Part shown: positions 1 through 64,000 of the stretch, one piece after another
Layout of the letters: each line of letters opens with the position of its first letter
Numbering within the stretch: the stretch's first letter is position 1
Source: Geovibrio ferrireducens
GTDB lineage: Bacteria; Chrysiogenota; Deferribacteres; Deferribacterales; Geovibrionaceae
Assembly: GCF_026226615.1 (NCBI RefSeq)
Contig: NZ_JAJAPB010000003.1
Span: 1-64,000 of the forward strand
Direction of reading: 5' to 3'
Length of the DNA: 64,000 bases
Program-made: the position numbers and the translations under genes
The notes under the pieces: model-generated
What the model saw: only the letters and a program-made list of their open reading frames with translations
The model's database searches: none
Told to the model about the DNA's origin: nothing

Positions 1-108
1 CAGCCTGCGCGGCATAGCCGCTTGCTGCTCTGACTACGCTGTGCGTTCCTCGCATGCGCTGCGGTACGCGCTCCGTGGGCACATCCATGTGCCTGTGCCT
101 TTGTATTC
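1..108. repeat. GC-rich, palindrome-rich non-coding patch
   Basis: This stretch follows the end of the tonB-like gene and is clearly more GC-rich than its surroundings. It contains several short inverted repeats: GCGGC-ATA-GCCGC at 9-21 and GGCACAT-CC-ATGTGCC at 78-93, plus CGCATGCG-like self-complementary words between them. No convincing coding frame crosses it. It could be part of a dispersed repeat or a structured 3' end, but its left side is cut by the window edge. Confidence 0.35.
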
Positions 109-939
109 TCAGTAAATATCGATTGCTCCGCTGAGGTAATATATGAAATACCCGTCAACGCGAAGCACCTGAAGGTCATAGGAATCGGGGAGAGGAACGC
201 CGCCCATGTTGCGCAGGGCGCGTACAGCCTCGTTATCCAGATCCGGATAGCCGCTGCTTTTCACCACCTGAACATCGGTTATGCGTCCGTCCTTGTGTAT
301 TGCAAACTTTATGCGCACCGTTCCCTGTTCCCCCCGCATGGCGGCGGAGTAGGGATAGCTCCATGTCTGGTAAAGTTGACGGCGGAATTTATAAAAGTAA
401 GATGTGTAGCGGGTTTTGACCTCCTGCATGGAGACTGAGTCTTCCCCTTCCCTGTCACCGCCGCTTTCGGCTGTTCTGTTTATAATGTCTTTAGGGTTCA
501 GGATGCGGTCAATTGTCTTCCGGTCAAGCCCATGTATGCTGTCCCTCTGGGGAAAATCCATTTTCGGAAGCTCAGGTTTTGTCAAAGGATCAGGCTCTGC
601 CCTTCGGGTAACACGCTCTCTCGGTTCCGGTTCGGGCTGCTGGTCCTTAGCTGCTCCTGTCTTTGGCTTTTCTGCTGACTTGGCCGGAGCCTTGTCATCC
701 GGTGTTACCTTCACTATCTCCTTTTCAGGCTCTGATTCGGGCTGTGGCTGAGGACGGGGCACAGGAGGAGCAGGCGTCGGCCTCACCTGCGGAGGCGGCG
801 GAGTTTCTTTTTCCTTCTCTATTATTTCAACACTGATCGGCTTTTCCTTCTTCTCCGGCTCATCAAGTTTTATAAACATGAAAAGCATCAGGTGAAGCAC
901 AGCCGAAATCAGCAAAAACCATGCGAGTCTTGAGTTCAT
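109..939 (-). CDS. tonB: TonB-family energy transducer
   Basis: This protein probably carries proton-motive-force energy from the inner membrane to outer-membrane TonB-dependent receptors. Seen in the sequence: a short N-terminal cytoplasmic segment, one membrane helix at about residues 6-23, a long Pro/Glu/Lys-rich periplasmic spacer (about 30-115), and a C-terminal TonB fold (about 190-276) with the GTVRIKFAIHKDGRI and VVKSSGYPDLDNEA motifs. The start chosen is the ATG at 939. A TTG six codons earlier sits directly against AAGGAA, which is too close for a good ribosome site. A perfect TATAAT (minus strand, 947-952) lies about 7 bases before the ATG, so the message may be leaderless. No exbB or exbD is next to it in the window, so the partner motor must be elsewhere. 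Confidence 0.85.
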   Translation of the reverse strand: MNSRLAWFLLISAVLHLMLFMFIKLDEPEKKEKPISVEIIEKEKETPPPPQVRPTPAPPVPRPQPQPESEPEKEIVKVTPDDKAPAKSAEKPKTGAAKDQQPEPEPRERVTRRAEPDPLTKPELPKMDFPQRDSIHGLDRKTIDRILNPKDIINRTAESGGDREGEDSVSMQEVKTRYTSYFYKFRRQLYQTWSYPYSAAMRGEQGTVRIKFAIHKDGRITDVQVVKSSGYPDLDNEAVRALRNMGGVPLPDSYDLQVLRVDGYFIYYLSGAIDIY

Positions 940-968
940 TTTTATAATTATAGTCAATTCCTTATTAA

Positions 969-992
969 ATCAAGTGCCCAAAACACTTTGAT
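969..992. promoter_or_regulatory. Inverted repeat between tonB and hsp20
   Basis: ATCAAGTG (969-976) and CACTTTGAT (984-992) are complementary apart from one extra base, around the centre CCCAAAA. It lies just upstream of the tonB start and on the far side of the hsp20 promoter. It may be an operator for tonB. No named regulator can be assigned from sequence alone. Confidence 0.3.
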
Positions 993-1046
993 ACATATGA
1001 CAGCCATACGGGTTTTTTGTTCCATAATAAAATCCGTGTCAAAACA

Positions 1047-1076
1047 CTTGACATGAATCGGCTCAAGTATTATTCA
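1047..1076 (+). promoter_or_regulatory. Heat-shock promoter with HAIR-type HspR operator
   Basis: CTTGACA (1047-1053), a 7-base gap and GCTCAAG (1061-1067) closely match the HspR-associated inverted repeat, CTTGAGT-N7-ACTCAAG. The repeat covers the promoter: -35 TTGACA at 1048-1053, a 17-base spacer, and -10 TATTCA at 1071-1076. HspR itself is encoded in the operon that starts here, so autorepression released by heat stress is the natural reading. The -35 is perfect while the -10 is weak. Confidence 0.75.
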
Positions 1077-1110
1077 TAGACCCAGATAATATTTTCTACG
1101 GAGGTTTTCT

Positions 1111-1548
1111 ATGGCAATTGTAAGATGGGACCCGCTCAAGGATCTTATGGCTATGCATGACAGAATCAACAAGATGTTCAACGATTCCTTCGACAAACAG
1201 AATGCGCCCTCATACGGCGACTGGATGCCCCCTGTGGACATCTATGAAACGGAGGATGAGATCGTTGTGGTATCAGAACTCCCCGGAATCGACGAGAACG
1301 ATGTGGATATTCAGGTGGCGGAAGGTGTTCTCACCATCAAGGGTGAAAAAAAATACCCGCTGGACAGGGAATCCGACAACTATTACAGGCTTGAACGCGC
1401 ATACGGCAAATTTCAGCGCTCGTTCGCTGTACCGAACACTATTGACATGAACTCCATAAAAGCGAATCTGAAAGACGGTGTGCTCAGAATCACCCTTAAA
1501 AAACGCGCTGAGATTAAACCCACAGTGATTAAGGTTGAGACAGAGTAA
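1111..1548 (+). CDS. Hsp20 / alpha-crystallin small heat-shock protein
   Basis: This is an ATP-independent holdase that binds unfolding proteins and hands them to the ClpB/DnaK machinery. The 145-residue protein has an N-terminal arm (about 1-40), an alpha-crystallin domain (about 41-135) with the typical strand motif GVLRITLKKR, and a short C-terminal tail ending in an IKV-type motif that can dock a neighbouring subunit. A strong Shine-Dalgarno site (ACGGAGG) lies 8 bases before the ATG. It is the first gene of the operon under the HAIR promoter, followed 28 bases later by dnaJ. Confidence 0.95.
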   Translation: MAIVRWDPLKDLMAMHDRINKMFNDSFDKQNAPSYGDWMPPVDIYETEDEIVVVSELPGIDENDVDIQVAEGVLTIKGEKKYPLDRESDNYYRLERAYGKFQRSFAVPNTIDMNSIKANLKDGVLRITLKKRAEIKPTVIKVETE

Positions 1549-1576
1549 CACCGCTTAGAATAAACGAAGGTGAAAA

Positions 1577-2683
1577 ATGGCCAGAGACTACTATGAGGAG
1601 CTGGGCGTCCAGCGGGGCGCAACCGCCGATGAGATAAAAAAGGCATACAGAAAACTTGCCCGCAAATACCACCCTGATGTGAATCCGGGTGATAAAACCG
1701 CGGAGGACAGGTTTAAGAAAATCTCCGAGGCATACGGCGTTCTCAGTAATGATGAAAAACGCAGGCAGTACGACTCCGTGGGGCACGATGCCTTTGTATC
1801 GGGCGGTCAGGGGTATGACTTCTCCGGCGCAAACTTTGACGACATAAGAAACACCTTCGGCGGCGGTTTCGATTTTGATGACATATTCGGCGATATTTTC
1901 GGCGGCGGCAGACGTTCCGCAGCTGGAAAAAACAGGGTAATGCGCGGGGACGACCTCTATTACAATGTGCGGGTTCCTTTCTATGATGTGATAAACGGCA
2001 ACGAATACGAACTGAACATAAGCCACTCTGTATCCTGCTCCGAATGCGGCGGCAAAGGCGGCGAAAAGAAAGCCTGTCCCACATGCGGCGGCACAGGGCA
2101 GACATCGCGCAATAAAGGCGGCTTCTTCGTGGGGAGCGTGTGCTCAAGCTGCGGCGGCTCCGGTCAGGTAACTGTCAAACAGTGTGCCGCATGCCACGGT
2201 AAAGGGCAGGTTGAGAGCAAAGAGCGCATCAAGGTGCGCATCCCCAAGGGTGTGGACAAAAACTCCAAGATACGCATACCCGGAAAAGGCAACGCAGGGC
2301 TCAACGGCGGAGCATCAGGCGATTTATACATTGTCACCAATGTGCAGGATCATCCGGTCTACAGACGTGAGGGCGACAACCTCTACGTTGATGTGGAGCT
2401 TGATATGTTTGAGGCGGCACTGGGCGAAAAAATCGAAGCACCGACCCCTTACGGGGCTGTAACTCTGAATATACCCGCCGGAACACAGCCGGGGCAGAAG
2501 ATGAGACTTAAAGGAAAAGGCGTTCCCGCGCTGAAAGGAAGCGGAACAGGCGACCTTTATCTGGTGATGAATGTAAAAATTCCCGCAGTCGCCTACGAAG
2601 CCGACAGGGAAGCCCTCAGGGAAATGATGAAGAAGTATGCTACGAATGTACGCGAGGAATTGCTTAAGAAGGGAAAAATATAG
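1577..2683 (+). CDS. dnaJ: DnaJ-type (class I) Hsp40 co-chaperone
   Basis: DnaJ stimulates the ATPase of DnaK and delivers substrates to it. The 368-residue protein has the J-domain with HPD at residues 32-34, a Gly/Phe-rich linker (about 75-115), four CxxCxGxG zinc motifs (from about residue 154: [32 protein letters not shown]) and two C-terminal substrate-binding beta domains. It is therefore a full class I DnaJ rather than a CbpA, which lacks zinc fingers. No dnaK or grpE is adjacent, so this may be a second, stress-specific DnaJ. hspR follows after 137 bases. Confidence 0.93.
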
Positions 2684-2735
2684 GCTTCCACGGAAGGAAC
2701 CGTTCACGACAGGAATATAAATAAATCCTCCCCTG

Positions 2736-2755
2736 CCCTCCTTTGAAAAGGAGGG
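2736..2755 (+). repeat. Hairpin inside the heat-shock operon
   Basis: CCCTCCTT-TGAA-AAGGAGGG forms an 8-bp stem between dnaJ and hspR and is followed by AGTTTTC. It may be a weak terminator or processing site that lowers hspR/clpB expression relative to hsp20-dnaJ. The flanking word CCTGCCCTC recurs at a second hairpin at 32440-32472, which suggests a repeat family. Confidence 0.45.
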
Positions 2756-2820
2756 AGTTTTCATCCACTTTTGTAAAAAGAAGCCAGAGGGGGATTCAAA
2801 ATGAAAACAAGGAAAAGAAC

Positions 2821-3201
2821 ATGGCTAACAAACCTCTGTATGTAATAAGCATAGTATCGGAAATGCTGGAGCTTCACCCGCAGACACTGCGTCAGTATGA
2901 GCGCATGGGGCTTGTGACCCCCTCCCGAACGGTGGGGAACACAAGGCTTTACTCCGATGAGGATATTGAGAGGCTGAAATTCATAATGACCCTCTCAAAA
3001 GACATGGGAGTGAACCTTGCGGGAATAGAGATCATACTGAATATGCGTGAGCAGATAGAAGTGCTCCACGCCCAGCTTGACGGAATGAAGGAATACATCC
3101 GCCAGCGTCTGGGTGAGGAGATGAAGGCAAAAGAAGCGGAGAAGGCACTCATCCCCTCCCCGCCCAAAGAGATTATTAGAATTAAGATAGAAAAGGAATA
3201 A
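2821..3201 (+). CDS. hspR: HspR, MerR-family heat-shock repressor
   Basis: HspR binds HAIR inverted repeats and represses heat-shock genes; in other bacteria it needs DnaK as co-repressor. The 126-residue protein starts with a MerR winged-helix domain (YVISIVSEMLELHPQTLRQYERMGL) and continues with a coiled-coil segment (about 65-105) and a charged tail. The ATG at 2821 is chosen because the MerR fold begins 8 residues in. A longer reading from 2743 would only add a Lys-rich tract translated from the hairpin region. The protein sits between dnaJ and clpB, and a matching HAIR site precedes hsp20, which supports autoregulation. Confidence 0.93.
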   Translation: MANKPLYVISIVSEMLELHPQTLRQYERMGLVTPSRTVGNTRLYSDEDIERLKFIMTLSKDMGVNLAGIEIILNMREQIEVLHAQLDGMKEYIRQRLGEEMKAKEAEKALIPSPPKEIIRIKIEKE

Positions 3202-3225
3202 AACCTCATAAGGAGGTAAAACACA

Positions 3226-5832
3226 ATGATTAACTTCAATAAAATGACTATAAAAGCGCAGGAGGCCGCTGAACAGGCACTTGCCCTCGCCTCCGAAAAG
3301 AACCAGCAGCAGATAGAACCCGAACATTTTCTCATCGCTCTCCTTAAGCAGGAGGACGGCCTTGTGAAACCCCTTCTCCAAAAGGCAGGTGCAAATGTCG
3401 GTGCGCTGGAAAAAGGAACGGAAGACATTATCAACTCCCTGCCGACAGTAAGCGGCGCAGGTCAGCAGTATTTCTCCCCTGACTGCAACAAGGCACTGGA
3501 AAAGGCGTTTAAGATAATAAAAGACTTCGGCGACGAGTATGTCTCCACTGAGCATATTCTCTTGGGAATTATAGACAACGCCGGTTACAGGCTCCGCACC
3601 CTGCTTTCGCAGACAGGAACGGACAAAAAAGCTGTTGAGAAAGCGATTAAGGAAGTGCGCGGCTCATCAAAGGTCACTGACCAGAACCCGGAAGGGAAGA
3701 TGAACGCCATAGATAAATACACCATAAACCTTACAAACCTTGCCAGAGAAGGCAAGCTTGACCCGGTTATCGGGCGTGATGAGGAGATAAGGCGTGTTGT
3801 CCATGTGCTTTCCCGCAGAACAAAAAACAACCCCGTGCTCATAGGCGAGCCCGGCGTGGGTAAAACCGCCATTGTTGAGGGTCTGGCGCACAGGATAATA
3901 AACGGTGATGTGCCTGATTCCCTTAAGGATAAGATAGTGGCGTCTCTGGATATGGGTGCGCTCATAGCCGGAACCAAGTTCAGGGGCGAGTTCGAGGAAA
4001 GGCTCAAGGCTATCCTGACCCAGATAAGGGAGAAGGAAGGCGAGATAATCCTTTTCATCGACGAGATGCACACACTCGTGGGTGCAGGTGCGGCGGAAGG
4101 CGCAATGGATGCTGCAAACCTGCTCAAACCTGCACTGGCAAGGGGCGATCTGCACTGCATAGGCGCAACCACTCTTGACGAATATAAAAAGCACATCGAG
4201 AAGGACGCAGCCCTTGAAAGACGCTTCCAGCCTGTGATGGTGAAGGAACCGAGCGTAGAGGACACTGTATCGATCCTCCGCGGGCTAAAGGAAAAATATG
4301 AGGTTCACCACGGTGTGCGCATAAAAGACTCTGCCCTTGTGGCGGCGGCACATCTGGCGAAAAAATACATCAGCGACCGTTTCATGCCTGATAAGGCAAT
4401 AGACCTCATAGACGAGGCAACGGCACGCCTGAGGATGGAGATAGACAGTCTCCCCACCGAACTGGATGAAACAGAGCGTAAGATAACCCAGCTTGAGATA
4501 GAGAAACAGGCGCTCAAGCGTGAGTCTGATAATGTGAGCAAAAACCGCCTCGCCAAACTGGAAGAGGAGCTTGCCAACCTCAAATCCGAAGCGGACAGGC
4601 TGAGAGCCCACTGGAGCAACGAAAAGGGGCTTATCAAAAAATCCAGAGAGATAAAGGAAAAAGCAGAGGAAGAAAAACACCTGATGCAGAAGGCGGAGCG
4701 TGAAGGAAACTTCGCCCTCGCCTCCGAAATAAAATACAGCAGGCTTGTGCAGCTTGATAAAGAGCTTGGGGAAGCAAACGCCAGACTGGCCGAAATCCAG
4801 AGCAGCAAAAGAATGCTGAAAGAGGAAGTGGACGAAGAAGACATAGCGGCCATAGTCTCCAAATGGACAGGGATTCCCGTAACCAAGCTTATGCAGGAGG
4901 AGGCGGACAAGCTCATTAACATGGAAGACTACCTGCACAAAAGAGTCATAGGGCAGGACAGAGCCATAAGAGCGGTAAGCGAAGCAGTCCGCAGGAACAG
5001 AGCAGGCCTCGGCGACCCGAACAGACCTATCGGCTCGTTTATCTTCTTAGGCCCCACAGGTGTGGGTAAGACTGAGCTTGCAAAAGCACTTGCCGAGTTC
5101 ATGTTCGACTCCGAAGATGCGCTCATACGCATAGACATGAGCGAATACATGGAGAAACACGCAGTTGCCAAACTCATCGGAGCGCCTCCCGGATATGTGG
5201 GTTATGAAGAGGGCGGACAGCTTACCGAAAGAGTGCGCCGCAAACCCTATTCCGTCATACTGATGGACGAGATAGAAAAAGCGCACCCGGATGTGTTCAA
5301 CATCCTTCTCCAGATGCTGGATGACGGCAGACTGACTGACTCCAAGGGCAGAACCGTGAGCTTCAAAAACTGTGTGGTGATAATGACATCAAACATAGCA
5401 TCGCAGGAAATACAGGAGGAGTTCTCTAAAGAAGGCTCAATGGAGCAGAAATATATCTTCATCGACAATGTTGTGATGAACAGGCTCTCCTCCTTCTTTA
5501 AGCCGGAGTTTCTCAACAGGCTGGATGATATAATAGTTTTCCACCCGTTGGATAAGGAACATCTTCATAACATTGCAGAAATGCTTATGAGAGAATTTGC
5601 GGCGAGGCTGCGCGAAAATTCTGTTGAACTTGTCTGGGATGATTCTGTCATTACAGAAATAGTAAAAGCGGGTTTTGACCCTGCTTTCGGTGCCAGACCT
5701 ATGAAGAGAACCATAAGGAAGCTTGTGGAGAATAAACTGGCCGAAGCACTGATCAAAGGCGACATAAAAGCAGAGCAGAAGATAAAGCTGACCTATGGTC
5801 AAGACGGCATGAACTTCAGTACAACCTCCTGA
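3226..5832 (+). CDS. clpB: ClpB protein disaggregase
   Basis: ClpB is a hexameric AAA+ ATPase that threads aggregated proteins through its pore together with DnaK/DnaJ. At 868 residues it has normal family length. The order is: Clp N-domain repeats (1-150), first AAA+ module with GEPGVGKT, the long coiled-coil middle domain (about 405-530), second AAA+ module with GPTGVGKT, and the C-terminal ClpB-D2 small domain. The pore loop motif GYVGYEEGG is present. It is preceded by AAGGAGG 7 bases from the ATG and separated by only 24 bases from hspR. A strong terminator follows directly. Confidence 0.97.
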
Positions 5833-5864
5833 AAAAGGGCGGGGTTTATCCCCCGCCTTTTTTA
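5832..5864 (+). terminator. Intrinsic terminator after clpB
   Basis: GGCGGGG (5838-5844), loop TTTATC and CCCCGCC (5851-5857) are followed by seven T residues and preceded by an A-run that extends the stem. It begins at the clpB stop codon and ends the heat-shock operon. Confidence 0.9.
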
Positions 5865-5913
5865 TATTGGTTAAAAACCATTTACGGACAAGCCGTATAT
5901 ATAAATGTTTTTT

Positions 5914-5942
5914 GTTACAAAGTATGATATATTTGATATACT
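5914..5942 (+). promoter_or_regulatory. Promoter for the sigma factor gene
   Basis: An extended -10 element (TGA-TATACT, hexamer at 5937-5942) lies 17 bases after the -35-like hexamer GTTACA (5914-5919), giving a leader of about 24 bases. The sigma gene is therefore probably transcribed separately from clpB. Confidence 0.5.
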
Positions 5943-5972
5943 TTCGGAACTATAAGGGTTAAAGGCTGAAAC

Positions 5973-6911
5973 ATGGATCATGAACTTGATGACCTTCAGG
6001 AAGAGCAGGAAGAAACCGAAGAGACGGAAAGCCCTGCCGAATCCGCAGAGGTTGAGGAAGTAATTCATACTGATTCCCCGCCTCCTGTCAGCGAAAATAC
6101 GCTGAAGCATTACCTCAACAGCATCAGCAGATATAAACCGCTCAGCAAAGAACAGGAGTTTGAGATCGGGGAAAGAATACAAAAGGGCGACACGGAAGCT
6201 CTCAATACCCTTATACTCTCAAACCTTAAATTCGTTGTCTCTATCGCAAACCGTTACAGAAACACGGGTCTGCCCGTTTCAGATCTTATAAATCAGGGTA
6301 ATCTCGGCCTTGTTGAAGCGGCAAAACGCTTTGACCACACAAAAGGTGTCAAGTTTATATCATACGCAGTCTGGTGGATACGTCAGGCGATTATTCAGGC
6401 TCTGGCCGAGCAGTCGGGAACAGTTAAGCTCCCCATCAAACAGGCGGGCATACTCTACAAGATAAACGGAGCAATAGAAAAGCTCAGCAAGCAGCTTGGG
6501 CGTGAGGCTACAAACAGCGAGCTTGCGGAATACCTCGGCATGGAAGAGTCCGATATTGAAAACGTGCTCCGCGTTTCAAGGAATTATCTTTCCCTCGAAG
6601 CGCCCATAAAAGACGGTGAGGATCGCTCATTTATCGATCTTCTTGACTCAGGCTCCAAAAGCATTGAGGACGATATTATCTCCAAAACCTTAAAACAGTC
6701 TTTGGGAGACATCATTGACGAGCTCACCGAGCGCGAGGCAAAGATAATAGAACTGCGCTTCGGCATAGAGGGCGATGCGCCGAAAACTCTGGAAGAGATA
6801 GGCGATATGCTGAAAATAAGCCGCGAGCGTGTGCGCCAGCTTGAAGCCAGAGCACTCTCCAAGCTCCGCAAGAAAGCCATGCGCAAAAAGCTGCATGATT
6901 TTCTGAACTAA
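5973..6911 (+). CDS. Sigma-70 family RNA polymerase sigma factor (group 2, RpoD/RpoS-like)
   Basis: This is a promoter-recognition subunit of RNA polymerase. The 312-residue protein has an acidic N-terminal tail (1-40), region 1.2 (ENTLKHYLNSISRYKPLSKE), region 2 (NLKFVVSIANRY to the WWIRQAI core and -10 recognition helix), region 3 (IKQAGILYKINGAIEKL) and region 4 with the RERVRQLEARALSKLR recognition helix. It lacks the long region 1.1 and the spacer of a housekeeping RpoD, so it is an alternative sigma factor. Its place behind clpB suggests a stress role, but RpoH versus RpoS identity cannot be settled here. Confidence 0.9.
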   Translation: MDHELDDLQEEQEETEETESPAESAEVEEVIHTDSPPPVSENTLKHYLNSISRYKPLSKEQEFEIGERIQKGDTEALNTLILSNLKFVVSIANRYRNTGLPVSDLINQGNLGLVEAAKRFDHTKGVKFISYAVWWIRQAIIQALAEQSGTVKLPIKQAGILYKINGAIEKLSKQLGREATNSELAEYLGMEESDIENVLRVSRNYLSLEAPIKDGEDRSFIDLLDSGSKSIEDDIISKTLKQSLGDIIDELTEREAKIIELRFGIEGDAPKTLEEIGDMLKISRERVRQLEARALSKLRKKAMRKKLHDFLN

Positions 6912-6913
6912 GC

Positions 6914-6926
6914 TTATACCGTATAA
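6914..6926. promoter_or_regulatory. Palindromic operator candidate before the DUF433 gene
   Basis: TTATAC-C-GTATAA is a perfect inverted repeat starting 3 bases after the sigma-factor stop and 30 bases before the antitoxin start. Such a site would suit autorepression by a toxin-antitoxin complex. The half-site resembles the TATAAC repeats found before the second toxin-antitoxin pair at 63196-63211. Confidence 0.4.
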
Positions 6927-6956
6927 CATTTTAAGTATTAATCAGGAGCAGATTAT

Positions 6957-7196
6957 ATGGACTGGAAAAAACATATAGACTCAGATCCTGAAATAGCCTC
7001 AGGAAAGCCAATAATAAAAGGGACAAGACTTACTGTTGAGCATATTATCGGTCTGTTTGCGTCCGGATGGACAAAGGAACAGGTCCTGTCAAATTACCCT
7101 TCTATCTCTGAAGAATCTCTTAACGCGGCATTTGCGTTTATAACAGAGATAGTCAGAGACGAATCCGTTTATTTTATCAAAAAAAGCGTAGCCTGA
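6957..7196 (+). CDS. DUF433-family antitoxin
   Basis: This small (79-residue) winged-helix-type protein carries the DUF433 signature: the GKPIIKGTRLTVEHIIGLFASGW region at residues 17-40 followed by the SNYPSISEESLNAAF helix. DUF433 proteins are usually paired with a PIN-like DUF5615 protein, and that gene follows here with a one-base overlap (TGATG). By analogy it should neutralise the toxin and repress the pair. The Shine-Dalgarno site is AGGAG, 11 bases upstream. Confidence 0.85.
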   Translation: MDWKKHIDSDPEIASGKPIIKGTRLTVEHIIGLFASGWTKEQVLSNYPSISEESLNAAFAFITEIVRDESVYFIKKSVA

Positions 7197-7552
7197 TGAA
7201 GTTTCTTGCAGACGAAAACGTACCTTTACGTTCTGCGGAATTAATATCTGAATCCGGTCATGATGTGCTTCACGTAATCTCAGTTCAGCAGGGGATAAGC
7301 GATAAAGAGGTTATGAAACTGGCTCTGAAAGAGAACAGGATATTAATCACCTTCGACAGGGATTTCGGAGAAGAAGTTTTTAAAAACAATGTTCTCGGCT
7401 GTGCAGGCGTAATCCTTTTAAGGTTTTCACCCTCTTTTCCTGAAGAAGCATACGAAATAATTAATGATGTAATTTCAAATCCGGAAATCAGTCTTTCAGG
7501 CATGTTTACGGTTATAGAGCGGGACTACGTAAGACAAAGAAAACTGCCTTAG
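7196..7552 (+). CDS. DUF5615 PIN-like toxin
   Basis: The 118-residue protein has the Mut7-C/PIN-like pattern: an N-terminal FLADENVP motif, a central SDKEVMKLALKENRILITFDRDFGEEVF block, and the acidic residues (Asp6, Glu7, Asp58, Asp60) expected to hold a metal in an RNase-like site. It is the likely toxin of a type II module with the upstream DUF433 gene. Its 3' end overlaps the converging xpt gene by 4 bases, so no terminator separates them. RNase activity is a family inference and has not been shown here. Confidence 0.82.
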   Translation: MKFLADENVPLRSAELISESGHDVLHVISVQQGISDKEVMKLALKENRILITFDRDFGEEVFKNNVLGCAGVILLRFSPSFPEEAYEIINDVISNPEISLSGMFTVIERDYVRQRKLP

Positions 7553-8085
7553 TCTAGCCCCTTCTTTATCTCATCAAGAGTAAGGATCGAATAAACGCCC
7601 TCTTCCCCTTTTTTATCAATGATTACCGCACATCCGGCAAGTTCTGCGCCTGACTGAGCTATTATCTCCTTAACGGCTTTCAGGGTGTTGCCTCTGGCAA
7701 AAAAATCATCCACATAGATAACTCTGTCATCCGCAGTCAGCACCTCTTTGGAGATGTAAAGGGTCGTGTGTTCCTGCTTGGTGAAGGAGTAGCTTTCAGC
7801 GCTGTAAAAATCAGCCATGGTGATCGGCTTCTTCTTTTTGGCGAAAATATACGGAATCCCAAGTGCCTCTGCCAGAGGGTGCGCTATGGTAATGCCGCTG
7901 GTTTCAGCAGTGATTATCTTGGTAAGACAGGCATCCTTGAAGTGCCCGGCCATGTCGTCCGCCATGAGGCGGAAAAGCTCAATATCCACCTGATGGTTGA
8001 TGAACCTGTCCACCTTGACGACCTCACCGTTTACACTGCCGTATTTCTTTATTCTTTCAAGCAGAGCCGCGCTTGCCTTTCTCAT
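7549..8085 (-). CDS. xpt: Xanthine phosphoribosyltransferase
   Basis: Xpt converts xanthine and PRPP to XMP in purine salvage. The 178-residue protein has the Xpt hallmark RFINHQVD near residues 27-34 and a PRPP-binding loop VIYVDDFFARGNT (about 122-134) of the type I PRTase fold. It is the last gene of the nucleoside importer operon, overlapping the preceding permease by 4 bases. This fits import of purine nucleosides or bases followed by direct salvage. Family members are about 190 residues, so it is slightly short but complete. Confidence 0.88.
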   Translation of the reverse strand: MRKASAALLERIKKYGSVNGEVVKVDRFINHQVDIELFRLMADDMAGHFKDACLTKIITAETSGITIAHPLAEALGIPYIFAKKKKPITMADFYSAESYSFTKQEHTTLYISKEVLTADDRVIYVDDFFARGNTLKAVKEIIAQSGAELAGCAVIIDKKGEEGVYSILTLDEIKKGLD

Positions 8086-9011
8086 TTTCTGTCCTCTCTG
8101 TCATATGGAATGCCGAGGCTTTCCGGTTCGGGAGTTGTACCCTTGCCAAGCCTGATTGTGGATATTACAAGAACTATTATTGTAAAAAGATACGGAAGCA
8201 TCTGGAGCACATGGGCGGAAATATCCGTCCCGATCGCCTGCATCCTTAGCTGGAGAGCATCTATACCGCCGAAGAGATATGCGCCGAATACGGCTCTTGT
8301 GCTGTTCCACTGGGAGAAAATAACCAGCGCAACCGCTATCCATCCCCTGCCCGCTGTCATGTTCTCCACCCAAAAGGGAGTGTATGCCAGAGAAAGGTAT
8401 GCCCCGCCTATTCCTGCGAAGCCTGAACCGACCAGAACAGCCATCATGCGGTATCTGGTTACGCTTATGCCTGATGTATCAGCCGCTGCGGGATTTTCAC
8501 CCACTGAGCGGAGGTAAAGCCCCCACTTTGTTCTGCGGAAGAAGAAGTGCACGCCGATAACAAGCAGGATGGAGAAATAAACCAGCATATCCTGTCTGAA
8601 AAGCGGATTTATAAACGGAATAGACGAGAGAAACGGGATCTCGGTTCTTGAAAACTCGGTTATTGTCTTGCCCACCATCTTCTGACCGAAAAGGGCTGTA
8701 AAGCCTATGCCGAACATAGTGAGGGAAAGCCCACATACGATCTGGTTTCCTCTGAGGTAAACAGTTATGAAGCCGTGTATCGCTCCGGCTGCCAGAGCGG
8801 CAAGGAACGAGGCACAGACTCCGAGAAAAAGGCTGCCAGTGAGGTTTGCCGTTGCGAAGCCAGCAAGTGCGCCGATAAGCATAAGCCCTTCTATGCCGAG
8901 GTTGATCACGCCTGAGCGCTCCATGATTATCGCGCCTGTTGTGGCGAAAAGGATAGATGTGCCCGCCCTTATTGTTGCATCAAGAAGAACTTCTATCATG
9001 ATTTGCCCCAA
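8082..9011 (-). CDS. Nucleoside ABC transporter permease (NupQ/BmpD-like)
   Basis: An inner-membrane subunit of a BMP-type nucleoside importer. It is 309 residues long with about eight hydrophobic segments and carries the family signatures GVINLGIEGLMLIGA near the N terminus and VGENPAAADTSGISV around residues 175-190. It overlaps the second permease by 16 bases and xpt by 4 bases, indicating translational coupling. Purine nucleoside specificity is inferred from the xpt neighbour and from the BMP-type binding protein. Confidence 0.88.
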   Translation of the reverse strand: MGQIMIEVLLDATIRAGTSILFATTGAIIMERSGVINLGIEGLMLIGALAGFATANLTGSLFLGVCASFLAALAAGAIHGFITVYLRGNQIVCGLSLTMFGIGFTALFGQKMVGKTITEFSRTEIPFLSSIPFINPLFRQDMLVYFSILLVIGVHFFFRRTKWGLYLRSVGENPAAADTSGISVTRYRMMAVLVGSGFAGIGGAYLSLAYTPFWVENMTAGRGWIAVALVIFSQWNSTRAVFGAYLFGGIDALQLRMQAIGTDISAHVLQMLPYLFTIIVLVISTIRLGKGTTPEPESLGIPYDREDRK

Positions 9012-10060
9012 GTTATACGCATTTTATTGGCTATGAAAAAGTCTGATGAAAGCACGAAAAACAGTATCAGTCCCTGAAACAGGTTTACAAAGGCGACGGG
9101 AAGCTGCCACATTATCTGTAAGCTGTCACCGCCCACAAGCAGAATACCCATAATCAGGGACACAATAAGCACACCGAGGGCAGAGCGTCTGGCAAGCCAT
9201 GCGACTATGATAGCCGTGTAGCCGTAGCCTATGGACACCCCTTCCTGAAGGCGGTACTGGACACCTGAAACCTCGCTGAAACCAGCAATGCCTGCTATGG
9301 CTCCACTGAGAAACATTGTGCCGATTATTGCGCCTGTGATGTTCATTCCGGCGTATTTGGCCGCATTGGGGTTATCGCCTATGACTCTTACCTCGTAGCC
9401 GTACACTGTTTTCTCCATGAATACGTACACAAGAAAAACAAGCACGAGTGCGATGAAAAAGCCTGTGTGCAGCCTTGAATCGAAATAATATGTCATGCGT
9501 GCGGCTTCTGCGAACTGCGCTGAGTGAGGGAAGTTGAAGCCGGAAGGGTCCTTCCATCTGCCGTAGATAAGCAGGGAAAGGATGGATATGGCTATGTAAT
9601 TCATCAGGAGTGTGACGATAATCTCGTTCACTCTGTATTTCGCTTTAAGAAACCCTGACACCACTGCCCAGAGACCGCCTGAAAGCATTGAAGCGGCTAT
9701 CATTGCGGCGATCATCAGAAAGTGGCTTTCGATTCCGGAAAAGAGTGCGACACCGGAAGCGCCTATGGCTCCCATGACGAGCTGCCCTTCTGCACCTATG
9801 TTCCAGAGCTGCATACGGAAGGCTATGGATATACCCAGCCCGCAGATTATAAGCGGGGTGGCTTTTACGAGTGTTTCGCTTATGCCGTAAGATGTGCCGA
9901 GGGCTTCCATTATCATGTCTTTGTAGGCTTCAAGGGGGTTAATGTCCGCAAAAAGCATTATGATTCCCGCGGTAAGAAGCGAAAACGCAACTGCCACAAA
10001 AGGGGCAGTAATACGGAAAGCCTTTGAAGCTTCCAGTCTTTTTTCAAATCTTATCCGCAT
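8996..10060 (-). CDS. Nucleoside ABC transporter permease (NupP-like)
   Basis: This is the second, larger permease (354 residues) of the same importer, with about nine membrane spans. Signatures are the LWNIGAEGQLVMGAIGA stretch (about residues 84-100) and VIGDNPNAAKYAGMN (about 227-241), both typical of this permease family. It overlaps the ATPase gene by 17 bases and the other permease by 16 bases, so all three subunits are probably translationally coupled. Confidence 0.88.
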   Translation of the reverse strand: MRIRFEKRLEASKAFRITAPFVAVAFSLLTAGIIMLFADINPLEAYKDMIMEALGTSYGISETLVKATPLIICGLGISIAFRMQLWNIGAEGQLVMGAIGASGVALFSGIESHFLMIAAMIAASMLSGGLWAVVSGFLKAKYRVNEIIVTLLMNYIAISILSLLIYGRWKDPSGFNFPHSAQFAEAARMTYYFDSRLHTGFFIALVLVFLVYVFMEKTVYGYEVRVIGDNPNAAKYAGMNITGAIIGTMFLSGAIAGIAGFSEVSGVQYRLQEGVSIGYGYTAIIVAWLARRSALGVLIVSLIMGILLVGGDSLQIMWQLPVAFVNLFQGLILFFVLSSDFFIANKMRITWGKS

Positions 10061-11561
10061 GTTTCACTCCGCCCATCATAAGTCCTATCTCTTCTCTGGT
10101 GGCTGTTTCCGGTTTGACAACGCCTGTTATCACCCCTCTGAACATAACCGCCACACGGTCTGAGAGCTTGAGAAGCTCATCCAGATCTTCTGATATGAGA
10201 ATAGTGCTCATTCCGTTCTCTCTAGCATCTATAATAACTTTGTGAACATATTCCGCTGAGCCTATATCAAGCCCGCGTGTGGGGTACAGAGCCACAAGCA
10301 CAAGCGGGTTTAGGGAAAGCTCACGTGCGATGATAACCTTCTGAATGTTTCCGCCGGAGAGCAGCCGCACGGGCGAGCCGGCAGGACCGGTCTTGATGGC
10401 GAATTTGGAAATAAGTTCCTCGGCATTCTCTTTGATTGCTCTGGCGTTCTGTATGAAAAAGTTTTTGAATTTGCTGTCTTTATAGCTTTTGAGAATGAGG
10501 TTTTCATCCACGCTCATCTCTGGGGCTATGCCGAAGGCTTTTCTATCCTCCGGTATATGGGCTATTCCCGCTATGTAGGGGTTTTTGCCCTTGTGGTTGG
10601 TGAAGTCCTCGCCCTTGACGATTATCTGCCCGCCCGTGGGTCTGCGTAACCCGGTGAGAACCTCGGCCAACGCCTTCTGTCCGTTTCCGGCAACACCTGC
10701 TATGCCCAGAATCTCGCCTCTGAAAAGCTCAAAGCTGATCCCTTTAACGTCGGAAAGCCCTTTGTCATTCTCGACAGAGAGGTTTTTAACTTCCAGTATC
10801 TTCTCGTCAAACGCCTTTTCCGTCTTCTCCCACTGAGGCACGTCATCAGTGCCGATCATGAGTCCCGCAAGCAGAGCCTCATCAAACTCACCGGCAGTGA
10901 GAGATTTCACTGTCTTCCCTTTTTTGAGAACCGTAACACGGTCTGAAAGCTCCATGACCTCACGCATTTTGTGCGAGATAAAAATAATGGATTTACCCTG
11001 ACTTTTCAGCTTCTTAAGAAAGCCGAAAAGAGTGTCCGCCTCCTGCGGAGTGAGAACCGCAGTAGGTTCATCCAGAATCAGCACCTTACAGTCACGGATG
11101 AGAAGCTTGATAAGCTCCACCCACTGCTGCTCGCCTATGGAAAGCTTCCACACAGGCTCATTCAGGTTAATGCTGAGACCGAAATCATCCAGAATTTTCT
11201 TCGTTCTTTCAAAGACCTCACCCCTGTTTATCACCCCCGGAAGGTTATCAAGAGAAAGAAGAATATTTTCCATGACAGAATGGTTACGCACAAGCATAAA
11301 ATGCTGGTAAACCATGCCTATTCCAAACTTAAGAGACTCAGACGGAGAAGAAATAAAAACCTCGGAACCGTTAACGGATATGCTTCCGGCTTCCGGTTTA
11401 TAAAGCCCCGCCAATACGCTCATGAGTGTGCTTTTACCAGCTCCGTTTTCACCGAGAAGGGTATGGATCTCCCCTTCGTAACAGTCCAGAGAAACATTAT
11501 CCAGAGCCTTAACGCCCGGAAAGCTTTTTGTTATATTTTCAAGTTTAAGATACGGTTTCAA
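10044..11561 (-). CDS. Nucleoside ABC transporter ATP-binding protein (NupO-like)
   Basis: This 505-residue protein contains two fused ATPase domains, as usual in sugar and nucleoside importers. The first has a good Walker A (GENGAGKST), the ABC signature (LSIGEQQWVE) and Walker B (VLILDEPTAVL). The second has a degenerate Walker A (GVAGNGQKA) with signature LSGGNIQK. It energises the two permeases. A hairpin terminator lies between it and the upstream binding-protein gene, so ATPase and permeases should be made in lower amounts than the binding protein. Confidence 0.92.
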   Translation of the reverse strand: MKPYLKLENITKSFPGVKALDNVSLDCYEGEIHTLLGENGAGKSTLMSVLAGLYKPEAGSISVNGSEVFISSPSESLKFGIGMVYQHFMLVRNHSVMENILLSLDNLPGVINRGEVFERTKKILDDFGLSINLNEPVWKLSIGEQQWVELIKLLIRDCKVLILDEPTAVLTPQEADTLFGFLKKLKSQGKSIIFISHKMREVMELSDRVTVLKKGKTVKSLTAGEFDEALLAGLMIGTDDVPQWEKTEKAFDEKILEVKNLSVENDKGLSDVKGISFELFRGEILGIAGVAGNGQKALAEVLTGLRRPTGGQIIVKGEDFTNHKGKNPYIAGIAHIPEDRKAFGIAPEMSVDENLILKSYKDSKFKNFFIQNARAIKENAEELISKFAIKTGPAGSPVRLLSGGNIQKVIIARELSLNPLVLVALYPTRGLDIGSAEYVHKVIIDARENGMSTILISEDLDELLKLSDRVAVMFRGVITGVVKPETATREEIGLMMGGVKHADKI

Positions 11562-11570
11562 TGTGATCCC

Positions 11571-11614
11571 TTAAAAATAAAAAAGCGGTGCAGAGCTTTT
11601 ACACCCTGCACCGC
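11571..11614 (-). terminator. Intra-operon terminator after the binding-protein gene
   Basis: GCGGTGCAG (11585-11593) and CTGCACCGC (11606-11614) form a perfect 9-bp stem. On the minus strand it is followed by TTTTTTATTTTT. It lies between bmp and the ATPase gene and probably lets only part of transcription through. Confidence 0.85.
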
Positions 11615-11628
11615 CCTTATTTTTTTAA

Positions 11629-12690
11629 TTACTTAGGTGAGCCCTGAACGCCTTCAACGAAGAAGTTCATGCTGAGCATTTCGGCATCTGTCATTGTTTT
11701 GCCTGCGGGCACAACAATTTTGCCGGACTGGTCTTTGATGGGGCCTGTGAAAACTTTATTTGTGCCGTTTTTGACTGCGGCTTTTCTTTCTTCAACTATC
11801 TTTTTAACATCTGCGGGAACAAGGTCGCTGAGGGGAGCGAGATCAATAAGGCCGTGCTCCATACCCCACCAGATCTGCTCGCTTTTCCATGTGCCTTTGC
11901 TCACCTGCTCCGCAACAACTTTATACAGAGCCCCCCAGTTCCACACGGGTGAAGTGAGGTAAGCTTTGGGTGCGAATTTCTTCATATCAACATTATAGCC
12001 GATGGCGTATGCGCCTCTTTTTTCAGCAGCCTGAAGAGGGGCGGGTGTGTCCTGGTGCATGGTGATAACGTCTGCGCCTGCGTCAAGTACGCTTTCAGCA
12101 GCTTCGCGCTCTTTACCCGGATCAAACCATGTGTGTGTCCAGACAACTTTTACAGTTGCAGCGGGGTTTACACTTTTAACGCCGAGGGTAAATGCATTTA
12201 TTCCCCTGATAACTTCGGGAATAGGGAAAGCGGCAACATAGCCGATTGTGTTTGATTTGGTCATTTTACCTGCAACAACGCCTGAAAGGTAACGGGGCTG
12301 ATACATTCTGCCGAAGTAAGTACCCACGTTTTCGGCCGTTTTATAGCCGGAGCAATGCATGAAAATGATGTCTTTATTCCTTTTTGCAACTTCAATGGTA
12401 GGGTCCATGTAGCCGAAGCTGGTGGTGAATATCAGGTTGTGCCCTTTTTTGGCAAGACCGGTGATTATCCTTGTCGCGTCAGCACCTTCGGGCACAGATT
12501 CAATGTAAGTGGATTTGTCTACGTAGGGAAGTTTTTCCATCTCAAGTCTGCCCTGATCGTGTGCGTAGGTCCATCCGGCATCGCCCACGGGTCCGACATA
12601 GATAAAGCCCGCTTTAATCTGCTTGTCTTTGGCGTAAGCGCCCGCGGTGAAAAGAACCGCCGTTAAAAGTGCTAAAAGAATTTTCTTCAT
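11629..12690 (-). CDS. BMP-family nucleoside-binding protein
   Basis: This is the periplasmic (or membrane-tethered) receptor of the nucleoside importer. The start at 12690 is chosen because AAGGGG lies 6 bases upstream; an alternative TTG at 12696 lacks this spacing. The 353-residue product begins with a signal peptide (KKILLALLTAVLFTAGAYA) cut after Ala-Tyr-Ala, so it looks soluble rather than a lipoprotein. The Bmp/Med domain follows with GFIYVGPVGDAGWTYAHDQGR and FGYMDPTIEVAKR. It is the first gene of the five-gene importer and salvage operon. Confidence 0.92.
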   Translation of the reverse strand: MKKILLALLTAVLFTAGAYAKDKQIKAGFIYVGPVGDAGWTYAHDQGRLEMEKLPYVDKSTYIESVPEGADATRIITGLAKKGHNLIFTTSFGYMDPTIEVAKRNKDIIFMHCSGYKTAENVGTYFGRMYQPRYLSGVVAGKMTKSNTIGYVAAFPIPEVIRGINAFTLGVKSVNPAATVKVVWTHTWFDPGKEREAAESVLDAGADVITMHQDTPAPLQAAEKRGAYAIGYNVDMKKFAPKAYLTSPVWNWGALYKVVAEQVSKGTWKSEQIWWGMEHGLIDLAPLSDLVPADVKKIVEERKAAVKNGTNKVFTGPIKDQSGKIVVPAGKTMTDAEMLSMNFFVEGVQGSPK

Positions 12691-12727
12691 GTACAACCCC
12701 TTCTAGGTTTAGTGGAGCAAAACCGCA

Positions 12728-12756
12728 TTTTTACGGCAGCCCGCAAATTTTGTCAA
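12728..12756 (-). promoter_or_regulatory. Promoter of the nucleoside importer operon
   Basis: On the minus strand, TTGACA (12751-12756) is followed after exactly 17 bases by TAAAAA (12728-12733). The start codon is about 38 bases downstream of the -10. No purine riboswitch fold was found in the short leader. Confidence 0.6.
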
Positions 12757-12910
12757 AAAGATATTTATTTTTTAATTCAGTAAGCCTTCCATGTCAATTA
12801 ATAACATCAAACAGGACACCCTGTCTGTTTTATGAAAACGCCCTCTCAAGGCTTTGCCGGAGGAGCTTAAGTCATGGAACTTCAATATATGTGAGACTGT
12901 TATGGGGTAT

Positions 12911-12949
12911 AAAAAAACAAAAGCCTTCCGCAGTGACACGGAAGGCCTT
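12911..12949 (-). terminator. Terminator after trxA-fmdB
   Basis: GCCTTCCG (12923-12930), 8-base loop, CGGAAGGC (12939-12946); on the minus strand the stem is followed by TTTTGTTTTTTT. T-runs on both sides suggest it can work in both directions, separating trxA-fmdB from the nucleoside operon. Confidence 0.85.
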
Positions 12950-12989
12950 AAATTTTTTTCTTTTATGGTTATACTGCTGCTAAACCGCT

Positions 12990-13190
12990 CTACTCTCCGG
13001 GAGTGCCGGAAGAGGACGGAAAACATCCCTTCGGGGTGCAGCATACGCAGCCTGCGGAATGCTTTACATGCTCAACCCTTTCGACATTTGTTCCGGAGCA
13101 CTTTGTGCATTCAGCCGGGTCTTCCGCCCTGAAAACAAGGCGTGAGAACTCAGTACCGCAGTCTGCGCACCTGTATTCATAAAAGGGCAT
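12990..13190 (-). CDS. FmdB-family zinc-ribbon protein
   Basis: A 66-residue protein that opens with the FmdB signature MPFYEYRCADCGTEF. It has a first CxxC (residues 8-11), a second CxxC (about 28-31) and a Cys-rich tail (CVCC). These small zinc-ribbon proteins are putative regulators of unclear function. It follows trxA after 8 bases and shares its terminator, so it is probably co-expressed with thioredoxin. Confidence 0.85.
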   Translation of the reverse strand: MPFYEYRCADCGTEFSRLVFRAEDPAECTKCSGTNVERVEHVKHSAGCVCCTPKGCFPSSSGTPGE

Positions 13191-13198
13191 AAAACACC

Positions 13199-13516
13199 CT
13201 AGATATATTTCTTGATAGCGTCCTCATAAACGCCTTTGGGCTGAACACCGATGAACTGCTCAACCACTTTGCCGCCTTTGAATACCATAACGGTGGGTAT
13301 GCTCATTATGCCGTATTTAGCGGCAAGCTGCTGGTTTTCATCCACGTTTACTTTACCGACTTTTATTTTGCCGGCATATTCATTGGCCAATGCTTCCACA
13401 GTGGGAGTAAGCATTCTGCAGGGTCCGCACCACACAGCCCAGAAATCCACGAGAACGGGCAAGCTGCTCTCTACCACATCAGTTTGAAAGGTTGACTCAT
13501 TAAGTTCAACAGCCAT
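13199..13516 (-). CDS. trxA: Thioredoxin
   Basis: A general protein disulfide reductase. The 105-residue protein has the active site WCGPC (about residues 29-33), the cis-proline loop SIPTVMVF (about 73-80) and the family-typical length. A strong Shine-Dalgarno site (AAGGAGG) precedes the ATG. Upstream are a promoter and a perfect 16-base palindrome that may control it. Confidence 0.97.
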   Translation of the reverse strand: MAVELNESTFQTDVVESSLPVLVDFWAVWCGPCRMLTPTVEALANEYAGKIKVGKVNVDENQQLAAKYGIMSIPTVMVFKGGKVVEQFIGVQPKGVYEDAIKKYI

Positions 13517-13529
13517 TGTTTCCTCCTTA

Positions 13530-13571
13530 ATAACTTATAAGTTATACTATACAAATTCATCCGTTTGTCAA
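13530..13571 (-). promoter_or_regulatory. trxA promoter with 16-base perfect palindrome
   Basis: ATAACTTATAAGTTAT (13530-13545) is a perfect palindrome just downstream of the promoter elements: TTGACA on the minus strand at 13566-13571 and -10 candidates TATAGT (13546-13551) or TATAAC (13541-13546). The spacing to either -10 (14 or 19) is not ideal, which is common in regulated promoters. The palindrome is a good operator candidate for a redox or stress regulator. Confidence 0.5.
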
Positions 13572-13604
13572 TCATAGGAATTAAGATTGTTTCACTCTCA
13601 ATTC

Positions 13605-14411
13605 TCACCCTGAGACTTCATTAAACGGACACATATCTCTCTCTGCGCATGAAACACATCTTTCATCCGCGCCATAGGTACAGCCGAAGGCTATACCAAG
13701 TCTTGAAACTGCAAAATCATATTTAGCCGGGTCGTCAGGGTTCATCTCTCTGAAAAAATCTGTAACAGTATCAAGATTTTTTCTTGTTCCGGAATCATTC
13801 CTGATTATCCCGTTCTTATATGCGAATCTTAATATATGTGTGTCTATGATAAAATGCAAGTCCTTACAGGCATAATTTTTCCATATGCCGAAATCCACCT
13901 GATCTTTTCTCACCATCCAGCGGAGGAACATGCGCAAACGCTTCGCCCCGGACTTAACAGGATCGGCGAAAAGAAAGCTGTAGCCGTCCCTGCCGCCGTA
14001 TGCCGCACCCCTTTTTTTCATATGGATGACAAAACTGATAAGCGATTCCTCAAGGCTTCCGCCCATTGAGGAAAAGGCATTCTCAATTGAACCGTATTCG
14101 GAGTAAAGCTCCTTTAAAGCAAGCACAAATGCTCTGACATCAGCCGGTTTCTGAAACCTGTAGTAAAGCCTTGTCTCTTTGTCTTCCAAAGCGAAAGGGT
14201 CTGTGCCGAACTCGCTGAAAAAGCTCATCAGGAAGCCCTGAATCGCCTTAACATTGCCGTAGGCGAAACAGCTTGAGCAGAATGCCACAAACTCAGTATT
14301 CCCCTTAACAGTATACGGATAGACTATAGGGTCTGTGCCTACATATTCAGGGGTATTGTATTTTTCATACAGTCTCTCAAAAAACGGACGGAACCTTTCA
14401 GCTTTCGTCAT
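13605..14411 (-). CDS. DUF2400 / TIGR02757 family protein, glycosylase-like
   Basis: The 268-residue protein belongs to the uncharacterised DUF2400 family (LRWMVRKDQVDFGIWK, IDTHILRFA, DPAKYDFAVSRLGIAFG). Its C-terminal half resembles HhH-GPD DNA glycosylases of the endonuclease III type. IDTHILR lines up with the VDTHIFR motif that holds the catalytic Asp, and the tail has C-x7-C-x2-C-x5-C (CTYGADERCVSCAERDMC), close to the C-x6-C-x2-C-x5-C Fe-S loop of endonuclease III. The canonical hairpin glycines and catalytic Lys are not visible. The start at 14411 overlaps the radical-SAM gene by 14 bases; a longer reading to 14492 lies wholly inside that gene. Confidence 0.8.
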   Translation of the reverse strand: MTKAERFRPFFERLYEKYNTPEYVGTDPIVYPYTVKGNTEFVAFCSSCFAYGNVKAIQGFLMSFFSEFGTDPFALEDKETRLYYRFQKPADVRAFVLALKELYSEYGSIENAFSSMGGSLEESLISFVIHMKKRGAAYGGRDGYSFLFADPVKSGAKRLRMFLRWMVRKDQVDFGIWKNYACKDLHFIIDTHILRFAYKNGIIRNDSGTRKNLDTVTDFFREMNPDDPAKYDFAVSRLGIAFGCTYGADERCVSCAERDMCPFNEVSG

Positions 14412-16830
14412 CATCCCCTTCGTCTTCGCTGTCCGGGCTTCTTTCCGCTCTCGGTTTCTGGAACATATACAGGTTTTTGCGCTCCACATCAAGCTCAGCC
14501 CTGCTTAATCCGTGGTATGCGAAAAACTCAAGCAGGTTGAATGAGCCCGTATCTCCGGAAAGGAGGATTACCTCATCCGCGGACCTGTGGAGCATGAACT
14601 CGGCAAGCTCAACCTTTTTATCCCTGCCCTTCTTATCCTTCTTAATATAATAGGCCTTGTCCTCTGCCGCCAGTTTATCAAGCATGGAGGGCAGCTCACC
14701 GCCGAGACGGTAGCGTCCCGCGAAACCCACCCTTTTCTCATTCACCTTGTAAGGGATGATGCGCTTAACCTTAACACCGTCAGGCAGAATAGCATTGATT
14801 CTTTTCTGAACCTCGCCGAAATTGTTCAGCCTGCCGCACTCAAGGGCAAGCAGATCGCATGCGCACTCAACACCCACTGGGGGCGGGATAAGGTAGCGCA
14901 TCTTCGGCTGGGGGTTGAACCCCTGAGTAAATGCCAGCTTTATCTGGGCTATTCTCGCCGCATGGGTAAACAGGCGGATGGATTCTATAGCGGAGAGGAA
15001 TTTCCCTGCCTTGCGTTTCTCGATATAAAATACATAATGGAACGTCTCTTCCTGTTCTGCGGGGGCTGTTTCCTCCGGGAGTTTTTCCCCTGCATAAACA
15101 TTGAGAATATCTTTAAAATCGCACACTCCGCAGTCTGTACACGCATCCTCGCGGCAGTCCTTGGTGATGGATTCATTGCGGGCTTTTTCGTATTCGTCTT
15201 CAAAGTAATCAGGTTCCACGCCGGAATCTATGTTCCCCCACGGCAGAGCATCACCCTTCCTGAATTCTTTCGAGGCGAACTCCTCCATTGTGAGATCAAG
15301 ATCACGGAACACCTGCTTCCATGCGTGTGAGTCGAAGCATTCGCTCCATCCGTCAAACATAAGCCCGCGGTCTGCCGCGAGGACAAGCACCCTGCAAAGC
15401 CTCTCATCACCTCTGGAGAAGACCCCTTCCATAACGCTCTGCTCCACATCATGCCAGCTGAGGCGCATGCGGTAGCTTTTCAGCTTATCGGCGAGCAGCA
15501 TCTGCTTGCGTCTCAGTTCCGCCCCCGTATTCTGAGGGAAAACCTGAAAAGGCGTATGTGGCTTGGGAACAAAGTTTGATGCGGAGATCTTAATATCGAA
15601 TCGTCCCCTGCCCACTGCTCTTTTTACCTTAAAGGCAAGATCGGCAATGGCCAGAACATCTTCATCCGTTTCAAAAGGGAGACCTATCATAAAATACAGC
15701 TTAGCGCCGTTCCAGCCCGCATCAGCGGCTTTCTGCACTGCTGAAATTATCTCTTCCTCGGTGAGGTTCTTGTTTATTATATTACGCAGCCTCTGAGAGC
15801 CCGCTTCTGGAGCAATGGTAAAGCCGGATTTGCGCACCTTTGCCAGTTCACGGAAGATGAAGTCCTGTATCCTGTCTGCTCTGATGGAGGGGAGCGAAAG
15901 GGATGAGCCCTCTGCGCTTATGAGCCTTGTCATGGTGACAAGAAGCTCCTCAAGCCTGCTGTAGTCCGCAGCGGAGAGGGAAAGCATGGAAACCTCCATA
16001 TACCCGCTTGAGGCAAGCTGATGCAGAGCATCCTTTGCAATTGCTTCAATGCTGCGTTCACGGGAGGGACGGTAGATATAACCCGCCTGACAGAATCTGC
16101 ACCCTCTTGTGCAGCCCCTTGAGATCTCCACGGCTACCCTGTCCTGCACGGCAGGCATCATGGGAACTATGAGGCTGCTTATTGTCACATCGTCACTGAA
16201 ACCTGTGTATATGTTCCTCTTTACTTTTTTAGCAGGATCAACAGAGGGAACATAGGTGTAGGGCAGGCTGTTCAGGTATTCCAGTCTGGCTTTTCTTCCC
16301 TGTCCCTTCATTCCGGCGAGTGTTTCAAAAACAGATGTAATCTCACCCTCCATCTCACCTATGAAAAATACATCTATAATATCTTTCAGCGGCATGGGGT
16401 TCATAGCGCATGACCCTCCGGCGGTAACTATGGGGTCGTCTTCTCCTCTTTCGGATGAAAAATAAGGGATTCCGGTGTATTTCATTGAGTGGAGAACATT
16501 TGTGTAGGAAAGCTCATACTGGAGCGAAAAGCCAAGTATATCAAAATCCCTGAGCCCCGTTCCGGATTCAAGGGAGACGAATATCTTCTCCTTAAGCTCA
16601 GCCACGGCATCCGTCCAAGGCATAAAGAATCTTTCGCAGGCGATGTGTTCGGAGGCGTTCAGCCTCTCGTAAAGCATTTTAAAGCCTATATGGCTCATAC
16701 CCACTTCATAAACATCGGGAAAAGCAAGGCAGAATGAGAGTCTGCCCTCTTTCGGTTTATGAACGGAATTTATTTCATGGTTCACATACCTTGAGGGCTT
16801 TGAGATGGTTAAAAGAGAATTATCAAGCAT
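14398..16830 (-). CDS. Radical SAM protein (TIGR03960) fused to DUF2344 (TIGR03936)
   Basis: An 810-residue two-part protein. The N-terminal part carries a B12-binding-like region followed by a radical SAM core with the cluster motif CTRGCRFC at about residues 238-245. A ferredoxin-like cluster (C-x4-C-x2-C-x2-C, near residue 563) comes next, and the last about 200 residues form a DUF2344 domain (FTQGFNPQPKMRY). In many Firmicutes the two parts are separate neighbouring genes. The substrate is unknown; in Clostridia the pair often sits near rng/rodA and ribosomal genes, hinting at RNA or ribosome modification (inference). It follows rodA by 3 bases in the cell-shape operon. Confidence 0.88.
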   Translation of the reverse strand: MLDNSLLTISKPSRYVNHEINSVHKPKEGRLSFCLAFPDVYEVGMSHIGFKMLYERLNASEHIACERFFMPWTDAVAELKEKIFVSLESGTGLRDFDILGFSLQYELSYTNVLHSMKYTGIPYFSSERGEDDPIVTAGGSCAMNPMPLKDIIDVFFIGEMEGEITSVFETLAGMKGQGRKARLEYLNSLPYTYVPSVDPAKKVKRNIYTGFSDDVTISSLIVPMMPAVQDRVAVEISRGCTRGCRFCQAGYIYRPSRERSIEAIAKDALHQLASSGYMEVSMLSLSAADYSRLEELLVTMTRLISAEGSSLSLPSIRADRIQDFIFRELAKVRKSGFTIAPEAGSQRLRNIINKNLTEEEIISAVQKAADAGWNGAKLYFMIGLPFETDEDVLAIADLAFKVKRAVGRGRFDIKISASNFVPKPHTPFQVFPQNTGAELRRKQMLLADKLKSYRMRLSWHDVEQSVMEGVFSRGDERLCRVLVLAADRGLMFDGWSECFDSHAWKQVFRDLDLTMEEFASKEFRKGDALPWGNIDSGVEPDYFEDEYEKARNESITKDCREDACTDCGVCDFKDILNVYAGEKLPEETAPAEQEETFHYVFYIEKRKAGKFLSAIESIRLFTHAARIAQIKLAFTQGFNPQPKMRYLIPPPVGVECACDLLALECGRLNNFGEVQKRINAILPDGVKVKRIIPYKVNEKRVGFAGRYRLGGELPSMLDKLAAEDKAYYIKKDKKGRDKKVELAEFMLHRSADEVILLSGDTGSFNLLEFFAYHGLSRAELDVERKNLYMFQKPRAERSPDSEDEGDDDES

Positions 16831-16833
16831 TAA

Positions 16834-17946
16834 TTACGCGCCTATTGGATTGTATTTTCGCATTGCGACGCTGTTCACAAGACCAAGCATCGCCATGAAT
16901 GTAAGCAGTGATGACCCGCCGTAGCTGAATATGGGCAGGGGTATACCCACAACAGGCATTATGCCCATTGTCATGGCGGAGTTTACAAAAAACTGAAAGA
17001 ATATATAAGCTGCAACGGCAACACATATGACCTTGCCGGAGGCTTCCCTGGTTTCCATTGAGATGCTCAGCACACGCACAATCATAAACAGAAACATGCA
17101 GATTATTATGGAAGCGCCGACGAGTCCGGTCTCTTCCGCCACAACGGAGAAAATGAAGTCAGTATGCCTTTCCGGGATAAACTTAAGATGGGACTGTGTC
17201 CCCTCCATGAAGCCTTTGCCCCAGATTCCGCCGCTGCCTATGCCTATTTTGGACTGAATAACGTGATAGCCTGAACCGAAGGGATCTTTCTCCGGGTCAA
17301 GAAATGTCATCACCCTTTGGCGCTGATAGTCTTTCAGGAAAAACATCCACATCACAGGCAGGAACACTGCGGCGGAAACTGCGGCAAAAACAAACGGCAT
17401 GCGTTTGATGCCTATGAAGAGAATAACAATACCCCAGATTACAAGGAAGCTGCCCGCTGTTCCGAGATCCGGCTGGAGAAATATCAGAATAAACGGAGGC
17501 AAAAGCGGGAGAATCTTTATGAAAATATCTTTAAAACCGAGTTTGAGATCATCGTATGAGATAAACATGCGCGCCAGAGTCAGTACCCAGATAAATTTAA
17601 AGAACTCCGAAGGCTGAATACGGGAACCGCCAATAATAATCCATCTTCTTGCGCCCATAATAGGCGGCATGAGAAGAACAAAAAAAAGCGCCGCACAGCC
17701 CAAAACATAAAGCACCGGGAGATACTTTACCAAACGCTGGTGTCCCACCCACGATATAAAAAAGAAAACCGCAAAGCCCAGAACAACCCAGAGAACCTGT
17801 TTTTCATAATAATCTCTTATCACATCCGCCTGAGCATCAAATGATGCACTGTAAACGGCGGCGCAGCTCATTGTCAGAACTATGGCAATGATTGTGACAA
17901 GCGCCTTGTCTATATTCTCAATTTCCTTTTTTTTCAGCCCTAACAT
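16834..17946 (-). CDS. rodA: RodA peptidoglycan polymerase (SEDS family)
   Basis: A SEDS glycosyltransferase that polymerises lipid II for lateral wall growth, working with PBP2. The 370-residue protein has about ten membrane spans and family signatures ARRWIIIGGSRIQPSEFFK and the C-terminal MPVVGIPLPIFSYGGSSLL. It overlaps mrdA by 29 bases, which fits one-to-one production of the enzyme pair. Confidence 0.95.
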   Translation of the reverse strand: MLGLKKKEIENIDKALVTIIAIVLTMSCAAVYSASFDAQADVIRDYYEKQVLWVVLGFAVFFFISWVGHQRLVKYLPVLYVLGCAALFFVLLMPPIMGARRWIIIGGSRIQPSEFFKFIWVLTLARMFISYDDLKLGFKDIFIKILPLLPPFILIFLQPDLGTAGSFLVIWGIVILFIGIKRMPFVFAAVSAAVFLPVMWMFFLKDYQRQRVMTFLDPEKDPFGSGYHVIQSKIGIGSGGIWGKGFMEGTQSHLKFIPERHTDFIFSVVAEETGLVGASIIICMFLFMIVRVLSISMETREASGKVICVAVAAYIFFQFFVNSAMTMGIMPVVGIPLPIFSYGGSSLLTFMAMLGLVNSVAMRKYNPIGA

Positions 17947-19753
17947 ATCCTAAATCCACAAGTTTATTGACGATTGCGCCTGCAACCGGGGCGGCGCTTC
18001 TGCTGCCTGAGCCTCCGTGCTGCATAAGAATGGCAATGGCGTATTTCGGGTTATCCTCCGGGACAACAGCACCGAACCATGCGTGGTCACGCATGAACTC
18101 AGGTATCTCATCGTCTTTCATATGCTCCGTTTTGCTCAGGGAAACAACCTGTGCAGTGCCAGTCTTGCCGCCGTAGCTTACCCCTTCCACCCTTGCCCTG
18201 TAACCTGTTCCCGTGTTTCCGTAGATAACCTTCACCATGCCGTCCATGAGTGCGTCATCTATCCACTTGGGGATCTCAATCTCCGCCACTGTCTCCATCG
18301 GCGTATGTATCTTAACATCGGTGACAGGGTTATGCACAAACTCAACCACCTTCGGCTTCATAACCGTTCCGCCGTTAAAAATACCCGCGAGCATCACAGC
18401 TATCTGAAGAGGTGTGGTAGTCATATAACCCTGCCCTATGCTGGTGATGATCGTTTCGCCCGGATACCATGACTCCTTGAACTTGCGTCTTTTCCAGTCT
18501 CTTCCGGGGAAGAAGCCTGATTTTTCGTTGGGGAGATCAATGCCTGTGGTTTTGCCGAGACCCAGAGTTGTCGAATACTTCTCGATGTCGTCAATGCCGA
18601 GGTTAAGCCCAAGCTGATAGAAATACACGTCGCAGGATTCGGCTATGGCATCTATTAGAGCAAGTGAGCCGTGCCCTTCCTTCTTCCAGCATCTGTAAGT
18701 GAAGTTGCCGTAACGCATCTCCCCTGTGCATGTTACCCTTGAATCAAGAGAGATCTTCCTTTCAAGAAGCCCCGCCATCCCCATGAGAATCTTATAAACC
18801 GAACCGGGAGGATAAGCACCCTCAATGGCTCTGTTAAGGAGAGGCTTTGTCTGATCGGTCATAATACCCATTCTTTCCCCGGAGGTGTGAAAGGGCGAAA
18901 ATATATTAAGGTCGTATGTAGGCGCTGAATAAAGCGCCATTACGCCGAAAGTTTCTATATCAAGCACAACAGCGGCGCCCTTTTTCCCTTCGAAGATATT
19001 ATGGATAGATCTCTGTAAATCCATATCAAGAGTGAGAACAAGGTCGTTTCCGGTGATAGTGTGCTTCTCGGAAAGGGTTTTGATCGGGCGGCCGTAGCTG
19101 TCCACCTCTACCTGCCTTGCGCCGTCCACTCCTCTCAGTTCCTGCTCGTAAACTCTTTCTATTCCGGTTTTACCTATCATATCCCCGCTGGAATATGAGG
19201 AGTCATTCTTGAGGTCATTCTCAGTAACCTCTGAGAGATAACCGAGTATATGGCTTAAGGCTCTGCTGTCCAGATATTCCCTTACCGATTCTATATCCAC
19301 CTCAAGCCCTTTGAAGTCATTGTAGTTTTCGAGAATCTCGGCAACCTGCTCAAAAGTGAGCCCGCGGGCTATAACCGCAGGTTCATAGAAATATGAGCGT
19401 CTGATTGATTTCATTGCATACTCGCGGTCTATATGCACATATTTTGAAAGCCCCTGAATAAGCTCGTCAATATCCCCGGCATCCTCTTTTACAACCTTAA
19501 GCTCGTAGCTGGGGGTATTTTTGACAAGGAGTCTTCCCTTGCGGTCGAATATAAAGCCTCTGTCGGCACGCACCTTAACGATACGGATGCGGTTATTCTC
19601 CGAAAGCCTTTTATATTTGTCGAACTCATATATCTGAAGATAAACCAGACGTACTACAAGACCGGCGAACATCAGGATGACTATGCCGATGAACCAGTAG
19701 GTTCTGCGCTTATAATACTCCAGAACTTCGTCTTTCAGTACTTTTAAAAGCAC
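17918..19753 (-). CDS. mrdA: Penicillin-binding protein 2
   Basis: The transpeptidase of the elongasome. The 611-residue protein has one N-terminal membrane helix (about 17-40), the PBP dimerisation domain, and a transpeptidase domain with SVYK (near residue 316, active Ser), SCD, and KTGTAQV. The start is a GTG at 19753 with GGAGG 6 bases upstream; no ATG lies close downstream in frame. It overlaps mreD by 44 bases and rodA by 29 bases. Confidence 0.94.
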   Translation of the reverse strand: MLLKVLKDEVLEYYKRRTYWFIGIVILMFAGLVVRLVYLQIYEFDKYKRLSENNRIRIVKVRADRGFIFDRKGRLLVKNTPSYELKVVKEDAGDIDELIQGLSKYVHIDREYAMKSIRRSYFYEPAVIARGLTFEQVAEILENYNDFKGLEVDIESVREYLDSRALSHILGYLSEVTENDLKNDSSYSSGDMIGKTGIERVYEQELRGVDGARQVEVDSYGRPIKTLSEKHTITGNDLVLTLDMDLQRSIHNIFEGKKGAAVVLDIETFGVMALYSAPTYDLNIFSPFHTSGERMGIMTDQTKPLLNRAIEGAYPPGSVYKILMGMAGLLERKISLDSRVTCTGEMRYGNFTYRCWKKEGHGSLALIDAIAESCDVYFYQLGLNLGIDDIEKYSTTLGLGKTTGIDLPNEKSGFFPGRDWKRRKFKESWYPGETIITSIGQGYMTTTPLQIAVMLAGIFNGGTVMKPKVVEFVHNPVTDVKIHTPMETVAEIEIPKWIDDALMDGMVKVIYGNTGTGYRARVEGVSYGGKTGTAQVVSLSKTEHMKDDEIPEFMRDHAWFGAVVPEDNPKYAIAILMQHGGSGSRSAAPVAGAIVNKLVDLGYVRAEKKGN

Positions 19754-20189
19754 CGGTGACCTCCGTGACTAACACAAGCGCTACCAAGGCAAGAGTGTTG
19801 ATTAACAGATAATACAGATATGCGCCTAAGAACGGTGTTTTCAGATAATCGTTCATTGCCATATTCAGAAAGACATGTATGGCGATAAGTCCGAAACGGA
19901 AAAAGAATCTGGAAAAAAACTTCTGCATGTCAAAAAACACGCCTGCCTTGAGGGTGATTACTCCGTAGAAGAAATAGATCAAGACTCCCGGCCCCAGATA
20001 CCCGCTCCGGACAAAATCACTGAAAAGACCGAAAATAACCGCGTGCCAGATGTAGTTTGTTTCATCCAGTTTTTCCAGTACAGCAATATAGACGATCAGT
20101 ATGAACGAAACAGGGTTCAGAAAACCGAAAACCGAATTCGCCAGAACATGGAGAACAAGAAGAGTGAGAATCAGCAGCACATAATACAT
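19710..20189 (-). CDS. mreD: Rod shape-determining protein MreD
   Basis: A small (159-residue) integral membrane protein of the elongasome with about five hydrophobic segments. The sequence is poorly conserved, as is normal for MreD. It is identified mainly by its place between mreC (5 bases upstream) and mrdA (44-base overlap) plus the pattern LxNxxFGFLNPVSFI near its start. Confidence 0.85.
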   Translation of the reverse strand: MYYVLLILTLLVLHVLANSVFGFLNPVSFILIVYIAVLEKLDETNYIWHAVIFGLFSDFVRSGYLGPGVLIYFFYGVITLKAGVFFDMQKFFSRFFFRFGLIAIHVFLNMAMNDYLKTPFLGAYLYYLLINTLALVALVLVTEVTGAFKSTERRSSGVL

Positions 20190-20194
20190 AAGCG

Positions 20195-20992
20195 CTACCT
20201 TTTCAGCACCAGAACATTTTCCAGCTTATAGAAATCCACAACGGGACGCACGAACAGATCCTGAAAAAGACCGGTGTCCCGCACGTCCACCCTGTCCACC
20301 ACGCCGACCGCTATCCCTTTGGGGTACACACCGCCGAGGCCTGATGTTATAAGCTCGTCCTTTATCTGAACCTTGTCCAGCCTGTCGTAGTAGTCAACCA
20401 CAAGCTGGCCTTCGCCGTTGCCTCTTATTATGCCCACCGCTCTGGTGCGTTTATTCATAACGCTGGCATTGTTTTTTATGTTAAGGATAACGTCAACACG
20501 CGCGGTGTTGTTGTACACCTCGCTGACGGAACCCACCAGACCCTCAAAGCTGATTACCGGATCTTTCACTTCGATCCCGTCTTCCGAACCGCGGTCTATT
20601 ATTATGTATTTCAGATAGCCGTCAACGTTTCTGCCCACAACATTGCACGCAACAGACTGAAAGCTGTATGCCTCTTTGAAGTTAAGAAGCTTTTTCAGCC
20701 TTTCATATTCCAGAACCTTTTCGCGAAGGAGGGAGTTTTCCATTTTCAGCCTGTCGTTCTTATCCTTAAGGTCAAGGTTATCCTGACGGACGTAAACAAG
20801 ATTTATATACCCGGTCCACACGTCGCCGAAAAATCCGGCAGTCTTGGAAGAGTAATAAATAAAGGGATTTACGACGTTGCCGAAAATCCCCTTGAATGGT
20901 CCGTTAATTTCAGGGTTCTGCACCTGAAGCAGAATAAGGAAAAGAAGAAAGGCTGTTATTCCTGCTATCTTTTTCCAGCCGTTCATTGGCAA
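20195..20992 (-). CDS. mreC: Rod shape-determining protein MreC
   Basis: A periplasmic scaffold that links MreB filaments to the wall synthases. The 265-residue protein has one N-terminal membrane helix (about 8-24), a coiled coil (about 72-105) and the beta-barrel domain with VVGRNVDGYLKYIIIDRG and the GLVGSVSEV and TSGLGGVYPKGIAVG motifs. It lies one base from mreB and 5 bases from mreD. Confidence 0.94.
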   Translation of the reverse strand: MPMNGWKKIAGITAFLLFLILLQVQNPEINGPFKGIFGNVVNPFIYYSSKTAGFFGDVWTGYINLVYVRQDNLDLKDKNDRLKMENSLLREKVLEYERLKKLLNFKEAYSFQSVACNVVGRNVDGYLKYIIIDRGSEDGIEVKDPVISFEGLVGSVSEVYNNTARVDVILNIKNNASVMNKRTRAVGIIRGNGEGQLVVDYYDRLDKVQIKDELITSGLGGVYPKGIAVGVVDRVDVRDTGLFQDLFVRPVVDFYKLENVLVLKR

Positions 20993-20993
20993 A

Positions 20994-22022
<1,029 letters not shown>

Positions 22023-22141
22023 TTACCTCCGGCTTGCATGCTGAAATAAATCAAAACTCATGCTTATGCAACTATTATGTGACGGTTTCGGCAAAATTAA
22101 TGACACTTCAAATGCCGGAAAGGTCATAAATAATTTCTTTC

Positions 22142-22177
22142 TTGTAATAGATTAAAGATTTTTGTATAACAAGTCAA
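22142..22177. promoter_or_regulatory. Overlapping divergent promoters for lysS (+) and mreB (-)
   Basis: Plus strand: TTGTAA (22142-22147), 17-base spacer, TATAAC (22165-22170), pointing at lysS. Minus strand: TTGACT (22172-22177), 17-base spacer, TAATCT (22149-22154), or alternatively TATACA at 22163-22168, pointing at mreB. The two promoters face each other within the same 36 bases, so RNA polymerase cannot occupy both at once. This would link synthesis of wall-growth genes and lysyl-tRNA synthetase. Confidence 0.5.
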
Positions 22178-22287
22178 CACATTAAGATGGATAAAACACA
22201 TTATTCATATATTACATCCTGCCTTTGAAAACTGCTTCAGCAAAGGGTTTCGCCGCAGGCAATCATTAAGGAGAAAACACACTCAAC

Positions 22288-23763
22288 ATGGATCAGCACC
22301 GTCTGGAAAAACTTCAAAAACTGGCCGAAAAAAAAGTTCAACCTTATGTAAACTCATTCAAGGTTCCTTTCAGCATAAAGGACGTGTCGGAAAGATTCGA
22401 AAACACTGACGGACATGAACTTCTTGAAAAAAAATACACCTTCACCGTTGCCGGGCGCATCATGGCGATCAGGCAGTTCGGCAAGGCTACTTTCCTCAAC
22501 CTTAAAGACAGAACGGGAAATATTCAGGCTTATCTCAAAAAAGGCGACTTACCGGAAGAGCAGTACAGCGTGTTTGAACTCACCGATGTAGGCGACTTTG
22601 TGAGTATCTCCGGCTTTGTCTTCAAAACAAAAACAGGCGAACTCACCGTTTATGCAGAGAAATTCAGCCTGCTCACAAAAACCCTCAGAGACCTGCCGGA
22701 GAAGTTTCACGGCCTGAAAGACGTTGAACAGAGATACCGCAGGAGATACGTAGATCTTATAGTTAATGATAATGTACGTGACATTTTCCGCAAAAGAAGC
22801 GCTATCATACAGGAGGTAAGGAACTTCTTCCTCTCCAAAGACTTTATGGAGGTTGAAACCCCCATGATGCAGCCTATTGCGGGCGGTGCGACGGCGAAAC
22901 CGTTTATCACGCATCACAATGCGCTGGATATGGCGCTGTACATGCGCATTGCACCGGAGCTTTACCTCAAAAGGCTTGTTATCGGCGGTTTTGAACGTGT
23001 TTTTGAAATTAACCGGAGCTTCCGCAATGAGGGGCTTTCCACACGCCACAACCCCGAATTCACCATGATAGAATGGTACATGGCATATGCCGATTACCAC
23101 GACCTCATGGACATGATCGAACAATTTGTGAGAAATATTGCCGTAAAAATATGCGGAACAGCGAAAATTCCGTTCAATGGGCGTATAATAGATCTTGAGT
23201 CCCCGTGGAAAAGGATGAACATGGAGCAGGCTATTGTTGAACTCGGTGAAAAAGAGATCACTCAGGAGCAGCTTGCAGATTATGACTCAGCCAGAAAAAC
23301 CGCCGAAGGCTTAGGTATTTTTATAAACGAAAACTGGGGCAGAGGAAGAATAGTTCTGGAAATTTTTGAGAATACAGTTGAGGAAAAACTTTTTGATCCG
23401 ATATTTATTACAGATTATCCCAAAGAGGTTTCCCCTCTTGCCAAATCAAGAAAGGATAATCCGGAAATTACAGAGCGCTATGAGCTTTTCATAGGCGGTT
23501 TTGAGGTTTCCAACGGTTTTAATGAGCTCAACGACCCGATAGACCAAAAAGAAAGATTTGAGAAACAGGTTGCTGAAAAAGAAGCGGGGGACGAAGAAGC
23601 CCACGCAATGGACAGCGACTATATCCGCGCTCTTGAATACGGGCTTCCGCCCACGGCTGGCGCGGGTCTCGGTATAGACAGACTGGTGATGCTGCTCACT
23701 GACAGCCAGTCCATAAGAGAAGTAATTCTCTTCCCACATATGAGACCGGAGGATGCAGGTTAG
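22288..23763 (+). CDS. lysS: Lysyl-tRNA synthetase, class II
   Basis: Charges tRNA-Lys. The 491-residue protein has the N-terminal OB-fold anticodon-binding domain (about 55-140) and the class II catalytic core with motif 1 (FLSKDFMEVETPMMQP), motif 2 (FRNEGLSTRHNPEFTMIE) and motif 3 (GAGLGIDRLVML). The Shine-Dalgarno site is AAGGAGAA before the ATG. Its last 11 bases overlap a diguanylate cyclase gene. Confidence 0.97.
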   Translation: MDQHRLEKLQKLAEKKVQPYVNSFKVPFSIKDVSERFENTDGHELLEKKYTFTVAGRIMAIRQFGKATFLNLKDRTGNIQAYLKKGDLPEEQYSVFELTDVGDFVSISGFVFKTKTGELTVYAEKFSLLTKTLRDLPEKFHGLKDVEQRYRRRYVDLIVNDNVRDIFRKRSAIIQEVRNFFLSKDFMEVETPMMQPIAGGATAKPFITHHNALDMALYMRIAPELYLKRLVIGGFERVFEINRSFRNEGLSTRHNPEFTMIEWYMAYADYHDLMDMIEQFVRNIAVKICGTAKIPFNGRIIDLESPWKRMNMEQAIVELGEKEITQEQLADYDSARKTAEGLGIFINENWGRGRIVLEIFENTVEEKLFDPIFITDYPKEVSPLAKSRKDNPEITERYELFIGGFEVSNGFNELNDPIDQKERFEKQVAEKEAGDEEAHAMDSDYIRALEYGLPPTAGAGLGIDRLVMLLTDSQSIREVILFPHMRPEDAG

Positions 23764-24679
23764 TCCCACAGTTTACCGCTGCACACAAAGCGATGAAACG
23801 ACAGAAACACTGAAGCAGCTTTTTCCGGAAAGCATACCTTGGGACTGCGCCCGCAAAGAGGACGGTTCCAAGGTGATAATTTACGAAGTCCGCAAAGATG
23901 ATACTGCGGAAAAGCTTGCTTCCATGATGTCGTCAGAGAACTTCTTTCTGTTTATTGCAAACAGAGAGTTTGACCATCATTTTCTGTCACTTTCCAAGGA
24001 TTTCTTCTTTGAGTTTACGCACATCGATGATCCGGTTGAGGATCTCATAATCCACTACAATACCCTTGTGAAATATTTCGCCATGACTGTTGAGCTGCAA
24101 AAAAAGACGGAAGAGCTTGAAAACACGGTCTTTGAGCTTGCTTTTGCATCCACAAATGTTCTGGAACAGAACGAATTTCTTGAGCAAATGGCGAAAAAAG
24201 ACGGACTTACGCTTCTGTACAACCACTCATATTTTAAAGACAGACTTAAAAGCGAATTTGATAAATCCAAAAGATACGGCAACAGATTTACTGTTGCCCT
24301 CCTCGATCTGGACTTCTTTAAAAAAGTCAACGACAGTTACGGACACCCAAAAGGTGATGAAGTTCTCCGCGCGTTTGCTGTCATCATAGGCGAAAATATC
24401 CGCGAAACGGACATAGCAGCAAGATACGGCGGGGAGGAATTTGCAATCGTTTTCCCGGAAACAGACACTGCACACGCAGTAATAGCCCTTGAAAGAATCA
24501 AGCAGGGGCTGAAAGAAATAGTTTTTGAAAGCGAAACAGGATGTTTCAAAATAACATTCAGCGCAGGCGTAACAGAGTTTGACCAGAAGTTCTCCCACTC
24601 CGAAGAGATGATCCAGAACGCAGACAAAGCCCTCTACATCAGCAAACGCGACGGCAGAGACCGCACCACCGTTCTTTAA
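23753..24679 (+). CDS. GGDEF-domain diguanylate cyclase
   Basis: Makes cyclic-di-GMP. The 308-residue cytoplasmic protein has an unrecognised N-terminal domain (1-105) that might be a receiver-like fold, a coiled-coil linker (about 110-150) and a GGDEF domain with the active motif GGEEF near residues 227-231. An inhibitory I-site RETD lies exactly five residues before it, so the enzyme is probably active and product-inhibited. It overlaps lysS by 11 bases and is therefore translationally coupled to it. No membrane segments are seen. Confidence 0.9.
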   Translation: MQVSPTVYRCTQSDETTETLKQLFPESIPWDCARKEDGSKVIIYEVRKDDTAEKLASMMSSENFFLFIANREFDHHFLSLSKDFFFEFTHIDDPVEDLIIHYNTLVKYFAMTVELQKKTEELENTVFELAFASTNVLEQNEFLEQMAKKDGLTLLYNHSYFKDRLKSEFDKSKRYGNRFTVALLDLDFFKKVNDSYGHPKGDEVLRAFAVIIGENIRETDIAARYGGEEFAIVFPETDTAHAVIALERIKQGLKEIVFESETGCFKITFSAGVTEFDQKFSHSEEMIQNADKALYISKRDGRDRTTVL

Positions 24680-24742
24680 ATTTCACCGATTTTTCAGAAA
24701 AATAAAAATACCGCATTCCGCCCGTTTCAGACAGCAGCTTCC

Positions 24743-24773
24743 TCCGGAAGGCGGGTTATGTCCGCCGTCCGGA
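24743..24773. terminator. Symmetrical hairpin between converging genes
   Basis: TCCGGA-A-GGCGG, 7-base loop, CCGCC-G-TCCGGA: two perfect stem blocks separated by one mismatch. It lies between the ends of the GGDEF gene and serA. There is no T-run on either side, so it may protect the 3' ends or act with Rho rather than as a classical terminator. Confidence 0.5.
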
Positions 24774-24811
24774 TTCCTGCCGCAGTTATACTGTTAATTC
24801 AATCATTAATA

Positions 24812-26434
24812 TTAAAGAGTAACGACCTTGGCTTCTATTATGCCGGGGATCGCCTGAATCTGATCAAGAACAGTTTTCGGAACTTCGCTGTCAACGGAGA
24901 TGAACGAAATTGCATCCCCGCCTTTCAGGCGGCTGAGCTCAAAGCCCGCTATGTTGATATTGTTATTGCCGAGCAGGGTTCCTATCTTGCCCACAACGCC
25001 GGGTGTGTCGGTGTTTCTGATATAGATGTATGTGCCCTGACAGATCATATCAAGGAAGAACTGATCGAATATGGTAATGCGGCCGTAACCATCAGGGAAG
25101 ACAGTTCCGCCTATCACCTTTTCCTCTTTATCCGTAGTCACCTTCATGACAAGCAGGTCATTGAACTTGCCGTATGAAAGAGTCTTGCTCTCCTGAATGT
25201 CTATGCCTCTGTCTTTTGCGATGTACGGGGCGTTTATGTAGGAAACAGTCTCTTTCACATTGAACTCAAGAAGCCCTCTGAGGCCGGCTATTGTGAAAGC
25301 CTGAAAGTTAAACGGCGTGTCGAAGGTTCTCTCAAAGAAGTCTTCATCAAATTTATGTCCCACCATCGTAACTTCCACTCTTTCAGGCCTGCCTTTTGTG
25401 AGCTGCGCAAGGAGATGCCCCATTCTTTCAATAAGCTCAAAGTATTTCTGCATTTCAATACTGAGCTGAGACTTCATGAAGGGGATATTAACGGCGTTTT
25501 CGTATGATTTGCCGTGCAGAGCGTTCACCACCTGCTGGCAGATGAGAAGAGCCACATCACGCTGACCTTCCTCTGTGTTTGCGCCTATGTGGGGCGTAAC
25601 AAAGAGGTTGTCGAGGGTAAGAAGCCTGTTTTCGCCGAGGGGCTCCTTAGTGAAAACATCCACGGCAGCAGAAAACACCTTGCCGGATACGAGGGCATCG
25701 TAGAGATCGTCCTCATTAACTATACCGCCTCTGGCGCAGTTAACGATCACCACGTGGTCCTTCATCATATCTATCTCTTTCTTTGTGATCAGGTTTTTGG
25801 TTTCATCCGTAAGCGGAGTATGGAAGGTGATAACATCCGCCTGCCTGAGAACCTCCTCAAGGCTGTCACAGAGGGTAACTCCCAGAGCATCCGCTTTGGC
25901 CTGTTTTATGTACGGGTCAAAGGAGACAATTTTCATTCCGAAGCTTTTCGCCCTGATGGCAACATTTCCGCCTATACGTCCGAGGCCGACTATACCGAGG
26001 GTTTTACCGTGAAGCTGAATACCCATGAACTTCTTTCTGTCCCATTTGACAGATTTTACAGAGTCATTCGCAGCGGGAATTTTCCTCACAGCGGCAAGCA
26101 TCATGCCCATTGTAAGCTCTGTCGCGGCAAGAGTATTGCCCGTGGGGGCGTTCATAACGATTATCCCTTTCTTGCTGGCGGCTTCTATATCCACATTGTC
26201 AAGACCCACACCCGCACGGCCGAGAATTTTGAGCTTGCCGGGGTTTTCTATGAGTTCGGCTGTGACGGTGGTTCCGCTTCTCGTGATTGCTGCGTCGTAG
26301 TTGCCGATAATCTGTTTCAGGTCGTCATTTTTAATGCCGGCTCTGATGTCTACGTTTATATCTCCCGCATCCTTAAGTATCTTAACGCCTTCCTCGGAGA
26401 TATGATCCGTGATTATTACATCAAATTTTGCCAT
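24812..26434 (-). CDS. serA: D-3-phosphoglycerate dehydrogenase (long form)
   Basis: First step of serine synthesis from 3-phosphoglycerate. The 540-residue protein is the long type: substrate/NAD domains with GLGRIGGNVA (about 149-158), the catalytic Arg in NCARGGIVNE, Glu in DVFTKEPLGE and His in TPHIGANT, then an ASB domain (about 320-450) and a C-terminal ACT domain (about 465-540) for feedback by serine. It is a single-gene unit converging on the GGDEF gene. Confidence 0.96.
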   Translation of the reverse strand: MAKFDVIITDHISEEGVKILKDAGDINVDIRAGIKNDDLKQIIGNYDAAITRSGTTVTAELIENPGKLKILGRAGVGLDNVDIEAASKKGIIVMNAPTGNTLAATELTMGMMLAAVRKIPAANDSVKSVKWDRKKFMGIQLHGKTLGIVGLGRIGGNVAIRAKSFGMKIVSFDPYIKQAKADALGVTLCDSLEEVLRQADVITFHTPLTDETKNLITKKEIDMMKDHVVIVNCARGGIVNEDDLYDALVSGKVFSAAVDVFTKEPLGENRLLTLDNLFVTPHIGANTEEGQRDVALLICQQVVNALHGKSYENAVNIPFMKSQLSIEMQKYFELIERMGHLLAQLTKGRPERVEVTMVGHKFDEDFFERTFDTPFNFQAFTIAGLRGLLEFNVKETVSYINAPYIAKDRGIDIQESKTLSYGKFNDLLVMKVTTDKEEKVIGGTVFPDGYGRITIFDQFFLDMICQGTYIYIRNTDTPGVVGKIGTLLGNNNINIAGFELSRLKGGDAISFISVDSEVPKTVLDQIQAIPGIIEAKVVTL

Positions 26435-26628
26435 TCGCTGCCCTCTTCTATAGGTATAATTTGCATCCCGTCCCTGACGAACTCAGCGGGAGCGTACAGA
26501 CTACCAAAACGCTTATCAGATCGCAATAAGATACTAAATATTAACCGAAATAGAACGGAATTAACAAATGAAAAGAGCTTAAATTTGTCCGGATCATAAT
26601 TTTTACAATCATGGGTATACTAATTGAC

Positions 26629-26657
26629 TTGGCAGAATGAGGATGTGTTGCTATAGT
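26629..26657 (+). promoter_or_regulatory. Promoter of the hemE-hemH-ubiA-ubiX operon
   Basis: TTGGCA (26629-26634), exactly 17 bases, then an extended -10 TGC-TATAGT (hexamer 26652-26657). The predicted start site is about 39 bases before the hemE ATG. Confidence 0.65.
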
Positions 26658-26702
26658 TTCATGGCAATTATAATGGTATCAAAAAATTTCACGGAGAACT
26701 AA

Positions 26703-27710
26703 ATGGCTTTCAATGACCTTTTATTAAGAACACTGAACGGGGAAAAAACCGACAGACCACCCATCTGGCTTATGAGGCAGGCAGGAAGGTACATGAAGGA
26801 ATACAGAGACGTGAGAAGTAAGGTCAGCTTCCTTGAGCTCTGCAAAACCCCTGAGCTTGCCTGCGAAGTCGTGCTTCAGCCTATAGATGCTTTCGGGCTG
26901 GACTGCGCAATACTTTTTTCCGATATTCTCGTTCCCATCGAGCCTATGGGAGTTAATCTGGATTTCAAACCCGCTCCATATATTTCAAACCCTGTCAGAA
27001 CCCTTGAGGACGCAGACAGGATGAGGCTTGTAAACCCAAAAACGGAGCTTAAGTTCGTCATGGATGCCATCAAGCTCATGATCAGTAAGCTGAATGTGCC
27101 GCTTATAGGCTTCTCTGGCGCACCTTTCACCCTTGCCTGCTACATGATAGAGGGTGAAGGCTCAAAAAGCTTCCTCGAAGTCAAAAAACTCATGCACAAC
27201 AACACAAAGGCCTACACAGTGCTGATGGAAAAACTTACGGACAACACTATCTCCTACCTCCAGGCTCAGGTTGACAGCGGCTGCCCCGTTGTGCAGATGT
27301 TCGACACATGGGCGGGGCTTGTCTCCACATACGAATACGAAGAATTCATATTCCCCTATGTGCAGAGGGTTGCTGAATCTGTCAAAGGCGCTCATTTCAT
27401 CTACTTCGCAAAAGACAGTTCATCGTTCTACCCGCTTATTAAAAACCTGAACTGCGCCGCCCTCGGCGTGGACTGGAAAATAAGCCTTAAACAGGCAGAT
27501 GCCGCTCTGGATCACAAGTTTGTCCTTCAGGGGAATATGGACCCGGCGCTTCTTTTCGCTGATAAGGACACAATCACAAAATACGCAAACATCATCCTTG
27601 AGGAAGGAAAATCGCTCAAAGGGCACATCTTCAACCTCGGCCACGGCATAATGCCCAAGACTCCGGTTGAAAATGTCAAGCACCTTGTGGATATAGTTAA
27701 AGGCGTTTAA
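26703..27710 (+). CDS. hemE: Uroporphyrinogen decarboxylase
   Basis: Decarboxylates uroporphyrinogen III to coproporphyrinogen III in haem synthesis. The 335-residue protein has the N-terminal signature PPIWLMRQAGRYMKEYR with the substrate-binding Arg residues, the ILFSDILVPIEPMG loop with the catalytic Asp, and the GFSGAPFTLACYMIEG motif. Its stop codon overlaps the hemH start by one base (TAATG). Confidence 0.97.
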   Translation: MAFNDLLLRTLNGEKTDRPPIWLMRQAGRYMKEYRDVRSKVSFLELCKTPELACEVVLQPIDAFGLDCAILFSDILVPIEPMGVNLDFKPAPYISNPVRTLEDADRMRLVNPKTELKFVMDAIKLMISKLNVPLIGFSGAPFTLACYMIEGEGSKSFLEVKKLMHNNTKAYTVLMEKLTDNTISYLQAQVDSGCPVVQMFDTWAGLVSTYEYEEFIFPYVQRVAESVKGAHFIYFAKDSSSFYPLIKNLNCAALGVDWKISLKQADAALDHKFVLQGNMDPALLFADKDTITKYANIILEEGKSLKGHIFNLGHGIMPKTPVENVKHLVDIVKGV

Positions 27711-28663
27711 TGAAAGACCTTCTTTTCGCTATGTATATGGGCGGGCCCGACTCTGTTGAGGCGATCCGCCCCTTTCTCAAAAACCTGTTTTCAGACCGCA
27801 CCATAATCGATTTTAAAATCGGTTCATGGCCGCAGAATATTCTGGCGGGAATAATAGCGAAATCGCGTTCCAGAAAAGTCGCCCCTTTATATGAAAAAAT
27901 GGGCGGCTCCTCACCTCAGTTAAAGCACATGAAAACCGTTCTTGAAAAAACAGCTTCCGTATACCATGCCAAAACAGGCAGGGAACTGGAGGTCAGAACC
28001 GGAATGTGCTACTACCACCCGTATATTGAAGACGAGCTGAACAGGCTGGACGGCTCGGAGTTCGGCAATATATACGTAATGACCATGTACCCGCAGGACT
28101 CCTACACCACAAGCGGGCTCTGCTTCAAAAGGTTTGAGGAAAAGCTGAAAACCGTCAGCATCAAAGGCCACATGAAGCGCATCCCGTTCTGGCATCTTAA
28201 CGAAAGCTACAATAGCTGCCTCATAGCGCGCATTTACAAAGCTGCCGAATCCCTTGGGAAACCGCTCACTGAGTGCCACATTCTCTATTCCGCTCACTCA
28301 CTGCCGGAATACACCCTCGCAAAAGGGGATCTCTACACCATCCATCTGGAAGAGCAGATAAACTATATCAAAGATATGCTCCGCCATTACAACTACTCTC
28401 TGGCTTATCAGAGCCGCACAGGCCCCGTGAAGTGGCTCGGACCTGAGACAAGCACAAAGCTTGACCAGCTTGCCGATGCGGGCACGGACAATATAATCGT
28501 TGTGCCGATCTCATTTGTTTCCGATCATATAGAGACGCTCATTGAGCTTGATGAAGAATATATCAGCCACATAAAGGCTAAGGGAATAAATATAACGAGG
28601 ATAGAAAGCCTCAACGCTTCGGATGACTTTGCCGAAAGCATTTATAATATCATTCTCAGTTGA
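27710..28663 (+). CDS. hemH: Ferrochelatase
   Basis: Inserts ferrous iron into the porphyrin ring. The 317-residue protein carries the active-site signature LYSAHSLPEYT with the metal-site His (about residues 194-204) and PISFVSDHIETLIELDEEY with the conserved His/Glu. It is coupled to hemE. Co-occurrence of hemE and hemH suggests the classical protoporphyrin route. Confidence 0.95.
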   Translation: MKDLLFAMYMGGPDSVEAIRPFLKNLFSDRTIIDFKIGSWPQNILAGIIAKSRSRKVAPLYEKMGGSSPQLKHMKTVLEKTASVYHAKTGRELEVRTGMCYYHPYIEDELNRLDGSEFGNIYVMTMYPQDSYTTSGLCFKRFEEKLKTVSIKGHMKRIPFWHLNESYNSCLIARIYKAAESLGKPLTECHILYSAHSLPEYTLAKGDLYTIHLEEQINYIKDMLRHYNYSLAYQSRTGPVKWLGPETSTKLDQLADAGTDNIIVVPISFVSDHIETLIELDEEYISHIKAKGINITRIESLNASDDFAESIYNIILS

Positions 28664-28677
28664 TTTGGTGACTAAAA

Positions 28678-29526
28678 TTGGAAAAGTTTAAGACATTTTT
28701 AAGCATGATAAAGGTGGAACATACTCTGTTCGCCCTCCCCTTCGCGTTCACCGGAATGCTTCTGGCGGCTGAGGGTCTGCCGTCGCTCCCTACGGTTTTA
28801 TGGATAGTCATAGCCGTTCTCGGCGCACGTTCCGGCGCTATGGGTTTTAACAGGCTTGCGGATGCGGCAATAGATGCGCGCAATCCCCGAACCGCAAAGA
28901 GAGATATTCCCGCGGGCAGAATAAGCAGAAAAGAGGCAGGACTCTACACAGCGGTATCGTTTGCAGTGTATCTTTTCGCCGCATACATGCTCAATCCGCT
29001 CTGCTTCTGGCTATCCCCTATTCCTCTGGGAATTTTCATACTCTATTCATATACCAAACGCTTCACGTTTCTCTGCCACATTGTTCTCGGCGTGGCGCTG
29101 GGTCTTGCACCCATAGGCGCGTGGGTAGCTGTAAGAGGTGAAGTGAGCACGTCCATAGTGATGCTGGGGCTCGCCGTCCTTCTCTGGGTGGCGGGGTTTG
29201 ACATAGTTTACGCCTGTCAGGACATTGACTTCGACAGAAAAGAGAACCTTCACTCCATACCGAGATATATAGGAGTCACAGGCTCCCTGTACCTTGCCCG
29301 CGCTCTTCACGCTCTGGCTTTCCTGATTTTCTTTTCAGCTAAGTTCATGTTTGGTCTGGGGTGGGTATATCTCGCCGGAGTGATGCTTACAGGTATTTTC
29401 ATGCTGTATCAGCACGCTATCCTCAAACCGAATGATCTTTCAAAGCTGGATATGGCTTTTTTCAACCTGAACGCCTACATCAGCGTAACCATATTCCTCT
29501 TTACAGCCGTCGATATATTTCTTTAA
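28678..29526 (+). CDS. UbiA-family prenyltransferase (4-hydroxybenzoate / MqnP-like)
   Basis: An integral membrane enzyme that attaches a polyprenyl chain to an aromatic acid in quinone synthesis. The 282-residue protein has about nine membrane spans with the two Asp-rich motifs NRLADAAIDARNPRTAKRD (about 61-79) and DIVYACQDIDFDRKENLHS (about 180-198). The start is a TTG at 28678, favoured because GGTGA lies 7 bases upstream and relatives begin about 10 residues before the VEHTLFALPFAF motif. It clusters with ubiX; in futalosine-pathway organisms this pairing usually serves menaquinone synthesis (MqnP role, inferred). Confidence 0.85.
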   Translation: MEKFKTFLSMIKVEHTLFALPFAFTGMLLAAEGLPSLPTVLWIVIAVLGARSGAMGFNRLADAAIDARNPRTAKRDIPAGRISRKEAGLYTAVSFAVYLFAAYMLNPLCFWLSPIPLGIFILYSYTKRFTFLCHIVLGVALGLAPIGAWVAVRGEVSTSIVMLGLAVLLWVAGFDIVYACQDIDFDRKENLHSIPRYIGVTGSLYLARALHALAFLIFFSAKFMFGLGWVYLAGVMLTGIFMLYQHAILKPNDLSKLDMAFFNLNAYISVTIFLFTAVDIFL

Positions 29527-29534
29527 TATAACTT

Positions 29535-30092
29535 ATGAAAAAGTTTTTTCTCGGCATAACCGGCGCAAGCGGGGCTGTTTACGGACTCAGACTTCTGGAC
29601 GAGCTTGCAAAGCTTGATGCGGAGGTACATGTCTGCATAACGCCCGACGGGTATGAGAATATCAGGATCGAAACAGGGAAAGAGCCCGGCAGTGCCCAGT
29701 ACGGCGGAAATGTCATCTTCCATGACAGCAGAAACTTTTCCGCCCCGGTCTCCAGCGGCTCTTTCATGGTGGATCATTACATAATAGCTCCTGCGTCCAT
29801 GGGCTGCGTGGGAAGAATAGCCTCCGGAGTGAGTTCTAATCTGGTGGAGCGCTGCGCTGATGTGGCAATGAAGGAGAGGCGGGATCTGATTATCCTGTTC
29901 AGGGAGGCTCCGCTGAACCTGATACATCTGGAAAACCTTACCAGACTTGCCAAAGCCGGGGCGGTCATTATCCCTGCCGCACCTGCTTTTTACCACAAAC
30001 CGGAATCCATTGACGATCTTATCTCTTTCATGATCGGGAAAATATTTGATATACTTAAAACAGACCACAGGCTTTTTAAAAGATGGGAATGA
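29535..30092 (+). CDS. ubiX: Flavin prenyltransferase UbiX
   Basis: Makes the prenylated FMN cofactor for UbiD-type decarboxylases. The 185-residue protein has the N-terminal flavin-binding GITGASGAVYGLRLL, the central SSGSFMVDHYIIAPASMG loop, and the REAPLNLIHLENLTRLAKAG and PAAPAFYHKP motifs. No UbiD gene is in the window. It overlaps the next small gene by 4 or 10 bases. Confidence 0.95.
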   Translation: MKKFFLGITGASGAVYGLRLLDELAKLDAEVHVCITPDGYENIRIETGKEPGSAQYGGNVIFHDSRNFSAPVSSGSFMVDHYIIAPASMGCVGRIASGVSSNLVERCADVAMKERRDLIILFREAPLNLIHLENLTRLAKAGAVIIPAAPAFYHKPESIDDLISFMIGKIFDILKTDHRLFKRWE

Positions 30093-30484
30093 TAAAAGGC
30101 ATATGTAAAAACTGCTCGGCTGAGTTTTCCTTCAAAGCAGGGAAGAAAACGGAGTGCCCCTCCTGCGGGCGCACCTACCCGGTTAAAAAAAAGGCCGCTA
30201 AGTTTGATGTAATGACAGCAGGAGAGACAAAACAGGGGCTCAGCGAAAGGGAGCTTCTGGAGGCTCTCAAAAACGGAACAATCCTTGAAACCGATATGGC
30301 CGCAACAGTTTACGCCCCGTGGGTTGAGATAAAAAATCTCTTCCCGGCAAAAAAAGCTGCGGTAAAGGAGTCAAAGGCATATATTGCAGGGTATGTGCTG
30401 TTTATATTCTCGCTTCTTGTAAATATCATCCTGATCTGCATAATTTATCTGCAGCAGGAAAAAATAGAGATTCTGACGAGATAA
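30089..30484 (+). CDS. Small zinc-ribbon protein with C-terminal membrane anchor
   Basis: A protein of 131 residues (133 if started at the ATG at 30083) without a named family that I recognise. It has an N-terminal zinc ribbon (CKNCSAEF and CPSCGRTYP, about residues 6-28), a central block (about 45-85, KQGLSERELLEALKNG followed by a WVEIKNLFP motif) that resembles a GYF_2-like or FrzS-type adaptor, and one C-terminal membrane helix (about 100-122) ending in a short charged tail. The zinc ribbon would face the cytoplasm. The ATGA overlap with ubiX indicates coupled translation. Confidence 0.7.
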   Translation: MIKGICKNCSAEFSFKAGKKTECPSCGRTYPVKKKAAKFDVMTAGETKQGLSERELLEALKNGTILETDMAATVYAPWVEIKNLFPAKKAAVKESKAYIAGYVLFIFSLLVNIILICIIYLQQEKIEILTR

Positions 30485-30497
30485 ACAGGAGGAAATT

Positions 30498-31082
30498 ATG
30501 GATAAAGAAAAACGCAGTCAGGAAGAGACAGAAGAAACAGAAGAGCTTGAGGCACGTAAAAAGTTTGCCCATGATTCATCCTGCTGCTCAGACGTTGACC
30601 TTGATGAAGAAACTGATGAGAAGGAAGACCCCCGTGAGCAGGCCAAAAAACGCAGCAACTACGGCAACTACAAACACAGACACGGCTCCTTCGAAGATAA
30701 AGTCCACAACACAGGCGAAAAAATGGGCGACTGGCTGAAAGAAAGCTATGAAAAAGGCAAGGAAGAAGTCCTCCGCCTCACCAAAATAGCTAAAATCAAG
30801 CTTGATATAGTCGCGCTTAAAAAGAAAAAGGACGAAAGACTCAAGCTCCTCGGCAAAAAAGCCATTGAACTCGTTAAGGAAGGCTACCTTGAAGTGGATA
30901 TGATTGAGCCTGAGTACTCAATGATAAAATCCATTGAGGCTGAAATCGCCGATAAAAATCTTGATATAGCCGACATTAAGAAAAGAACGAAGGAACAGCC
31001 CGTGTCAAAAGAGCCCGAAAGCTCTTCAAGAAAAGCGATAGAGGCAAAATCCATACCCCTCGACAACAAAGACGACGAATAA
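30498..31082 (+). CDS. Acidic coiled-coil protein of unknown function
   Basis: A 194-residue, highly charged, soluble protein. The N-terminal 60 residues are Glu/Asp-rich and contain a single CC pair. Residues about 65-95 form an amphipathic helix (DKVHNTGEKMGDWLKESYE). Residues 95-160 are predicted coiled coil, with the heptad-like KLDIVALKKKKDERLKLLGKKAIELV. The tail is low-complexity. A good AGGAGG site precedes the ATG. It lies 13 bases after the membrane-anchored zinc-ribbon gene. No function can be assigned; a structural or adaptor role is possible. Confidence 0.7.
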   Translation: MDKEKRSQEETEETEELEARKKFAHDSSCCSDVDLDEETDEKEDPREQAKKRSNYGNYKHRHGSFEDKVHNTGEKMGDWLKESYEKGKEEVLRLTKIAKIKLDIVALKKKKDERLKLLGKKAIELVKEGYLEVDMIEPEYSMIKSIEAEIADKNLDIADIKKRTKEQPVSKEPESSSRKAIEAKSIPLDNKDDE

Positions 31083-31105
31083 AAAAAAGTCTTCGCGGTA
31101 GATGA

Positions 31106-31954
31106 ATGCAACGGATTAATGAGTCTGACAAACTGAAAAGCATACTGGACTCGGTCAGGGATTTTCCCCCAATACCCCAGACGGCGTTTAAGGTGGTGAA
31201 AATCCTTGAAAATCCGGAATATCACGTAACGGATCTGGTTTACTGCGTTTCCAAGGATATGGGGCTTACAACGGAGATTCTGCGCTTGGCGAACTCCGCC
31301 CTGTACAGCCCCTCTTCAAAAATTTCCACAATAAAACAGGCGATAACCTACCTTGGGATGAGCACAGTGAAAAACCTTGTGATCTCACTCTCATCCAAGG
31401 CTCTTTTCGGTTCAGGCAATCTGCGTCTGCTGGAACAGAAGCTCTGGGAACATTCACTCACTGTCGCCATCAGCGCACGTCTTACAGCTCTGAAAGCGAA
31501 ACCTGCCCTTGCGGAGGAATGCTTCATAATAGGACTCCTGCATGACCTTGGTCAGCTTATACTGGCAAAAGAGGTGAGCAGCTACGAGTCCATAGTGCAG
31601 GACGCATACAACAAAAAGCTGGATCTCAGGCAGATGGAGAACGAAAACCTCGGCTTTGACCATACTGATGTCGGCGGGCTGGCTCTGGAGAAATGGGGCA
31701 TGCCCGGACACCTCACTGACGTTGTGCGCTGGCATCACCAGCCTGACAAAAGCAGTTATAAGGATCTGGCGCATCTTATATGCTTCGCCAACAACCTGAC
31801 CAAATCCAAACTGATAGGAATCAACAACCATCACGATACAGAGAAATTCCAGATTTCAATGAAATATCTCGGAATGACACCGGAGGATGCAGATGAACTC
31901 GAATCGGCACTTATGGACATATATGAAAAAGAAAAAGAACTTTTTAAAATTTAG
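31106..31954 (+). CDS. HDOD-domain protein
   Basis: A 282-residue protein made almost entirely of an HDOD domain, a relative of HD phosphohydrolases usually used for signalling rather than catalysis. Seen: FPPIPQTAFKVVKILENPEYHVTDL at the start of the domain, the LANSALYS helix, FIIGLLHDLGQLIL (an HD-like doublet is retained) and WHHQPD. The C terminus is helical and charged. The following lipoprotein gene starts inside it, with a 32-base overlap. The likely role is regulation of motility, stress or c-di-GMP output (inference). Confidence 0.9.
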   Translation: MQRINESDKLKSILDSVRDFPPIPQTAFKVVKILENPEYHVTDLVYCVSKDMGLTTEILRLANSALYSPSSKISTIKQAITYLGMSTVKNLVISLSSKALFGSGNLRLLEQKLWEHSLTVAISARLTALKAKPALAEECFIIGLLHDLGQLILAKEVSSYESIVQDAYNKKLDLRQMENENLGFDHTDVGGLALEKWGMPGHLTDVVRWHHQPDKSSYKDLAHLICFANNLTKSKLIGINNHHDTEKFQISMKYLGMTPEDADELESALMDIYEKEKELFKI

Positions 31955-32432
31955 CCTTCTGCTGTGCGCCTGCATCTTCGCAGTCTCATGCGCAGGAGCC
32001 CCGCTGAACTACAAGCCGACCAGCGAACTGCGCGAGGATTACGGCTATGTGGCTGTGTCTGAGCATTTCAGAGCCTTTTACGATTTTTCACCCATGGGCA
32101 GCGGAATCATGGTTAAAGGCGTAATCCAGAACATAAGCAGAACCTTTGCCAGCAACGTAACTCTTGATGTTTCGGATGCTCTCAGAGGGCAGTATCAGGA
32201 AAAATCACACGTAATCAAAAACCTCGGCAGCATAAAAATGCTCAGTCACAAGGCTTTTGAATTTTATGTACCCTCAAAGGACGAAAAAGAGCTCATAATG
32301 GCTTATGAATTCATGCCCGCCGAAGAGGACACTTTCGTTAAACAGGGGCAGACAACCGCCGACACACCGGATTATTTCTTCCAGCCCATTAAGGGCACAA
32401 TCAGGCTCGTACTCATTAAGAAAGATAAGTAA
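31923..32432 (+). CDS. Lipoprotein with FxLYD-like beta-sandwich
   Basis: The 169-residue product begins with a lipoprotein signal (KKKKNFLKFSLLLCACIFAVSC) whose lipobox AVSC places the lipidated Cys near residue 23. The mature part has the pattern IMVKGVIQNISRTFASNVTLDVS followed by IKNLGSIKMLSHKAFEFYV, as in FxLYD-type domains. The ATG at 31923 is chosen because an upstream start at 31887 would bury the signal peptide behind 12 polar residues. It overlaps the HDOD gene in another frame. It is the last gene before an 800-base non-coding region. Confidence 0.75.
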   Translation: MKKKKNFLKFSLLLCACIFAVSCAGAPLNYKPTSELREDYGYVAVSEHFRAFYDFSPMGSGIMVKGVIQNISRTFASNVTLDVSDALRGQYQEKSHVIKNLGSIKMLSHKAFEFYVPSKDEKELIMAYEFMPAEEDTFVKQGQTTADTPDYFFQPIKGTIRLVLIKKDK

Positions 32433-32439
32433 ACAACCC

Positions 32440-32472
32440 CCTGCCCTCTTATCAGACCTTTAAGAGGGCAGG
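32440..32472 (+). terminator. Hairpin after the lipoprotein gene
   Basis: CCTGCCCTCTTA (32440-32451), 9-base loop, TAAGAGGGCAGG (32461-32472): a perfect 12-bp stem 8 bases after the stop codon. There is no strong T-run behind it. The word CCCCTGCCCTC is shared with the hairpin at 2736-2755, so it may belong to a dispersed repeat that doubles as a transcript end. Confidence 0.6.
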
Positions 32473-33070
32473 ACTGCTTTCCCCGATCCTCCCCCTATTC
32501 ATCCGCACCTGCATTTACTTTTTTTACAACAGATGGACATTTTGTATGTTAAAATGAAATATAAGTGCGCATGAAGCTTCCATGCAGCCACCTTTTACTT
32601 TTAATATATTTATTTTAATTTTTCTGACAGTAAACTGATTAATCTGACAAATCATTCCCTCTGATACTTTTCCGGAAGCTTTAGCGTCAATATCTGAAAA
32701 CATAGTTCTATTTATAAAACACATTAAACAGTTAAAAACTGAATATACTGACAACAGATTCCGGGAACAGCATTGTTTTACATATATTCAGGATTTAATG
32801 TTAAATACATTTTTAGCACTGTAAACAAGTGTAAGGGTGTGTTTAAAATTTATATAAACATTTATAGATAAGATATTAAGCAAATAACAAGGCATGAAAC
32901 TTTGTCTCGTATATAAACTATAAAATAAAGCTGTTTTCTGCTTTTATAAACTTTTTTTTCAGGAACATTGAACGCAGGATTACATACCAATATTTAATTT
33001 TTACCGTAACTTAGAAATGGTAAAATTGTATACTGCACACAAACCATATATAATACTGGTTTTTTTAGTG
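32473..33070. other. AT-rich non-coding region upstream of the acetate-symporter operon
   Basis: About 600 bases with no credible gene; short frames here lack ribosome sites and any family pattern. The stretch is very AT-rich and has repeated TAAACA or TGTTTA words: 32725-32730, 32822-32827, and an inverted pair at 32840-32845 and 32855-32860 spaced by 9 bases. A similar TAAACA word occurs before the acetyl-CoA-synthetase-like gene (37930-37935). These could be binding sites of one regulator. Confidence 0.45.
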
Positions 33071-33099
33071 TTGACAATTTTAAAACGGTTTACTATTAT
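33071..33099 (+). promoter_or_regulatory. Promoter of the acetate-symporter operon
   Basis: Perfect TTGACA (33071-33076), exactly 17 bases, then TATTAT (33094-33099). It predicts a start near 33106 and a leader of about 130 bases. Confidence 0.75.
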
Positions 33100-33107
33100 C
33101 TGAACAG

Positions 33108-33149
33108 AAAATAGGGTTAATTATAAACTTATATATTAACCTGTATTTT
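33108..33149 (+). other. 5'-terminal hairpin of the symporter leader RNA
   Basis: AAAATA-G-GGTTAAT (33108-33121), 13-base loop, ATTAACC-TG-TATTTT (33135-33149). It sits exactly at the predicted 5' end of the transcript, where such stems protect against RNA decay. The rest of the leader up to 33234 shows no structure I can name. Confidence 0.5.
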
Positions 33150-33234
33150 ACAATGATTAAGGGAGGCTGTCCACGCTTAAACAAGGCCCGAAAACCACAG
33201 GAGTACAGAATTAACTTAGCGAGGTGTTGTTTTT

Positions 33235-33489
33235 ATGGAAAAGTCACATGAGCTTTACTGGAAAAAAGTATTAGGACTCATTCGCAATGTCCTGATCGTA
33301 TGGTTCTTATGCTCTTACGGAGCAGGAATTATGTTCGCAAGCGCGCTGGACAAAATCAAACTCGGCGGTTACCCCCTCGGTTTCTGGTTTGCACAGCAGG
33401 GCTCCATCTATATCTTTGTCGCTCTCATCTTCATCTATGCAAAGCTGATGGGCAAAATTGACGAAGAATTTGATGTAGAAGAAAAGTAA
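33235..33489 (+). CDS. DUF4212 small subunit of a sodium/solute symporter
   Basis: An 84-residue membrane protein with two hydrophobic segments (about 17-34 and 55-74) and the DUF4212 signature WFLCSYGAGIMFASALD and YPLGFWFAQQGSIYIFV. Genes of this family always precede a VC_2705-type solute:sodium symporter, as here with a 10-base gap. Its role is probably assembly or regulation of that transporter. Confidence 0.93.
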   Translation: MEKSHELYWKKVLGLIRNVLIVWFLCSYGAGIMFASALDKIKLGGYPLGFWFAQQGSIYIFVALIFIYAKLMGKIDEEFDVEEK

Positions 33490-33499
33490 GGAGGGCATA

Positions 33500-35305
33500 A
33501 TGAGTTTGCAAGCAACGATTTATCTGGTAGTCGGTTTAACATTCGCCCTTTACATAGGTATAGCATTCTGGGCGCGCGCCGGCAGTACTAAAGAGTTTTA
33601 TGTAGCGGGCGGCGGCGTTCACCCCATAGCGAACGGTATGGCGACCGGAGCGGACTGGATGTCTGCTGCGTCCTTCATCTCAATGGCCGGTATGATCGGC
33701 TATATGGGTTACGGCGGTGCACTGTTCCTTATGGGCTGGACTGGGGGCTACGTTCTCCTCGCCATGCTTCTGGCACCTTATCTGAGAAAATTCGGAAAAT
33801 TCACAGTACCTGATTTCTTCAAAGCACGTTTCTATTCCGACACAGCTACAATTGTGGCGGTAATTTGTCTTCTGGTAGCTTCAACCACGTATATTATCGG
33901 TCAGATGACCGGTGTCGGCGTGGCATTTTCCCGCTTTCTCGGTGTCTCCAATAACGTAGGCGTTGTAGTCGGTATGGCGATAGTTTTCGTTTATGCGGTT
34001 TTCGGCGGTATGAAAGGGATTACCTATACTCAGGTTGCCCAGTACTGGGTTCTGATCGTCGCATATACAATCCCTGCGATATTCATATCATTCCAGCTCA
34101 CAGGCAACCCCATTCCTCAGCTCGGTCTCGGCTCAATTTTCAGCGGTTCAGACATGCACATGCTCGAAAAGCTTGACCACATCGTAAACGACCTCGGCTT
34201 CGGGGAGTACACAACCGCACTCCCCGGCAACAAACTGAACATGTTTATGGCCACTGCGTCACTGATGATAGGTACTGCGGGGCTGCCCCACGTTATTATC
34301 CGCTTCTTCACGGTTCCCAAAGTTAAGGACGCCCGTTCCTCAGCAGGCTGGGCGCTGGTTTTCATAGCGATCCTTTACACAACTGCACCCGCAGTTGCTG
34401 CTATGGCTCGCCTTAACCTTCACTCCACAATAAACACTGCTGTCCAGTCCGGCGGCGATGTTTTTGCAGAAGAAGCAAGCATACAATACGACAACCGTCC
34501 GGAGTGGTTCAAACGCTGGGAAGTTACAGGACTTCTTAAATTTGAAGACAAAAACGCTGACGGCCGCATCCAGTACTACAACGATAAATCAAAAGATCCT
34601 GAGTTCCTCGCTAAAACAGGGAAAGCCGGCTGGCAGGGCAACGAGCTCTCAGTTAACAACGATATTATAGTTCTCGCAAACCCTGAAATCGCAAGGCTCC
34701 CTAACTGGGTTATAGCACTTGTGGCGGCAGGCGGTCTTGCGGCTGCTCTCTCAACTGCGGCAGGTCTTCTCCTTGCTATATCATCCGCAATTTCTCATGA
34801 CCTTCTGAAAAACATGTTCATGAAGGATCTCACTGAGAAAGGCGAGCTGATGGCAGGACGAATAGCCATGGCTGCGGCAATAGTCGGTTCCGGCTACCTC
34901 GGCATGAACCCGCCCGATTTTGCGGCAGGTACAGTGGCGCTAGCCTTCGGTCTTGCGGCATCATCCCTCTTCCCCGCACTTATGATGGGAATATTCAGCA
35001 AAACAATGAACAAACAGGGCGCGATAGCGGGCATGCTCGCAGGTCTCTTCGCCACTATGTTCTATGTTTTTGCACACACCGGCATATTCTACATCAAAGG
35101 AACTGAATTTTACCAGTTCTTCGGCGGTAAGGACTTCTTCTTCGGAATATCTCCAAATGGCTTCGGAGCAGTAGGCGCAGTAATAAACTTTGCAGTGGCA
35201 TTCGCTGTTAAGAACATGACAGCACCCGTTCCCTCTCATATAGCTGAGATGGTAGAAAATGTACGTATCCCCAGAGGCGCCGGCGAAGCCACTGGCGGAC
35301 ACTGA
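33500..35305 (+). CDS. Sodium:solute symporter, VC_2705 / ActP-like (acetate uptake)
   Basis: A 601-residue SSS-family transporter with about 13 membrane spans and the family motifs AGGGVHPIANGMATGADWMSAASF near the N terminus and GGLAAALSTAAGLLLAISSAISHD (about 410-433). Acetate or another short carboxylate is the likely substrate, supported by an acetyl-CoA-synthetase homologue downstream. A hydrophilic insert (about 315-395) interrupts the membrane domain and contains DKNADGRI (350-357), which looks like an EF-hand calcium loop. AAGGAGG precedes the ATG. Confidence 0.9.
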   Translation: MSLQATIYLVVGLTFALYIGIAFWARAGSTKEFYVAGGGVHPIANGMATGADWMSAASFISMAGMIGYMGYGGALFLMGWTGGYVLLAMLLAPYLRKFGKFTVPDFFKARFYSDTATIVAVICLLVASTTYIIGQMTGVGVAFSRFLGVSNNVGVVVGMAIVFVYAVFGGMKGITYTQVAQYWVLIVAYTIPAIFISFQLTGNPIPQLGLGSIFSGSDMHMLEKLDHIVNDLGFGEYTTALPGNKLNMFMATASLMIGTAGLPHVIIRFFTVPKVKDARSSAGWALVFIAILYTTAPAVAAMARLNLHSTINTAVQSGGDVFAEEASIQYDNRPEWFKRWEVTGLLKFEDKNADGRIQYYNDKSKDPEFLAKTGKAGWQGNELSVNNDIIVLANPEIARLPNWVIALVAAGGLAAALSTAAGLLLAISSAISHDLLKNMFMKDLTEKGELMAGRIAMAAAIVGSGYLGMNPPDFAAGTVALAFGLAASSLFPALMMGIFSKTMNKQGAIAGMLAGLFATMFYVFAHTGIFYIKGTEFYQFFGGKDFFFGISPNGFGAVGAVINFAVAFAVKNMTAPVPSHIAEMVENVRIPRGAGEATGGH

Positions 35306-35342
35306 TAGACCTCTTTCCTTTGACCAAGCTTGATTAACCAAT

Positions 35343-35370
35343 GCTCCGCCGGAGCGTCTTCCGGCGGAGC
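35343..35370 (+). other. Strong GC hairpin after the symporter
   Basis: GCTCCGCCGGA (35343-35353), 6-base loop, TCCGGCGGAGC (35360-35370), a perfect 11-bp stem. It is followed by GCTTTAAG and not by a real T-run, so it more likely stabilises the upstream message or partly attenuates the next gene. Confidence 0.6.
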
Positions 35371-35419
35371 GCTTTAAGAAGAAGGTACAGGTTGCCGTAA
35401 TATTAAAAGGAGTTTTTAC

Positions 35420-35794
35420 ATGCATTATTCTTACGTTAGTCTGGCGCTCACATGGGTTTTGTTTCTTGCGCTGTTCCCATTGACCTTTTTCTGGCTCCGC
35501 CGTGCATGGCGTATTCTGATACAGAACAACTATTCGGAAGTCGCCCTTAAACGCGGCGAACCGCCTGCGAACCCCAAAAAATGGGCTCCGTTCGCAGGGA
35601 CAATAAACCTCGTTGCGGGACTTTTCACTCTCTGGACCGCCTTCGGCGTGGTAGCCCTCGGTTACCCCTATGACAAATGGTCTGCAATGGCAGGCATAAC
35701 CATATGGGGTAAGATTTTCGCGGACTTCATTCTCCGTCAGCAGGCGCACCCCTTTGTTTTCGGCAGAAAGAAAAAGGTAGCAGCCGCCGAATAA
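35420..35794 (+). CDS. Small membrane protein of the acetate-symporter locus
   Basis: A 124-residue protein with hydrophobic segments at about 7-28, 60-82 and possibly 85-105, a positively charged loop (RRAWRILIQNNYSEVALKRGEPPANPKKW) between the first two, and a Lys-rich tail. I do not recognise the family. It has an AGGAG site 9 bases before the ATG and lies between the symporter and a strong bidirectional terminator, so it is the third gene of the DUF4212-symporter unit. A role as accessory subunit is inferred from position only. Confidence 0.7.
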   Translation: MHYSYVSLALTWVLFLALFPLTFFWLRRAWRILIQNNYSEVALKRGEPPANPKKWAPFAGTINLVAGLFTLWTAFGVVALGYPYDKWSAMAGITIWGKIFADFILRQQAHPFVFGRKKKVAAAE

Positions 35795-35832
35795 ACTGAC
35801 TGTCTTACTGTTTTTATATTTATGTTTTCTTC

Positions 35833-35860
35833 AAAAAAGTCTCCGGCCGGGGACTTTTTT
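35833..35860. terminator. Bidirectional terminator
   Basis: AAAAAAGTC paired with GACTTTTTT, closed by a CCGG/CCGG core. It ends the symporter unit. The promoter of the next gene begins in its T-run. Confidence 0.85.
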
Positions 35861-35868
35861 GTTATAAT
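35860..35868 (+). promoter_or_regulatory. Extended -10 promoter overlapping the terminator tail
   Basis: TGT-TATAAT (hexamer 35863-35868) is a consensus extended -10 that begins inside the T-run of the preceding terminator. The -35 position would fall in the terminator stem and is poor, as is allowed for extended -10 promoters. The leader to the next ATG is about 26 bases. Confidence 0.55.
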
Positions 35869-35900
35869 GACACAGAGCATCCATTTACGGGGTAAACACT

Positions 35901-37820
35901 ATGAGCGAGCTGAAAAGACTGCACGAATGCGAACCTTTTAACCATATTCCGCAGAAAGCGGCAGATGACATTGAATCTCTCTCCAAAAGCGCCGTTTATC
36001 CCGGCGGAGTCGTACTCTTTACCCAGCGTTCCGAACCTAACGGATATTTATACTTCATACAAAGCGGGCTGGTGGAAATAACCGCGGAAACAGGCGAAGG
36101 TGTGGAGATGGTGGTGGACTACCGCAAACCGGGAGGCTTCTTCGGCTGGTCGCCCATATTCACAAGCGAAAACTACGCCGCCGGTGCAAAAACAATGGAG
36201 GAAACCCATTGCCTGCTTATCCCTAAAGAGCCGCTGCTCAGTCTTTCCCAGCAGCACCCTATAATATCGAACTATTTCAGCAAAGCGATCTATTCGCAGA
36301 TCAGAAAGCTCTATCGAGAAATGACGGAGCACAAATCCCTTGACCCCATGGCGCAGATTGAGGCATACCCTTTTCAGAAGCGCCTTATAGAGATAATGTC
36401 CAGACCCGTGGAAACCTGCAAACTCACAACTCCGGTGCGCGACATCGCAATGAAAATGACCGAGCTTGACATAGCCGCCCTTGTAGTCCGCGGGGATGAC
36501 GGCAACATGGCTGGTATAATCACGGAAAGGGACATGGTGCGCAAGGTGCTTGCCACTGATACGGACAACTGCCTCAAACATTTCACAGCAAAAGATGTAA
36601 TGACTCCGGACCCAATCTTCATGCGCCCGGATACATATATGTATGAGGCCGCAACCTTCATGCTCCGCCACAGCATCAGGCATCTTCCCATCCTTGAAGG
36701 GAATAATATAGTCGGTATAGTCTCCATTCAGGATCTGATGAAATTCCGCAGTCAGAAGTCAATGCTTCTGGTGGGCAGCGCAAAGGAAGCGGAAACAATA
36801 GAAGAGCTCACCCACATCAGGGGCGAAATTGTGAAAGTTGCCAAAATTCTTCTGGCCGAAAACCGCTCCCATGTTGAAACAATGGAAATCCTCTCCTATA
36901 TACATCACAGCATAATACGCCGCTGCTTTGAGGTGGTTCTTGCCTCCATGCTGAAAGAGGGGCACAGCCTTCCGCCTGTCAAATACACCTTCATAATAAT
37001 GGGGAGCGGCGGGCGGAAAGAGATGCTTCTTGGGCCCGATCAGGACAACGGCTTCATATTCGAGGACTACCCTGACGAGATCCATGAAGATGTGGAAGCA
37101 TTTTTTGACCCGCTTGCAGAAAGGCTTGTCTCTGCCCTGGCGGATGTAGGCTACCACCTCTGCAACGGCAAGGTGATGGTAAACAATCCCGACTGGCGCG
37201 GACGGCTTTCCGAATGGAAGGAGAGAGTCAGCAGATGGGTGCGTGTTCCGGAACCTCAGCGAGTGCGTTATTCATCAATATTTTTCGACTTTATGCCCAT
37301 CGTTGGGGAGGAATCGCTCTGCAACAGCCTGAGAGAAACAGTTTTTCAGGAAATAAAGGCCAACCCCCTCTTTCTTTTTCAGATGATGGAGCTGGATTTC
37401 AAACACAAGGTTCCACTGAACCTTCTGGGCAGATTCATCACATCCGGCGAAAAAGAGCATAAGGGAAAGCTGTCACTCAAGGAGAACGGCAGCATATTTA
37501 TAGTGGACTGCGCCCGTATGTTCACCCTTGAGCAGGGTGTGCACGCAGTAACCACGCTGGACAGGCTTGATGTTCTTCTGGAAAGAAAGCTGTTTAATAA
37601 GTCAACTATTGAGAACCTTAAGGCAGCTTTTGAGTCCTTTACTTACCTTCGTCTCCAGAATGAGATAAACCTCATAGAACAGGGCAGCGCCCCCAGCCAT
37701 TACCTTGATCCCGATTTACTCAGCGATCAGGAGGCGGATCTTCTGAAAGAAGCATTCAAGGTGACAAGCAAGCTTCAGGACTCAACTAAGAGATATTTCT
37801 CCAAAATAATAGGACGCTGA
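35901..37820 (+). CDS. cNMP-binding / CBS-pair / DUF294 nucleotidyltransferase-like protein
   Basis: A 639-residue cytoplasmic signalling protein. The order is: cyclic-nucleotide-binding fold (about 15-135), two CBS domains (about 155-275; GIITERDMVRKVL and HLPILEGNNIVGIVS), a DUF294 nucleotidyltransferase-like domain with GSGGRKEMLLGPDQDNGFIF near 369-388, and a C-terminal DUF294 helical domain. The GSxGRxE...DQDN pattern matches GlnD/GlnE-type transferases, so it may modify a partner in response to adenine nucleotides. This architecture is common next to VC_2705-type acetate symporters. It is transcribed from its own promoter. Confidence 0.9.
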   Translation: MSELKRLHECEPFNHIPQKAADDIESLSKSAVYPGGVVLFTQRSEPNGYLYFIQSGLVEITAETGEGVEMVVDYRKPGGFFGWSPIFTSENYAAGAKTMEETHCLLIPKEPLLSLSQQHPIISNYFSKAIYSQIRKLYREMTEHKSLDPMAQIEAYPFQKRLIEIMSRPVETCKLTTPVRDIAMKMTELDIAALVVRGDDGNMAGIITERDMVRKVLATDTDNCLKHFTAKDVMTPDPIFMRPDTYMYEAATFMLRHSIRHLPILEGNNIVGIVSIQDLMKFRSQKSMLLVGSAKEAETIEELTHIRGEIVKVAKILLAENRSHVETMEILSYIHHSIIRRCFEVVLASMLKEGHSLPPVKYTFIIMGSGGRKEMLLGPDQDNGFIFEDYPDEIHEDVEAFFDPLAERLVSALADVGYHLCNGKVMVNNPDWRGRLSEWKERVSRWVRVPEPQRVRYSSIFFDFMPIVGEESLCNSLRETVFQEIKANPLFLFQMMELDFKHKVPLNLLGRFITSGEKEHKGKLSLKENGSIFIVDCARMFTLEQGVHAVTTLDRLDVLLERKLFNKSTIENLKAAFESFTYLRLQNEINLIEQGSAPSHYLDPDLLSDQEADLLKEAFKVTSKLQDSTKRYFSKIIGR

Positions 37821-37888
37821 AAACAGAACAGGAACATTTTAATTATATAATTTAAAACAAGACCTATTCATTTTCATTAAAAAAGCGC

Positions 37889-37903
37889 CTATTAGCATAA
37901 TAG
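37889..37903. promoter_or_regulatory. Inverted repeat upstream of the Acs-like gene
   Basis: CTATTA-GCA-TAATAG is a perfect inverted repeat in the 149-base AT-rich gap before the Acs-like gene, and its right half contains a possible -10 (CATAAT). A TAAACA word follows at 37930-37935. It is a candidate operator; no -35 can be named with confidence. Confidence 0.35.
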
Positions 37904-37969
37904 ATATAAATTTTGCACTTGTGTATTTTTAAACAAACGTGTTATTTTTCAGCATCACAGAGGTGAAGC

Positions 37970-39847
37970 ATGTCCATTTATTCGAGACTGGCCGAAAACT
38001 GCAAAAACTTCCAGAGACATTCTCTTGATAAGGCGGAGATGGATAAACTGCGCTCCCTCAGCGGAGACTATGAGAAGTTTCATGATTATATCGCCAGAAA
38101 ATATCTGGTATGGGAGAAGGAATACACTTCCCTGTACTGGGGGGAAAAATTTTCACCGAAATATTATGAGAACGGAACCCTCTGCCCGCTTGAGAATATT
38201 CTCGGTAAGCATCTTAATACCACAAAGAAAAATAAAGCGGCAATCATCTGGAAAGGCGCGGATCACTCCCAGATGGTTTATACATATCAGTCTCTTTATT
38301 CTGAGATAATAAAATGCGCATCCGCATTAAAAAAACTCGGACTCAAAAAAGGTGACAAGGTTCTGCTTCATCTTCCCAATATACCTGAGCTTATTATCTC
38401 AATGCTTGCCTGTGTTAAGCTCGGCGCAGTGCATATTGTGTACCACACCAGTTATTCCACTGACTCTCTGGCTGACAGAATAAACGACTGCCGCCCGAAG
38501 GTAATCATCACCGCTGACGGAACTGTCACCGCTAACCAGAACCTGAAAAACAAGCTGGACAACGCTCTGATAATTTCCGACCATCAGCCGCAGTACTGCA
38601 TAGTTGTGGAGCGGGTATCCAAAAGGGTACACATGAAGCCGCTCAGGGATATATGGTTTCATGATCTCATCAGTGATGAGCATTACTCTATAGCAAAAAA
38701 TCAGGGGCATGAATTCGCCCGCGCCGAAGACCCCATGTTTATGCTTTACACCTCAACAAACATGAAAGACCCGAAAGCGCTTGTTTTCCACACTGCGGGC
38801 TATCTTCTCTGGGCTTATTTCTCGTATCTGCTGATGTTTGACGCGCGCGACACGGACACTTTCTGGTGCACGGCGGATATTGCCTGGATAACCGGGCACT
38901 CCTACCTTGTGTACGGCCCCCTCATGGCAGGTGAGACAATTCTTGTCTTTGAAGATACAATCGACATGGAAAACGCACACAGATTCTACGACATATGCGA
39001 CAAATTCTGCGTAAACAAACTATACACCCGTCCGTCAATATTGAAATCTCTTATGAACGCAGCGCAAAAAAAGAAGAAGTATATGAAGCTCGACACCCTT
39101 GAACTGATAGCCACCGGCGGAGAGAAAATGACAGACGATGTCAGGGAGTGGACAGCCAGAGCACTGGGCAACTATAACGCTGCCCTTTTCGACATATACT
39201 CCATTACTGAGACCGGAGGCGCGATTGCGTCTGCCATACCCGGTTATGAGGAATGCAGACCCGGCACGGTTGCAAAACCTCTTCCGGGAGTTTCGGTGAA
39301 GATAATCAACAGCGCCAGCGGTGAAATACTTCCGGAACCTGACACTCAGGGCGCTCTGGTTCTGGACAGACCTATGCCGTCACTGTGCAGAACTATAAAT
39401 AATTCCTATGACACTTATAAAAAAATTTACTGGAAATCTTATAATAATAATGTATTCTTCAAAACAGGAGACTCGGCCGAAATCAATTCAGACGGTTATC
39501 TCACCCTAAAAGGCAGGATGGACGATGTTCTCCACCTGGGCGGTAAAAGGCTCAGCTTGATTGAGATTGAAGAAGCTATAAAAACACACGACAACGTTGA
39601 AGATTGCGCCGTGGTCAGCATTCCCGATGAGAAACGCGGGGATGCTCTTATTGCATTCAGCGTTTTGAAAAAAGAAATAGATGAAAGCTATCACGACACC
39701 ACTGTCAGAGAATTAAGAGAGCGGATTATTGAAGAAATCGGTGAAATCGCTCTGCCCAGTGAAATAAGATTCACAAGGACACTGCCGAAATCGCCCGACG
39801 GGGTAATTCTCCGCGATCTGCTTAAAGATATAGCAATGCAGATGTAA
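37970..39847 (+). CDS. Acetyl-CoA synthetase homologue with degenerate active site
   Basis: The 625-residue protein aligns over its full length with acetyl-CoA synthetase (WCTADIAWITGHSYLVYGPL, YSITETGG, TGDSAEINSDGYLTLKGRMDDV). However, the ATP-loop consensus YTSGSTGKPKG reads YTSTNMKDPKA at 260-270. In the C-terminal PKTxSGK motif the catalytic lysine is Val612 (LPKSPDGVILR). Both were checked at codon level. Loss of that lysine normally abolishes acyl-adenylate formation, so this is probably a pseudoenzyme or an altered-function enzyme. The frame is intact and codon use is normal, which argues against a decaying gene. It is followed 11 bases later by a CBS-pair gene. Confidence 0.85.
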   Translation: MSIYSRLAENCKNFQRHSLDKAEMDKLRSLSGDYEKFHDYIARKYLVWEKEYTSLYWGEKFSPKYYENGTLCPLENILGKHLNTTKKNKAAIIWKGADHSQMVYTYQSLYSEIIKCASALKKLGLKKGDKVLLHLPNIPELIISMLACVKLGAVHIVYHTSYSTDSLADRINDCRPKVIITADGTVTANQNLKNKLDNALIISDHQPQYCIVVERVSKRVHMKPLRDIWFHDLISDEHYSIAKNQGHEFARAEDPMFMLYTSTNMKDPKALVFHTAGYLLWAYFSYLLMFDARDTDTFWCTADIAWITGHSYLVYGPLMAGETILVFEDTIDMENAHRFYDICDKFCVNKLYTRPSILKSLMNAAQKKKKYMKLDTLELIATGGEKMTDDVREWTARALGNYNAALFDIYSITETGGAIASAIPGYEECRPGTVAKPLPGVSVKIINSASGEILPEPDTQGALVLDRPMPSLCRTINNSYDTYKKIYWKSYNNNVFFKTGDSAEINSDGYLTLKGRMDDVLHLGGKRLSLIEIEEAIKTHDNVEDCAVVSIPDEKRGDALIAFSVLKKEIDESYHDTTVRELRERIIEEIGEIALPSEIRFTRTLPKSPDGVILRDLLKDIAMQM

Positions 39848-39858
39848 AGGAGTTCAAT

Positions 39859-40266
39859 TTGAAGATCAGAGAGATAATGACAACCAAGGTCATCACAGCG
39901 AGACCTGATGAGACGATAAAAGAGGTTATCCTCCGCCTCAGAACAAACAAGATTTCAGGACTTCCTGTTATTAACAGCAGCAAAAAGATTGTGGGTGTTT
40001 TCAGCGAATCAGACGTTATGATGGCTCTGCCCGATATTCTTAACGATGCAGACGCCATTCCGCTTATTGACATCAAAGAACTTACGGATAACTCTGTGCG
40101 CATGGTTATGTCAGAACCCAGATTCACAATAAGCCCGGAAGCTGATGTTAAAGACGCAGCAAAAATAATGCTTGAGAAATATGTTCACCGTCTTCCGGTA
40201 ACAGAAAACGATGAGCTCATAGGCCTTGTTTCCCTCGGAGATGTACTGAAAGCCCTCACCAGCTAA
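39859..40266 (+). CDS. CBS-pair protein
   Basis: A 135-residue protein consisting of two CBS domains (about 1-58 and 75-135; RPDETIKEVILRLRTNKISGLPVI and MLEKYVHRLPVTENDELIGLVSLGDVL). Such stand-alone pairs bind AMP, ATP or S-adenosyl compounds and control partner proteins. It lies 11 bases after the Acs-like gene with an AAGGAG site, so the two are probably made together. It may sense adenylates for that protein (inference). Confidence 0.9.
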   Translation: MKIREIMTTKVITARPDETIKEVILRLRTNKISGLPVINSSKKIVGVFSESDVMMALPDILNDADAIPLIDIKELTDNSVRMVMSEPRFTISPEADVKDAAKIMLEKYVHRLPVTENDELIGLVSLGDVLKALTS

Positions 40267-40333
40267 TCCATTGCGCTGAGGGCTGCGGGATTGCCGCAAA
40301 AAGCAGTCCCGAAAAGCAGTACAGAAAACCTGT

Positions 40334-41389
40334 CTATTTTCCGAACATCCTTACCAGTGCCTCTTGGTACGGAGCCCTTATAATTCCTTTCTCGGTAATA
40401 ATTCCGGTCACCAATTCAGCGGGAGTGACATCAAACGCAGGATTGCGCACTTTGATATTTTCAGGCGCGGTTCGTCTGGCTCCGAAGGATGTCACCTCCG
40501 CGGCTTCCCGCTCCTCTATTTCAATATCCGCACCGCAGGGTGTTGTAAGGTCAACAGTTGACGACGGACAGGCAACATAAAAAGGTATGCCGAAATGTTT
40601 TGCCAGCACAGCAACACCGAGAGTACCTATCTTGTTGGCGACATCACCGTTTGCTGCGACTCTGTCAGTTCCCACTATAACAAGGTCAATATCGCCGCCG
40701 GCCATAACTGAGGCGGCCATATTATCGCATATCAGAGTAACATCCAGCCCGGCGCGCTGCAATTCCCATGAGGTAAGGCGGGCGCCTTGCAGAAGCGGTC
40801 TTGTTTCATCGGAAAAAACCCTGAAACTGCGCCCTTTTGCATGTGCGGTGTACATTGGCGCAGTAGCCGTGCCTATGCCGGATGTGGCAAGGGCTCCGGC
40901 GTTGCAGTGAGTAAGAACTCCGGCTCCATCCTTTATAAGCTCCGCGCCGTGCTCCCCTATTCCGTCGCATATGGCGCGGTCTTCTGTGTGTATCAGCTCG
41001 GCCTCTGCCGTAAGAAGCCTGTAAAGCTCACGCGAATCGGAAATTCCGCAGGTTCTGACCTTAGAAACAACCCTGTTCAGCGCCCAGCTTAAATTAACCG
41101 CAGTCGGACGGGATGAGTTGAGATATTCTGCACAGGCGGCAAGTTCGCGAAGGAAATCTTCGGGAGAAAGGTTCTGCTTATCCCTCATACCTACTGCAAG
41201 CCCGTATGCTCCTGCGATTCCTATAGCTGGCGCACCTCTGACCTTAAGCCTTTTTATGGAGTCCCAAACCTGTGCGGCTGTTTCCTGCTTTTCGCTCACA
41301 ACCTCCAGAGGAAGCAGTGTCTGGTCAAGAAAAAAGAGTTCGCCGTCCTTCCATTCGACGGTTCCGGGCAGATTAAAAACAGAATTCAT
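40334..41389 (-). CDS. mtnA: S-methyl-5-thioribose-1-phosphate isomerase
   Basis: Converts methylthioribose-1-phosphate to methylthioribulose-1-phosphate in 5'-methylthioadenosine salvage. The 351-residue protein has RGAPAIGIAGAYG (about 52-64), the catalytic Cys in THCNAGALATSGIGT (about 160-174) and the catalytic Asp in GTDRVAANGDVANKIGT (about 240-256). No other methionine-salvage gene is adjacent, so the product may go to a shortened salvage route. It precedes no obvious partner and follows the PilZ gene on the same strand after 28 bases. Confidence 0.94.
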   Translation of the reverse strand: MNSVFNLPGTVEWKDGELFFLDQTLLPLEVVSEKQETAAQVWDSIKRLKVRGAPAIGIAGAYGLAVGMRDKQNLSPEDFLRELAACAEYLNSSRPTAVNLSWALNRVVSKVRTCGISDSRELYRLLTAEAELIHTEDRAICDGIGEHGAELIKDGAGVLTHCNAGALATSGIGTATAPMYTAHAKGRSFRVFSDETRPLLQGARLTSWELQRAGLDVTLICDNMAASVMAGGDIDLVIVGTDRVAANGDVANKIGTLGVAVLAKHFGIPFYVACPSSTVDLTTPCGADIEIEEREAAEVTSFGARRTAPENIKVRNPAFDVTPAELVTGIITEKGIIRAPYQEALVRMFGK

Positions 41390-41417
41390 TAATTCACCAG
41401 ATGAAAATTATTGATTT

Positions 41418-41783
41418 TCAGTAAGAGAGCATGCGAAGCTTTTCCGCACATTCTTTTGATATTTCGTATATTTCTATTCCTGTCCAGTGCTCGTCAAACC
41501 AGACGGCACGCCCTTTCATTATGCCCACAAAGAGAGTGTCGTTGTAGGTGGGGTTCTCTCCTGCGTCTTTCACGCCTAAAGCCCTGACCTTGTCATAAGT
41601 GCCGATCTCAAAAGCAGCAGAACCCCTGAGTTTTCCGTTATCCTTGACACGCATGCCTTTTTCGGAAATATCAACAACCTTAAATGGTTCAAAAAGCTCG
41701 CCCTCTCCCTCTTTCCTGATAAAAAACTCAGTACGGAGCGGCGTTCTCGCATAGGAACGCTTATCATTTTCAAACAAATCCAT
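41418..41783 (-). CDS. PilZ-domain protein
   Basis: A 121-residue protein that is essentially one PilZ domain, the common cyclic-di-GMP receptor. The binding signature is present: RSYAR (RxxxR) near the N terminus and DISEKG (D/NxSxxG) about 25 residues later. The ATG at 41783 is chosen because the family pattern begins a few residues in. An upstream start at 41837 adds a stretch without family similarity. It could report the c-di-GMP made and degraded by the GGDEF and HD-GYP proteins of this window. Confidence 0.85.
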   Translation of the reverse strand: MDLFENDKRSYARTPLRTEFFIRKEGEGELFEPFKVVDISEKGMRVKDNGKLRGSAAFEIGTYDKVRALGVKDAGENPTYNDTLFVGIMKGRAVWFDEHWTGIEIYEISKECAEKLRMLSY

Positions 41784-42018
41784 TATCCACACACCGGAAA
41801 AAATAATTGTATTTTTTAATCTTACACTTAAAAACACCTCTATTCAAGCAGTCCGTTGATAAATAAACTCATATTTTCAATTATCATTAACGGGCAGATG
41901 GTAGACCGATAAAGACATCTGATGACTTTTTAACCAGCAATTTATAATTGTGAGCAAATATTAAGCATAATTGTTTATAAATAAAGGATATTTTATTATT
42001 TCCATTTTAAGGAAAATG

Positions 42019-42048
42019 TTGACACACAGCGTTCCTATCGGTTATTCT
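42019..42048 (+). promoter_or_regulatory. Promoter of the TAXI-TRAP operon
   Basis: Perfect TTGACA (42019-42024), an 18-base spacer, and TATTCT (42043-42048), leaving a leader of about 160 bases before the ATG at 42216. Confidence 0.6.
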
Positions 42049-42095
42049 TATACTAGCAGAGAATGCACCAAGGGGCATTAAATCAGAATTCAAGG

Positions 42096-42130
42096 CATAG
42101 CTCGGAAGTGGTCTTACCTCTTTCGCTATG
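42096..42130 (+). other. Leader-RNA hairpin before the TAXI gene
   Basis: CATAGC (42096-42101) pairs with GCTATG (42125-42130), and inside it GGAAGTGG pairs with CCTCTTTC (one mismatch, one wobble) around a TCTTA loop. This gives a 14-position stem of unusual regularity in the untranslated leader, with no T-run, so it is not a terminator. It may be a cis-regulatory or RNA-stabilising element. Confidence 0.5.
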
Positions 42131-42215
42131 ACACATCAGTATGTTATTCCCGGAGCCGGATTACAGCGCATATGAACACTGTAATGCGGTTCAGGGACAA
42201 ATAAAGGAGGAAAGC

Positions 42216-43211
42216 ATGAAGAAACTTACAGTTCTTATTGCGGCTCTTTTCATGGTCGCAGCAGCAGTTCCCGTTTCTTTCGCCAAAACCACTTTCGTTA
42301 CAATCGGTACAGGCGGCGTTACAGGGGTTTACTATCCTACAGGCGGAGCAATCAGCCGTATGGTAAACACAAAATCAAAAGAATACGGCATCAAAGCCAC
42401 TGTTGAATCAACCGGCGGGTCAGTTTACAACGTAAACGCTGTTCTCGCAGGTGATCTTGAGTTCGGCATAGCACAGTCAGACATTCAATATAAAGCTTAC
42501 TACGGTCAGGATGAGTGGAAAGATAAAGGTCCTCAGAAAAAACTGAGATCCGTTTTCTCCGTTCACCCTGAAACAATCACGCTTATCGCTTCCGAAGCCA
42601 GCGGCATTAAAGACATAATGACCCTTAAAGGCAAAAGAGTAAACGTGGGCAACCCCGGTTCCGGCCAGCTTCAGAACACCAAAGACCTTTTTGATGCTTT
42701 CGGACTTAAAGAAAGCGACCTCAAGGCAGAGTATATCAAAGCTGTTGAAGCTCCCGGTCTGCTTCAGGATGAAAGGCTTGACGCTTTCTTCTACACAGTG
42801 GGACACCCCAACGGAAACATCAAGGAAGCCACATCAGGCAGAATCAAAGTTGCCATAGTTCCCATAAGCGGCGCTCCCGTTGATAAGCTTATCGCAAAAT
42901 ACCCCTACTACGCTAAAGCCAAAATAGCCATCAAGGATTACCCCACAGCCGTCAACAAAGCAGATGTTGAGAGCGTTGGCGTGAAAGCCACCCTCGTAAC
43001 CTCCTCAGATGTTGATGCCAGTGTGGTTTATGCTATTACAAAAGAAGTTTTTGAAAACTTCGCAGAGTTCAAAAAAATCCACCCTGCATTCGAGAACCTT
43101 GAAAAACAGGATCTTCTTCAGGGTCTCTCCGCCCCGATACACCCCGGAGCACTTAAATACTACAAAGAGGCAGGGCTTGATAAGTTCATAGACAAGTCTC
43201 TTATCCAGTAA
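42216..43211 (+). CDS. TAXI-family TRAP transporter substrate-binding protein
   Basis: The periplasmic receptor of a TRAP transporter. The 331-residue protein begins with a signal peptide (KKLTVLIAALFMVAAAVPVSFA) and has the TAXI signature FVTIGTGGVTGVYYPTGGAISR, followed by GDLEFGIAQSDIQYKAYYG and GNPGSGQLQNT. The start has AAAGGAGG 6 bases upstream; an earlier frame-open stretch from 42141 lacks this and would bury the signal. Known or suspected ligands of the family are glutamate, 2-oxoglutarate and other dicarboxylates. Confidence 0.93.
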   Translation: MKKLTVLIAALFMVAAAVPVSFAKTTFVTIGTGGVTGVYYPTGGAISRMVNTKSKEYGIKATVESTGGSVYNVNAVLAGDLEFGIAQSDIQYKAYYGQDEWKDKGPQKKLRSVFSVHPETITLIASEASGIKDIMTLKGKRVNVGNPGSGQLQNTKDLFDAFGLKESDLKAEYIKAVEAPGLLQDERLDAFFYTVGHPNGNIKEATSGRIKVAIVPISGAPVDKLIAKYPYYAKAKIAIKDYPTAVNKADVESVGVKATLVTSSDVDASVVYAITKEVFENFAEFKKIHPAFENLEKQDLLQGLSAPIHPGALKYYKEAGLDKFIDKSLIQ

Positions 43212-43227
43212 CCAAAAAATTTTTAAA

Positions 43228-43262
43228 GGGAATCCGCTCACAAGGGCGGGTTCCCTTTTTAT
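43228..43262 (+). terminator. Intra-operon terminator between binding protein and permease
   Basis: GGGAATCCGC (43228-43237), 8-base loop, GCGGGTTCCC (43246-43255), then seven T residues. It should reduce read-through into the permease and so give excess binding protein. Confidence 0.85.
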
Positions 43263-43275
43263 TCAAGGGGTTTCT

Positions 43276-45315
43276 ATGAGCAGAAAAGTAAAATCGGCAG
43301 AAGAAATTCTGCGTGAAGAAGTGGGTGAGATAAGACACCTGCGTAAATTTGAGCGCATCCTCATCGGCGTTATCGCGGTCGCATGGGCTCTGTTCCAGCT
43401 TTCGCTTGCAAGCTGGCTTATTCTCGACAGCACAAAAACAAGAGCTATACACCTCGCATTTGCGATTGTTCTTCTTTTCCTTAACATCCCAATCATAAAA
43501 AAACCTTCGGGATGGCTGAAAAAAGTAGTTTCATTAAACAAGATAAGTATTCTGGATTACATTCTGGCAGCAGTAGGAGCAGTCGCCGCGCTTTATATAA
43601 TGATCGCGTGGGAAGGGCTGGCTACACGTCAGGGTGCACCTATTACCATAGACATAGTTGCGGGTCTTACCATACTTGTCCTCCTTCTGGAAGCGACAAG
43701 ACGCTCCATCGGCCCGGCACTTACCATAATAGCGCTTGTGTTCACCGCCTATGCCTTCCTTGGGCCGTACATGCCCGATGTACTGGCGTTCAAGGGTGTT
43801 TCACTGAACAAATACCTTAACCAGATTTCACTTTCAACAGAAGGCATATACGGAATCCCTCTCGGTGTTTCCGCTTCGATAGTTTATCTGTTCGTTCTTC
43901 TCGGAGCCATGCTTGACAAAGCCGGAGCAGGTAAGTTTTTCATCGACCTTGCCCTCTCCCTCCTCGGCAGATTCAAGGGCGGGCCGGCAAAGGCGGCAAT
44001 AGTCGCCAGCGGTCTCACCGGGCTTGTTTCAGGCTCAAGCATCGCAAACGTAGTTACCACAGGAACCTTCACCATTCCGCTTATGAAAAAAGTGGGTTAC
44101 CCTGCCAAAAAAGCGGCAGCTGTGGAAGTTGCGGCCAGCACGGACGGTCAGATAATGCCCCCGATCATGGGTGCGGCGGCATTCATAATTGCTGAATATG
44201 TGAATGTGCCCTACCTAGAAGTTGTAAAGGCAGCGGCTATTCCCGCTTTTGTTTCATACACGGCGCTTTTCTACGTAGTTCACCTTGAGGCGAGCAAACT
44301 CGGCATGAAGGGGCTTCCGAGAGAGGAAACACCCCGTTTTTTCGCCACCCTCAAAGGCGGACTTCATTACCTGCTTCCCATTGTTATGCTTGTTTATGAG
44401 CTTGTGGTTCTCCGTCACTCTCCTGAAAAAGCAGCCTTCAACGCTATTCTGGTTCTTATCGCAATAATATTTGTTCGCGGGATAAGAAACGGGCTCAAGG
44501 ATAAGGCTGTGGGGCTAGGCAAAGGCTTTTTTGAAGCCGTCATGACAATGTGTCAGGGATTTATAGCCGGAAGCCGGAACATGGTGGCTGTCGCACTCGC
44601 CACAGCATCTGCGGGAATCATAGTCGGTGTGGTTAACATGGGGATCGGCGGCATGATCACCATGATTGTTGAGCAGCTTTCAGGAGGCAGCATATTCCTG
44701 CTTCTTTTCATAACCGCTGTTGCCAGCCTTCTTCTCGGCATGGGGCTTCCCACTACAGCGACATACATAGTCATGGCATCACTTACCGCACCTATAATTG
44801 TTGAGGTCGGGGGGCTTTACGGGTTCTTTGTTCCGCTTATGGCGGCACACCTCTTCTGCTTTTACTTCGGCATATTGGCGGATGATACTCCACCCGTGGG
44901 GCTCGCATCTTACGCCGCTGCTGCGATTGCTGACTCTGAACCTATTCCCACAGGGCTTCAGGGGTTCGCATACGACATGCGTACGGCAATTATTCCGTTC
45001 TTCTTTGTATTCAACACTGACCTGATCCTGCATAATGTATTCAGCTGGACTCAGGGTATACTGATATTTGTGATGGCATGCTTCGGAGCATTTGCCTTTG
45101 CAAGTGCAGTGCAGGGATGGTATATAACCAAGAATAAGTGGTATGAAATACCCTTCTTCCTGTTTGCGTGCCTTGTTCTTTTCCATCCGGGCTCAATAAA
45201 TGAATACCTGAATATACCGGAAAGCAGCAGGTATTTTGTTTATCTCATAGGCCTCGGAGTTATGGGGCTCATAGCTCTGGAACAAAAATTCAGAGCAAGA
45301 AGACAGACTGCATAA
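43276..45315 (+). CDS. TRAP transporter fused permease (DctQM-type, TAXI)
   Basis: A 679-residue membrane protein in which the small and large permease subunits are fused, normal for TAXI systems. The N-terminal part (about 1-120) has four membrane segments of the DctQ type. The rest is a DctM-like domain with GLVSGSSIANVVTTGTFTIPLMKK and ASTDGQIMPPIMGAAAFIIAEY, plus GMGLPTTATYIVMASLTAP. It uses an ion gradient rather than ATP. Together with the upstream binding protein it forms a complete importer. Confidence 0.94.
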   Translation: MSRKVKSAEEILREEVGEIRHLRKFERILIGVIAVAWALFQLSLASWLILDSTKTRAIHLAFAIVLLFLNIPIIKKPSGWLKKVVSLNKISILDYILAAVGAVAALYIMIAWEGLATRQGAPITIDIVAGLTILVLLLEATRRSIGPALTIIALVFTAYAFLGPYMPDVLAFKGVSLNKYLNQISLSTEGIYGIPLGVSASIVYLFVLLGAMLDKAGAGKFFIDLALSLLGRFKGGPAKAAIVASGLTGLVSGSSIANVVTTGTFTIPLMKKVGYPAKKAAAVEVAASTDGQIMPPIMGAAAFIIAEYVNVPYLEVVKAAAIPAFVSYTALFYVVHLEASKLGMKGLPREETPRFFATLKGGLHYLLPIVMLVYELVVLRHSPEKAAFNAILVLIAIIFVRGIRNGLKDKAVGLGKGFFEAVMTMCQGFIAGSRNMVAVALATASAGIIVGVVNMGIGGMITMIVEQLSGGSIFLLLFITAVASLLLGMGLPTTATYIVMASLTAPIIVEVGGLYGFFVPLMAAHLFCFYFGILADDTPPVGLASYAAAAIADSEPIPTGLQGFAYDMRTAIIPFFFVFNTDLILHNVFSWTQGILIFVMACFGAFAFASAVQGWYITKNKWYEIPFFLFACLVLFHPGSINEYLNIPESSRYFVYLIGLGVMGLIALEQKFRARRQTA

Positions 45316-45325
45316 AGCAAATACG

Positions 45326-45355
45326 GGCGGGGGAAAAACCCCGCCTTACTTTTTT
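45326..45355 (+). terminator. Terminator after the TRAP permease
   Basis: GGCGGGG (45326-45332), loop GAAAAA, CCCCGCC (45339-45345), then TTACTTTTTT. It ends the transporter operon, although the aminotransferase follows only 11 bases later and may get some read-through. Confidence 0.85.
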
Positions 45356-45365
45356 CAGGTGAAAT

Positions 45366-46646
45366 ATGAAAGAGCATCTTCCGATAAGCTGCACGGTTAA
45401 AAACATGCCCGTCTCTGCAACGCTGGGCATAAACGAACGCAGCAATGCCATGATAAAAGCGGGCAAAAAGGTCTATAAGCTGGGGCTCGGCCAGTCGCCC
45501 TTCCCTGTTGCTTCTCCTGTTGTTCAGGCGCTTAAGGATAACGCACACCAGAAGGATTACCTCCCTGTCCGCGGGCTGAAAGAGTTAAGGGAGGCTGTGG
45601 CCGCCTATTACAGCAAAGCTCAGGGGCTCAGCTTCACAGAAGATGACATAATAATCGGCCCCGGCTCAAAGGAGCTTATGTTTATCCTCCAGCTTGTTTA
45701 CGAAGCCGACCTGCTTCTCCCTTCGCCAAGCTGGGTTTCATATGCCCCGCAGGCGGCACTCACAGGCAGAAAAGTCTGCTGGCTGAACACTGAGAGGGAC
45801 AATAAGTGGCTGCTCACGCCGGACACCCTTGGGGCAGAATGCGCCAAAGAACCCGGCCGCGCAAGGCTTCTGCTGCTTAATTACCCTAATAATCCCACAG
45901 GTTACTCATACAGCCCGGCAGAGCTTGAAGCTCTGGCGAAAACAGCCCGGAGGCACAATGTGCTTATACTCTCTGATGAGATATACGGAGAGGTAAACCA
46001 TGACGGCAGCCATGTATCAATAGCAAAGTTTTACCCTGAGGGAACAATAGTTTCCGGCGGACTGAGCAAATGGTGCGGCGCAGGAGGGTGGAGGCTCGGA
46101 ACCTTTGCTGTTCCCGCAGGGCTGAGAAAAATTGTTGATGCAATGGCTGTTGCAGCCAGTGAGACCTTCACATCCGTAAGCGCCCCTGTGCAGTATGCCG
46201 CAGTAAAAGCATTTACGCCGGACAGCCGGATAGAAAACTATCTTTTTCATTCAAGAAAGGTGCTCAAAGCTCTGGGAACATATTGTGCTGATACACTCAT
46301 CAGCGCAGGGGCAAAGCTTGTGCGCCCTGACGGCGGATTCTATCTGTTCCCGGATTTCTCACCGCTCAAGGAGAAGCTTTCTGCGCAGGGGGTACATGAC
46401 TCTTCTGCCATGTGCGAAAAACTGCTTGAGGAAACAGGCGTGGCGACACTTGCCGGAGGCTGCTTCGGACGCCCTGAGGATGAGCTTACCCTCCGCCTCT
46501 CCTATGTGGATTTTGACGGCGGGGCAGCCATAGAAAAGTCAGAGCAGTTGGGCAGGGATGCAGTGCTGGGAGATGATTTTTTAAGGGAAAAATGCAAAAA
46601 CACTGTTGAAGCAATAGATGCCATGGGTGCATGGTTCAGGAAATAG
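45366..46646 (+). CDS. Class I/II PLP-dependent aminotransferase
   Basis: A 426-residue fold type I aminotransferase related to aspartate aminotransferase. Seen: the GLGQSPFPV start of the domain, NYPNNPTGYSYS, the LSDEIYGEV Asp that holds the PLP nitrogen, the Schiff-base lysine in SGGLSKWCGAGGWRLG (about 230-245) and RLSYVDFDG with the substrate-carboxylate Arg. Exact substrates cannot be read from sequence. Closeness to a TAXI transporter hints at amino-acid or dicarboxylate use (inference). Confidence 0.9.
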   Translation: MKEHLPISCTVKNMPVSATLGINERSNAMIKAGKKVYKLGLGQSPFPVASPVVQALKDNAHQKDYLPVRGLKELREAVAAYYSKAQGLSFTEDDIIIGPGSKELMFILQLVYEADLLLPSPSWVSYAPQAALTGRKVCWLNTERDNKWLLTPDTLGAECAKEPGRARLLLLNYPNNPTGYSYSPAELEALAKTARRHNVLILSDEIYGEVNHDGSHVSIAKFYPEGTIVSGGLSKWCGAGGWRLGTFAVPAGLRKIVDAMAVAASETFTSVSAPVQYAAVKAFTPDSRIENYLFHSRKVLKALGTYCADTLISAGAKLVRPDGGFYLFPDFSPLKEKLSAQGVHDSSAMCEKLLEETGVATLAGGCFGRPEDELTLRLSYVDFDGGAAIEKSEQLGRDAVLGDDFLREKCKNTVEAIDAMGAWFRK

Positions 46647-46651
46647 AAAAA

Positions 46652-46681
46652 AAGCCGGACATTACTGTGTCCGGCTTTTTT
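46652..46681. terminator. Bidirectional terminator between converging genes
   Basis: GCCGGACA (46654-46661), loop TTACTG, TGTCCGGC (46668-46675), with an A-run before and a T-run after. It serves the aminotransferase on the plus strand and the nucleotidase on the minus strand. Confidence 0.9.
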
Positions 46682-46687
46682 GTTTTA

Positions 46688-48556
46688 TCAGTTGGTAACC
46701 GATTTCAGACAGTAAAGCGAAACATCCAGCGGAGGAAGAGTCTGCGCCGGAAGGCTTTTCAGATAATCCACCAGAGGCACGCTGTAGAGAATGCTTGTGT
46801 CCTCAAAAATAGTGGGGTCCTCCTCCCTCACTCTTGCAAAGGAAAGGTAGTTATCCTTGCCCAGAGCAGTGAATGAGTTTGTGGCAACAGTATAAACAGT
46901 ATTTGCAGAAATATTTGACCACACTCCGGTGTCTCTGTCCTGCACTTCAACATTCGTTATAATGCTCACGTTATCCCCGCTGAGGTTAACGTCATAGCGG
47001 AGTCCGGAAGAGTAGGGAAAAGCACCTGATGAGCCTGAGTGGATGGAATACCACGCGGCTTCATTAAGTACCTGAACAATATCGGAGCCTTTCATATCAA
47101 GCATAACCACTGTGTTTGAAAAGGGAAGAACAGCTATGGCATCCCCTGCGGTAATCTGACCGGCCATGAGAGGTGTTCTTACGCCCCCCGCGTTCTGGAT
47201 GGCAACGTCTATCTTATGGTTGGTATTTTTAAACGCCTCAGCCACAACCCATGCGGCGTAACTGCCGGTAGGAGTCTGGGACGCGGTAAATGCAGTGGGA
47301 ATCCTGGTGTTATCCATAGTCACAGTTACCGTGCCGATGACCTCGTTGAGGGAAGCATCCTTCTGAGCGCGGTAGGGTTCTATAATATCATCTATTGTCT
47401 GATCAACAGCCGCGACAGTGAGTATGGGCGATCTCTCAATAGCTGCAAGTATCTGGGTTTTAACCTCAGCAGTAACCTGCTCAAAAGTGCCTGAGCCGTT
47501 TGCCCTCTGGAATACGTCACCAACCGGAAGAATGATATTTCCGTTGACCTTGGTCACAACACCATCCTTATTGAAGTCTATATCCAGAACACCGACACCG
47601 TAAGCATAACACCATGCGGTGACTATATGAACAGGTTTGCCATCAGCACCTATAACCGTTGTAGGGTAAGCGCCAAGATCTTCATTCTCGAACCCGTCGT
47701 GAGTATAACCGTCAAAAGGGCCTGTCTGGCTGCCGAATGAAGGGGCAAGACCTATTTCAGCAAGGTCATCAGCATCACCAAGAAGGTCATGTGTATCGCC
47801 GCCTACTATTATATCGATTCCGGGAACGTTTTTAGCGAAGAGAATATCATTGTAATACCCGACATGGCTCACAAGGATGATCTTGTTCACTCCCTTAGAC
47901 TGAAGCTCCGCTACGTTCGCCTTAGCAGATTCAATCTCATCATCAAAAGTGATGTTGTCTGATGCCATAGAGGAATTCTTGGTTTTTTCGACTTTCAGTA
48001 TACCGATAATACCGATTTTTTCCCCGCCGATCTCTTTGATTACGTATGGTTTTATACGGTCTTTAACTCTGTAGAGCGGGCTTGCCGCTTCGGGGTGCAT
48101 ATTTGATGAGAGAATAGGAAAATCTGTCATCTCAATAAGCTCCGCCAAACGTTCATCGCCGTCATCAAACTCATGGTTTCCGAGGGTGTAGCCGTCCAGT
48201 CCGAGTTCGTTGAACACTTTGAAATCAACTTCGCCGTGAAAAAGGGAGAAATAAAGCGTTCCGGCAAGCTCGCCGCTGTTGACAACTATGCTGTTTGCGT
48301 TTCTCTTTGCCTTAATCACAGTGGCAAGACGCGCAAAGCCCCCTAGCTGAACTCTCGTGGTGATATTATCGAGTTTGAGATCATAGGCTCCGCTGTCAAG
48401 ATAGGAGTGGTGATCGTTAGTGTGGATCAGTCTGACAGAAACAGGTGAATGCTCCTCCTGCTTTTTGCTGCTGCCGCTTCCGCAAGCTGTAATAACAACC
48501 GCGCATAATACCGCAAGAACGGTCAAAAGTATTTTCTTTCTGTTCATCGTGAACAT
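46688..48556 (-). CDS. 5'-nucleotidase / metallophosphatase lipoprotein (UshA-like)
   Basis: Hydrolyses extracellular or periplasmic nucleotides to nucleosides. The 622-residue product starts with a lipoprotein signal (lipobox ITAC, Cys near residue 25). It has the metallophosphatase domain with IHTNDHHSYLD, GNHEFDDG, SHVGYY and GGDTHD, and the C-terminal 5'-nucleotidase domain with NAGGVRTPLMAGQIT and LPFSNTVVMLDM. GGAGGT lies 8 bases before the ATG at 48556, which decides this start over a TTG at 48565. Its nucleoside products could feed the importer at 7.5-12.7 kb. Confidence 0.92.
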   Translation of the reverse strand: MFTMNRKKILLTVLAVLCAVVITACGSGSSKKQEEHSPVSVRLIHTNDHHSYLDSGAYDLKLDNITTRVQLGGFARLATVIKAKRNANSIVVNSGELAGTLYFSLFHGEVDFKVFNELGLDGYTLGNHEFDDGDERLAELIEMTDFPILSSNMHPEAASPLYRVKDRIKPYVIKEIGGEKIGIIGILKVEKTKNSSMASDNITFDDEIESAKANVAELQSKGVNKIILVSHVGYYNDILFAKNVPGIDIIVGGDTHDLLGDADDLAEIGLAPSFGSQTGPFDGYTHDGFENEDLGAYPTTVIGADGKPVHIVTAWCYAYGVGVLDIDFNKDGVVTKVNGNIILPVGDVFQRANGSGTFEQVTAEVKTQILAAIERSPILTVAAVDQTIDDIIEPYRAQKDASLNEVIGTVTVTMDNTRIPTAFTASQTPTGSYAAWVVAEAFKNTNHKIDVAIQNAGGVRTPLMAGQITAGDAIAVLPFSNTVVMLDMKGSDIVQVLNEAAWYSIHSGSSGAFPYSSGLRYDVNLSGDNVSIITNVEVQDRDTGVWSNISANTVYTVATNSFTALGKDNYLSFARVREEDPTIFEDTSILYSVPLVDYLKSLPAQTLPPLDVSLYCLKSVTN

Positions 48557-48683
48557 GCTGTGCAACCTCCGTAATCATTGCTGAGAAGAGGTTACACATA
48601 ATATTACTGATAATTGTTATCTGAAAGTTAAAAAAAAGTTCCGGAACACGGACAATAGAAGCGGGGTCTGAGCCCCGCCTTAT

Positions 48684-49142
48684 TTATTTTTTCAGCCCTG
48701 TGCATTCGTACCTTGTGACATGGACGCTGACGGGGCAGTTGCGTATCATCTTTTCCGCAGTGGTTCCGTAAAGAAAGCGTTTAACACCTCTCTTTCCGTG
48801 AGAGCCGAGAACAAGCAGGTCGTAATCCCTGCTTTCAATTTCGTGGAGCCCTTCCTCATAAGGAGCGCCTCTTCTTATAAGCGATTCCCATGTTACATCC
48901 TTAAGGAGGGGAACCTCCTCTTCAAGGCGGCAGAATGAGGCTTCCGCCTCTTCTATTATTTTCCTGTTTATGGAGTCCAGCTCCTTTTCAAACACATAAA
49001 GATCAAAGTGCGCCTCGTCATGGGCTACGTGAAGAACACTGAGCTCCGCACCGAACTTATAAGCAAGGCTTGCAGCAGTTTCCACCGCCACCATAGAATC
49101 CTTTGAAAAATCCGTCATAACCAGTATTTTTTTATATTCCAT
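48684..49142 (-). CDS. Universal stress protein, UspA family
   Basis: A 152-residue single-domain UspA protein with ILVMTDFSKDS at the start and the ATP-binding pattern GSHGKRGVKRFLYGTTAEK near residues 113-131. It is thus the nucleotide-binding subtype. It follows the acyl-CoA synthetase gene after 18 bases on the same strand and may share its transcript. Confidence 0.92.
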   Translation of the reverse strand: MEYKKILVMTDFSKDSMVAVETAASLAYKFGAELSVLHVAHDEAHFDLYVFEKELDSINRKIIEEAEASFCRLEEEVPLLKDVTWESLIRRGAPYEEGLHEIESRDYDLLVLGSHGKRGVKRFLYGTTAEKMIRNCPVSVHVTRYECTGLKK

Positions 49143-49160
49143 AATAAACTCCTCCCGGTG

Positions 49161-51071
49161 TTAATCTTTTCCGAAAAGTTTCTGTATAATGCCCTGATAC
49201 CTTTTTTCTATGGCGTGTCTCTTCTTTTTCAGCGTGTTGGTAAGGTCTTTGCCGGGCTCAAAGTCATTCTCCATGAAGTGGATGTTATGCACTTTTTCAT
49301 GAGGTTTAAACCCTTTTTTGGCATTGAGAAGCTTATTGATCTCGCGTTTTGCCTGTTCAATAACCCTGCTGTCCTTAAGCATGTCCTCTACATCATGCAC
49401 CATGTTCTCAATCTTGGGCAGAAAGGCTTCCTTAAGCTTATCAAGATCAGGAACAATCAGAGCGCCGAGCCCTTTTCTGTCCTGCCCTACAAGGACAGCG
49501 TCCTTAACGAAGGGAAGCTTGGTTATGGTGGATTCAATACGGCTGGGGTCAATGTTTTCGCCGTTGGCAAGAACAATAATCTCCTTTATACGCCCTGTTA
49601 TGACAAGCTCTCCGGTAAGCGTCAGCTTGCCGAGATCCCCGGTTTTGAGGTAGCCGTCAGCGGTGAAGGTTTTTTCATTCTCCTCGTCATTGTCATAATA
49701 ACCGGGCATAACCTGACGGCCTTTCACCTGAATTTCGCCCTCAACTCCGGCGGGGAGAGGCCTGTTTTCCTCATCGGCTATTCTGATTCTGGTGCTGCCA
49801 ACGGCAGGACCGAGGGTTCCGAAGATCTCACAGTTCAGCGCCCTGCCCGCTATGGCCGGAGCGCATTCCGTCATTCCGTATGCGTTGATTATCCTTATGC
49901 CGAGAGCATCTATCCATTCATCCAGATACTGAGGCAGACTGCCGCCGCCGCTGATCGCAAGCCGCATTCTTCCGCCGAATTTAGCCTGAACTGCTTTCAG
50001 CTTTTTCACAGCAAGCCTGTTCAGGGGGTAAAGAGCGCAACAGGCGGCAAATGCTTTCATATCATTAATTAATTTCTTCATTACGGGTTCTTTTTCAAAA
50101 ACAGGAAGCTGCCCTTTCAGGCGGCGTTTGTTTCTTCTGTATGCAGAGGAGACTGCCACAAGTGCGCTGAAAATTCTGTGTTTTGCTTTTCCCTGCTTTT
50201 CAAGAGCGGCATTAACCTTGGTGTACATAGACTCCCACAAGCGGGGCACAGTTGCCACAATCGTCGGTCTGTAATGCTCAAGGTCTGCGGAAAAGGTTTT
50301 GATTGATGAATAGATGGTACAGCAGCCGCTCATAAGTGCCGCATATTCCGCGGCGCGCTCAAAAATATGCCAAGTAGGAAGGATGGAAAGCCATGTATCA
50401 TCCGGCCTGAGCGCGATAAGCCATGGAATAACCTCAAGATTGAACATTATATTGTCGTGCGTGAGCATAACCCCTTTGGGCACGCCTGTTGTTCCTGATG
50501 TATAGATAAGTGTGAAGACATCTTCCTTGAAAAGCTTATGCTTTCTGGCTCTGAAACGGGCTATGTCCTCATCCGATATGGTTCTGTCCGTAAGAAGTTC
50601 GTTATAGGTATAAACACGGGAGAAAATTTTATGCCTGTGTTCCCCCTCCATTATGAATATGCCTTTTACCCTGTCCAGAGTATTTATAAAGGCCTTGTGG
50701 TCGTCATAAAGCTTTTCAGTCTCAAAGACAATGAACTCGCAGCCGGAATGCTCCATAATGAAGGCAAGCTCCTGCTCAGGGCATTCGCTTCCTCGCGGAA
50801 CGCTGATCGCACCCAGAGAAGTGAGAGCAAGGTCAGTCACTATCCATGCGTAACGGTTGTCAGAAAGGAGGAGGACACGGGTGTCCTTCACAATCTTTTT
50901 ATCCGCAAAAGCACGGGAAAGGATCAGAACATCCTCAAAAAGCTTTTCGTAGCTGACTTTGTGTTCCTGCTCCGCTGATCTGTATATGAATGCTGTGTTG
51001 CTTTTATGTCTGTCTACTGACTGAAGAAATGAGTGAAAAAGGGTTTCAGGGCTCTTGTTTTTTTTGTTCAT
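49161..51071 (-). CDS. Long-chain acyl-CoA synthetase (AMP-forming)
   Basis: Activates fatty acids with ATP and CoA. The 636-residue protein has an intact ATP loop LIYTSGTTGVPKGVMLTH, the motif INAYGMTECAP, the TGDLGKL motif and a Lys-rich C-terminal DLTNTLKKKRHAIEKRY consistent with the catalytic lysine. Unlike the Acs-like protein at 37970-39847, its active-site motifs are conserved. The ATG at 51071 is chosen over a GTG at 51077, but no strong ribosome site decides it. Confidence 0.92.
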   Translation of the reverse strand: MNKKNKSPETLFHSFLQSVDRHKSNTAFIYRSAEQEHKVSYEKLFEDVLILSRAFADKKIVKDTRVLLLSDNRYAWIVTDLALTSLGAISVPRGSECPEQELAFIMEHSGCEFIVFETEKLYDDHKAFINTLDRVKGIFIMEGEHRHKIFSRVYTYNELLTDRTISDEDIARFRARKHKLFKEDVFTLIYTSGTTGVPKGVMLTHDNIMFNLEVIPWLIALRPDDTWLSILPTWHIFERAAEYAALMSGCCTIYSSIKTFSADLEHYRPTIVATVPRLWESMYTKVNAALEKQGKAKHRIFSALVAVSSAYRRNKRRLKGQLPVFEKEPVMKKLINDMKAFAACCALYPLNRLAVKKLKAVQAKFGGRMRLAISGGGSLPQYLDEWIDALGIRIINAYGMTECAPAIAGRALNCEIFGTLGPAVGSTRIRIADEENRPLPAGVEGEIQVKGRQVMPGYYDNDEENEKTFTADGYLKTGDLGKLTLTGELVITGRIKEIIVLANGENIDPSRIESTITKLPFVKDAVLVGQDRKGLGALIVPDLDKLKEAFLPKIENMVHDVEDMLKDSRVIEQAKREINKLLNAKKGFKPHEKVHNIHFMENDFEPGKDLTNTLKKKRHAIEKRYQGIIQKLFGKD

Positions 51072-51188
51072 CACCACTATCCCGACCGGTTATTAAAGAT
51101 AAGATTATAAAACAATTATGGCATGGAAAAAAGCATTATTTTATACGAAAGGACGCAATGATAATATCTGAAAAGAGGAATATTTAAC

Positions 51189-51214
51189 TGGTGCGGAGAA
51201 GAATCCCCGCACCA
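51189..51214 (-). terminator. Terminator-like hairpin after nfu
   Basis: TGGTGCGG and CCGCACCA form a perfect 8-bp stem with a 10-base loop. On the minus strand it follows the last gene of the Fe-S operon after 12 bases. The downstream T content is moderate (GTTAAATATT). Confidence 0.6.
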
Positions 51215-51226
51215 TATGATATGTTT

Positions 51227-51454
51227 TTAGAATGACTGTACTTCTTTAACTTCGGGTATCTGATCTTTCAGTCTGCCTTCAACTGCGTGTTTCAGCGTCA
51301 TTGTGCTGAAAGGGCAGCTTCCGCATGCGCCGGTAAGCTGTACTTTTACTATACCGTCCTCAGTAACGCCCAGAAGCTCTATATCGCCTCCGTCCGCCTG
51401 AAGCGCGGGTCTTACCTGCTCAAGAACTGCTTCAACTCTTTCTTTCAAGCTCAT
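51227..51454 (-). CDS. Nfu-type Fe-S scaffold / carrier (NifU C-terminal domain)
   Basis: A 75-residue protein equal to the C-terminal NifU domain. It has the cluster-binding CxxC in TGACGSCPFSTMTLKHAVE (about residues 41-44) and the LQADGGDIELLGV motif. It passes Fe-S clusters to target proteins. The start overlaps the iscU stop by one base (TAATG). Confidence 0.95.
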   Translation of the reverse strand: MSLKERVEAVLEQVRPALQADGGDIELLGVTEDGIVKVQLTGACGSCPFSTMTLKHAVEGRLKDQIPEVKEVQSF

Positions 51455-51900
51455 TAATTTCCTCCGGTTGCAGCGCTTTTTATCTCTTCTTTCATTTTCT
51501 GCACTTTTGCGGGATCATCGCCTTTTCTGATGTAGAAGTCTTTCAGTGCTTCCTCTATAGCTTCCTCCGCCATTACAGAGCAGTGGATTTTTGCGGGGGG
51601 AAGACCGCCGAGAGCATCTACAATAGCCTGATTTGTCAGGGCGAGTATCTCCTCAACTTTTTTGCCTTTTATAAGTTCCGTAGCCATTGAGCTGGAGGCG
51701 ATAGCCGCTCCGCAGCCGAATGTCTTGAATTTAACGTCTTTAACTATTCCTGCGTCATCTATGTCGAGGAAAATTTTCATAACGTCGCCGCAGGCGGGGT
51801 TTCCCACTTCTCCGACAGCGTTTGCGCCCTCTATTTCACCCATGTTGCGGGGATTCATAAAGTGATCCATCACTTTTTCGCTGTATGGTCCTTTTGCCAT
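51454..51900 (-). CDS. iscU: Fe-S cluster scaffold protein IscU/NifU
   Basis: A 148-residue scaffold with the full ligand set: NPACGD (Cys and Asp), FGCGAAIASSS and KIHCS (Cys and nearby His). The core has the usual IscU length; the last about 20 residues are a charged extension (KGDDPAKVQKMKEEIKSA). It lies between the NifS-like gene (9-base gap) and nfu. Since the adjacent NifS-like protein lacks its PLP lysine, the sulfur source of this scaffold is an open question. Confidence 0.95.
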   Translation of the reverse strand: MAKGPYSEKVMDHFMNPRNMGEIEGANAVGEVGNPACGDVMKIFLDIDDAGIVKDVKFKTFGCGAAIASSSMATELIKGKKVEEILALTNQAIVDALGGLPPAKIHCSVMAEEAIEEALKDFYIRKGDDPAKVQKMKEEIKSAATGGN

Positions 51901-51909
51901 TGTAACCTC

Positions 51910-53094
51910 CTAGTTTCCTCTGTTGTAAGCGGGAGACATTTCACAAAGTCTTTTAACGATACCGGGCAGTTCCTCAAGCACTTTGTCCACTTCCTCGTCA
52001 GTTGTATAACGGGAAAGAGAGAAAGTAATTGATCCGGCGCAAATATCGCTGGGTACTCCCACCGCCGTGAGAACGGGAGAGGCCTGAAGGTCTTCCTCGT
52101 CTTCGGCAAGGATGTTTGACGAGCAGGCAGAACCACTCGCCGCATATATTCCTTTAAGTGCAAGCCACATAAGCAGCGACTCACCCTCGATGAACTCTAT
52201 CCAGAAACTTACATGTCCCGGAAGCCGGCGTTCAGGATGCCCCGTAAAATGCAAAAAGTCAAACATATTCGCAAGCCCGTCCCAGAGCCGTTTTGAAAGC
52301 CTTTTCATTTCAGCGGAGTATATGTGCATTTCCTCTTTGGCTATGCGCGCGGCTTCGCCCATGCCCACTATGGCGGCAACGTTTTCTGAGCCGCTTCTGT
52401 AGCCGAACTCCTGATGCCCGCCCTGCATGAGCGAGGCGACTTTTGTTCCTTTTCTTATGTAAAGAGCAGCAGCCCCTCTGGGCCCGTAAAAATTCTGCGA
52501 GGCAAGGGAAAGAAGATCGCAGTTAAGCCTGTTAACGTCGATTTCCATATGTCCTGCACCGGCAACGGCATCTATATGGTATATAACGCCCTTCTCTTTA
52601 CAAATCCTGCCTATTTCCTCATTGAACTGAACAGTGCCAATCTCCGGATTGCCGAGCATAACAGAGACAAGCGCCGTATCGGGGCGGATAGCCTTTTTGA
52701 GGTCTTCTAAATTTATAAGACCGTTGTCCGCCACTTTCAGCTTGGTTATCTCATAACCATCGTTCATGAAGGATATAAGCGGGTTCTGCACAGAGAAATG
52801 CTCTATTTCGCTTATGATAACGTGTTTCTTTTTTCCGTCCTGACGCTTGAGCACACCCTTCACCGCAAGGTTGTTGGACTCTGTGCCGCATGAGGTGAAA
52901 ATTATTTCCTCTTCCTCCGCCCCTATAAGCGCAGCAACCTGCTTTCTCGCCTCCTGCACCGCCTCGAACGATTCCCTGCCGAGAGGGTAGAAATGCGCGC
53001 TGGGGTTGCCGTAATGCTCCGTAAGAAATGGGAGCATTTTATCAACCACTCTGCTGTCGGGCTTTGTTCCCGCAACATTGTCTAAAAAAGCCAT
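51910..53094 (-). CDS. NifS/IscS-like protein lacking the PLP lysine
   Basis: A 394-residue homologue of class I cysteine desulfurases: FLDNVAGTKP, FTSCGTESNNLAVKG, EIEHFS (His), HIDAV (Asp175), and the sulfur-carrying loop SGSACSS with Cys324. In the PLP site, however, the SGHK motif reads A198-S-Q200-N201. The Schiff-base lysine is thus Asn, the neighbouring His is Gln, Ser is Ala, and the conserved Gln after DAV is Ala178. The codons (GCC TCG CAG AAT) were read directly. Normal PLP-dependent desulfuration seems impossible. An IscS without the PLP lysine and without desulfurase activity has been described in Archaeoglobus fulgidus. A role as cysteine ligand or assembly partner is inferred. 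Confidence 0.85.
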   Translation of the reverse strand: MAFLDNVAGTKPDSRVVDKMLPFLTEHYGNPSAHFYPLGRESFEAVQEARKQVAALIGAEEEEIIFTSCGTESNNLAVKGVLKRQDGKKKHVIISEIEHFSVQNPLISFMNDGYEITKLKVADNGLINLEDLKKAIRPDTALVSVMLGNPEIGTVQFNEEIGRICKEKGVIYHIDAVAGAGHMEIDVNRLNCDLLSLASQNFYGPRGAAALYIRKGTKVASLMQGGHQEFGYRSGSENVAAIVGMGEAARIAKEEMHIYSAEMKRLSKRLWDGLANMFDFLHFTGHPERRLPGHVSFWIEFIEGESLLMWLALKGIYAASGSACSSNILAEDEEDLQASPVLTAVGVPSDICAGSITFSLSRYTTDEEVDKVLEELPGIVKRLCEMSPAYNRGN

Positions 53095-53095
53095 T

Positions 53096-53914
53096 CTATT
53101 CTCCTGTCAGTTCCTTCAGATGCGCTGTAACCTGCCCTGTCAGAACCTTTATATAATCGCCCGCAAAGCTTATCATGCCGCCGGACGGATGCTTTATAAC
53201 ACCTATTCCTTCGTTCTCCATGGCCTCTTCCAGACTTGAGGCGCTGAACTCGTAAAACATGCCGCCTTCTTCTGAGAAAACAACATTATCCCCAAGGAAA
53301 AAATCCGCAAGGAAAACGGTGGAGACCGGAATGATTCTGAAATTTAAGGTCATCCCTGTGGTTTCTTCAAGCCTTTTTTTGTAACAGTTCATTATGTTTG
53401 AACTGTCATCACTGCCCAGCAGAACATTGAAGGCCACCCTCTCCTCAAACACCTTTGACTTGTCACGCCCGAATGAGAAAAGGTTTCTCGTCTGGCTTAT
53501 CAAATCATCAATGGCGTTTCTGCCGAAGAGAGCCGCAGGCATAAGCAGGCTGCCCCTCACTTTTGATTTATCGCCCTTAAAGCGGCGGGCAATGTACTCT
53601 ATGGGTTCTGCTACCTCATAAAGATCGTCATAACCGCTGAAAATTCCGGTACAGTCAACAATGGAGGCATCCAGCTTCCTTATGGCATCCGCATGTATTC
53701 CCGGATCACCCAGTATAACCGCTATCTCCTCATCACCGAGGTCTTTGATGTTTCTGGCCTCGCAGGCGGGCTTTTCCGCAGCAATAGCGGGCAGGAAGTC
53801 CTCAGAGGAGTAAATGTTAACTTCAAGAAGCGGGAGTTCCTCTTCTATCCTGCTCAGAACCTCGCCGAGCAGAAGGGAATCGTTAGCGTAAACTGCGGCT
53901 TTAATGCCTTTCAT
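53096..53914 (-). CDS. Putative ASADH-fold (Usg-like) protein of the Fe-S operon
   Basis: A 272-residue protein not matching a standard Fe-S family. Its layout recalls aspartate-semialdehyde dehydrogenase and its inactive paralogue Usg: an N-terminal Rossmann-like part (IKAAVYANDSLLLGEVL; ASIVDCTGIF resembling the VIDxSGxF strand), then a dimerisation-like part with QTRNLF, ERVAFNVLL and PVSTVFLADFFLG, and a final FAGDYIKVLTGQVTAHLKEL helix. The catalytic NPNCST motif is replaced by LMPAALFG, so dehydrogenase activity is unlikely. It is one base upstream of the NifS-like gene and probably co-translated with it. The fold assignment is tentative. Confidence 0.5.
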   Translation of the reverse strand: MKGIKAAVYANDSLLLGEVLSRIEEELPLLEVNIYSSEDFLPAIAAEKPACEARNIKDLGDEEIAVILGDPGIHADAIRKLDASIVDCTGIFSGYDDLYEVAEPIEYIARRFKGDKSKVRGSLLMPAALFGRNAIDDLISQTRNLFSFGRDKSKVFEERVAFNVLLGSDDSSNIMNCYKKRLEETTGMTLNFRIIPVSTVFLADFFLGDNVVFSEEGGMFYEFSASSLEEAMENEGIGVIKHPSGGMISFAGDYIKVLTGQVTAHLKELTGE

Positions 53915-53941
53915 ATTATTCGCACCATAAATGTCTCTTTT

Positions 53942-53970
53942 AGAATAAGTTTGCGGATACTAAATTGCAA
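53942..53970 (-). promoter_or_regulatory. Promoter of the Fe-S assembly cluster
   Basis: On the minus strand, TTGCAA (53965-53970), exactly 17 bases, TATTCT (53942-53947), about 27 bases before the first ATG. It could drive the four-gene Fe-S cluster separately from the long upstream operon. Confidence 0.45.
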
Positions 53971-53973
53971 GGA

Positions 53974-54885
53974 TTAATTCTGCCTCTGATAAATAAGCTT
54001 GCCTGATGCATCATAGGAGAATCTAAGGTTCTTAACCGGCTTTCTGTACTCGCCGAATCCTCTGTAGCGTGTGGTTTTGTCATGCACTTCCGCCACTGCC
54101 GCGTTACCGAGGTTAAGAATGAAATGTTCCTTGAACTCCACAGTTCTCTCGATGCCTTTTTCGGCAATAAAATCATAAACTGTTCCGTTGTCTATCTCTA
54201 TGTTCACCCAGCACACGTCACTGAAAGTAAGCACTACGGCCTTCATTCCGGGTGAAGGTGCGGGCATGGTTGCAGGAAGAGGCTGCGCAGTCTGGGGAGC
54301 AGGGGCAGGCTGTACCGCAGATGTTGCATTATCCGCAGTTCTCGCCGGAGCATCGGGGCTTTCCACAACATCAGGGGAAATAACAGTGGTGTTATCCATG
54401 GGTTCCGCCTGAGGTATTACATTCTGCGGCTCCGAATCATTCTGCTCCGGAGCGCTTTCTGTTATGCTGATTTTGGTTTCCTTTTTCACCATTGCGTTGT
54501 TGTTCTTCATGGACATGAAGAAATATACACCGGCAATAACAAGCACAATAACGATGATCAGCGCCGCAACAAAACCTGCGGGGCTTTTTCTGTCGATAGG
54601 TTCATGGGTTACGGGGGAGGAAACGTAGTGTATCTCCCTGTAGAAGGATTCCTTGGTACATTCCTCATCGAATAATGCATCAACCTCTTCGGGTTCAAGC
54701 TTGAGGAAATTTGAGTAGGTCTTCACGAAATTTCTTGCGTGGACATAGCTGGGAAGCCTGCTGAACTCCCCTGCTTCAAGCCGGAGAAGTATCTCCTCGC
54801 TTATTCTGGTTTTTTCAGTAATCGTGTCAAAATCTATCTGCTTTTTTATTCTTTCGCTTTTAAGAAGTTCACCGAGTTTACTCAT
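53974..54885 (-). CDS. RodZ-like helix-turn-helix membrane protein
   Basis: A 303-residue protein with a cytoplasmic RodZ-type HTH domain (1-75; LGELLKSERIKKQIDFDTITEKTRIS), one membrane helix (about 103-125), a Pro/Ala-rich periplasmic linker (about 140-210) and a C-terminal DUF4115 beta domain (about 215-300). RodZ links MreB to the wall machinery, so it probably works with the elongasome genes at 16.8-22 kb. It overlaps the TPR gene by 8 bases. Confidence 0.9.
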   Translation of the reverse strand: MSKLGELLKSERIKKQIDFDTITEKTRISEEILLRLEAGEFSRLPSYVHARNFVKTYSNFLKLEPEEVDALFDEECTKESFYREIHYVSSPVTHEPIDRKSPAGFVAALIIVIVLVIAGVYFFMSMKNNNAMVKKETKISITESAPEQNDSEPQNVIPQAEPMDNTTVISPDVVESPDAPARTADNATSAVQPAPAPQTAQPLPATMPAPSPGMKAVVLTFSDVCWVNIEIDNGTVYDFIAEKGIERTVEFKEHFILNLGNAAVAEVHDKTTRYRGFGEYRKPVKNLRFSYDASGKLIYQRQN

Positions 54886-55645
54886 TCATCAACCCCAATC
54901 TTTTCATTAAATCTCCCGCTCTTTTTGCCTGCCGCGTGTCGGGAAATGCCTCAAGCAGATGCTCAAGGAAGGGAACGGCTTTGGAATATTCCCTGCGGTC
55001 AAAATAAAATTCCGCTGCGGTGAGATGGTTGTCCGGGTCATCAGGAATCATCTCCGCCGTCTGCAGCATTACTTTCTCGGCTTTCGCTTTGTCGCCGAGC
55101 TTTATGTACGTGTTAAAAAGAAGCCTGTATGCATCCGCATATCTTCTGTTTATGTTCAGAGCCCTGTCCAGATAAGAAGGAACACGGCTGTATCTGCCTG
55201 CGTCATAGAGAGCGCCCGCTGCGTTGTAAAGCGCCATAATCTGATACGGATAACCCGGATCTGCGATGACTCTGTCCCAGTATTCGACCGCTTCGTTAAG
55301 CCTGCCTGTTCCTGCCAGAACCGCCGCATATGCATTCATGTATTCCGAATCACCGGGCTTTTTATCAAGCGCTTTTTTCAAATATGGTTCAGCTTCCTGA
55401 TAGCGCTCCTTCTTCATGAAGAACAGCCCCATGGTGTATAGGTATTTATCATTCTCAGGAGCAAGATCCAGAGCGCTTTTCAGCTCCTGATAAGCCTTGT
55501 AGTCCGTAGCGGTGTTGAGATACGCCACGCCCATTTTATAGCGCGACTCCGCCAGTGCCGCCCTGTCAGGCGGGGAAACTTCCGGGCCTTTTGCGGCACA
55601 GCCCGCCATAAAGAGAGCAACAGCCAGACTAAAGGTTTTTCTCAT
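54878..55645 (-). CDS. TPR-repeat lipoprotein (PilF/PilW-like)
   Basis: The 255-residue product has a lipoprotein signal (RKTFSLAVALFMAGC, lipidated Cys15) followed by about six TPR repeats (such as YLYTMGLFFMKKERYQEAEPYLKKA). It resembles PilF/PilW pilotins, which help assemble type IV pilus secretins in the outer membrane. No pilus genes are adjacent, so the exact role is uncertain. The start overlaps the end of coaX by 17 bases. Confidence 0.88.
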   Translation of the reverse strand: MRKTFSLAVALFMAGCAAKGPEVSPPDRAALAESRYKMGVAYLNTATDYKAYQELKSALDLAPENDKYLYTMGLFFMKKERYQEAEPYLKKALDKKPGDSEYMNAYAAVLAGTGRLNEAVEYWDRVIADPGYPYQIMALYNAAGALYDAGRYSRVPSYLDRALNINRRYADAYRLLFNTYIKLGDKAKAEKVMLQTAEMIPDDPDNHLTAAEFYFDRREYSKAVPFLEHLLEAFPDTRQAKRAGDLMKRLGLMNE

Positions 55646-56399
55646 ATATCAGCCTCAGTCCTGTGAGTGTGAGATCCGGGTCGTAGTGTTCGATATACTT
55701 TGAATCCTTAGAAAAAATACTGCCGAGGCCGCCGGTGGCTACAACTGTTATGTCGCAGCGTCCGAACTCTTCCGTCATGATCCTTTCCAGAAGCCCGTCC
55801 AGCATGGACAGATAGCCGTAATATATCCCCGACTGGAGCGAATGTATAGTATTTTTTCCCACCACTTTTTCCACTTTTTCTATTTCAATCTCAGGAAGTT
55901 TCGCTGTTTTTGAGTGGAGTATTCCGGCAGAAAGCTTAACACCGGGACATATAACGCCCCCTACATATTCGCCCTTGGCATTTACAACATCAAAGGTAGT
56001 TGCCGTGCCGAAATCAACCACTATCAGCGGCGCTCCGAACTTCTCTCTTCCTGCGACAGAGTTTACTATCCTGTCCGCGCCGACCTCTTTGGGGTTTTCA
56101 TATCGTATCGGCATCCCTGTTTTAACGCCGGGAGCGATCACCATAGGTTCAAGGCTCATGTATTTCATGGAAAACTTTGTGAAGGAATAAATAAGCTGAG
56201 GGACAACGCTGGATATTATCACCCCTCTGATGTCTTTGACCTCTATTCCTCTGTTTTTCAGGAGGAGCATTATTGTGGATGCGTATTCGTCTGTGGTGCG
56301 CTGGGTGTCCGTATGAAGGCGGAAACTGCACCTTATACTCTCCCCTTCGAATATTCCCAAGACTATGTTTGTGTTGCCTATATCAACCGCTAAAATCAT
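55629..56399 (-). CDS. coaX: Type III pantothenate kinase
   Basis: First step of coenzyme A synthesis. The 256-residue protein has the ASKHA-fold phosphate loop LAVDIGNTNIVLGIFEG at the N terminus, GADRIVNSVAG (about 108-118) and VDFGTATTFDVV (about 130-141). The ATG at 56399 is preferred because GGTGA lies 8 bases upstream and family members start at MILAVDIGN; a GTG at 56411 is possible. It overlaps birA by 17 bases, a common birA-coaX arrangement. Confidence 0.94.
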   Translation of the reverse strand: MILAVDIGNTNIVLGIFEGESIRCSFRLHTDTQRTTDEYASTIMLLLKNRGIEVKDIRGVIISSVVPQLIYSFTKFSMKYMSLEPMVIAPGVKTGMPIRYENPKEVGADRIVNSVAGREKFGAPLIVVDFGTATTFDVVNAKGEYVGGVICPGVKLSAGILHSKTAKLPEIEIEKVEKVVGKNTIHSLQSGIYYGYLSMLDGLLERIMTEEFGRCDITVVATGGLGSIFSKDSKYIEHYDPDLTLTGLRLIYEKNL

Positions 56400-57147
56400 A
56401 TCCAACGTCACCGGTAACTATTTCGGTTATAACTCCCCTTTCATCCTCTGCAATGAGAAAGCCGGAAGGGGTTATGCCTCTTTCCGTAAAAACGGCTTTG
56501 ACCCCATTCTTGTGCACAGCTATCTTTTTGTCAAGGGAAGCCGAATACTTTTCCCATTCACGCACTATATTTATGCCGCCGTTAAGAAACGCCGCCGAAA
56601 AGCTTTCGAACCTGTTCATCAGTTCGGCCAGCAGTTCTTCCCTGCAATAGTTAATGCCTGTCTCTTCTTTCAGGGATGTGGCTACCCCTCTTATTTCATC
56701 AGGAAAATCCGTCATATTTACATTGATGCCTATGCCGAGGATAACCTTTTCCGTGACAGAGCCGCTGAGGGATGTCTCAAACAGGATTCCTCCCAGCTTT
56801 TTTCCCCCTGCCATGAGGTCATTAGGCCATTTCAGACGGACATCCGCCGTGCCCCGCAGAACATCGCACACGGCAAAACCTATGGCAATATTAAACGGAA
56901 GCAGCTGCTCAATCCGCATAGGGGGAAGATTCACGGAGAAATAGAGATTCACGCCGCTTTCAGAAACCCACTTTCTGCCGCTGCGTCCTCTGCCCGCTGT
57001 CTGGCTTTCTGCAACTGCAACGGAGTAATAGGGAGTTTCGGTCTCCAGAAGGCGCGCCGTTGTCGAATCTGTCTCGTTAAAAACAAGTATGTTTCTGCCG
57101 AAGCTCTCTGCAGTGAGAAACCCGCGGTAAAGTCTTTCGTCAAACAT
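56383..57147 (-). CDS. birA: Biotin-protein ligase, short form
   Basis: Attaches biotin to carboxylase carrier proteins. The 254-residue protein has the biotin loop GRGRSGRKWVSE (about 52-63), KWPNDLM (about 85-91) and the C-terminal SH3-like domain. There is no N-terminal HTH, so it is a ligase only and not a repressor. The ATG at 57147 overlaps the response-regulator stop by 8 bases. Reading further to 57234 would extend deep into that gene. Confidence 0.92.
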   Translation of the reverse strand: MFDERLYRGFLTAESFGRNILVFNETDSTTARLLETETPYYSVAVAESQTAGRGRSGRKWVSESGVNLYFSVNLPPMRIEQLLPFNIAIGFAVCDVLRGTADVRLKWPNDLMAGGKKLGGILFETSLSGSVTEKVILGIGINVNMTDFPDEIRGVATSLKEETGINYCREELLAELMNRFESFSAAFLNGGINIVREWEKYSASLDKKIAVHKNGVKAVFTERGITPSGFLIAEDERGVITEIVTGDVGYDFSG

Positions 57148-57493
57148 ACGCAAGCTTCTGCGAACACTCCATAAGCTCTTCAACATCAGTGGATTTAAGT
57201 ATAACTTCCACATGGGCAAGATCCGCCGTGTCAAAAATCATGTCCGGGTTGGCTGTGTAAATAATCACAGGAATATCGGGCGACTGCGCCTTAAGGTGCT
57301 CCAGCACCTCTCTTCCGTTTATCTTGGGGAGGTTGAGATCGAGTATTACAAGATCCACATTCTCCTCATTAAAGCTGACAAGCCCCTCCTCGCCGTCACC
57401 CGCTGTGACAACATTGAAGTTTCTGTCAGTGAATTCGTCTCTCAGAAGGAGCCTCAGGCTCTCATCGTCATCAATTACCAATACGGTTTTCAA
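57140..57493 (-). CDS. Single-domain response regulator
   Basis: A 117-residue CheY-like receiver without an output domain. Seen: the acidic pair IDDDES (about 7-12), the phospho-acceptor Asp in LVILDLNLPKING (about residue 53), the YTAN Thr/Ser and the Lys in EVILKSTD (about 100). It follows the GAF/HD-GYP gene after 41 bases, so it may be the phosphorylation-controlled partner of that enzyme. Confidence 0.93.
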   Translation of the reverse strand: MKTVLVIDDDESLRLLLRDEFTDRNFNVVTAGDGEEGLVSFNEENVDLVILDLNLPKINGREVLEHLKAQSPDIPVIIYTANPDMIFDTADLAHVEVILKSTDVEELMECSQKLAYV

Positions 57494-57534
57494 GTGTTCC
57501 TCCTGCTGTCTCTCCGCAGAATAACGGAGAGAGT

Positions 57535-59004
57535 TCAGAATCTTTTGTATATTTCCTTGTTTATAAAAAAGTTAACTATCTTTTTATCCAGCGTGCCGTT
57601 CTCCGCATCTTTCCTGAGCGCCTGAGCAGCCTCGTCCGGCATCATTGAAAAGCCGAAGGGGCGCGGGTCCGCCGTATAATGGTCATAGCCTTCGGCAACT
57701 GCCATTATTTTGGAAAAAATGTGCAGATCCCCACCTGTGGTTCCGAAAGGGTAGCCGCTGCCGTCACATTTTTCATGGTGACTGGCGGCGATTACCGGAA
57801 CATCCCGAAGCTCCGATGTCCATGGAATGTTCCGGAGAAACTCATAGCTGCCCAAAGCGTGGAACCGCAGACGCTTAAGCTCGTCATCGGTGTATATCCC
57901 CTCACGTATGCTGAGAAGCCCGTGCTCCTCTTCCGTAAGCAGCTTTATCTCTTCCCCGTCTGAATCCTCAAACATGTATCCCGCGCATTTATCCAGATCC
58001 TCCGCTATTTTATCATCAATATCGGAGATGTTCGCACTTTTTATCACACCGAGAAGTCTGTCAAGCTCGCAGACAAGCTCCTCCGGTCTCCCGTTGAGCC
58101 TTGCGCAGGCCTTAGCAAGCCTGAACCTGTTTTCTATATTTCCGGTCATACCGGGGTAAAGCTTCTCCTGCTTGGAAAGTATTTTCTCCGGCACAAACAG
58201 CTTGCCTATGTCATGCAGGCGGCAGGAATACCGGAGAATCTTCTCCTTCATTCTGTTCATGAAGAAATCAGGAAAATCATCCAGATCCCGGTGCATCTCC
58301 GCTGCCAGAGTTTCGCATATGGCTGTAATCCTGTTGACATGCCCCATGCGGAAAGGTTCCCTGTTTTCCATTGCTTTTGAAAGCTCGGTAATAAAACTTT
58401 CGTTCATTTTCTCCAGATTATCGTACAGCACGCCGTTTTCAAGGGCGAGGCTGATAACCCCTGTGAGTGATTCAGCGACCATTTCATCATTGTCATTAAA
58501 AGGGAGAACGATCCTGTTGACATTTTCTATGGTGAGGGGAACTTCATAGCGCTTCTTGTTTATTATCTGCAAAACACCCGTAAGCTGGTCATTAAGGTCA
58601 GTTATGGGAAAAGCAAGGACAGACTTTGTCCTGTAGCCGGACATTTTATCAAAGCTGACATTAAACCCGAAGGGGTATTCATCATCCATATGATAAACAT
58701 CCTTAAGACGGAGGGTGCTGCCGGTTTTGGCCACATAACCCGCTATGCTTGTCTCATCCGCGGGGATGGAGAACTCCTTAAAAGGAAGCTGAACAGAATC
58801 GTTCTGAGTATATTTAAAAATCAGTTCGTCTTTTTCATCATCATAAATAAAGATGCTGCCCGCATCCGCTCCCAGCATTCCCCTTATCCTTTTGAGAATC
58901 GTTTCCAGAAGTACATCAAGGTCACGTATCCTCACAAGTGTATATGCCAGTTCAAGAAAACTTTCGCCCGTAATCTTCAATTCAGACTCCGTAAAAAGAA
59001 TCAT
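57535..59004 (-). CDS. GAF / HD-GYP cyclic-di-GMP phosphodiesterase
   Basis: A 489-residue cytoplasmic protein with a GAF sensor domain (about 20-185; GADAGSIFIYDDEKDELIFKY) and an HD-GYP domain that breaks down c-di-GMP. Catalytic motifs are RLHDIGKLFVPEKIL (about 262-276) and HHEKCDGSGYP (about 405-415). The two are about 135 residues apart, well above the usual 60-70, because of a helical, acidic insert (about 285-365). The ATG at 59004 is chosen because relatives lack the five extra residues from 59019. It heads the long minus-strand operon. Confidence 0.9.
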   Translation of the reverse strand: MILFTESELKITGESFLELAYTLVRIRDLDVLLETILKRIRGMLGADAGSIFIYDDEKDELIFKYTQNDSVQLPFKEFSIPADETSIAGYVAKTGSTLRLKDVYHMDDEYPFGFNVSFDKMSGYRTKSVLAFPITDLNDQLTGVLQIINKKRYEVPLTIENVNRIVLPFNDNDEMVAESLTGVISLALENGVLYDNLEKMNESFITELSKAMENREPFRMGHVNRITAICETLAAEMHRDLDDFPDFFMNRMKEKILRYSCRLHDIGKLFVPEKILSKQEKLYPGMTGNIENRFRLAKACARLNGRPEELVCELDRLLGVIKSANISDIDDKIAEDLDKCAGYMFEDSDGEEIKLLTEEEHGLLSIREGIYTDDELKRLRFHALGSYEFLRNIPWTSELRDVPVIAASHHEKCDGSGYPFGTTGGDLHIFSKIMAVAEGYDHYTADPRPFGFSMMPDEAAQALRKDAENGTLDKKIVNFFINKEIYKRF

Positions 59005-59054
59005 TATATGCCTTAGCAATTATAGCAATAATCAGCGGCATTCAAAACAGAAGT

Positions 59055-59060
59055 TATAAT
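59055..59060 (+). promoter_or_regulatory. -10 element of the leuS promoter
   Basis: A consensus TATAAT on the plus strand gives a predicted leader of about 145 bases before leuS. The -35 position (59032-59037, TCAGCG) is poor, so an activator or an extended element may be needed. Confidence 0.4.
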
Positions 59061-59164
59061 AAAAAATCTTAAATTCCGCCAGATTTAATAGTGATAAGAA
59101 CAGATGTACAGCGCTTTTTATCCTTGCGGACAGAGGCGTATATGTGTTAACTTTCTGCGGATCA

Positions 59165-59191
59165 GGCGGGGCTGCCGTCCCGTCTTTTTTT
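59165..59191 (+). terminator. Terminator in the leuS leader (attenuator candidate)
   Basis: GGCGGGGC (59165-59172), loop TGCC, GTCCCGTC (59177-59184; two G-U pairs) and seven T residues, ending 22 bases before the leuS ATG. The 5' arm can instead pair with CCGCCAGAT at 59076-59084 (through 59161-59169, one mismatch), which would prevent the terminator. A T-box consensus was not found. An upstream short frame from GTG 59089 encodes two Leu codons (TTA, TTG) but has no clear ribosome site. Confidence 0.6.
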
Positions 59192-59212
59192 ATAGGGCGA
59201 TAGGAGTGGAAA

Positions 59213-61771
59213 ATGAAGTATAATCCCGCAGAGATTGAGCATAAATGGCAGAAAAAATGGGAGGATGACAAGCTTTTTAAAGTTGAAGCAGATACGTCCA
59301 GAGAAAAGTTTTACTGTCTTGAAATGTTTCCTTACCCTTCGGGAAAAATCCACATGGGGCATGTGCGCAACTACGCCATTGGCGATGTCATATCCCGCTT
59401 CAAATTCATGAAAGGACTCAACGTAATCCACCCTATGGGCTGGGATGCCTTCGGCATGCCCGCTGAAAACGCCGCGATCGAAAACAAATCACACCCCGCC
59501 ATATGGACAAAAAGCAACATAGAATACATGAAAACCCAGCTTAAAAAACTCGGACTCTCCTACGACTGGGACAGGGAAATTGCCACATGCGATCCCGAAT
59601 ACTATAAGTGGGAACAGCTTATGGTAATCAAAATGTACGAGAAGGGGCTTGTTTATAAAAGGACATCACACCTCAACTGGTGCGAATCCTGCCAGACTGT
59701 TCTTGCTAACGAGCAGGTAGAGGACGGCAAATGCTGGCGCTGTGACGGCGAGGTAAGCATAAAAGAACTGGACGGCTGGTATTTTAAAATCACCGACTAC
59801 GCCGAAGAGCTCCTTGCCTGCACCGAAAACATGGACGGCTGGCCTAAAAAGGTTCTCACCATGCAGCAGAACTGGATAGGCAAGTCCTACGGCGCTGAGA
59901 TTGACTTCACCATCGAAAATACAGATGAAAAAATCACCGTATTCACCACAAGGGCGGATACTCTCTTCGGTGCTACCTTCATGTCCGTTGCGCCGGAGCA
60001 TCCTGTTGTGAAAAGGCTTCTTGCCGGAACAGCGCAGGAACAGGGCGGACACGCATTCGTGGAGGACATACTTAAAGAGGACAAAATCAACCGCATGGCG
60101 GATGATAAGGAGAAGAAAGGCTTCTTCACCGGAAAATATGTTCTCAACCCCCTGAACGGCCGCAGAATGCCTGTTTACATTGCCAACTTTGTACTCATGG
60201 ACTACGGAACAGGCGCAGTAATGGCCGTACCCGCCCACGACCAGAGAGACTTTGAATTCGCAAAAAAATATGATCTGGATATAGTAGTCACGATAATGCC
60301 CGATGATCAGACACTTGATCCGGCGCAGATGACAGAGGCATACACAGGCCCCGGAAAGCTTGTCGGTGCTGACAAATTTGAAGAGATGCCCAACGAACAG
60401 GCAAAAACAGCCGTGGTTGAGCACCTTGCGGCAAGAGGAATAGCCAAAAGCACAGTCAATTTCCGTCTGCGTGACTGGCAGATCTCCCGCCAGAGATACT
60501 GGGGCGCGCCCATTCCCTTCATAAACTGCCCCAAATGCGGAACAGTACCCGTGCCGGAAGATCAGCTTCCGGTGAGGCTGCCGGAAGATGTTGAGCTTTC
60601 AGGCAAAGGAGGCAGTCCGCTGAGAAAATCAGCCGCCTTCCTCAACACAGCATGCCCGAAATGCGGCGGCGCGGCGGAAAGGGAAACAGACACAATGGAC
60701 ACATTTGTGGAATCCTCATGGTATTTCCTCCGCTACTGCTCACCCAAATGCGAAACCGCTCCGTTTGATAAAACCGAAGCGAACTACTGGATGCCCGTTG
60801 ATCAGTACATAGGCGGTATAGAGCACGCCATCCTCCACCTGCTTTACTCCAGATTCTTTACCAAGGTTCTGCGCGATCTCGGCTATATTAACTTTGATGA
60901 ACCCTTCAACAGGCTCCTCACTCAGGGTATGGTCTGCAAGGAAACCTATAAGTGCGAGGAGCACGGCTGGCTCTTCCCCGAAGAGGCGGAAGACGGAAAA
61001 TGCAGCAAATGCGGAAAACCGGCAATCATAGGCCGCGTTGAAAAAATGAGCAAATCCAAAAAGAACGTGGTAGACCCCAACAAGCTGATAGAGCAGTACG
61101 GTGCAGATACGGCAAGGCTGTTCATCATCTTCGCCGCTCCCCCTGAAAATGAGCTTGAATGGAGCGATCAGGGTGTGGAAGGTTCCTTCCGTTTCCTCGG
61201 CAGGGTGTGGAGGCTTGTGAAAAACAACCTTGAGCTCATGCAGCAGGATTTCGGCACAGGCGGGGATGAGGCATTCATAAAAGAGATGCTGTATCATACC
61301 CACTCAACAATTAAAAAAGTTACGCTGGATATAGACAAATACCACCTCAACACTGCCGTTGCAGCGCTCATGGAGTTCGTGAACTTCCTCTATAAAGCGG
61401 AAACCAGACTCAAGGCGGACGGAGAGAAGCAGGTTTTCAAAGATGCTCTTTCATCTCTTTTAAAACTTCTTAACCCCTTCACCCCTCATATAACAGAGGA
61501 ACTGTGGGAAGAGGCAAAAATGAAGGAAATCCTTTCCAGAAGTGACTGGCCTTCATATGTTGAGGAATACACCAAGACAGATGAAGTCACCGTTGTTGTA
61601 CAGATAAACGGCAAGGTGCGTTCACAGCTTTCGCTCCCCCGTGACTGCGCGCAGGATGATGCATTCACAGCCGCCTTTGATGATGACAAGGTGAAGGGAT
61701 ACACCGACGGGAAGGAGATCGTTAAAAAAATCTTCGTCCCCAATAAACTGATAAATATAGTGGTGAAATAA
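59213..61771 (+). CDS. leuS: Leucyl-tRNA synthetase
   Basis: Charges tRNA-Leu. The 852-residue class I enzyme has HMGHVRNY (about 47-54), the editing domain (about 220-420) with the T-rich motif [11 protein letters not shown], a zinc-ribbon insert (CPKCG ... CPKCG, about 443-487), a second Cys4 knuckle (CEEHGW ... CSKCG) just before KMSKSKKN (about 615-622), and the anticodon-binding and C-terminal domains. It starts the conserved leuS-lptE-holA order, with lptE following directly. Confidence 0.97.
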
Positions 61772-62269
61772 ATGCTGAAAGGCTTCAGGGGCGGACTCTC
61801 CGCCCTCATCCTCATTCTTTTGACAGTGAGCGGCTGCGGGTATAAAATGGCGGGTCTGGACGAGCGGGCTAACTACACCCTCTCAATAGCCAGTGTCTAT
61901 AATATGTCTTCTGAGCCTGATCTTGAGAGGGAGATTGAGAATGTAGCCGTCAACTTTTTCAGCAGCAGAGGAGCACTCGGCGACAACGGCAAAAGCAGAT
62001 ACATAGCGGATCTCAGGCTGAAACAGCTTAACTTTGAGTCCAGAATCGTAACCAAAACCGGGCAGACCGGAACCTCTTCCGTTGCCTGCGAACTGGAAGT
62101 TATTATACACGACAGAACAGGAAAAGAGATCTTCAACAAACCTTTCAAGGGGAGAACGGTTTACGACCTGACAAGCGATCTGGGCAAAAACAAGCGCAAC
62201 AGAACAGATGCTGTCAGCTATGTTATCAGACAGGCTTTAACGGATTTTTACCATGACTTCAGACCATGA
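61772..62269 (+). CDS. lptE: LptE-like LPS-assembly lipoprotein
   Basis: The 165-residue product has a lipoprotein signal (LSALILILLTVSGC, lipidated Cys near residue 22) followed by CGYKMAG, typical of LptE, and a small alpha/beta domain. LptE plugs LptD and helps insert lipopolysaccharide in the outer membrane. The conserved place between leuS and holA supports the call. The gene abuts the leuS stop without a gap. Confidence 0.85.
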   Translation: MLKGFRGGLSALILILLTVSGCGYKMAGLDERANYTLSIASVYNMSSEPDLEREIENVAVNFFSSRGALGDNGKSRYIADLRLKQLNFESRIVTKTGQTGTSSVACELEVIIHDRTGKEIFNKPFKGRTVYDLTSDLGKNKRNRTDAVSYVIRQALTDFYHDFRP

Positions 62270-63140
62270 TTCCAAGCTGATAATACTCGGTTCTGCCGGG
62301 TTTATTGACGAGGAAACGGAAAAAGTGCGCGCATCTCTGGACGACCCGGAGGACACCGTCTGGTTCGGAGATGAAATGAACCTTTCCGACTTTTTCAGCT
62401 TTGTGTCCTCCCCTTCCCTTTTCAATCCCATAAAGCTCGCCGTTGTACATAACGCAGACAAAATCAAAGAGCTTGAAGCCTTCATGAATCAGGCGCACAG
62501 ATGCCCGGAGGCGGTCATTGTCCTCACCGCAGATGCTGATGCTGAAAAAAAACTCGGTGCATTTCAGGGATTCAGAACAATAATAGAGAAGAAGAAAACC
62601 CGCCGCGACAGCGTGATGGAGGTAAAGGCGGCGTTTGAGAAGCACTCTCTCCCTTGCGACTACGGCTGCGCGGACGAAATATACGATATTTTCGCCGGAG
62701 ACATAAAACAGGTAAGGAGCGAGGCGGATAAGCTCTCACTTTATTATGCCCACAAAAAACCCGCATCATCAGACGATATACTCAAACTCATCACGGCAGA
62801 AAAGCAGGAAAACATATTCGCCTTCATAGACAGCTTTGCCGGAAGAGACCGCAAAGGCTGCATACGCATACTGGACAACCTGCTCAAAGGGGATGAGGCG
62901 GTAACGATAATATTTGTCCTCCTTGCCCGCAGAATGAAACAGATATATTTACAGAAAAAAGTTCCTTCCGCTCTTCAGGAGCGGATGTTCATCCTCAATA
63001 AAATCAAATCCGATGCTTCCAAATGGAAGCCCGGTGAGCTTGCCTCCCTCGCAGCCCGCTTCGCCGAACTGGACTGGAAAATCAAAACCGGGCAGATAAG
63101 AGACACCGATGCGATGTATACGCTGATTGGATGTATGTAA
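62253..63140 (+). CDS. holA: DNA polymerase III subunit delta
   Basis: The clamp-loader subunit that opens the beta clamp. The 295-residue protein follows HolA layout with a degenerate AAA+ N-terminal domain (ILGSAGFIDEETEKV), a central VIVLTADADAEKKL strand, the FIDSFAGRDRKGCIRILDNLL helix pair and a C-terminal ARRMKQIYLQKK helix region. It overlaps lptE by 17 bases. Confidence 0.9.
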   Translation: MTSDHDSKLIILGSAGFIDEETEKVRASLDDPEDTVWFGDEMNLSDFFSFVSSPSLFNPIKLAVVHNADKIKELEAFMNQAHRCPEAVIVLTADADAEKKLGAFQGFRTIIEKKKTRRDSVMEVKAAFEKHSLPCDYGCADEIYDIFAGDIKQVRSEADKLSLYYAHKKPASSDDILKLITAEKQENIFAFIDSFAGRDRKGCIRILDNLLKGDEAVTIIFVLLARRMKQIYLQKKVPSALQERMFILNKIKSDASKWKPGELASLAARFAELDWKIKTGQIRDTDAMYTLIGCM

Positions 63141-63163
63141 GCATATTCCTTCTGTAACATTCC

Positions 63164-63211
63164 TTGACACATGCAGTATCTGGTAATATCTTTGTTATAA
63201 CACTGTATAAC
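63164..63211 (+). promoter_or_regulatory. Promoter and direct-repeat operator of the AbrB/Doc pair
   Basis: TTGACA (63164-63169), 17 bases, TATCTT (63187-63192). Immediately downstream are two direct TATAAC repeats (63196-63201 and 63206-63211) spaced by 4 bases, just before the AbrB gene. They are a natural site for autorepression by the AbrB-type antitoxin. Confidence 0.55.
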
Positions 63212-63225
63212 CTTCGGAGCTTGGC

Positions 63226-63453
63226 ATGATAAAAAACCTGACAAAGCACGGGAACAGTCTGGCACTAGTTATTGAAAAGCCTATTTTAGAACTGCTTGGA
63301 GCAAACTCAGAAACAGCTTTTGAAATAACCACAGACGGACAGATACTTATACTTTCACCTGTTAAAGATAAAGACAAAACTGACGCATTCAAAAATGCTC
63401 TCGAAAAAGTTAATGAGCGCTATCCGAAAGCACTCAAAAAACTAAGCGAATAA
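63226..63453 (+). CDS. AbrB/MazE-type antitoxin
   Basis: A 75-residue protein with an N-terminal SpoVT-AbrB swapped-hairpin domain (KHGNSLALVIEKPILELLG and EITTDGQILILSP, residues 7-52) and a helical C-terminal tail that should wrap the toxin. It precedes a Doc-type toxin by 15 bases. It binds DNA and neutralises the toxin by family analogy. Confidence 0.9.
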   Translation: MIKNLTKHGNSLALVIEKPILELLGANSETAFEITTDGQILILSPVKDKDKTDAFKNALEKVNERYPKALKKLSE

Positions 63454-63468
63454 GAGCAAATAATTCCG

Positions 63469-63858
63469 ATGAGATTTCTTAGTCTGGCAGAAGTGCTTGA
63501 AATCCATAAAGATCAAATAGCCCGCTACGGCGGAATGCTCGGAGTAAGGGATATTGAACTGCTGAAATCAGCTCTTGGCATGCCGCCCGCTTCTTACGCC
63601 GGTGAATATCTTCATACTGATATTTTTGAAATGGCTGCCGCATACCTGTTTCATATTGCCAAAAACCACCCGTTTAACGATGGGAACAAGCGTGTGGGGA
63701 TAGCAGCCGCTTTGGTTTTCCTTCTGCTCAACGGTTACGAACTTGACGCACCGGAAGATGACGTTGCTGAAATGGTCATTGCTGTTGCCTCAGGAAAGCT
63801 CAGTAAAGCAGAAGCCGCTGTCTTTATCCGTAAGCAGAGCAGAGTTCAGCAGGCTTAA
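63469..63858 (+). CDS. Doc (death-on-curing) toxin, Fic fold
   Basis: A 129-residue Fic-fold toxin with the catalytic motif HPFNDGNKRVG (about residues 66-76), which matches the Doc/Fic HPFxxGNxR consensus. Doc proteins phosphorylate elongation factor Tu and stop translation. The classical partner is Phd, but here the antitoxin is of the AbrB type. The stop codon overlaps the end of the converging sfsA gene by 4 bases. Confidence 0.92.
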   Translation: MRFLSLAEVLEIHKDQIARYGGMLGVRDIELLKSALGMPPASYAGEYLHTDIFEMAAAYLFHIAKNHPFNDGNKRVGIAAALVFLLLNGYELDAPEDDVAEMVIAVASGKLSKAEAAVFIRKQSRVQQA

Positions 63859-64000
63859 ACCATCTTCCTCAGACTGACCGTCCCCTTCTCAGGATCAAAA
63901 TCAGTGTAATAAACCAGAATTTTTACTCCGGCGGCTTTTGCCCGCTCAAACTCGGCGGCGTATGCGGGGTCTATCTCATGTGCAGGGCGGAAGGAGTTCC
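63855..64000 (-). CDS. sfsA: SfsA family protein, C-terminal end only
   Basis: Only the last 48 codons are inside the window; the gene continues beyond 64000. The translated end (FRPAHEIDPAYAAEFERA followed by GVKILVYYTDFDPE) matches the SfsA C terminus, where the Asp of EIDP belongs to the nuclease-like core. SfsA proteins were named for sugar-fermentation stimulation and bind DNA. It converges on the Doc gene. Confidence 0.8.
   Translation of the reverse strand, partial: NSFRPAHEIDPAYAAEFERAKAAGVKILVYYTDFDPEKGTVSLRKMV

Follow-up and report, generated by a model that had tools for sequence, protein, structure and literature searches.

In textbook Fe-S cluster assembly, a cysteine desulfurase is coupled to a scaffold. 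IscS of A. fulgidus is described as having no desulfurase activity because its lysine is an aspartate, and as contributing one of its cysteines to ligation of the cluster on IscU (PMC7585200). A second paper names Cys321 of this IscS as a ligand of the IscU [2Fe-2S] cluster, and a figure legend there describes PLP in the lysine-less structure 4EB5 (PMC9769115). IscS1 of Methanosarcina acetivorans, encoded beside an IscU, is likewise reported to be without the catalytic lysine (PMC7585200). In anaerobic delta-iscS E. coli, H2S can feed IscU in an IscU-dependent manner (PMC13015791). In MIS (minimal IscS-IscU, MisSU), for example in H. pylori, two core genes are the sole Fe-S machinery (PMC10653786). 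No published description of a lysine-less IscS in bacteria was found; some key papers lay outside the literature search, and an earlier description is possible.

The window, that is, the whole stretch of 64,000 nucleotides of Geovibrio ferrireducens DNA analysed here (contig NZ_JAJAPB010000003.1), contains such a gene in an operon with IscU and Nfu (Table 1). The frame is open on the minus strand, and stops interrupt the plus strand. By sequence and predicted fold the protein belongs to the NifS/IscS family. It has the class V aminotransferase signature (PF00266), and the best Foldseek matches of its predicted model (pLDDT 82.8, with the Cys324 loop at low confidence) are human Nfs1, A. fulgidus IscS and E. 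coli IscS, at TM values of ~0.9 (0.91/0.94 for A. fulgidus 4eb5). The curated NCBIfam cut-offs are not reached (FeS_nifS, 434.8 bits vs 530.75; IscS, 355.7 vs 643.2).

Table 1. Positions of the operon genes and of the diagnostic codons of the lysine-less protein in the window.
Feature	Position	Strand	Basis
Lysine-less, arginine-less NifS/IscS homologue, 394 aa	51910..53094	minus	Aminotran_5, E=5.5e-75; predicted fold similar to 4eb5
N201 (AAT), position of the PLP lysine in class I desulfurases (K206 in E. coli)	52492..52494	minus	N in 43/43 Deferribacteres orthologues
A198-S199-Q200 (S203 to A, H205 to Q), PLP phosphate-contact positions	52495..52503	minus	Alignment, codons
A178, position of Q183	52561..52563	minus	Alignment, codons
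P150, position of N155	52645..52647	minus	Alignment, codons
T357, position of the conserved substrate Arg (R354 in E. coli)	52024..52026	minus	Alignment, codons
Cys324, loop cysteine kept	52123..52125	minus	C in 67/67 lysine-less homologues
Seven-residue acidic insert I328-E334 after the Cys loop	52093..52113	minus	Deferribacteres and six extra-phylum sequences, one supported subclade
IscU scaffold, ligands intact, only IscU in the genome	51454..51900	minus	PF01592; NCBIfam NifU_clost above cut-off; single genomic match
Nfu-type NifU C-terminal domain protein	51227..51454	minus	PF01106
Degenerate aspartate-semialdehyde-dehydrogenase-like protein, directly upstream	53096..53914	minus	Weak NCBIfam match, E=8e-5; kept in 33 sampled loci

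Substitutions were numbered by alignment with E. coli IscS as reference. Five cofactor-contact residues are jointly replaced in the window protein (N155 to P150, Q183 to A178, S203 to A198, H205 to Q200 and K206 to N201). Of these, S203 and H205 are presumably the PLP phosphate contacts, the individual roles of Asn155, Gln183, Ser and His being taken from IscS structures generally. The substrate arginine is replaced as well (R354 to T357), and T243 is changed conservatively to S236. The codons are GCC (A198), TCG (S199), CAG (Q200), AAT (N201), GCC (A178), TGC (C324) and CAT (H99). Intact are the loop cysteine Cys324, His99 (H104 in E. coli, the general-base histidine), Asp175 (D180) and the T76-type threonine of the TES motif, which is one phosphate contact. 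Lysine, cysteine and arginine are the residues marked as conserved in cysteine desulfurases (PMC8300815). A substitute lysine elsewhere is unlikely: across the 19 rows of an alignment of lysine-less sequences, no lysine position is fully or almost fully conserved.

The original prediction had read SGHK as A198-S199-Q200-N201 and the PLP-stacking Gln as Ala178; re-reading of the sequence gave exactly these residues and codons. Its description of the PLP site as erased is accurate for K206, H205, S203, Q183 and N155, but goes too far for the histidine, the aspartate and the one phosphate contact that remain, and the loss of the substrate arginine (R354T) had been missed. Because H104, D180 and the TES threonine persist, the pocket would be better called disabled, and non-covalent PLP binding is possible. 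Loss of Schiff-base catalysis, as had been proposed, is what N201 and the absence of a conserved substitute lysine across the wider clade would predict. With both the Schiff-base lysine and the substrate arginine gone, the protein should be unable to take sulfur from cysteine itself, and it is very probably not a classical cysteine desulfurase.

Conservation of the gene was followed through the class Deferribacteres. Of the 48 genomes, 43 carry an orthologue of full or nearly full length, with 55-95% identity to the window protein. Lysine and arginine are both absent in every orthologue that covers both sites; one sequence ends before the arginine. The dN/dS of the lysine-less gene is 0.055-0.077 within the genus and 0.045 to a neighbouring genus, where dS is saturated; the intact NifS from these genomes gives a comparable value (0.054). 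A sequencing error or a decaying gene is ruled out by the asparagine found in all 43 orthologues together with these values (0.045-0.077), in line with the earlier argument that one error could not have changed several PLP contacts together. In one genome of low completeness (G046) the gene is divided over two frames, and in a fragmented assembly (G034) neither the lysine-less gene nor IscU was found. Genus g11 (two genomes, loci L079 and L080) has IscU beside an intact NifS (SAHK) with an Rrf2 gene upstream, and in the three genomes of f10 an intact NifS adjoins a larger NifU. A further fragmented assembly (G029, locus L081) carries an IscU-Nfu pair with no NifS directly upstream of IscU.

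IscU lies directly downstream of the lysine-less gene, followed by Nfu, in the window and in 41 of 42 other Deferribacteres loci, and adjoins it wherever the contig continues. IscU is single-copy in the class genomes, save for weak partial matches in four. The window IscU retains C37, D39, C63 and C106 and the LPPxK motif, and all ligands are kept in the partner IscUs of lysine-less homologues (56/56); that Cys324, the histidine and the IscU ligands had survived was thus correctly stated at the outset. The gene on the other side, which lies one base upstream of the lysine-less frame, has no Pfam match. Its product keeps QTR, RxxxxST and GDY motifs in the 33 sampled loci with no cysteine in a conserved column, and is possibly a second pseudo-enzyme.

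Lysine-less homologues were also sought outside the phylum. In up to 385 genomes searched, with loci fetched, 24 more were found, mostly beside IscU and one of them in a Myxococcales MAG; the best-scoring matches alone were read, so these counts are lower bounds and not frequencies. A contig scan with clade-specific patterns gave nine relatives. These homologues rule out an oddity confined to Deferribacterota, and from its sequence relatives the window form is part of a widespread bacterial group. Outside the phylum N, Q, S, R, V, H or T stands at the lysine position, the arginine is gone in all 24, and the cysteine, histidine and aspartate are kept in all 24, which makes Cys, H104 and D180 invariant in 67/67 lysine-less proteins. 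Across 139 homologues the two losses coincide, with Cys, His104 and Asp180 invariant; the single exception is L179, which lies inside the lysine-less clade, keeps its lysine, has Arg changed to Leu and N155 to His, and is perhaps an intermediate. IscU stands next to 57 of 66 lysine-less genes vs 13 of 71 lysine-bearing ones, the latter loci being second copies or weaker matches and hence a non-random sample. When the trait columns are excluded from the tree, 32 lysine-less rows from bacteria and L179 group together (91/85), and A. fulgidus IscS falls in an unresolved fork beside the group. A single clade including A. fulgidus IscS is not rejected by the AU test (p=0.68), and a single origin of the lysine-less forms is possible. 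Sequences with the seven-residue acidic insert after the cysteine form a well supported subclade. A C-terminal aromatic residue after the SP motif, a candidate sign of IscU docking, occurs in 62 of 65 scorable lysine-less proteins vs about half of the intact ones not beside IscU; it was spotted post hoc and is not counted as evidence.

A separate NifS homologue is encoded elsewhere in 42 of the 43 Deferribacteres carriers, the exception being a genome that is 73% complete (G007); in two genomes (G041, G044) the frame holds one stop. All 18 of these loci that were read are intact (SGHK or SAHK); their fetched flanks contain no IscU, and nifS is usually preceded by cysE and/or an Rrf2 gene. One such locus (L054, positions 4995-7213 of contig C15 of genome G000) is a cysE-rrf2-nifS operon with an intact desulfurase and without iscU. 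The original prediction advised a search for another desulfurase that keeps its lysine, and one is found elsewhere in the genome. Separate NifS proteins with intact Lys, Cys and Arg were also present in 12 of 12 extra-phylum carrier genomes checked. SufB/D and HscB were not found in the window genome, nor was HscA above the curated cut-off; the HscB model matches in only 1 of 14 control genomes, so that absence of HscB is common. SufB/D were likewise not found in 49 of 51 genomes of the phylum and are missing in 21 of 24 extra-phylum genomes, a set that includes the genome of L179 (G149), whose homologue keeps the lysine. The IscS-IscU pair without these components gives the window genome a MIS-type gene content. 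As SufB/D and HscB are absent, no Fe-S scaffold system other than the lysine-less operon is recognised in this genome.

These results are best read as a non-catalytic partner of IscU that offers Cys324 as a ligand, to which we assign a probability of roughly 60%. A desulfurase-dead IscS homologue would serve IscU as a structural partner, as the original prediction held, retaining the fold and probably also the IscU docking surface. Cys324 on its mobile loop is likely offered to the nascent IscU cluster as a fourth ligand, or as a transient sulfur or iron ligand. The sulfur for the clusters probably reaches IscU by a route other than the lysine-less protein, and would be supplied as free sulfide or by the separate intact NifS. 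Since intact desulfurases coexist in nearly all genomes, they could be the source as well as sulfide, and a sulfide-only route is not required. A dead partner is not indispensable, because genus g11 pairs IscU with an intact NifS.

The main rival is a persulfide relay, in which Cys324 would receive persulfide from the separate intact NifS, or from some other sulfur carrier, and the lysine-less protein would hand it on to IscU. The invariant cysteine and loop, the retained His99 and the near-universal presence of a separate NifS in carriers within and outside the phylum are in its favour. However, the operon shows no protein dedicated to such a relay, tRNA thiolation may be among the purposes of the intact NifS, and in the A. 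fulgidus precedent the cysteine is reported as a cluster ligand. We consider the relay rather unlikely. Less likely still is that PLP, bound non-covalently, supports a slow or different chemistry. Retention of H104, D180 and the TES threonine would fit such binding with some residual or different chemistry, as would PLP in lysine-less 4EB5 according to its published legend (PMC9769115). Against it, the protein has also lost the substrate arginine, two phosphate contacts, Asn155 and Gln183, and the residues found in place of the lost ones differ greatly among clade members, as would be expected without selection for catalysis. In serine palmitoyltransferase a lysine-less subunit pairs with a partner and one active site is restored, and almost all carrier genomes encode another NifS, but such a hetero-dimer is very improbable here, as the two genes lie in separate operons, their products are only ~39% identical, and A. 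fulgidus IscS is reported to form an (IscS-IscU)2 complex on its own.

With the non-catalytic partner preferred, the scaffold's genetic partner here appears unable to desulfurate cysteine, and no SufB/D alternative was found in the window genome. A broader proposal stands at about even odds: in a widespread bacterial clade desulfuration would be split from assembly, a dead IscS paralogue and IscU often forming the sole Fe-S scaffold, with sulfur supplied in trans, possibly as sulfide. Should the inability of the genetic partner be confirmed, delivery of sulfur would be separable from assembly of the cluster not only in archaea but also in bacteria, and the parts played by sulfide and by the loop cysteine would become testable. 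The two g11 genomes offer a natural comparison to the lysine-less form.

Among known systems, the parallel with A. fulgidus IscS (4eb5, 4hvk, 4r5f), drawn in the original prediction, is supported by PMC7585200. Both proteins have lost the lysine (D in A. fulgidus), Gln183 (to A) and the substrate arginine (L in A. fulgidus), and share the retained Cys and His, an IscU partner and the fold (TM ~0.9, the window fold being predicted). The archaeal protein differs in keeping N155 and S203, in its ~41% identity and in having no seven-residue insert after the cysteine, so that the loop geometry may differ between the two. M. acetivorans IscS1 is similar by its published description, in the loss of the lysine and the adjacent IscU, but the organism also has an active IscS2 and SufBC. 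MIS resembles the window genome in having two core genes as sole Fe-S machinery; MisS, however, is described as a cysteine desulfurase, whereas the window protein is without the lysine. E. coli IscS and the class I cysteine desulfurases share with the window protein the fold, the Cys loop and the pairing with IscU, and differ in possessing the active-site Lys, Arg, Asn, Gln and His that are all replaced in the window protein.
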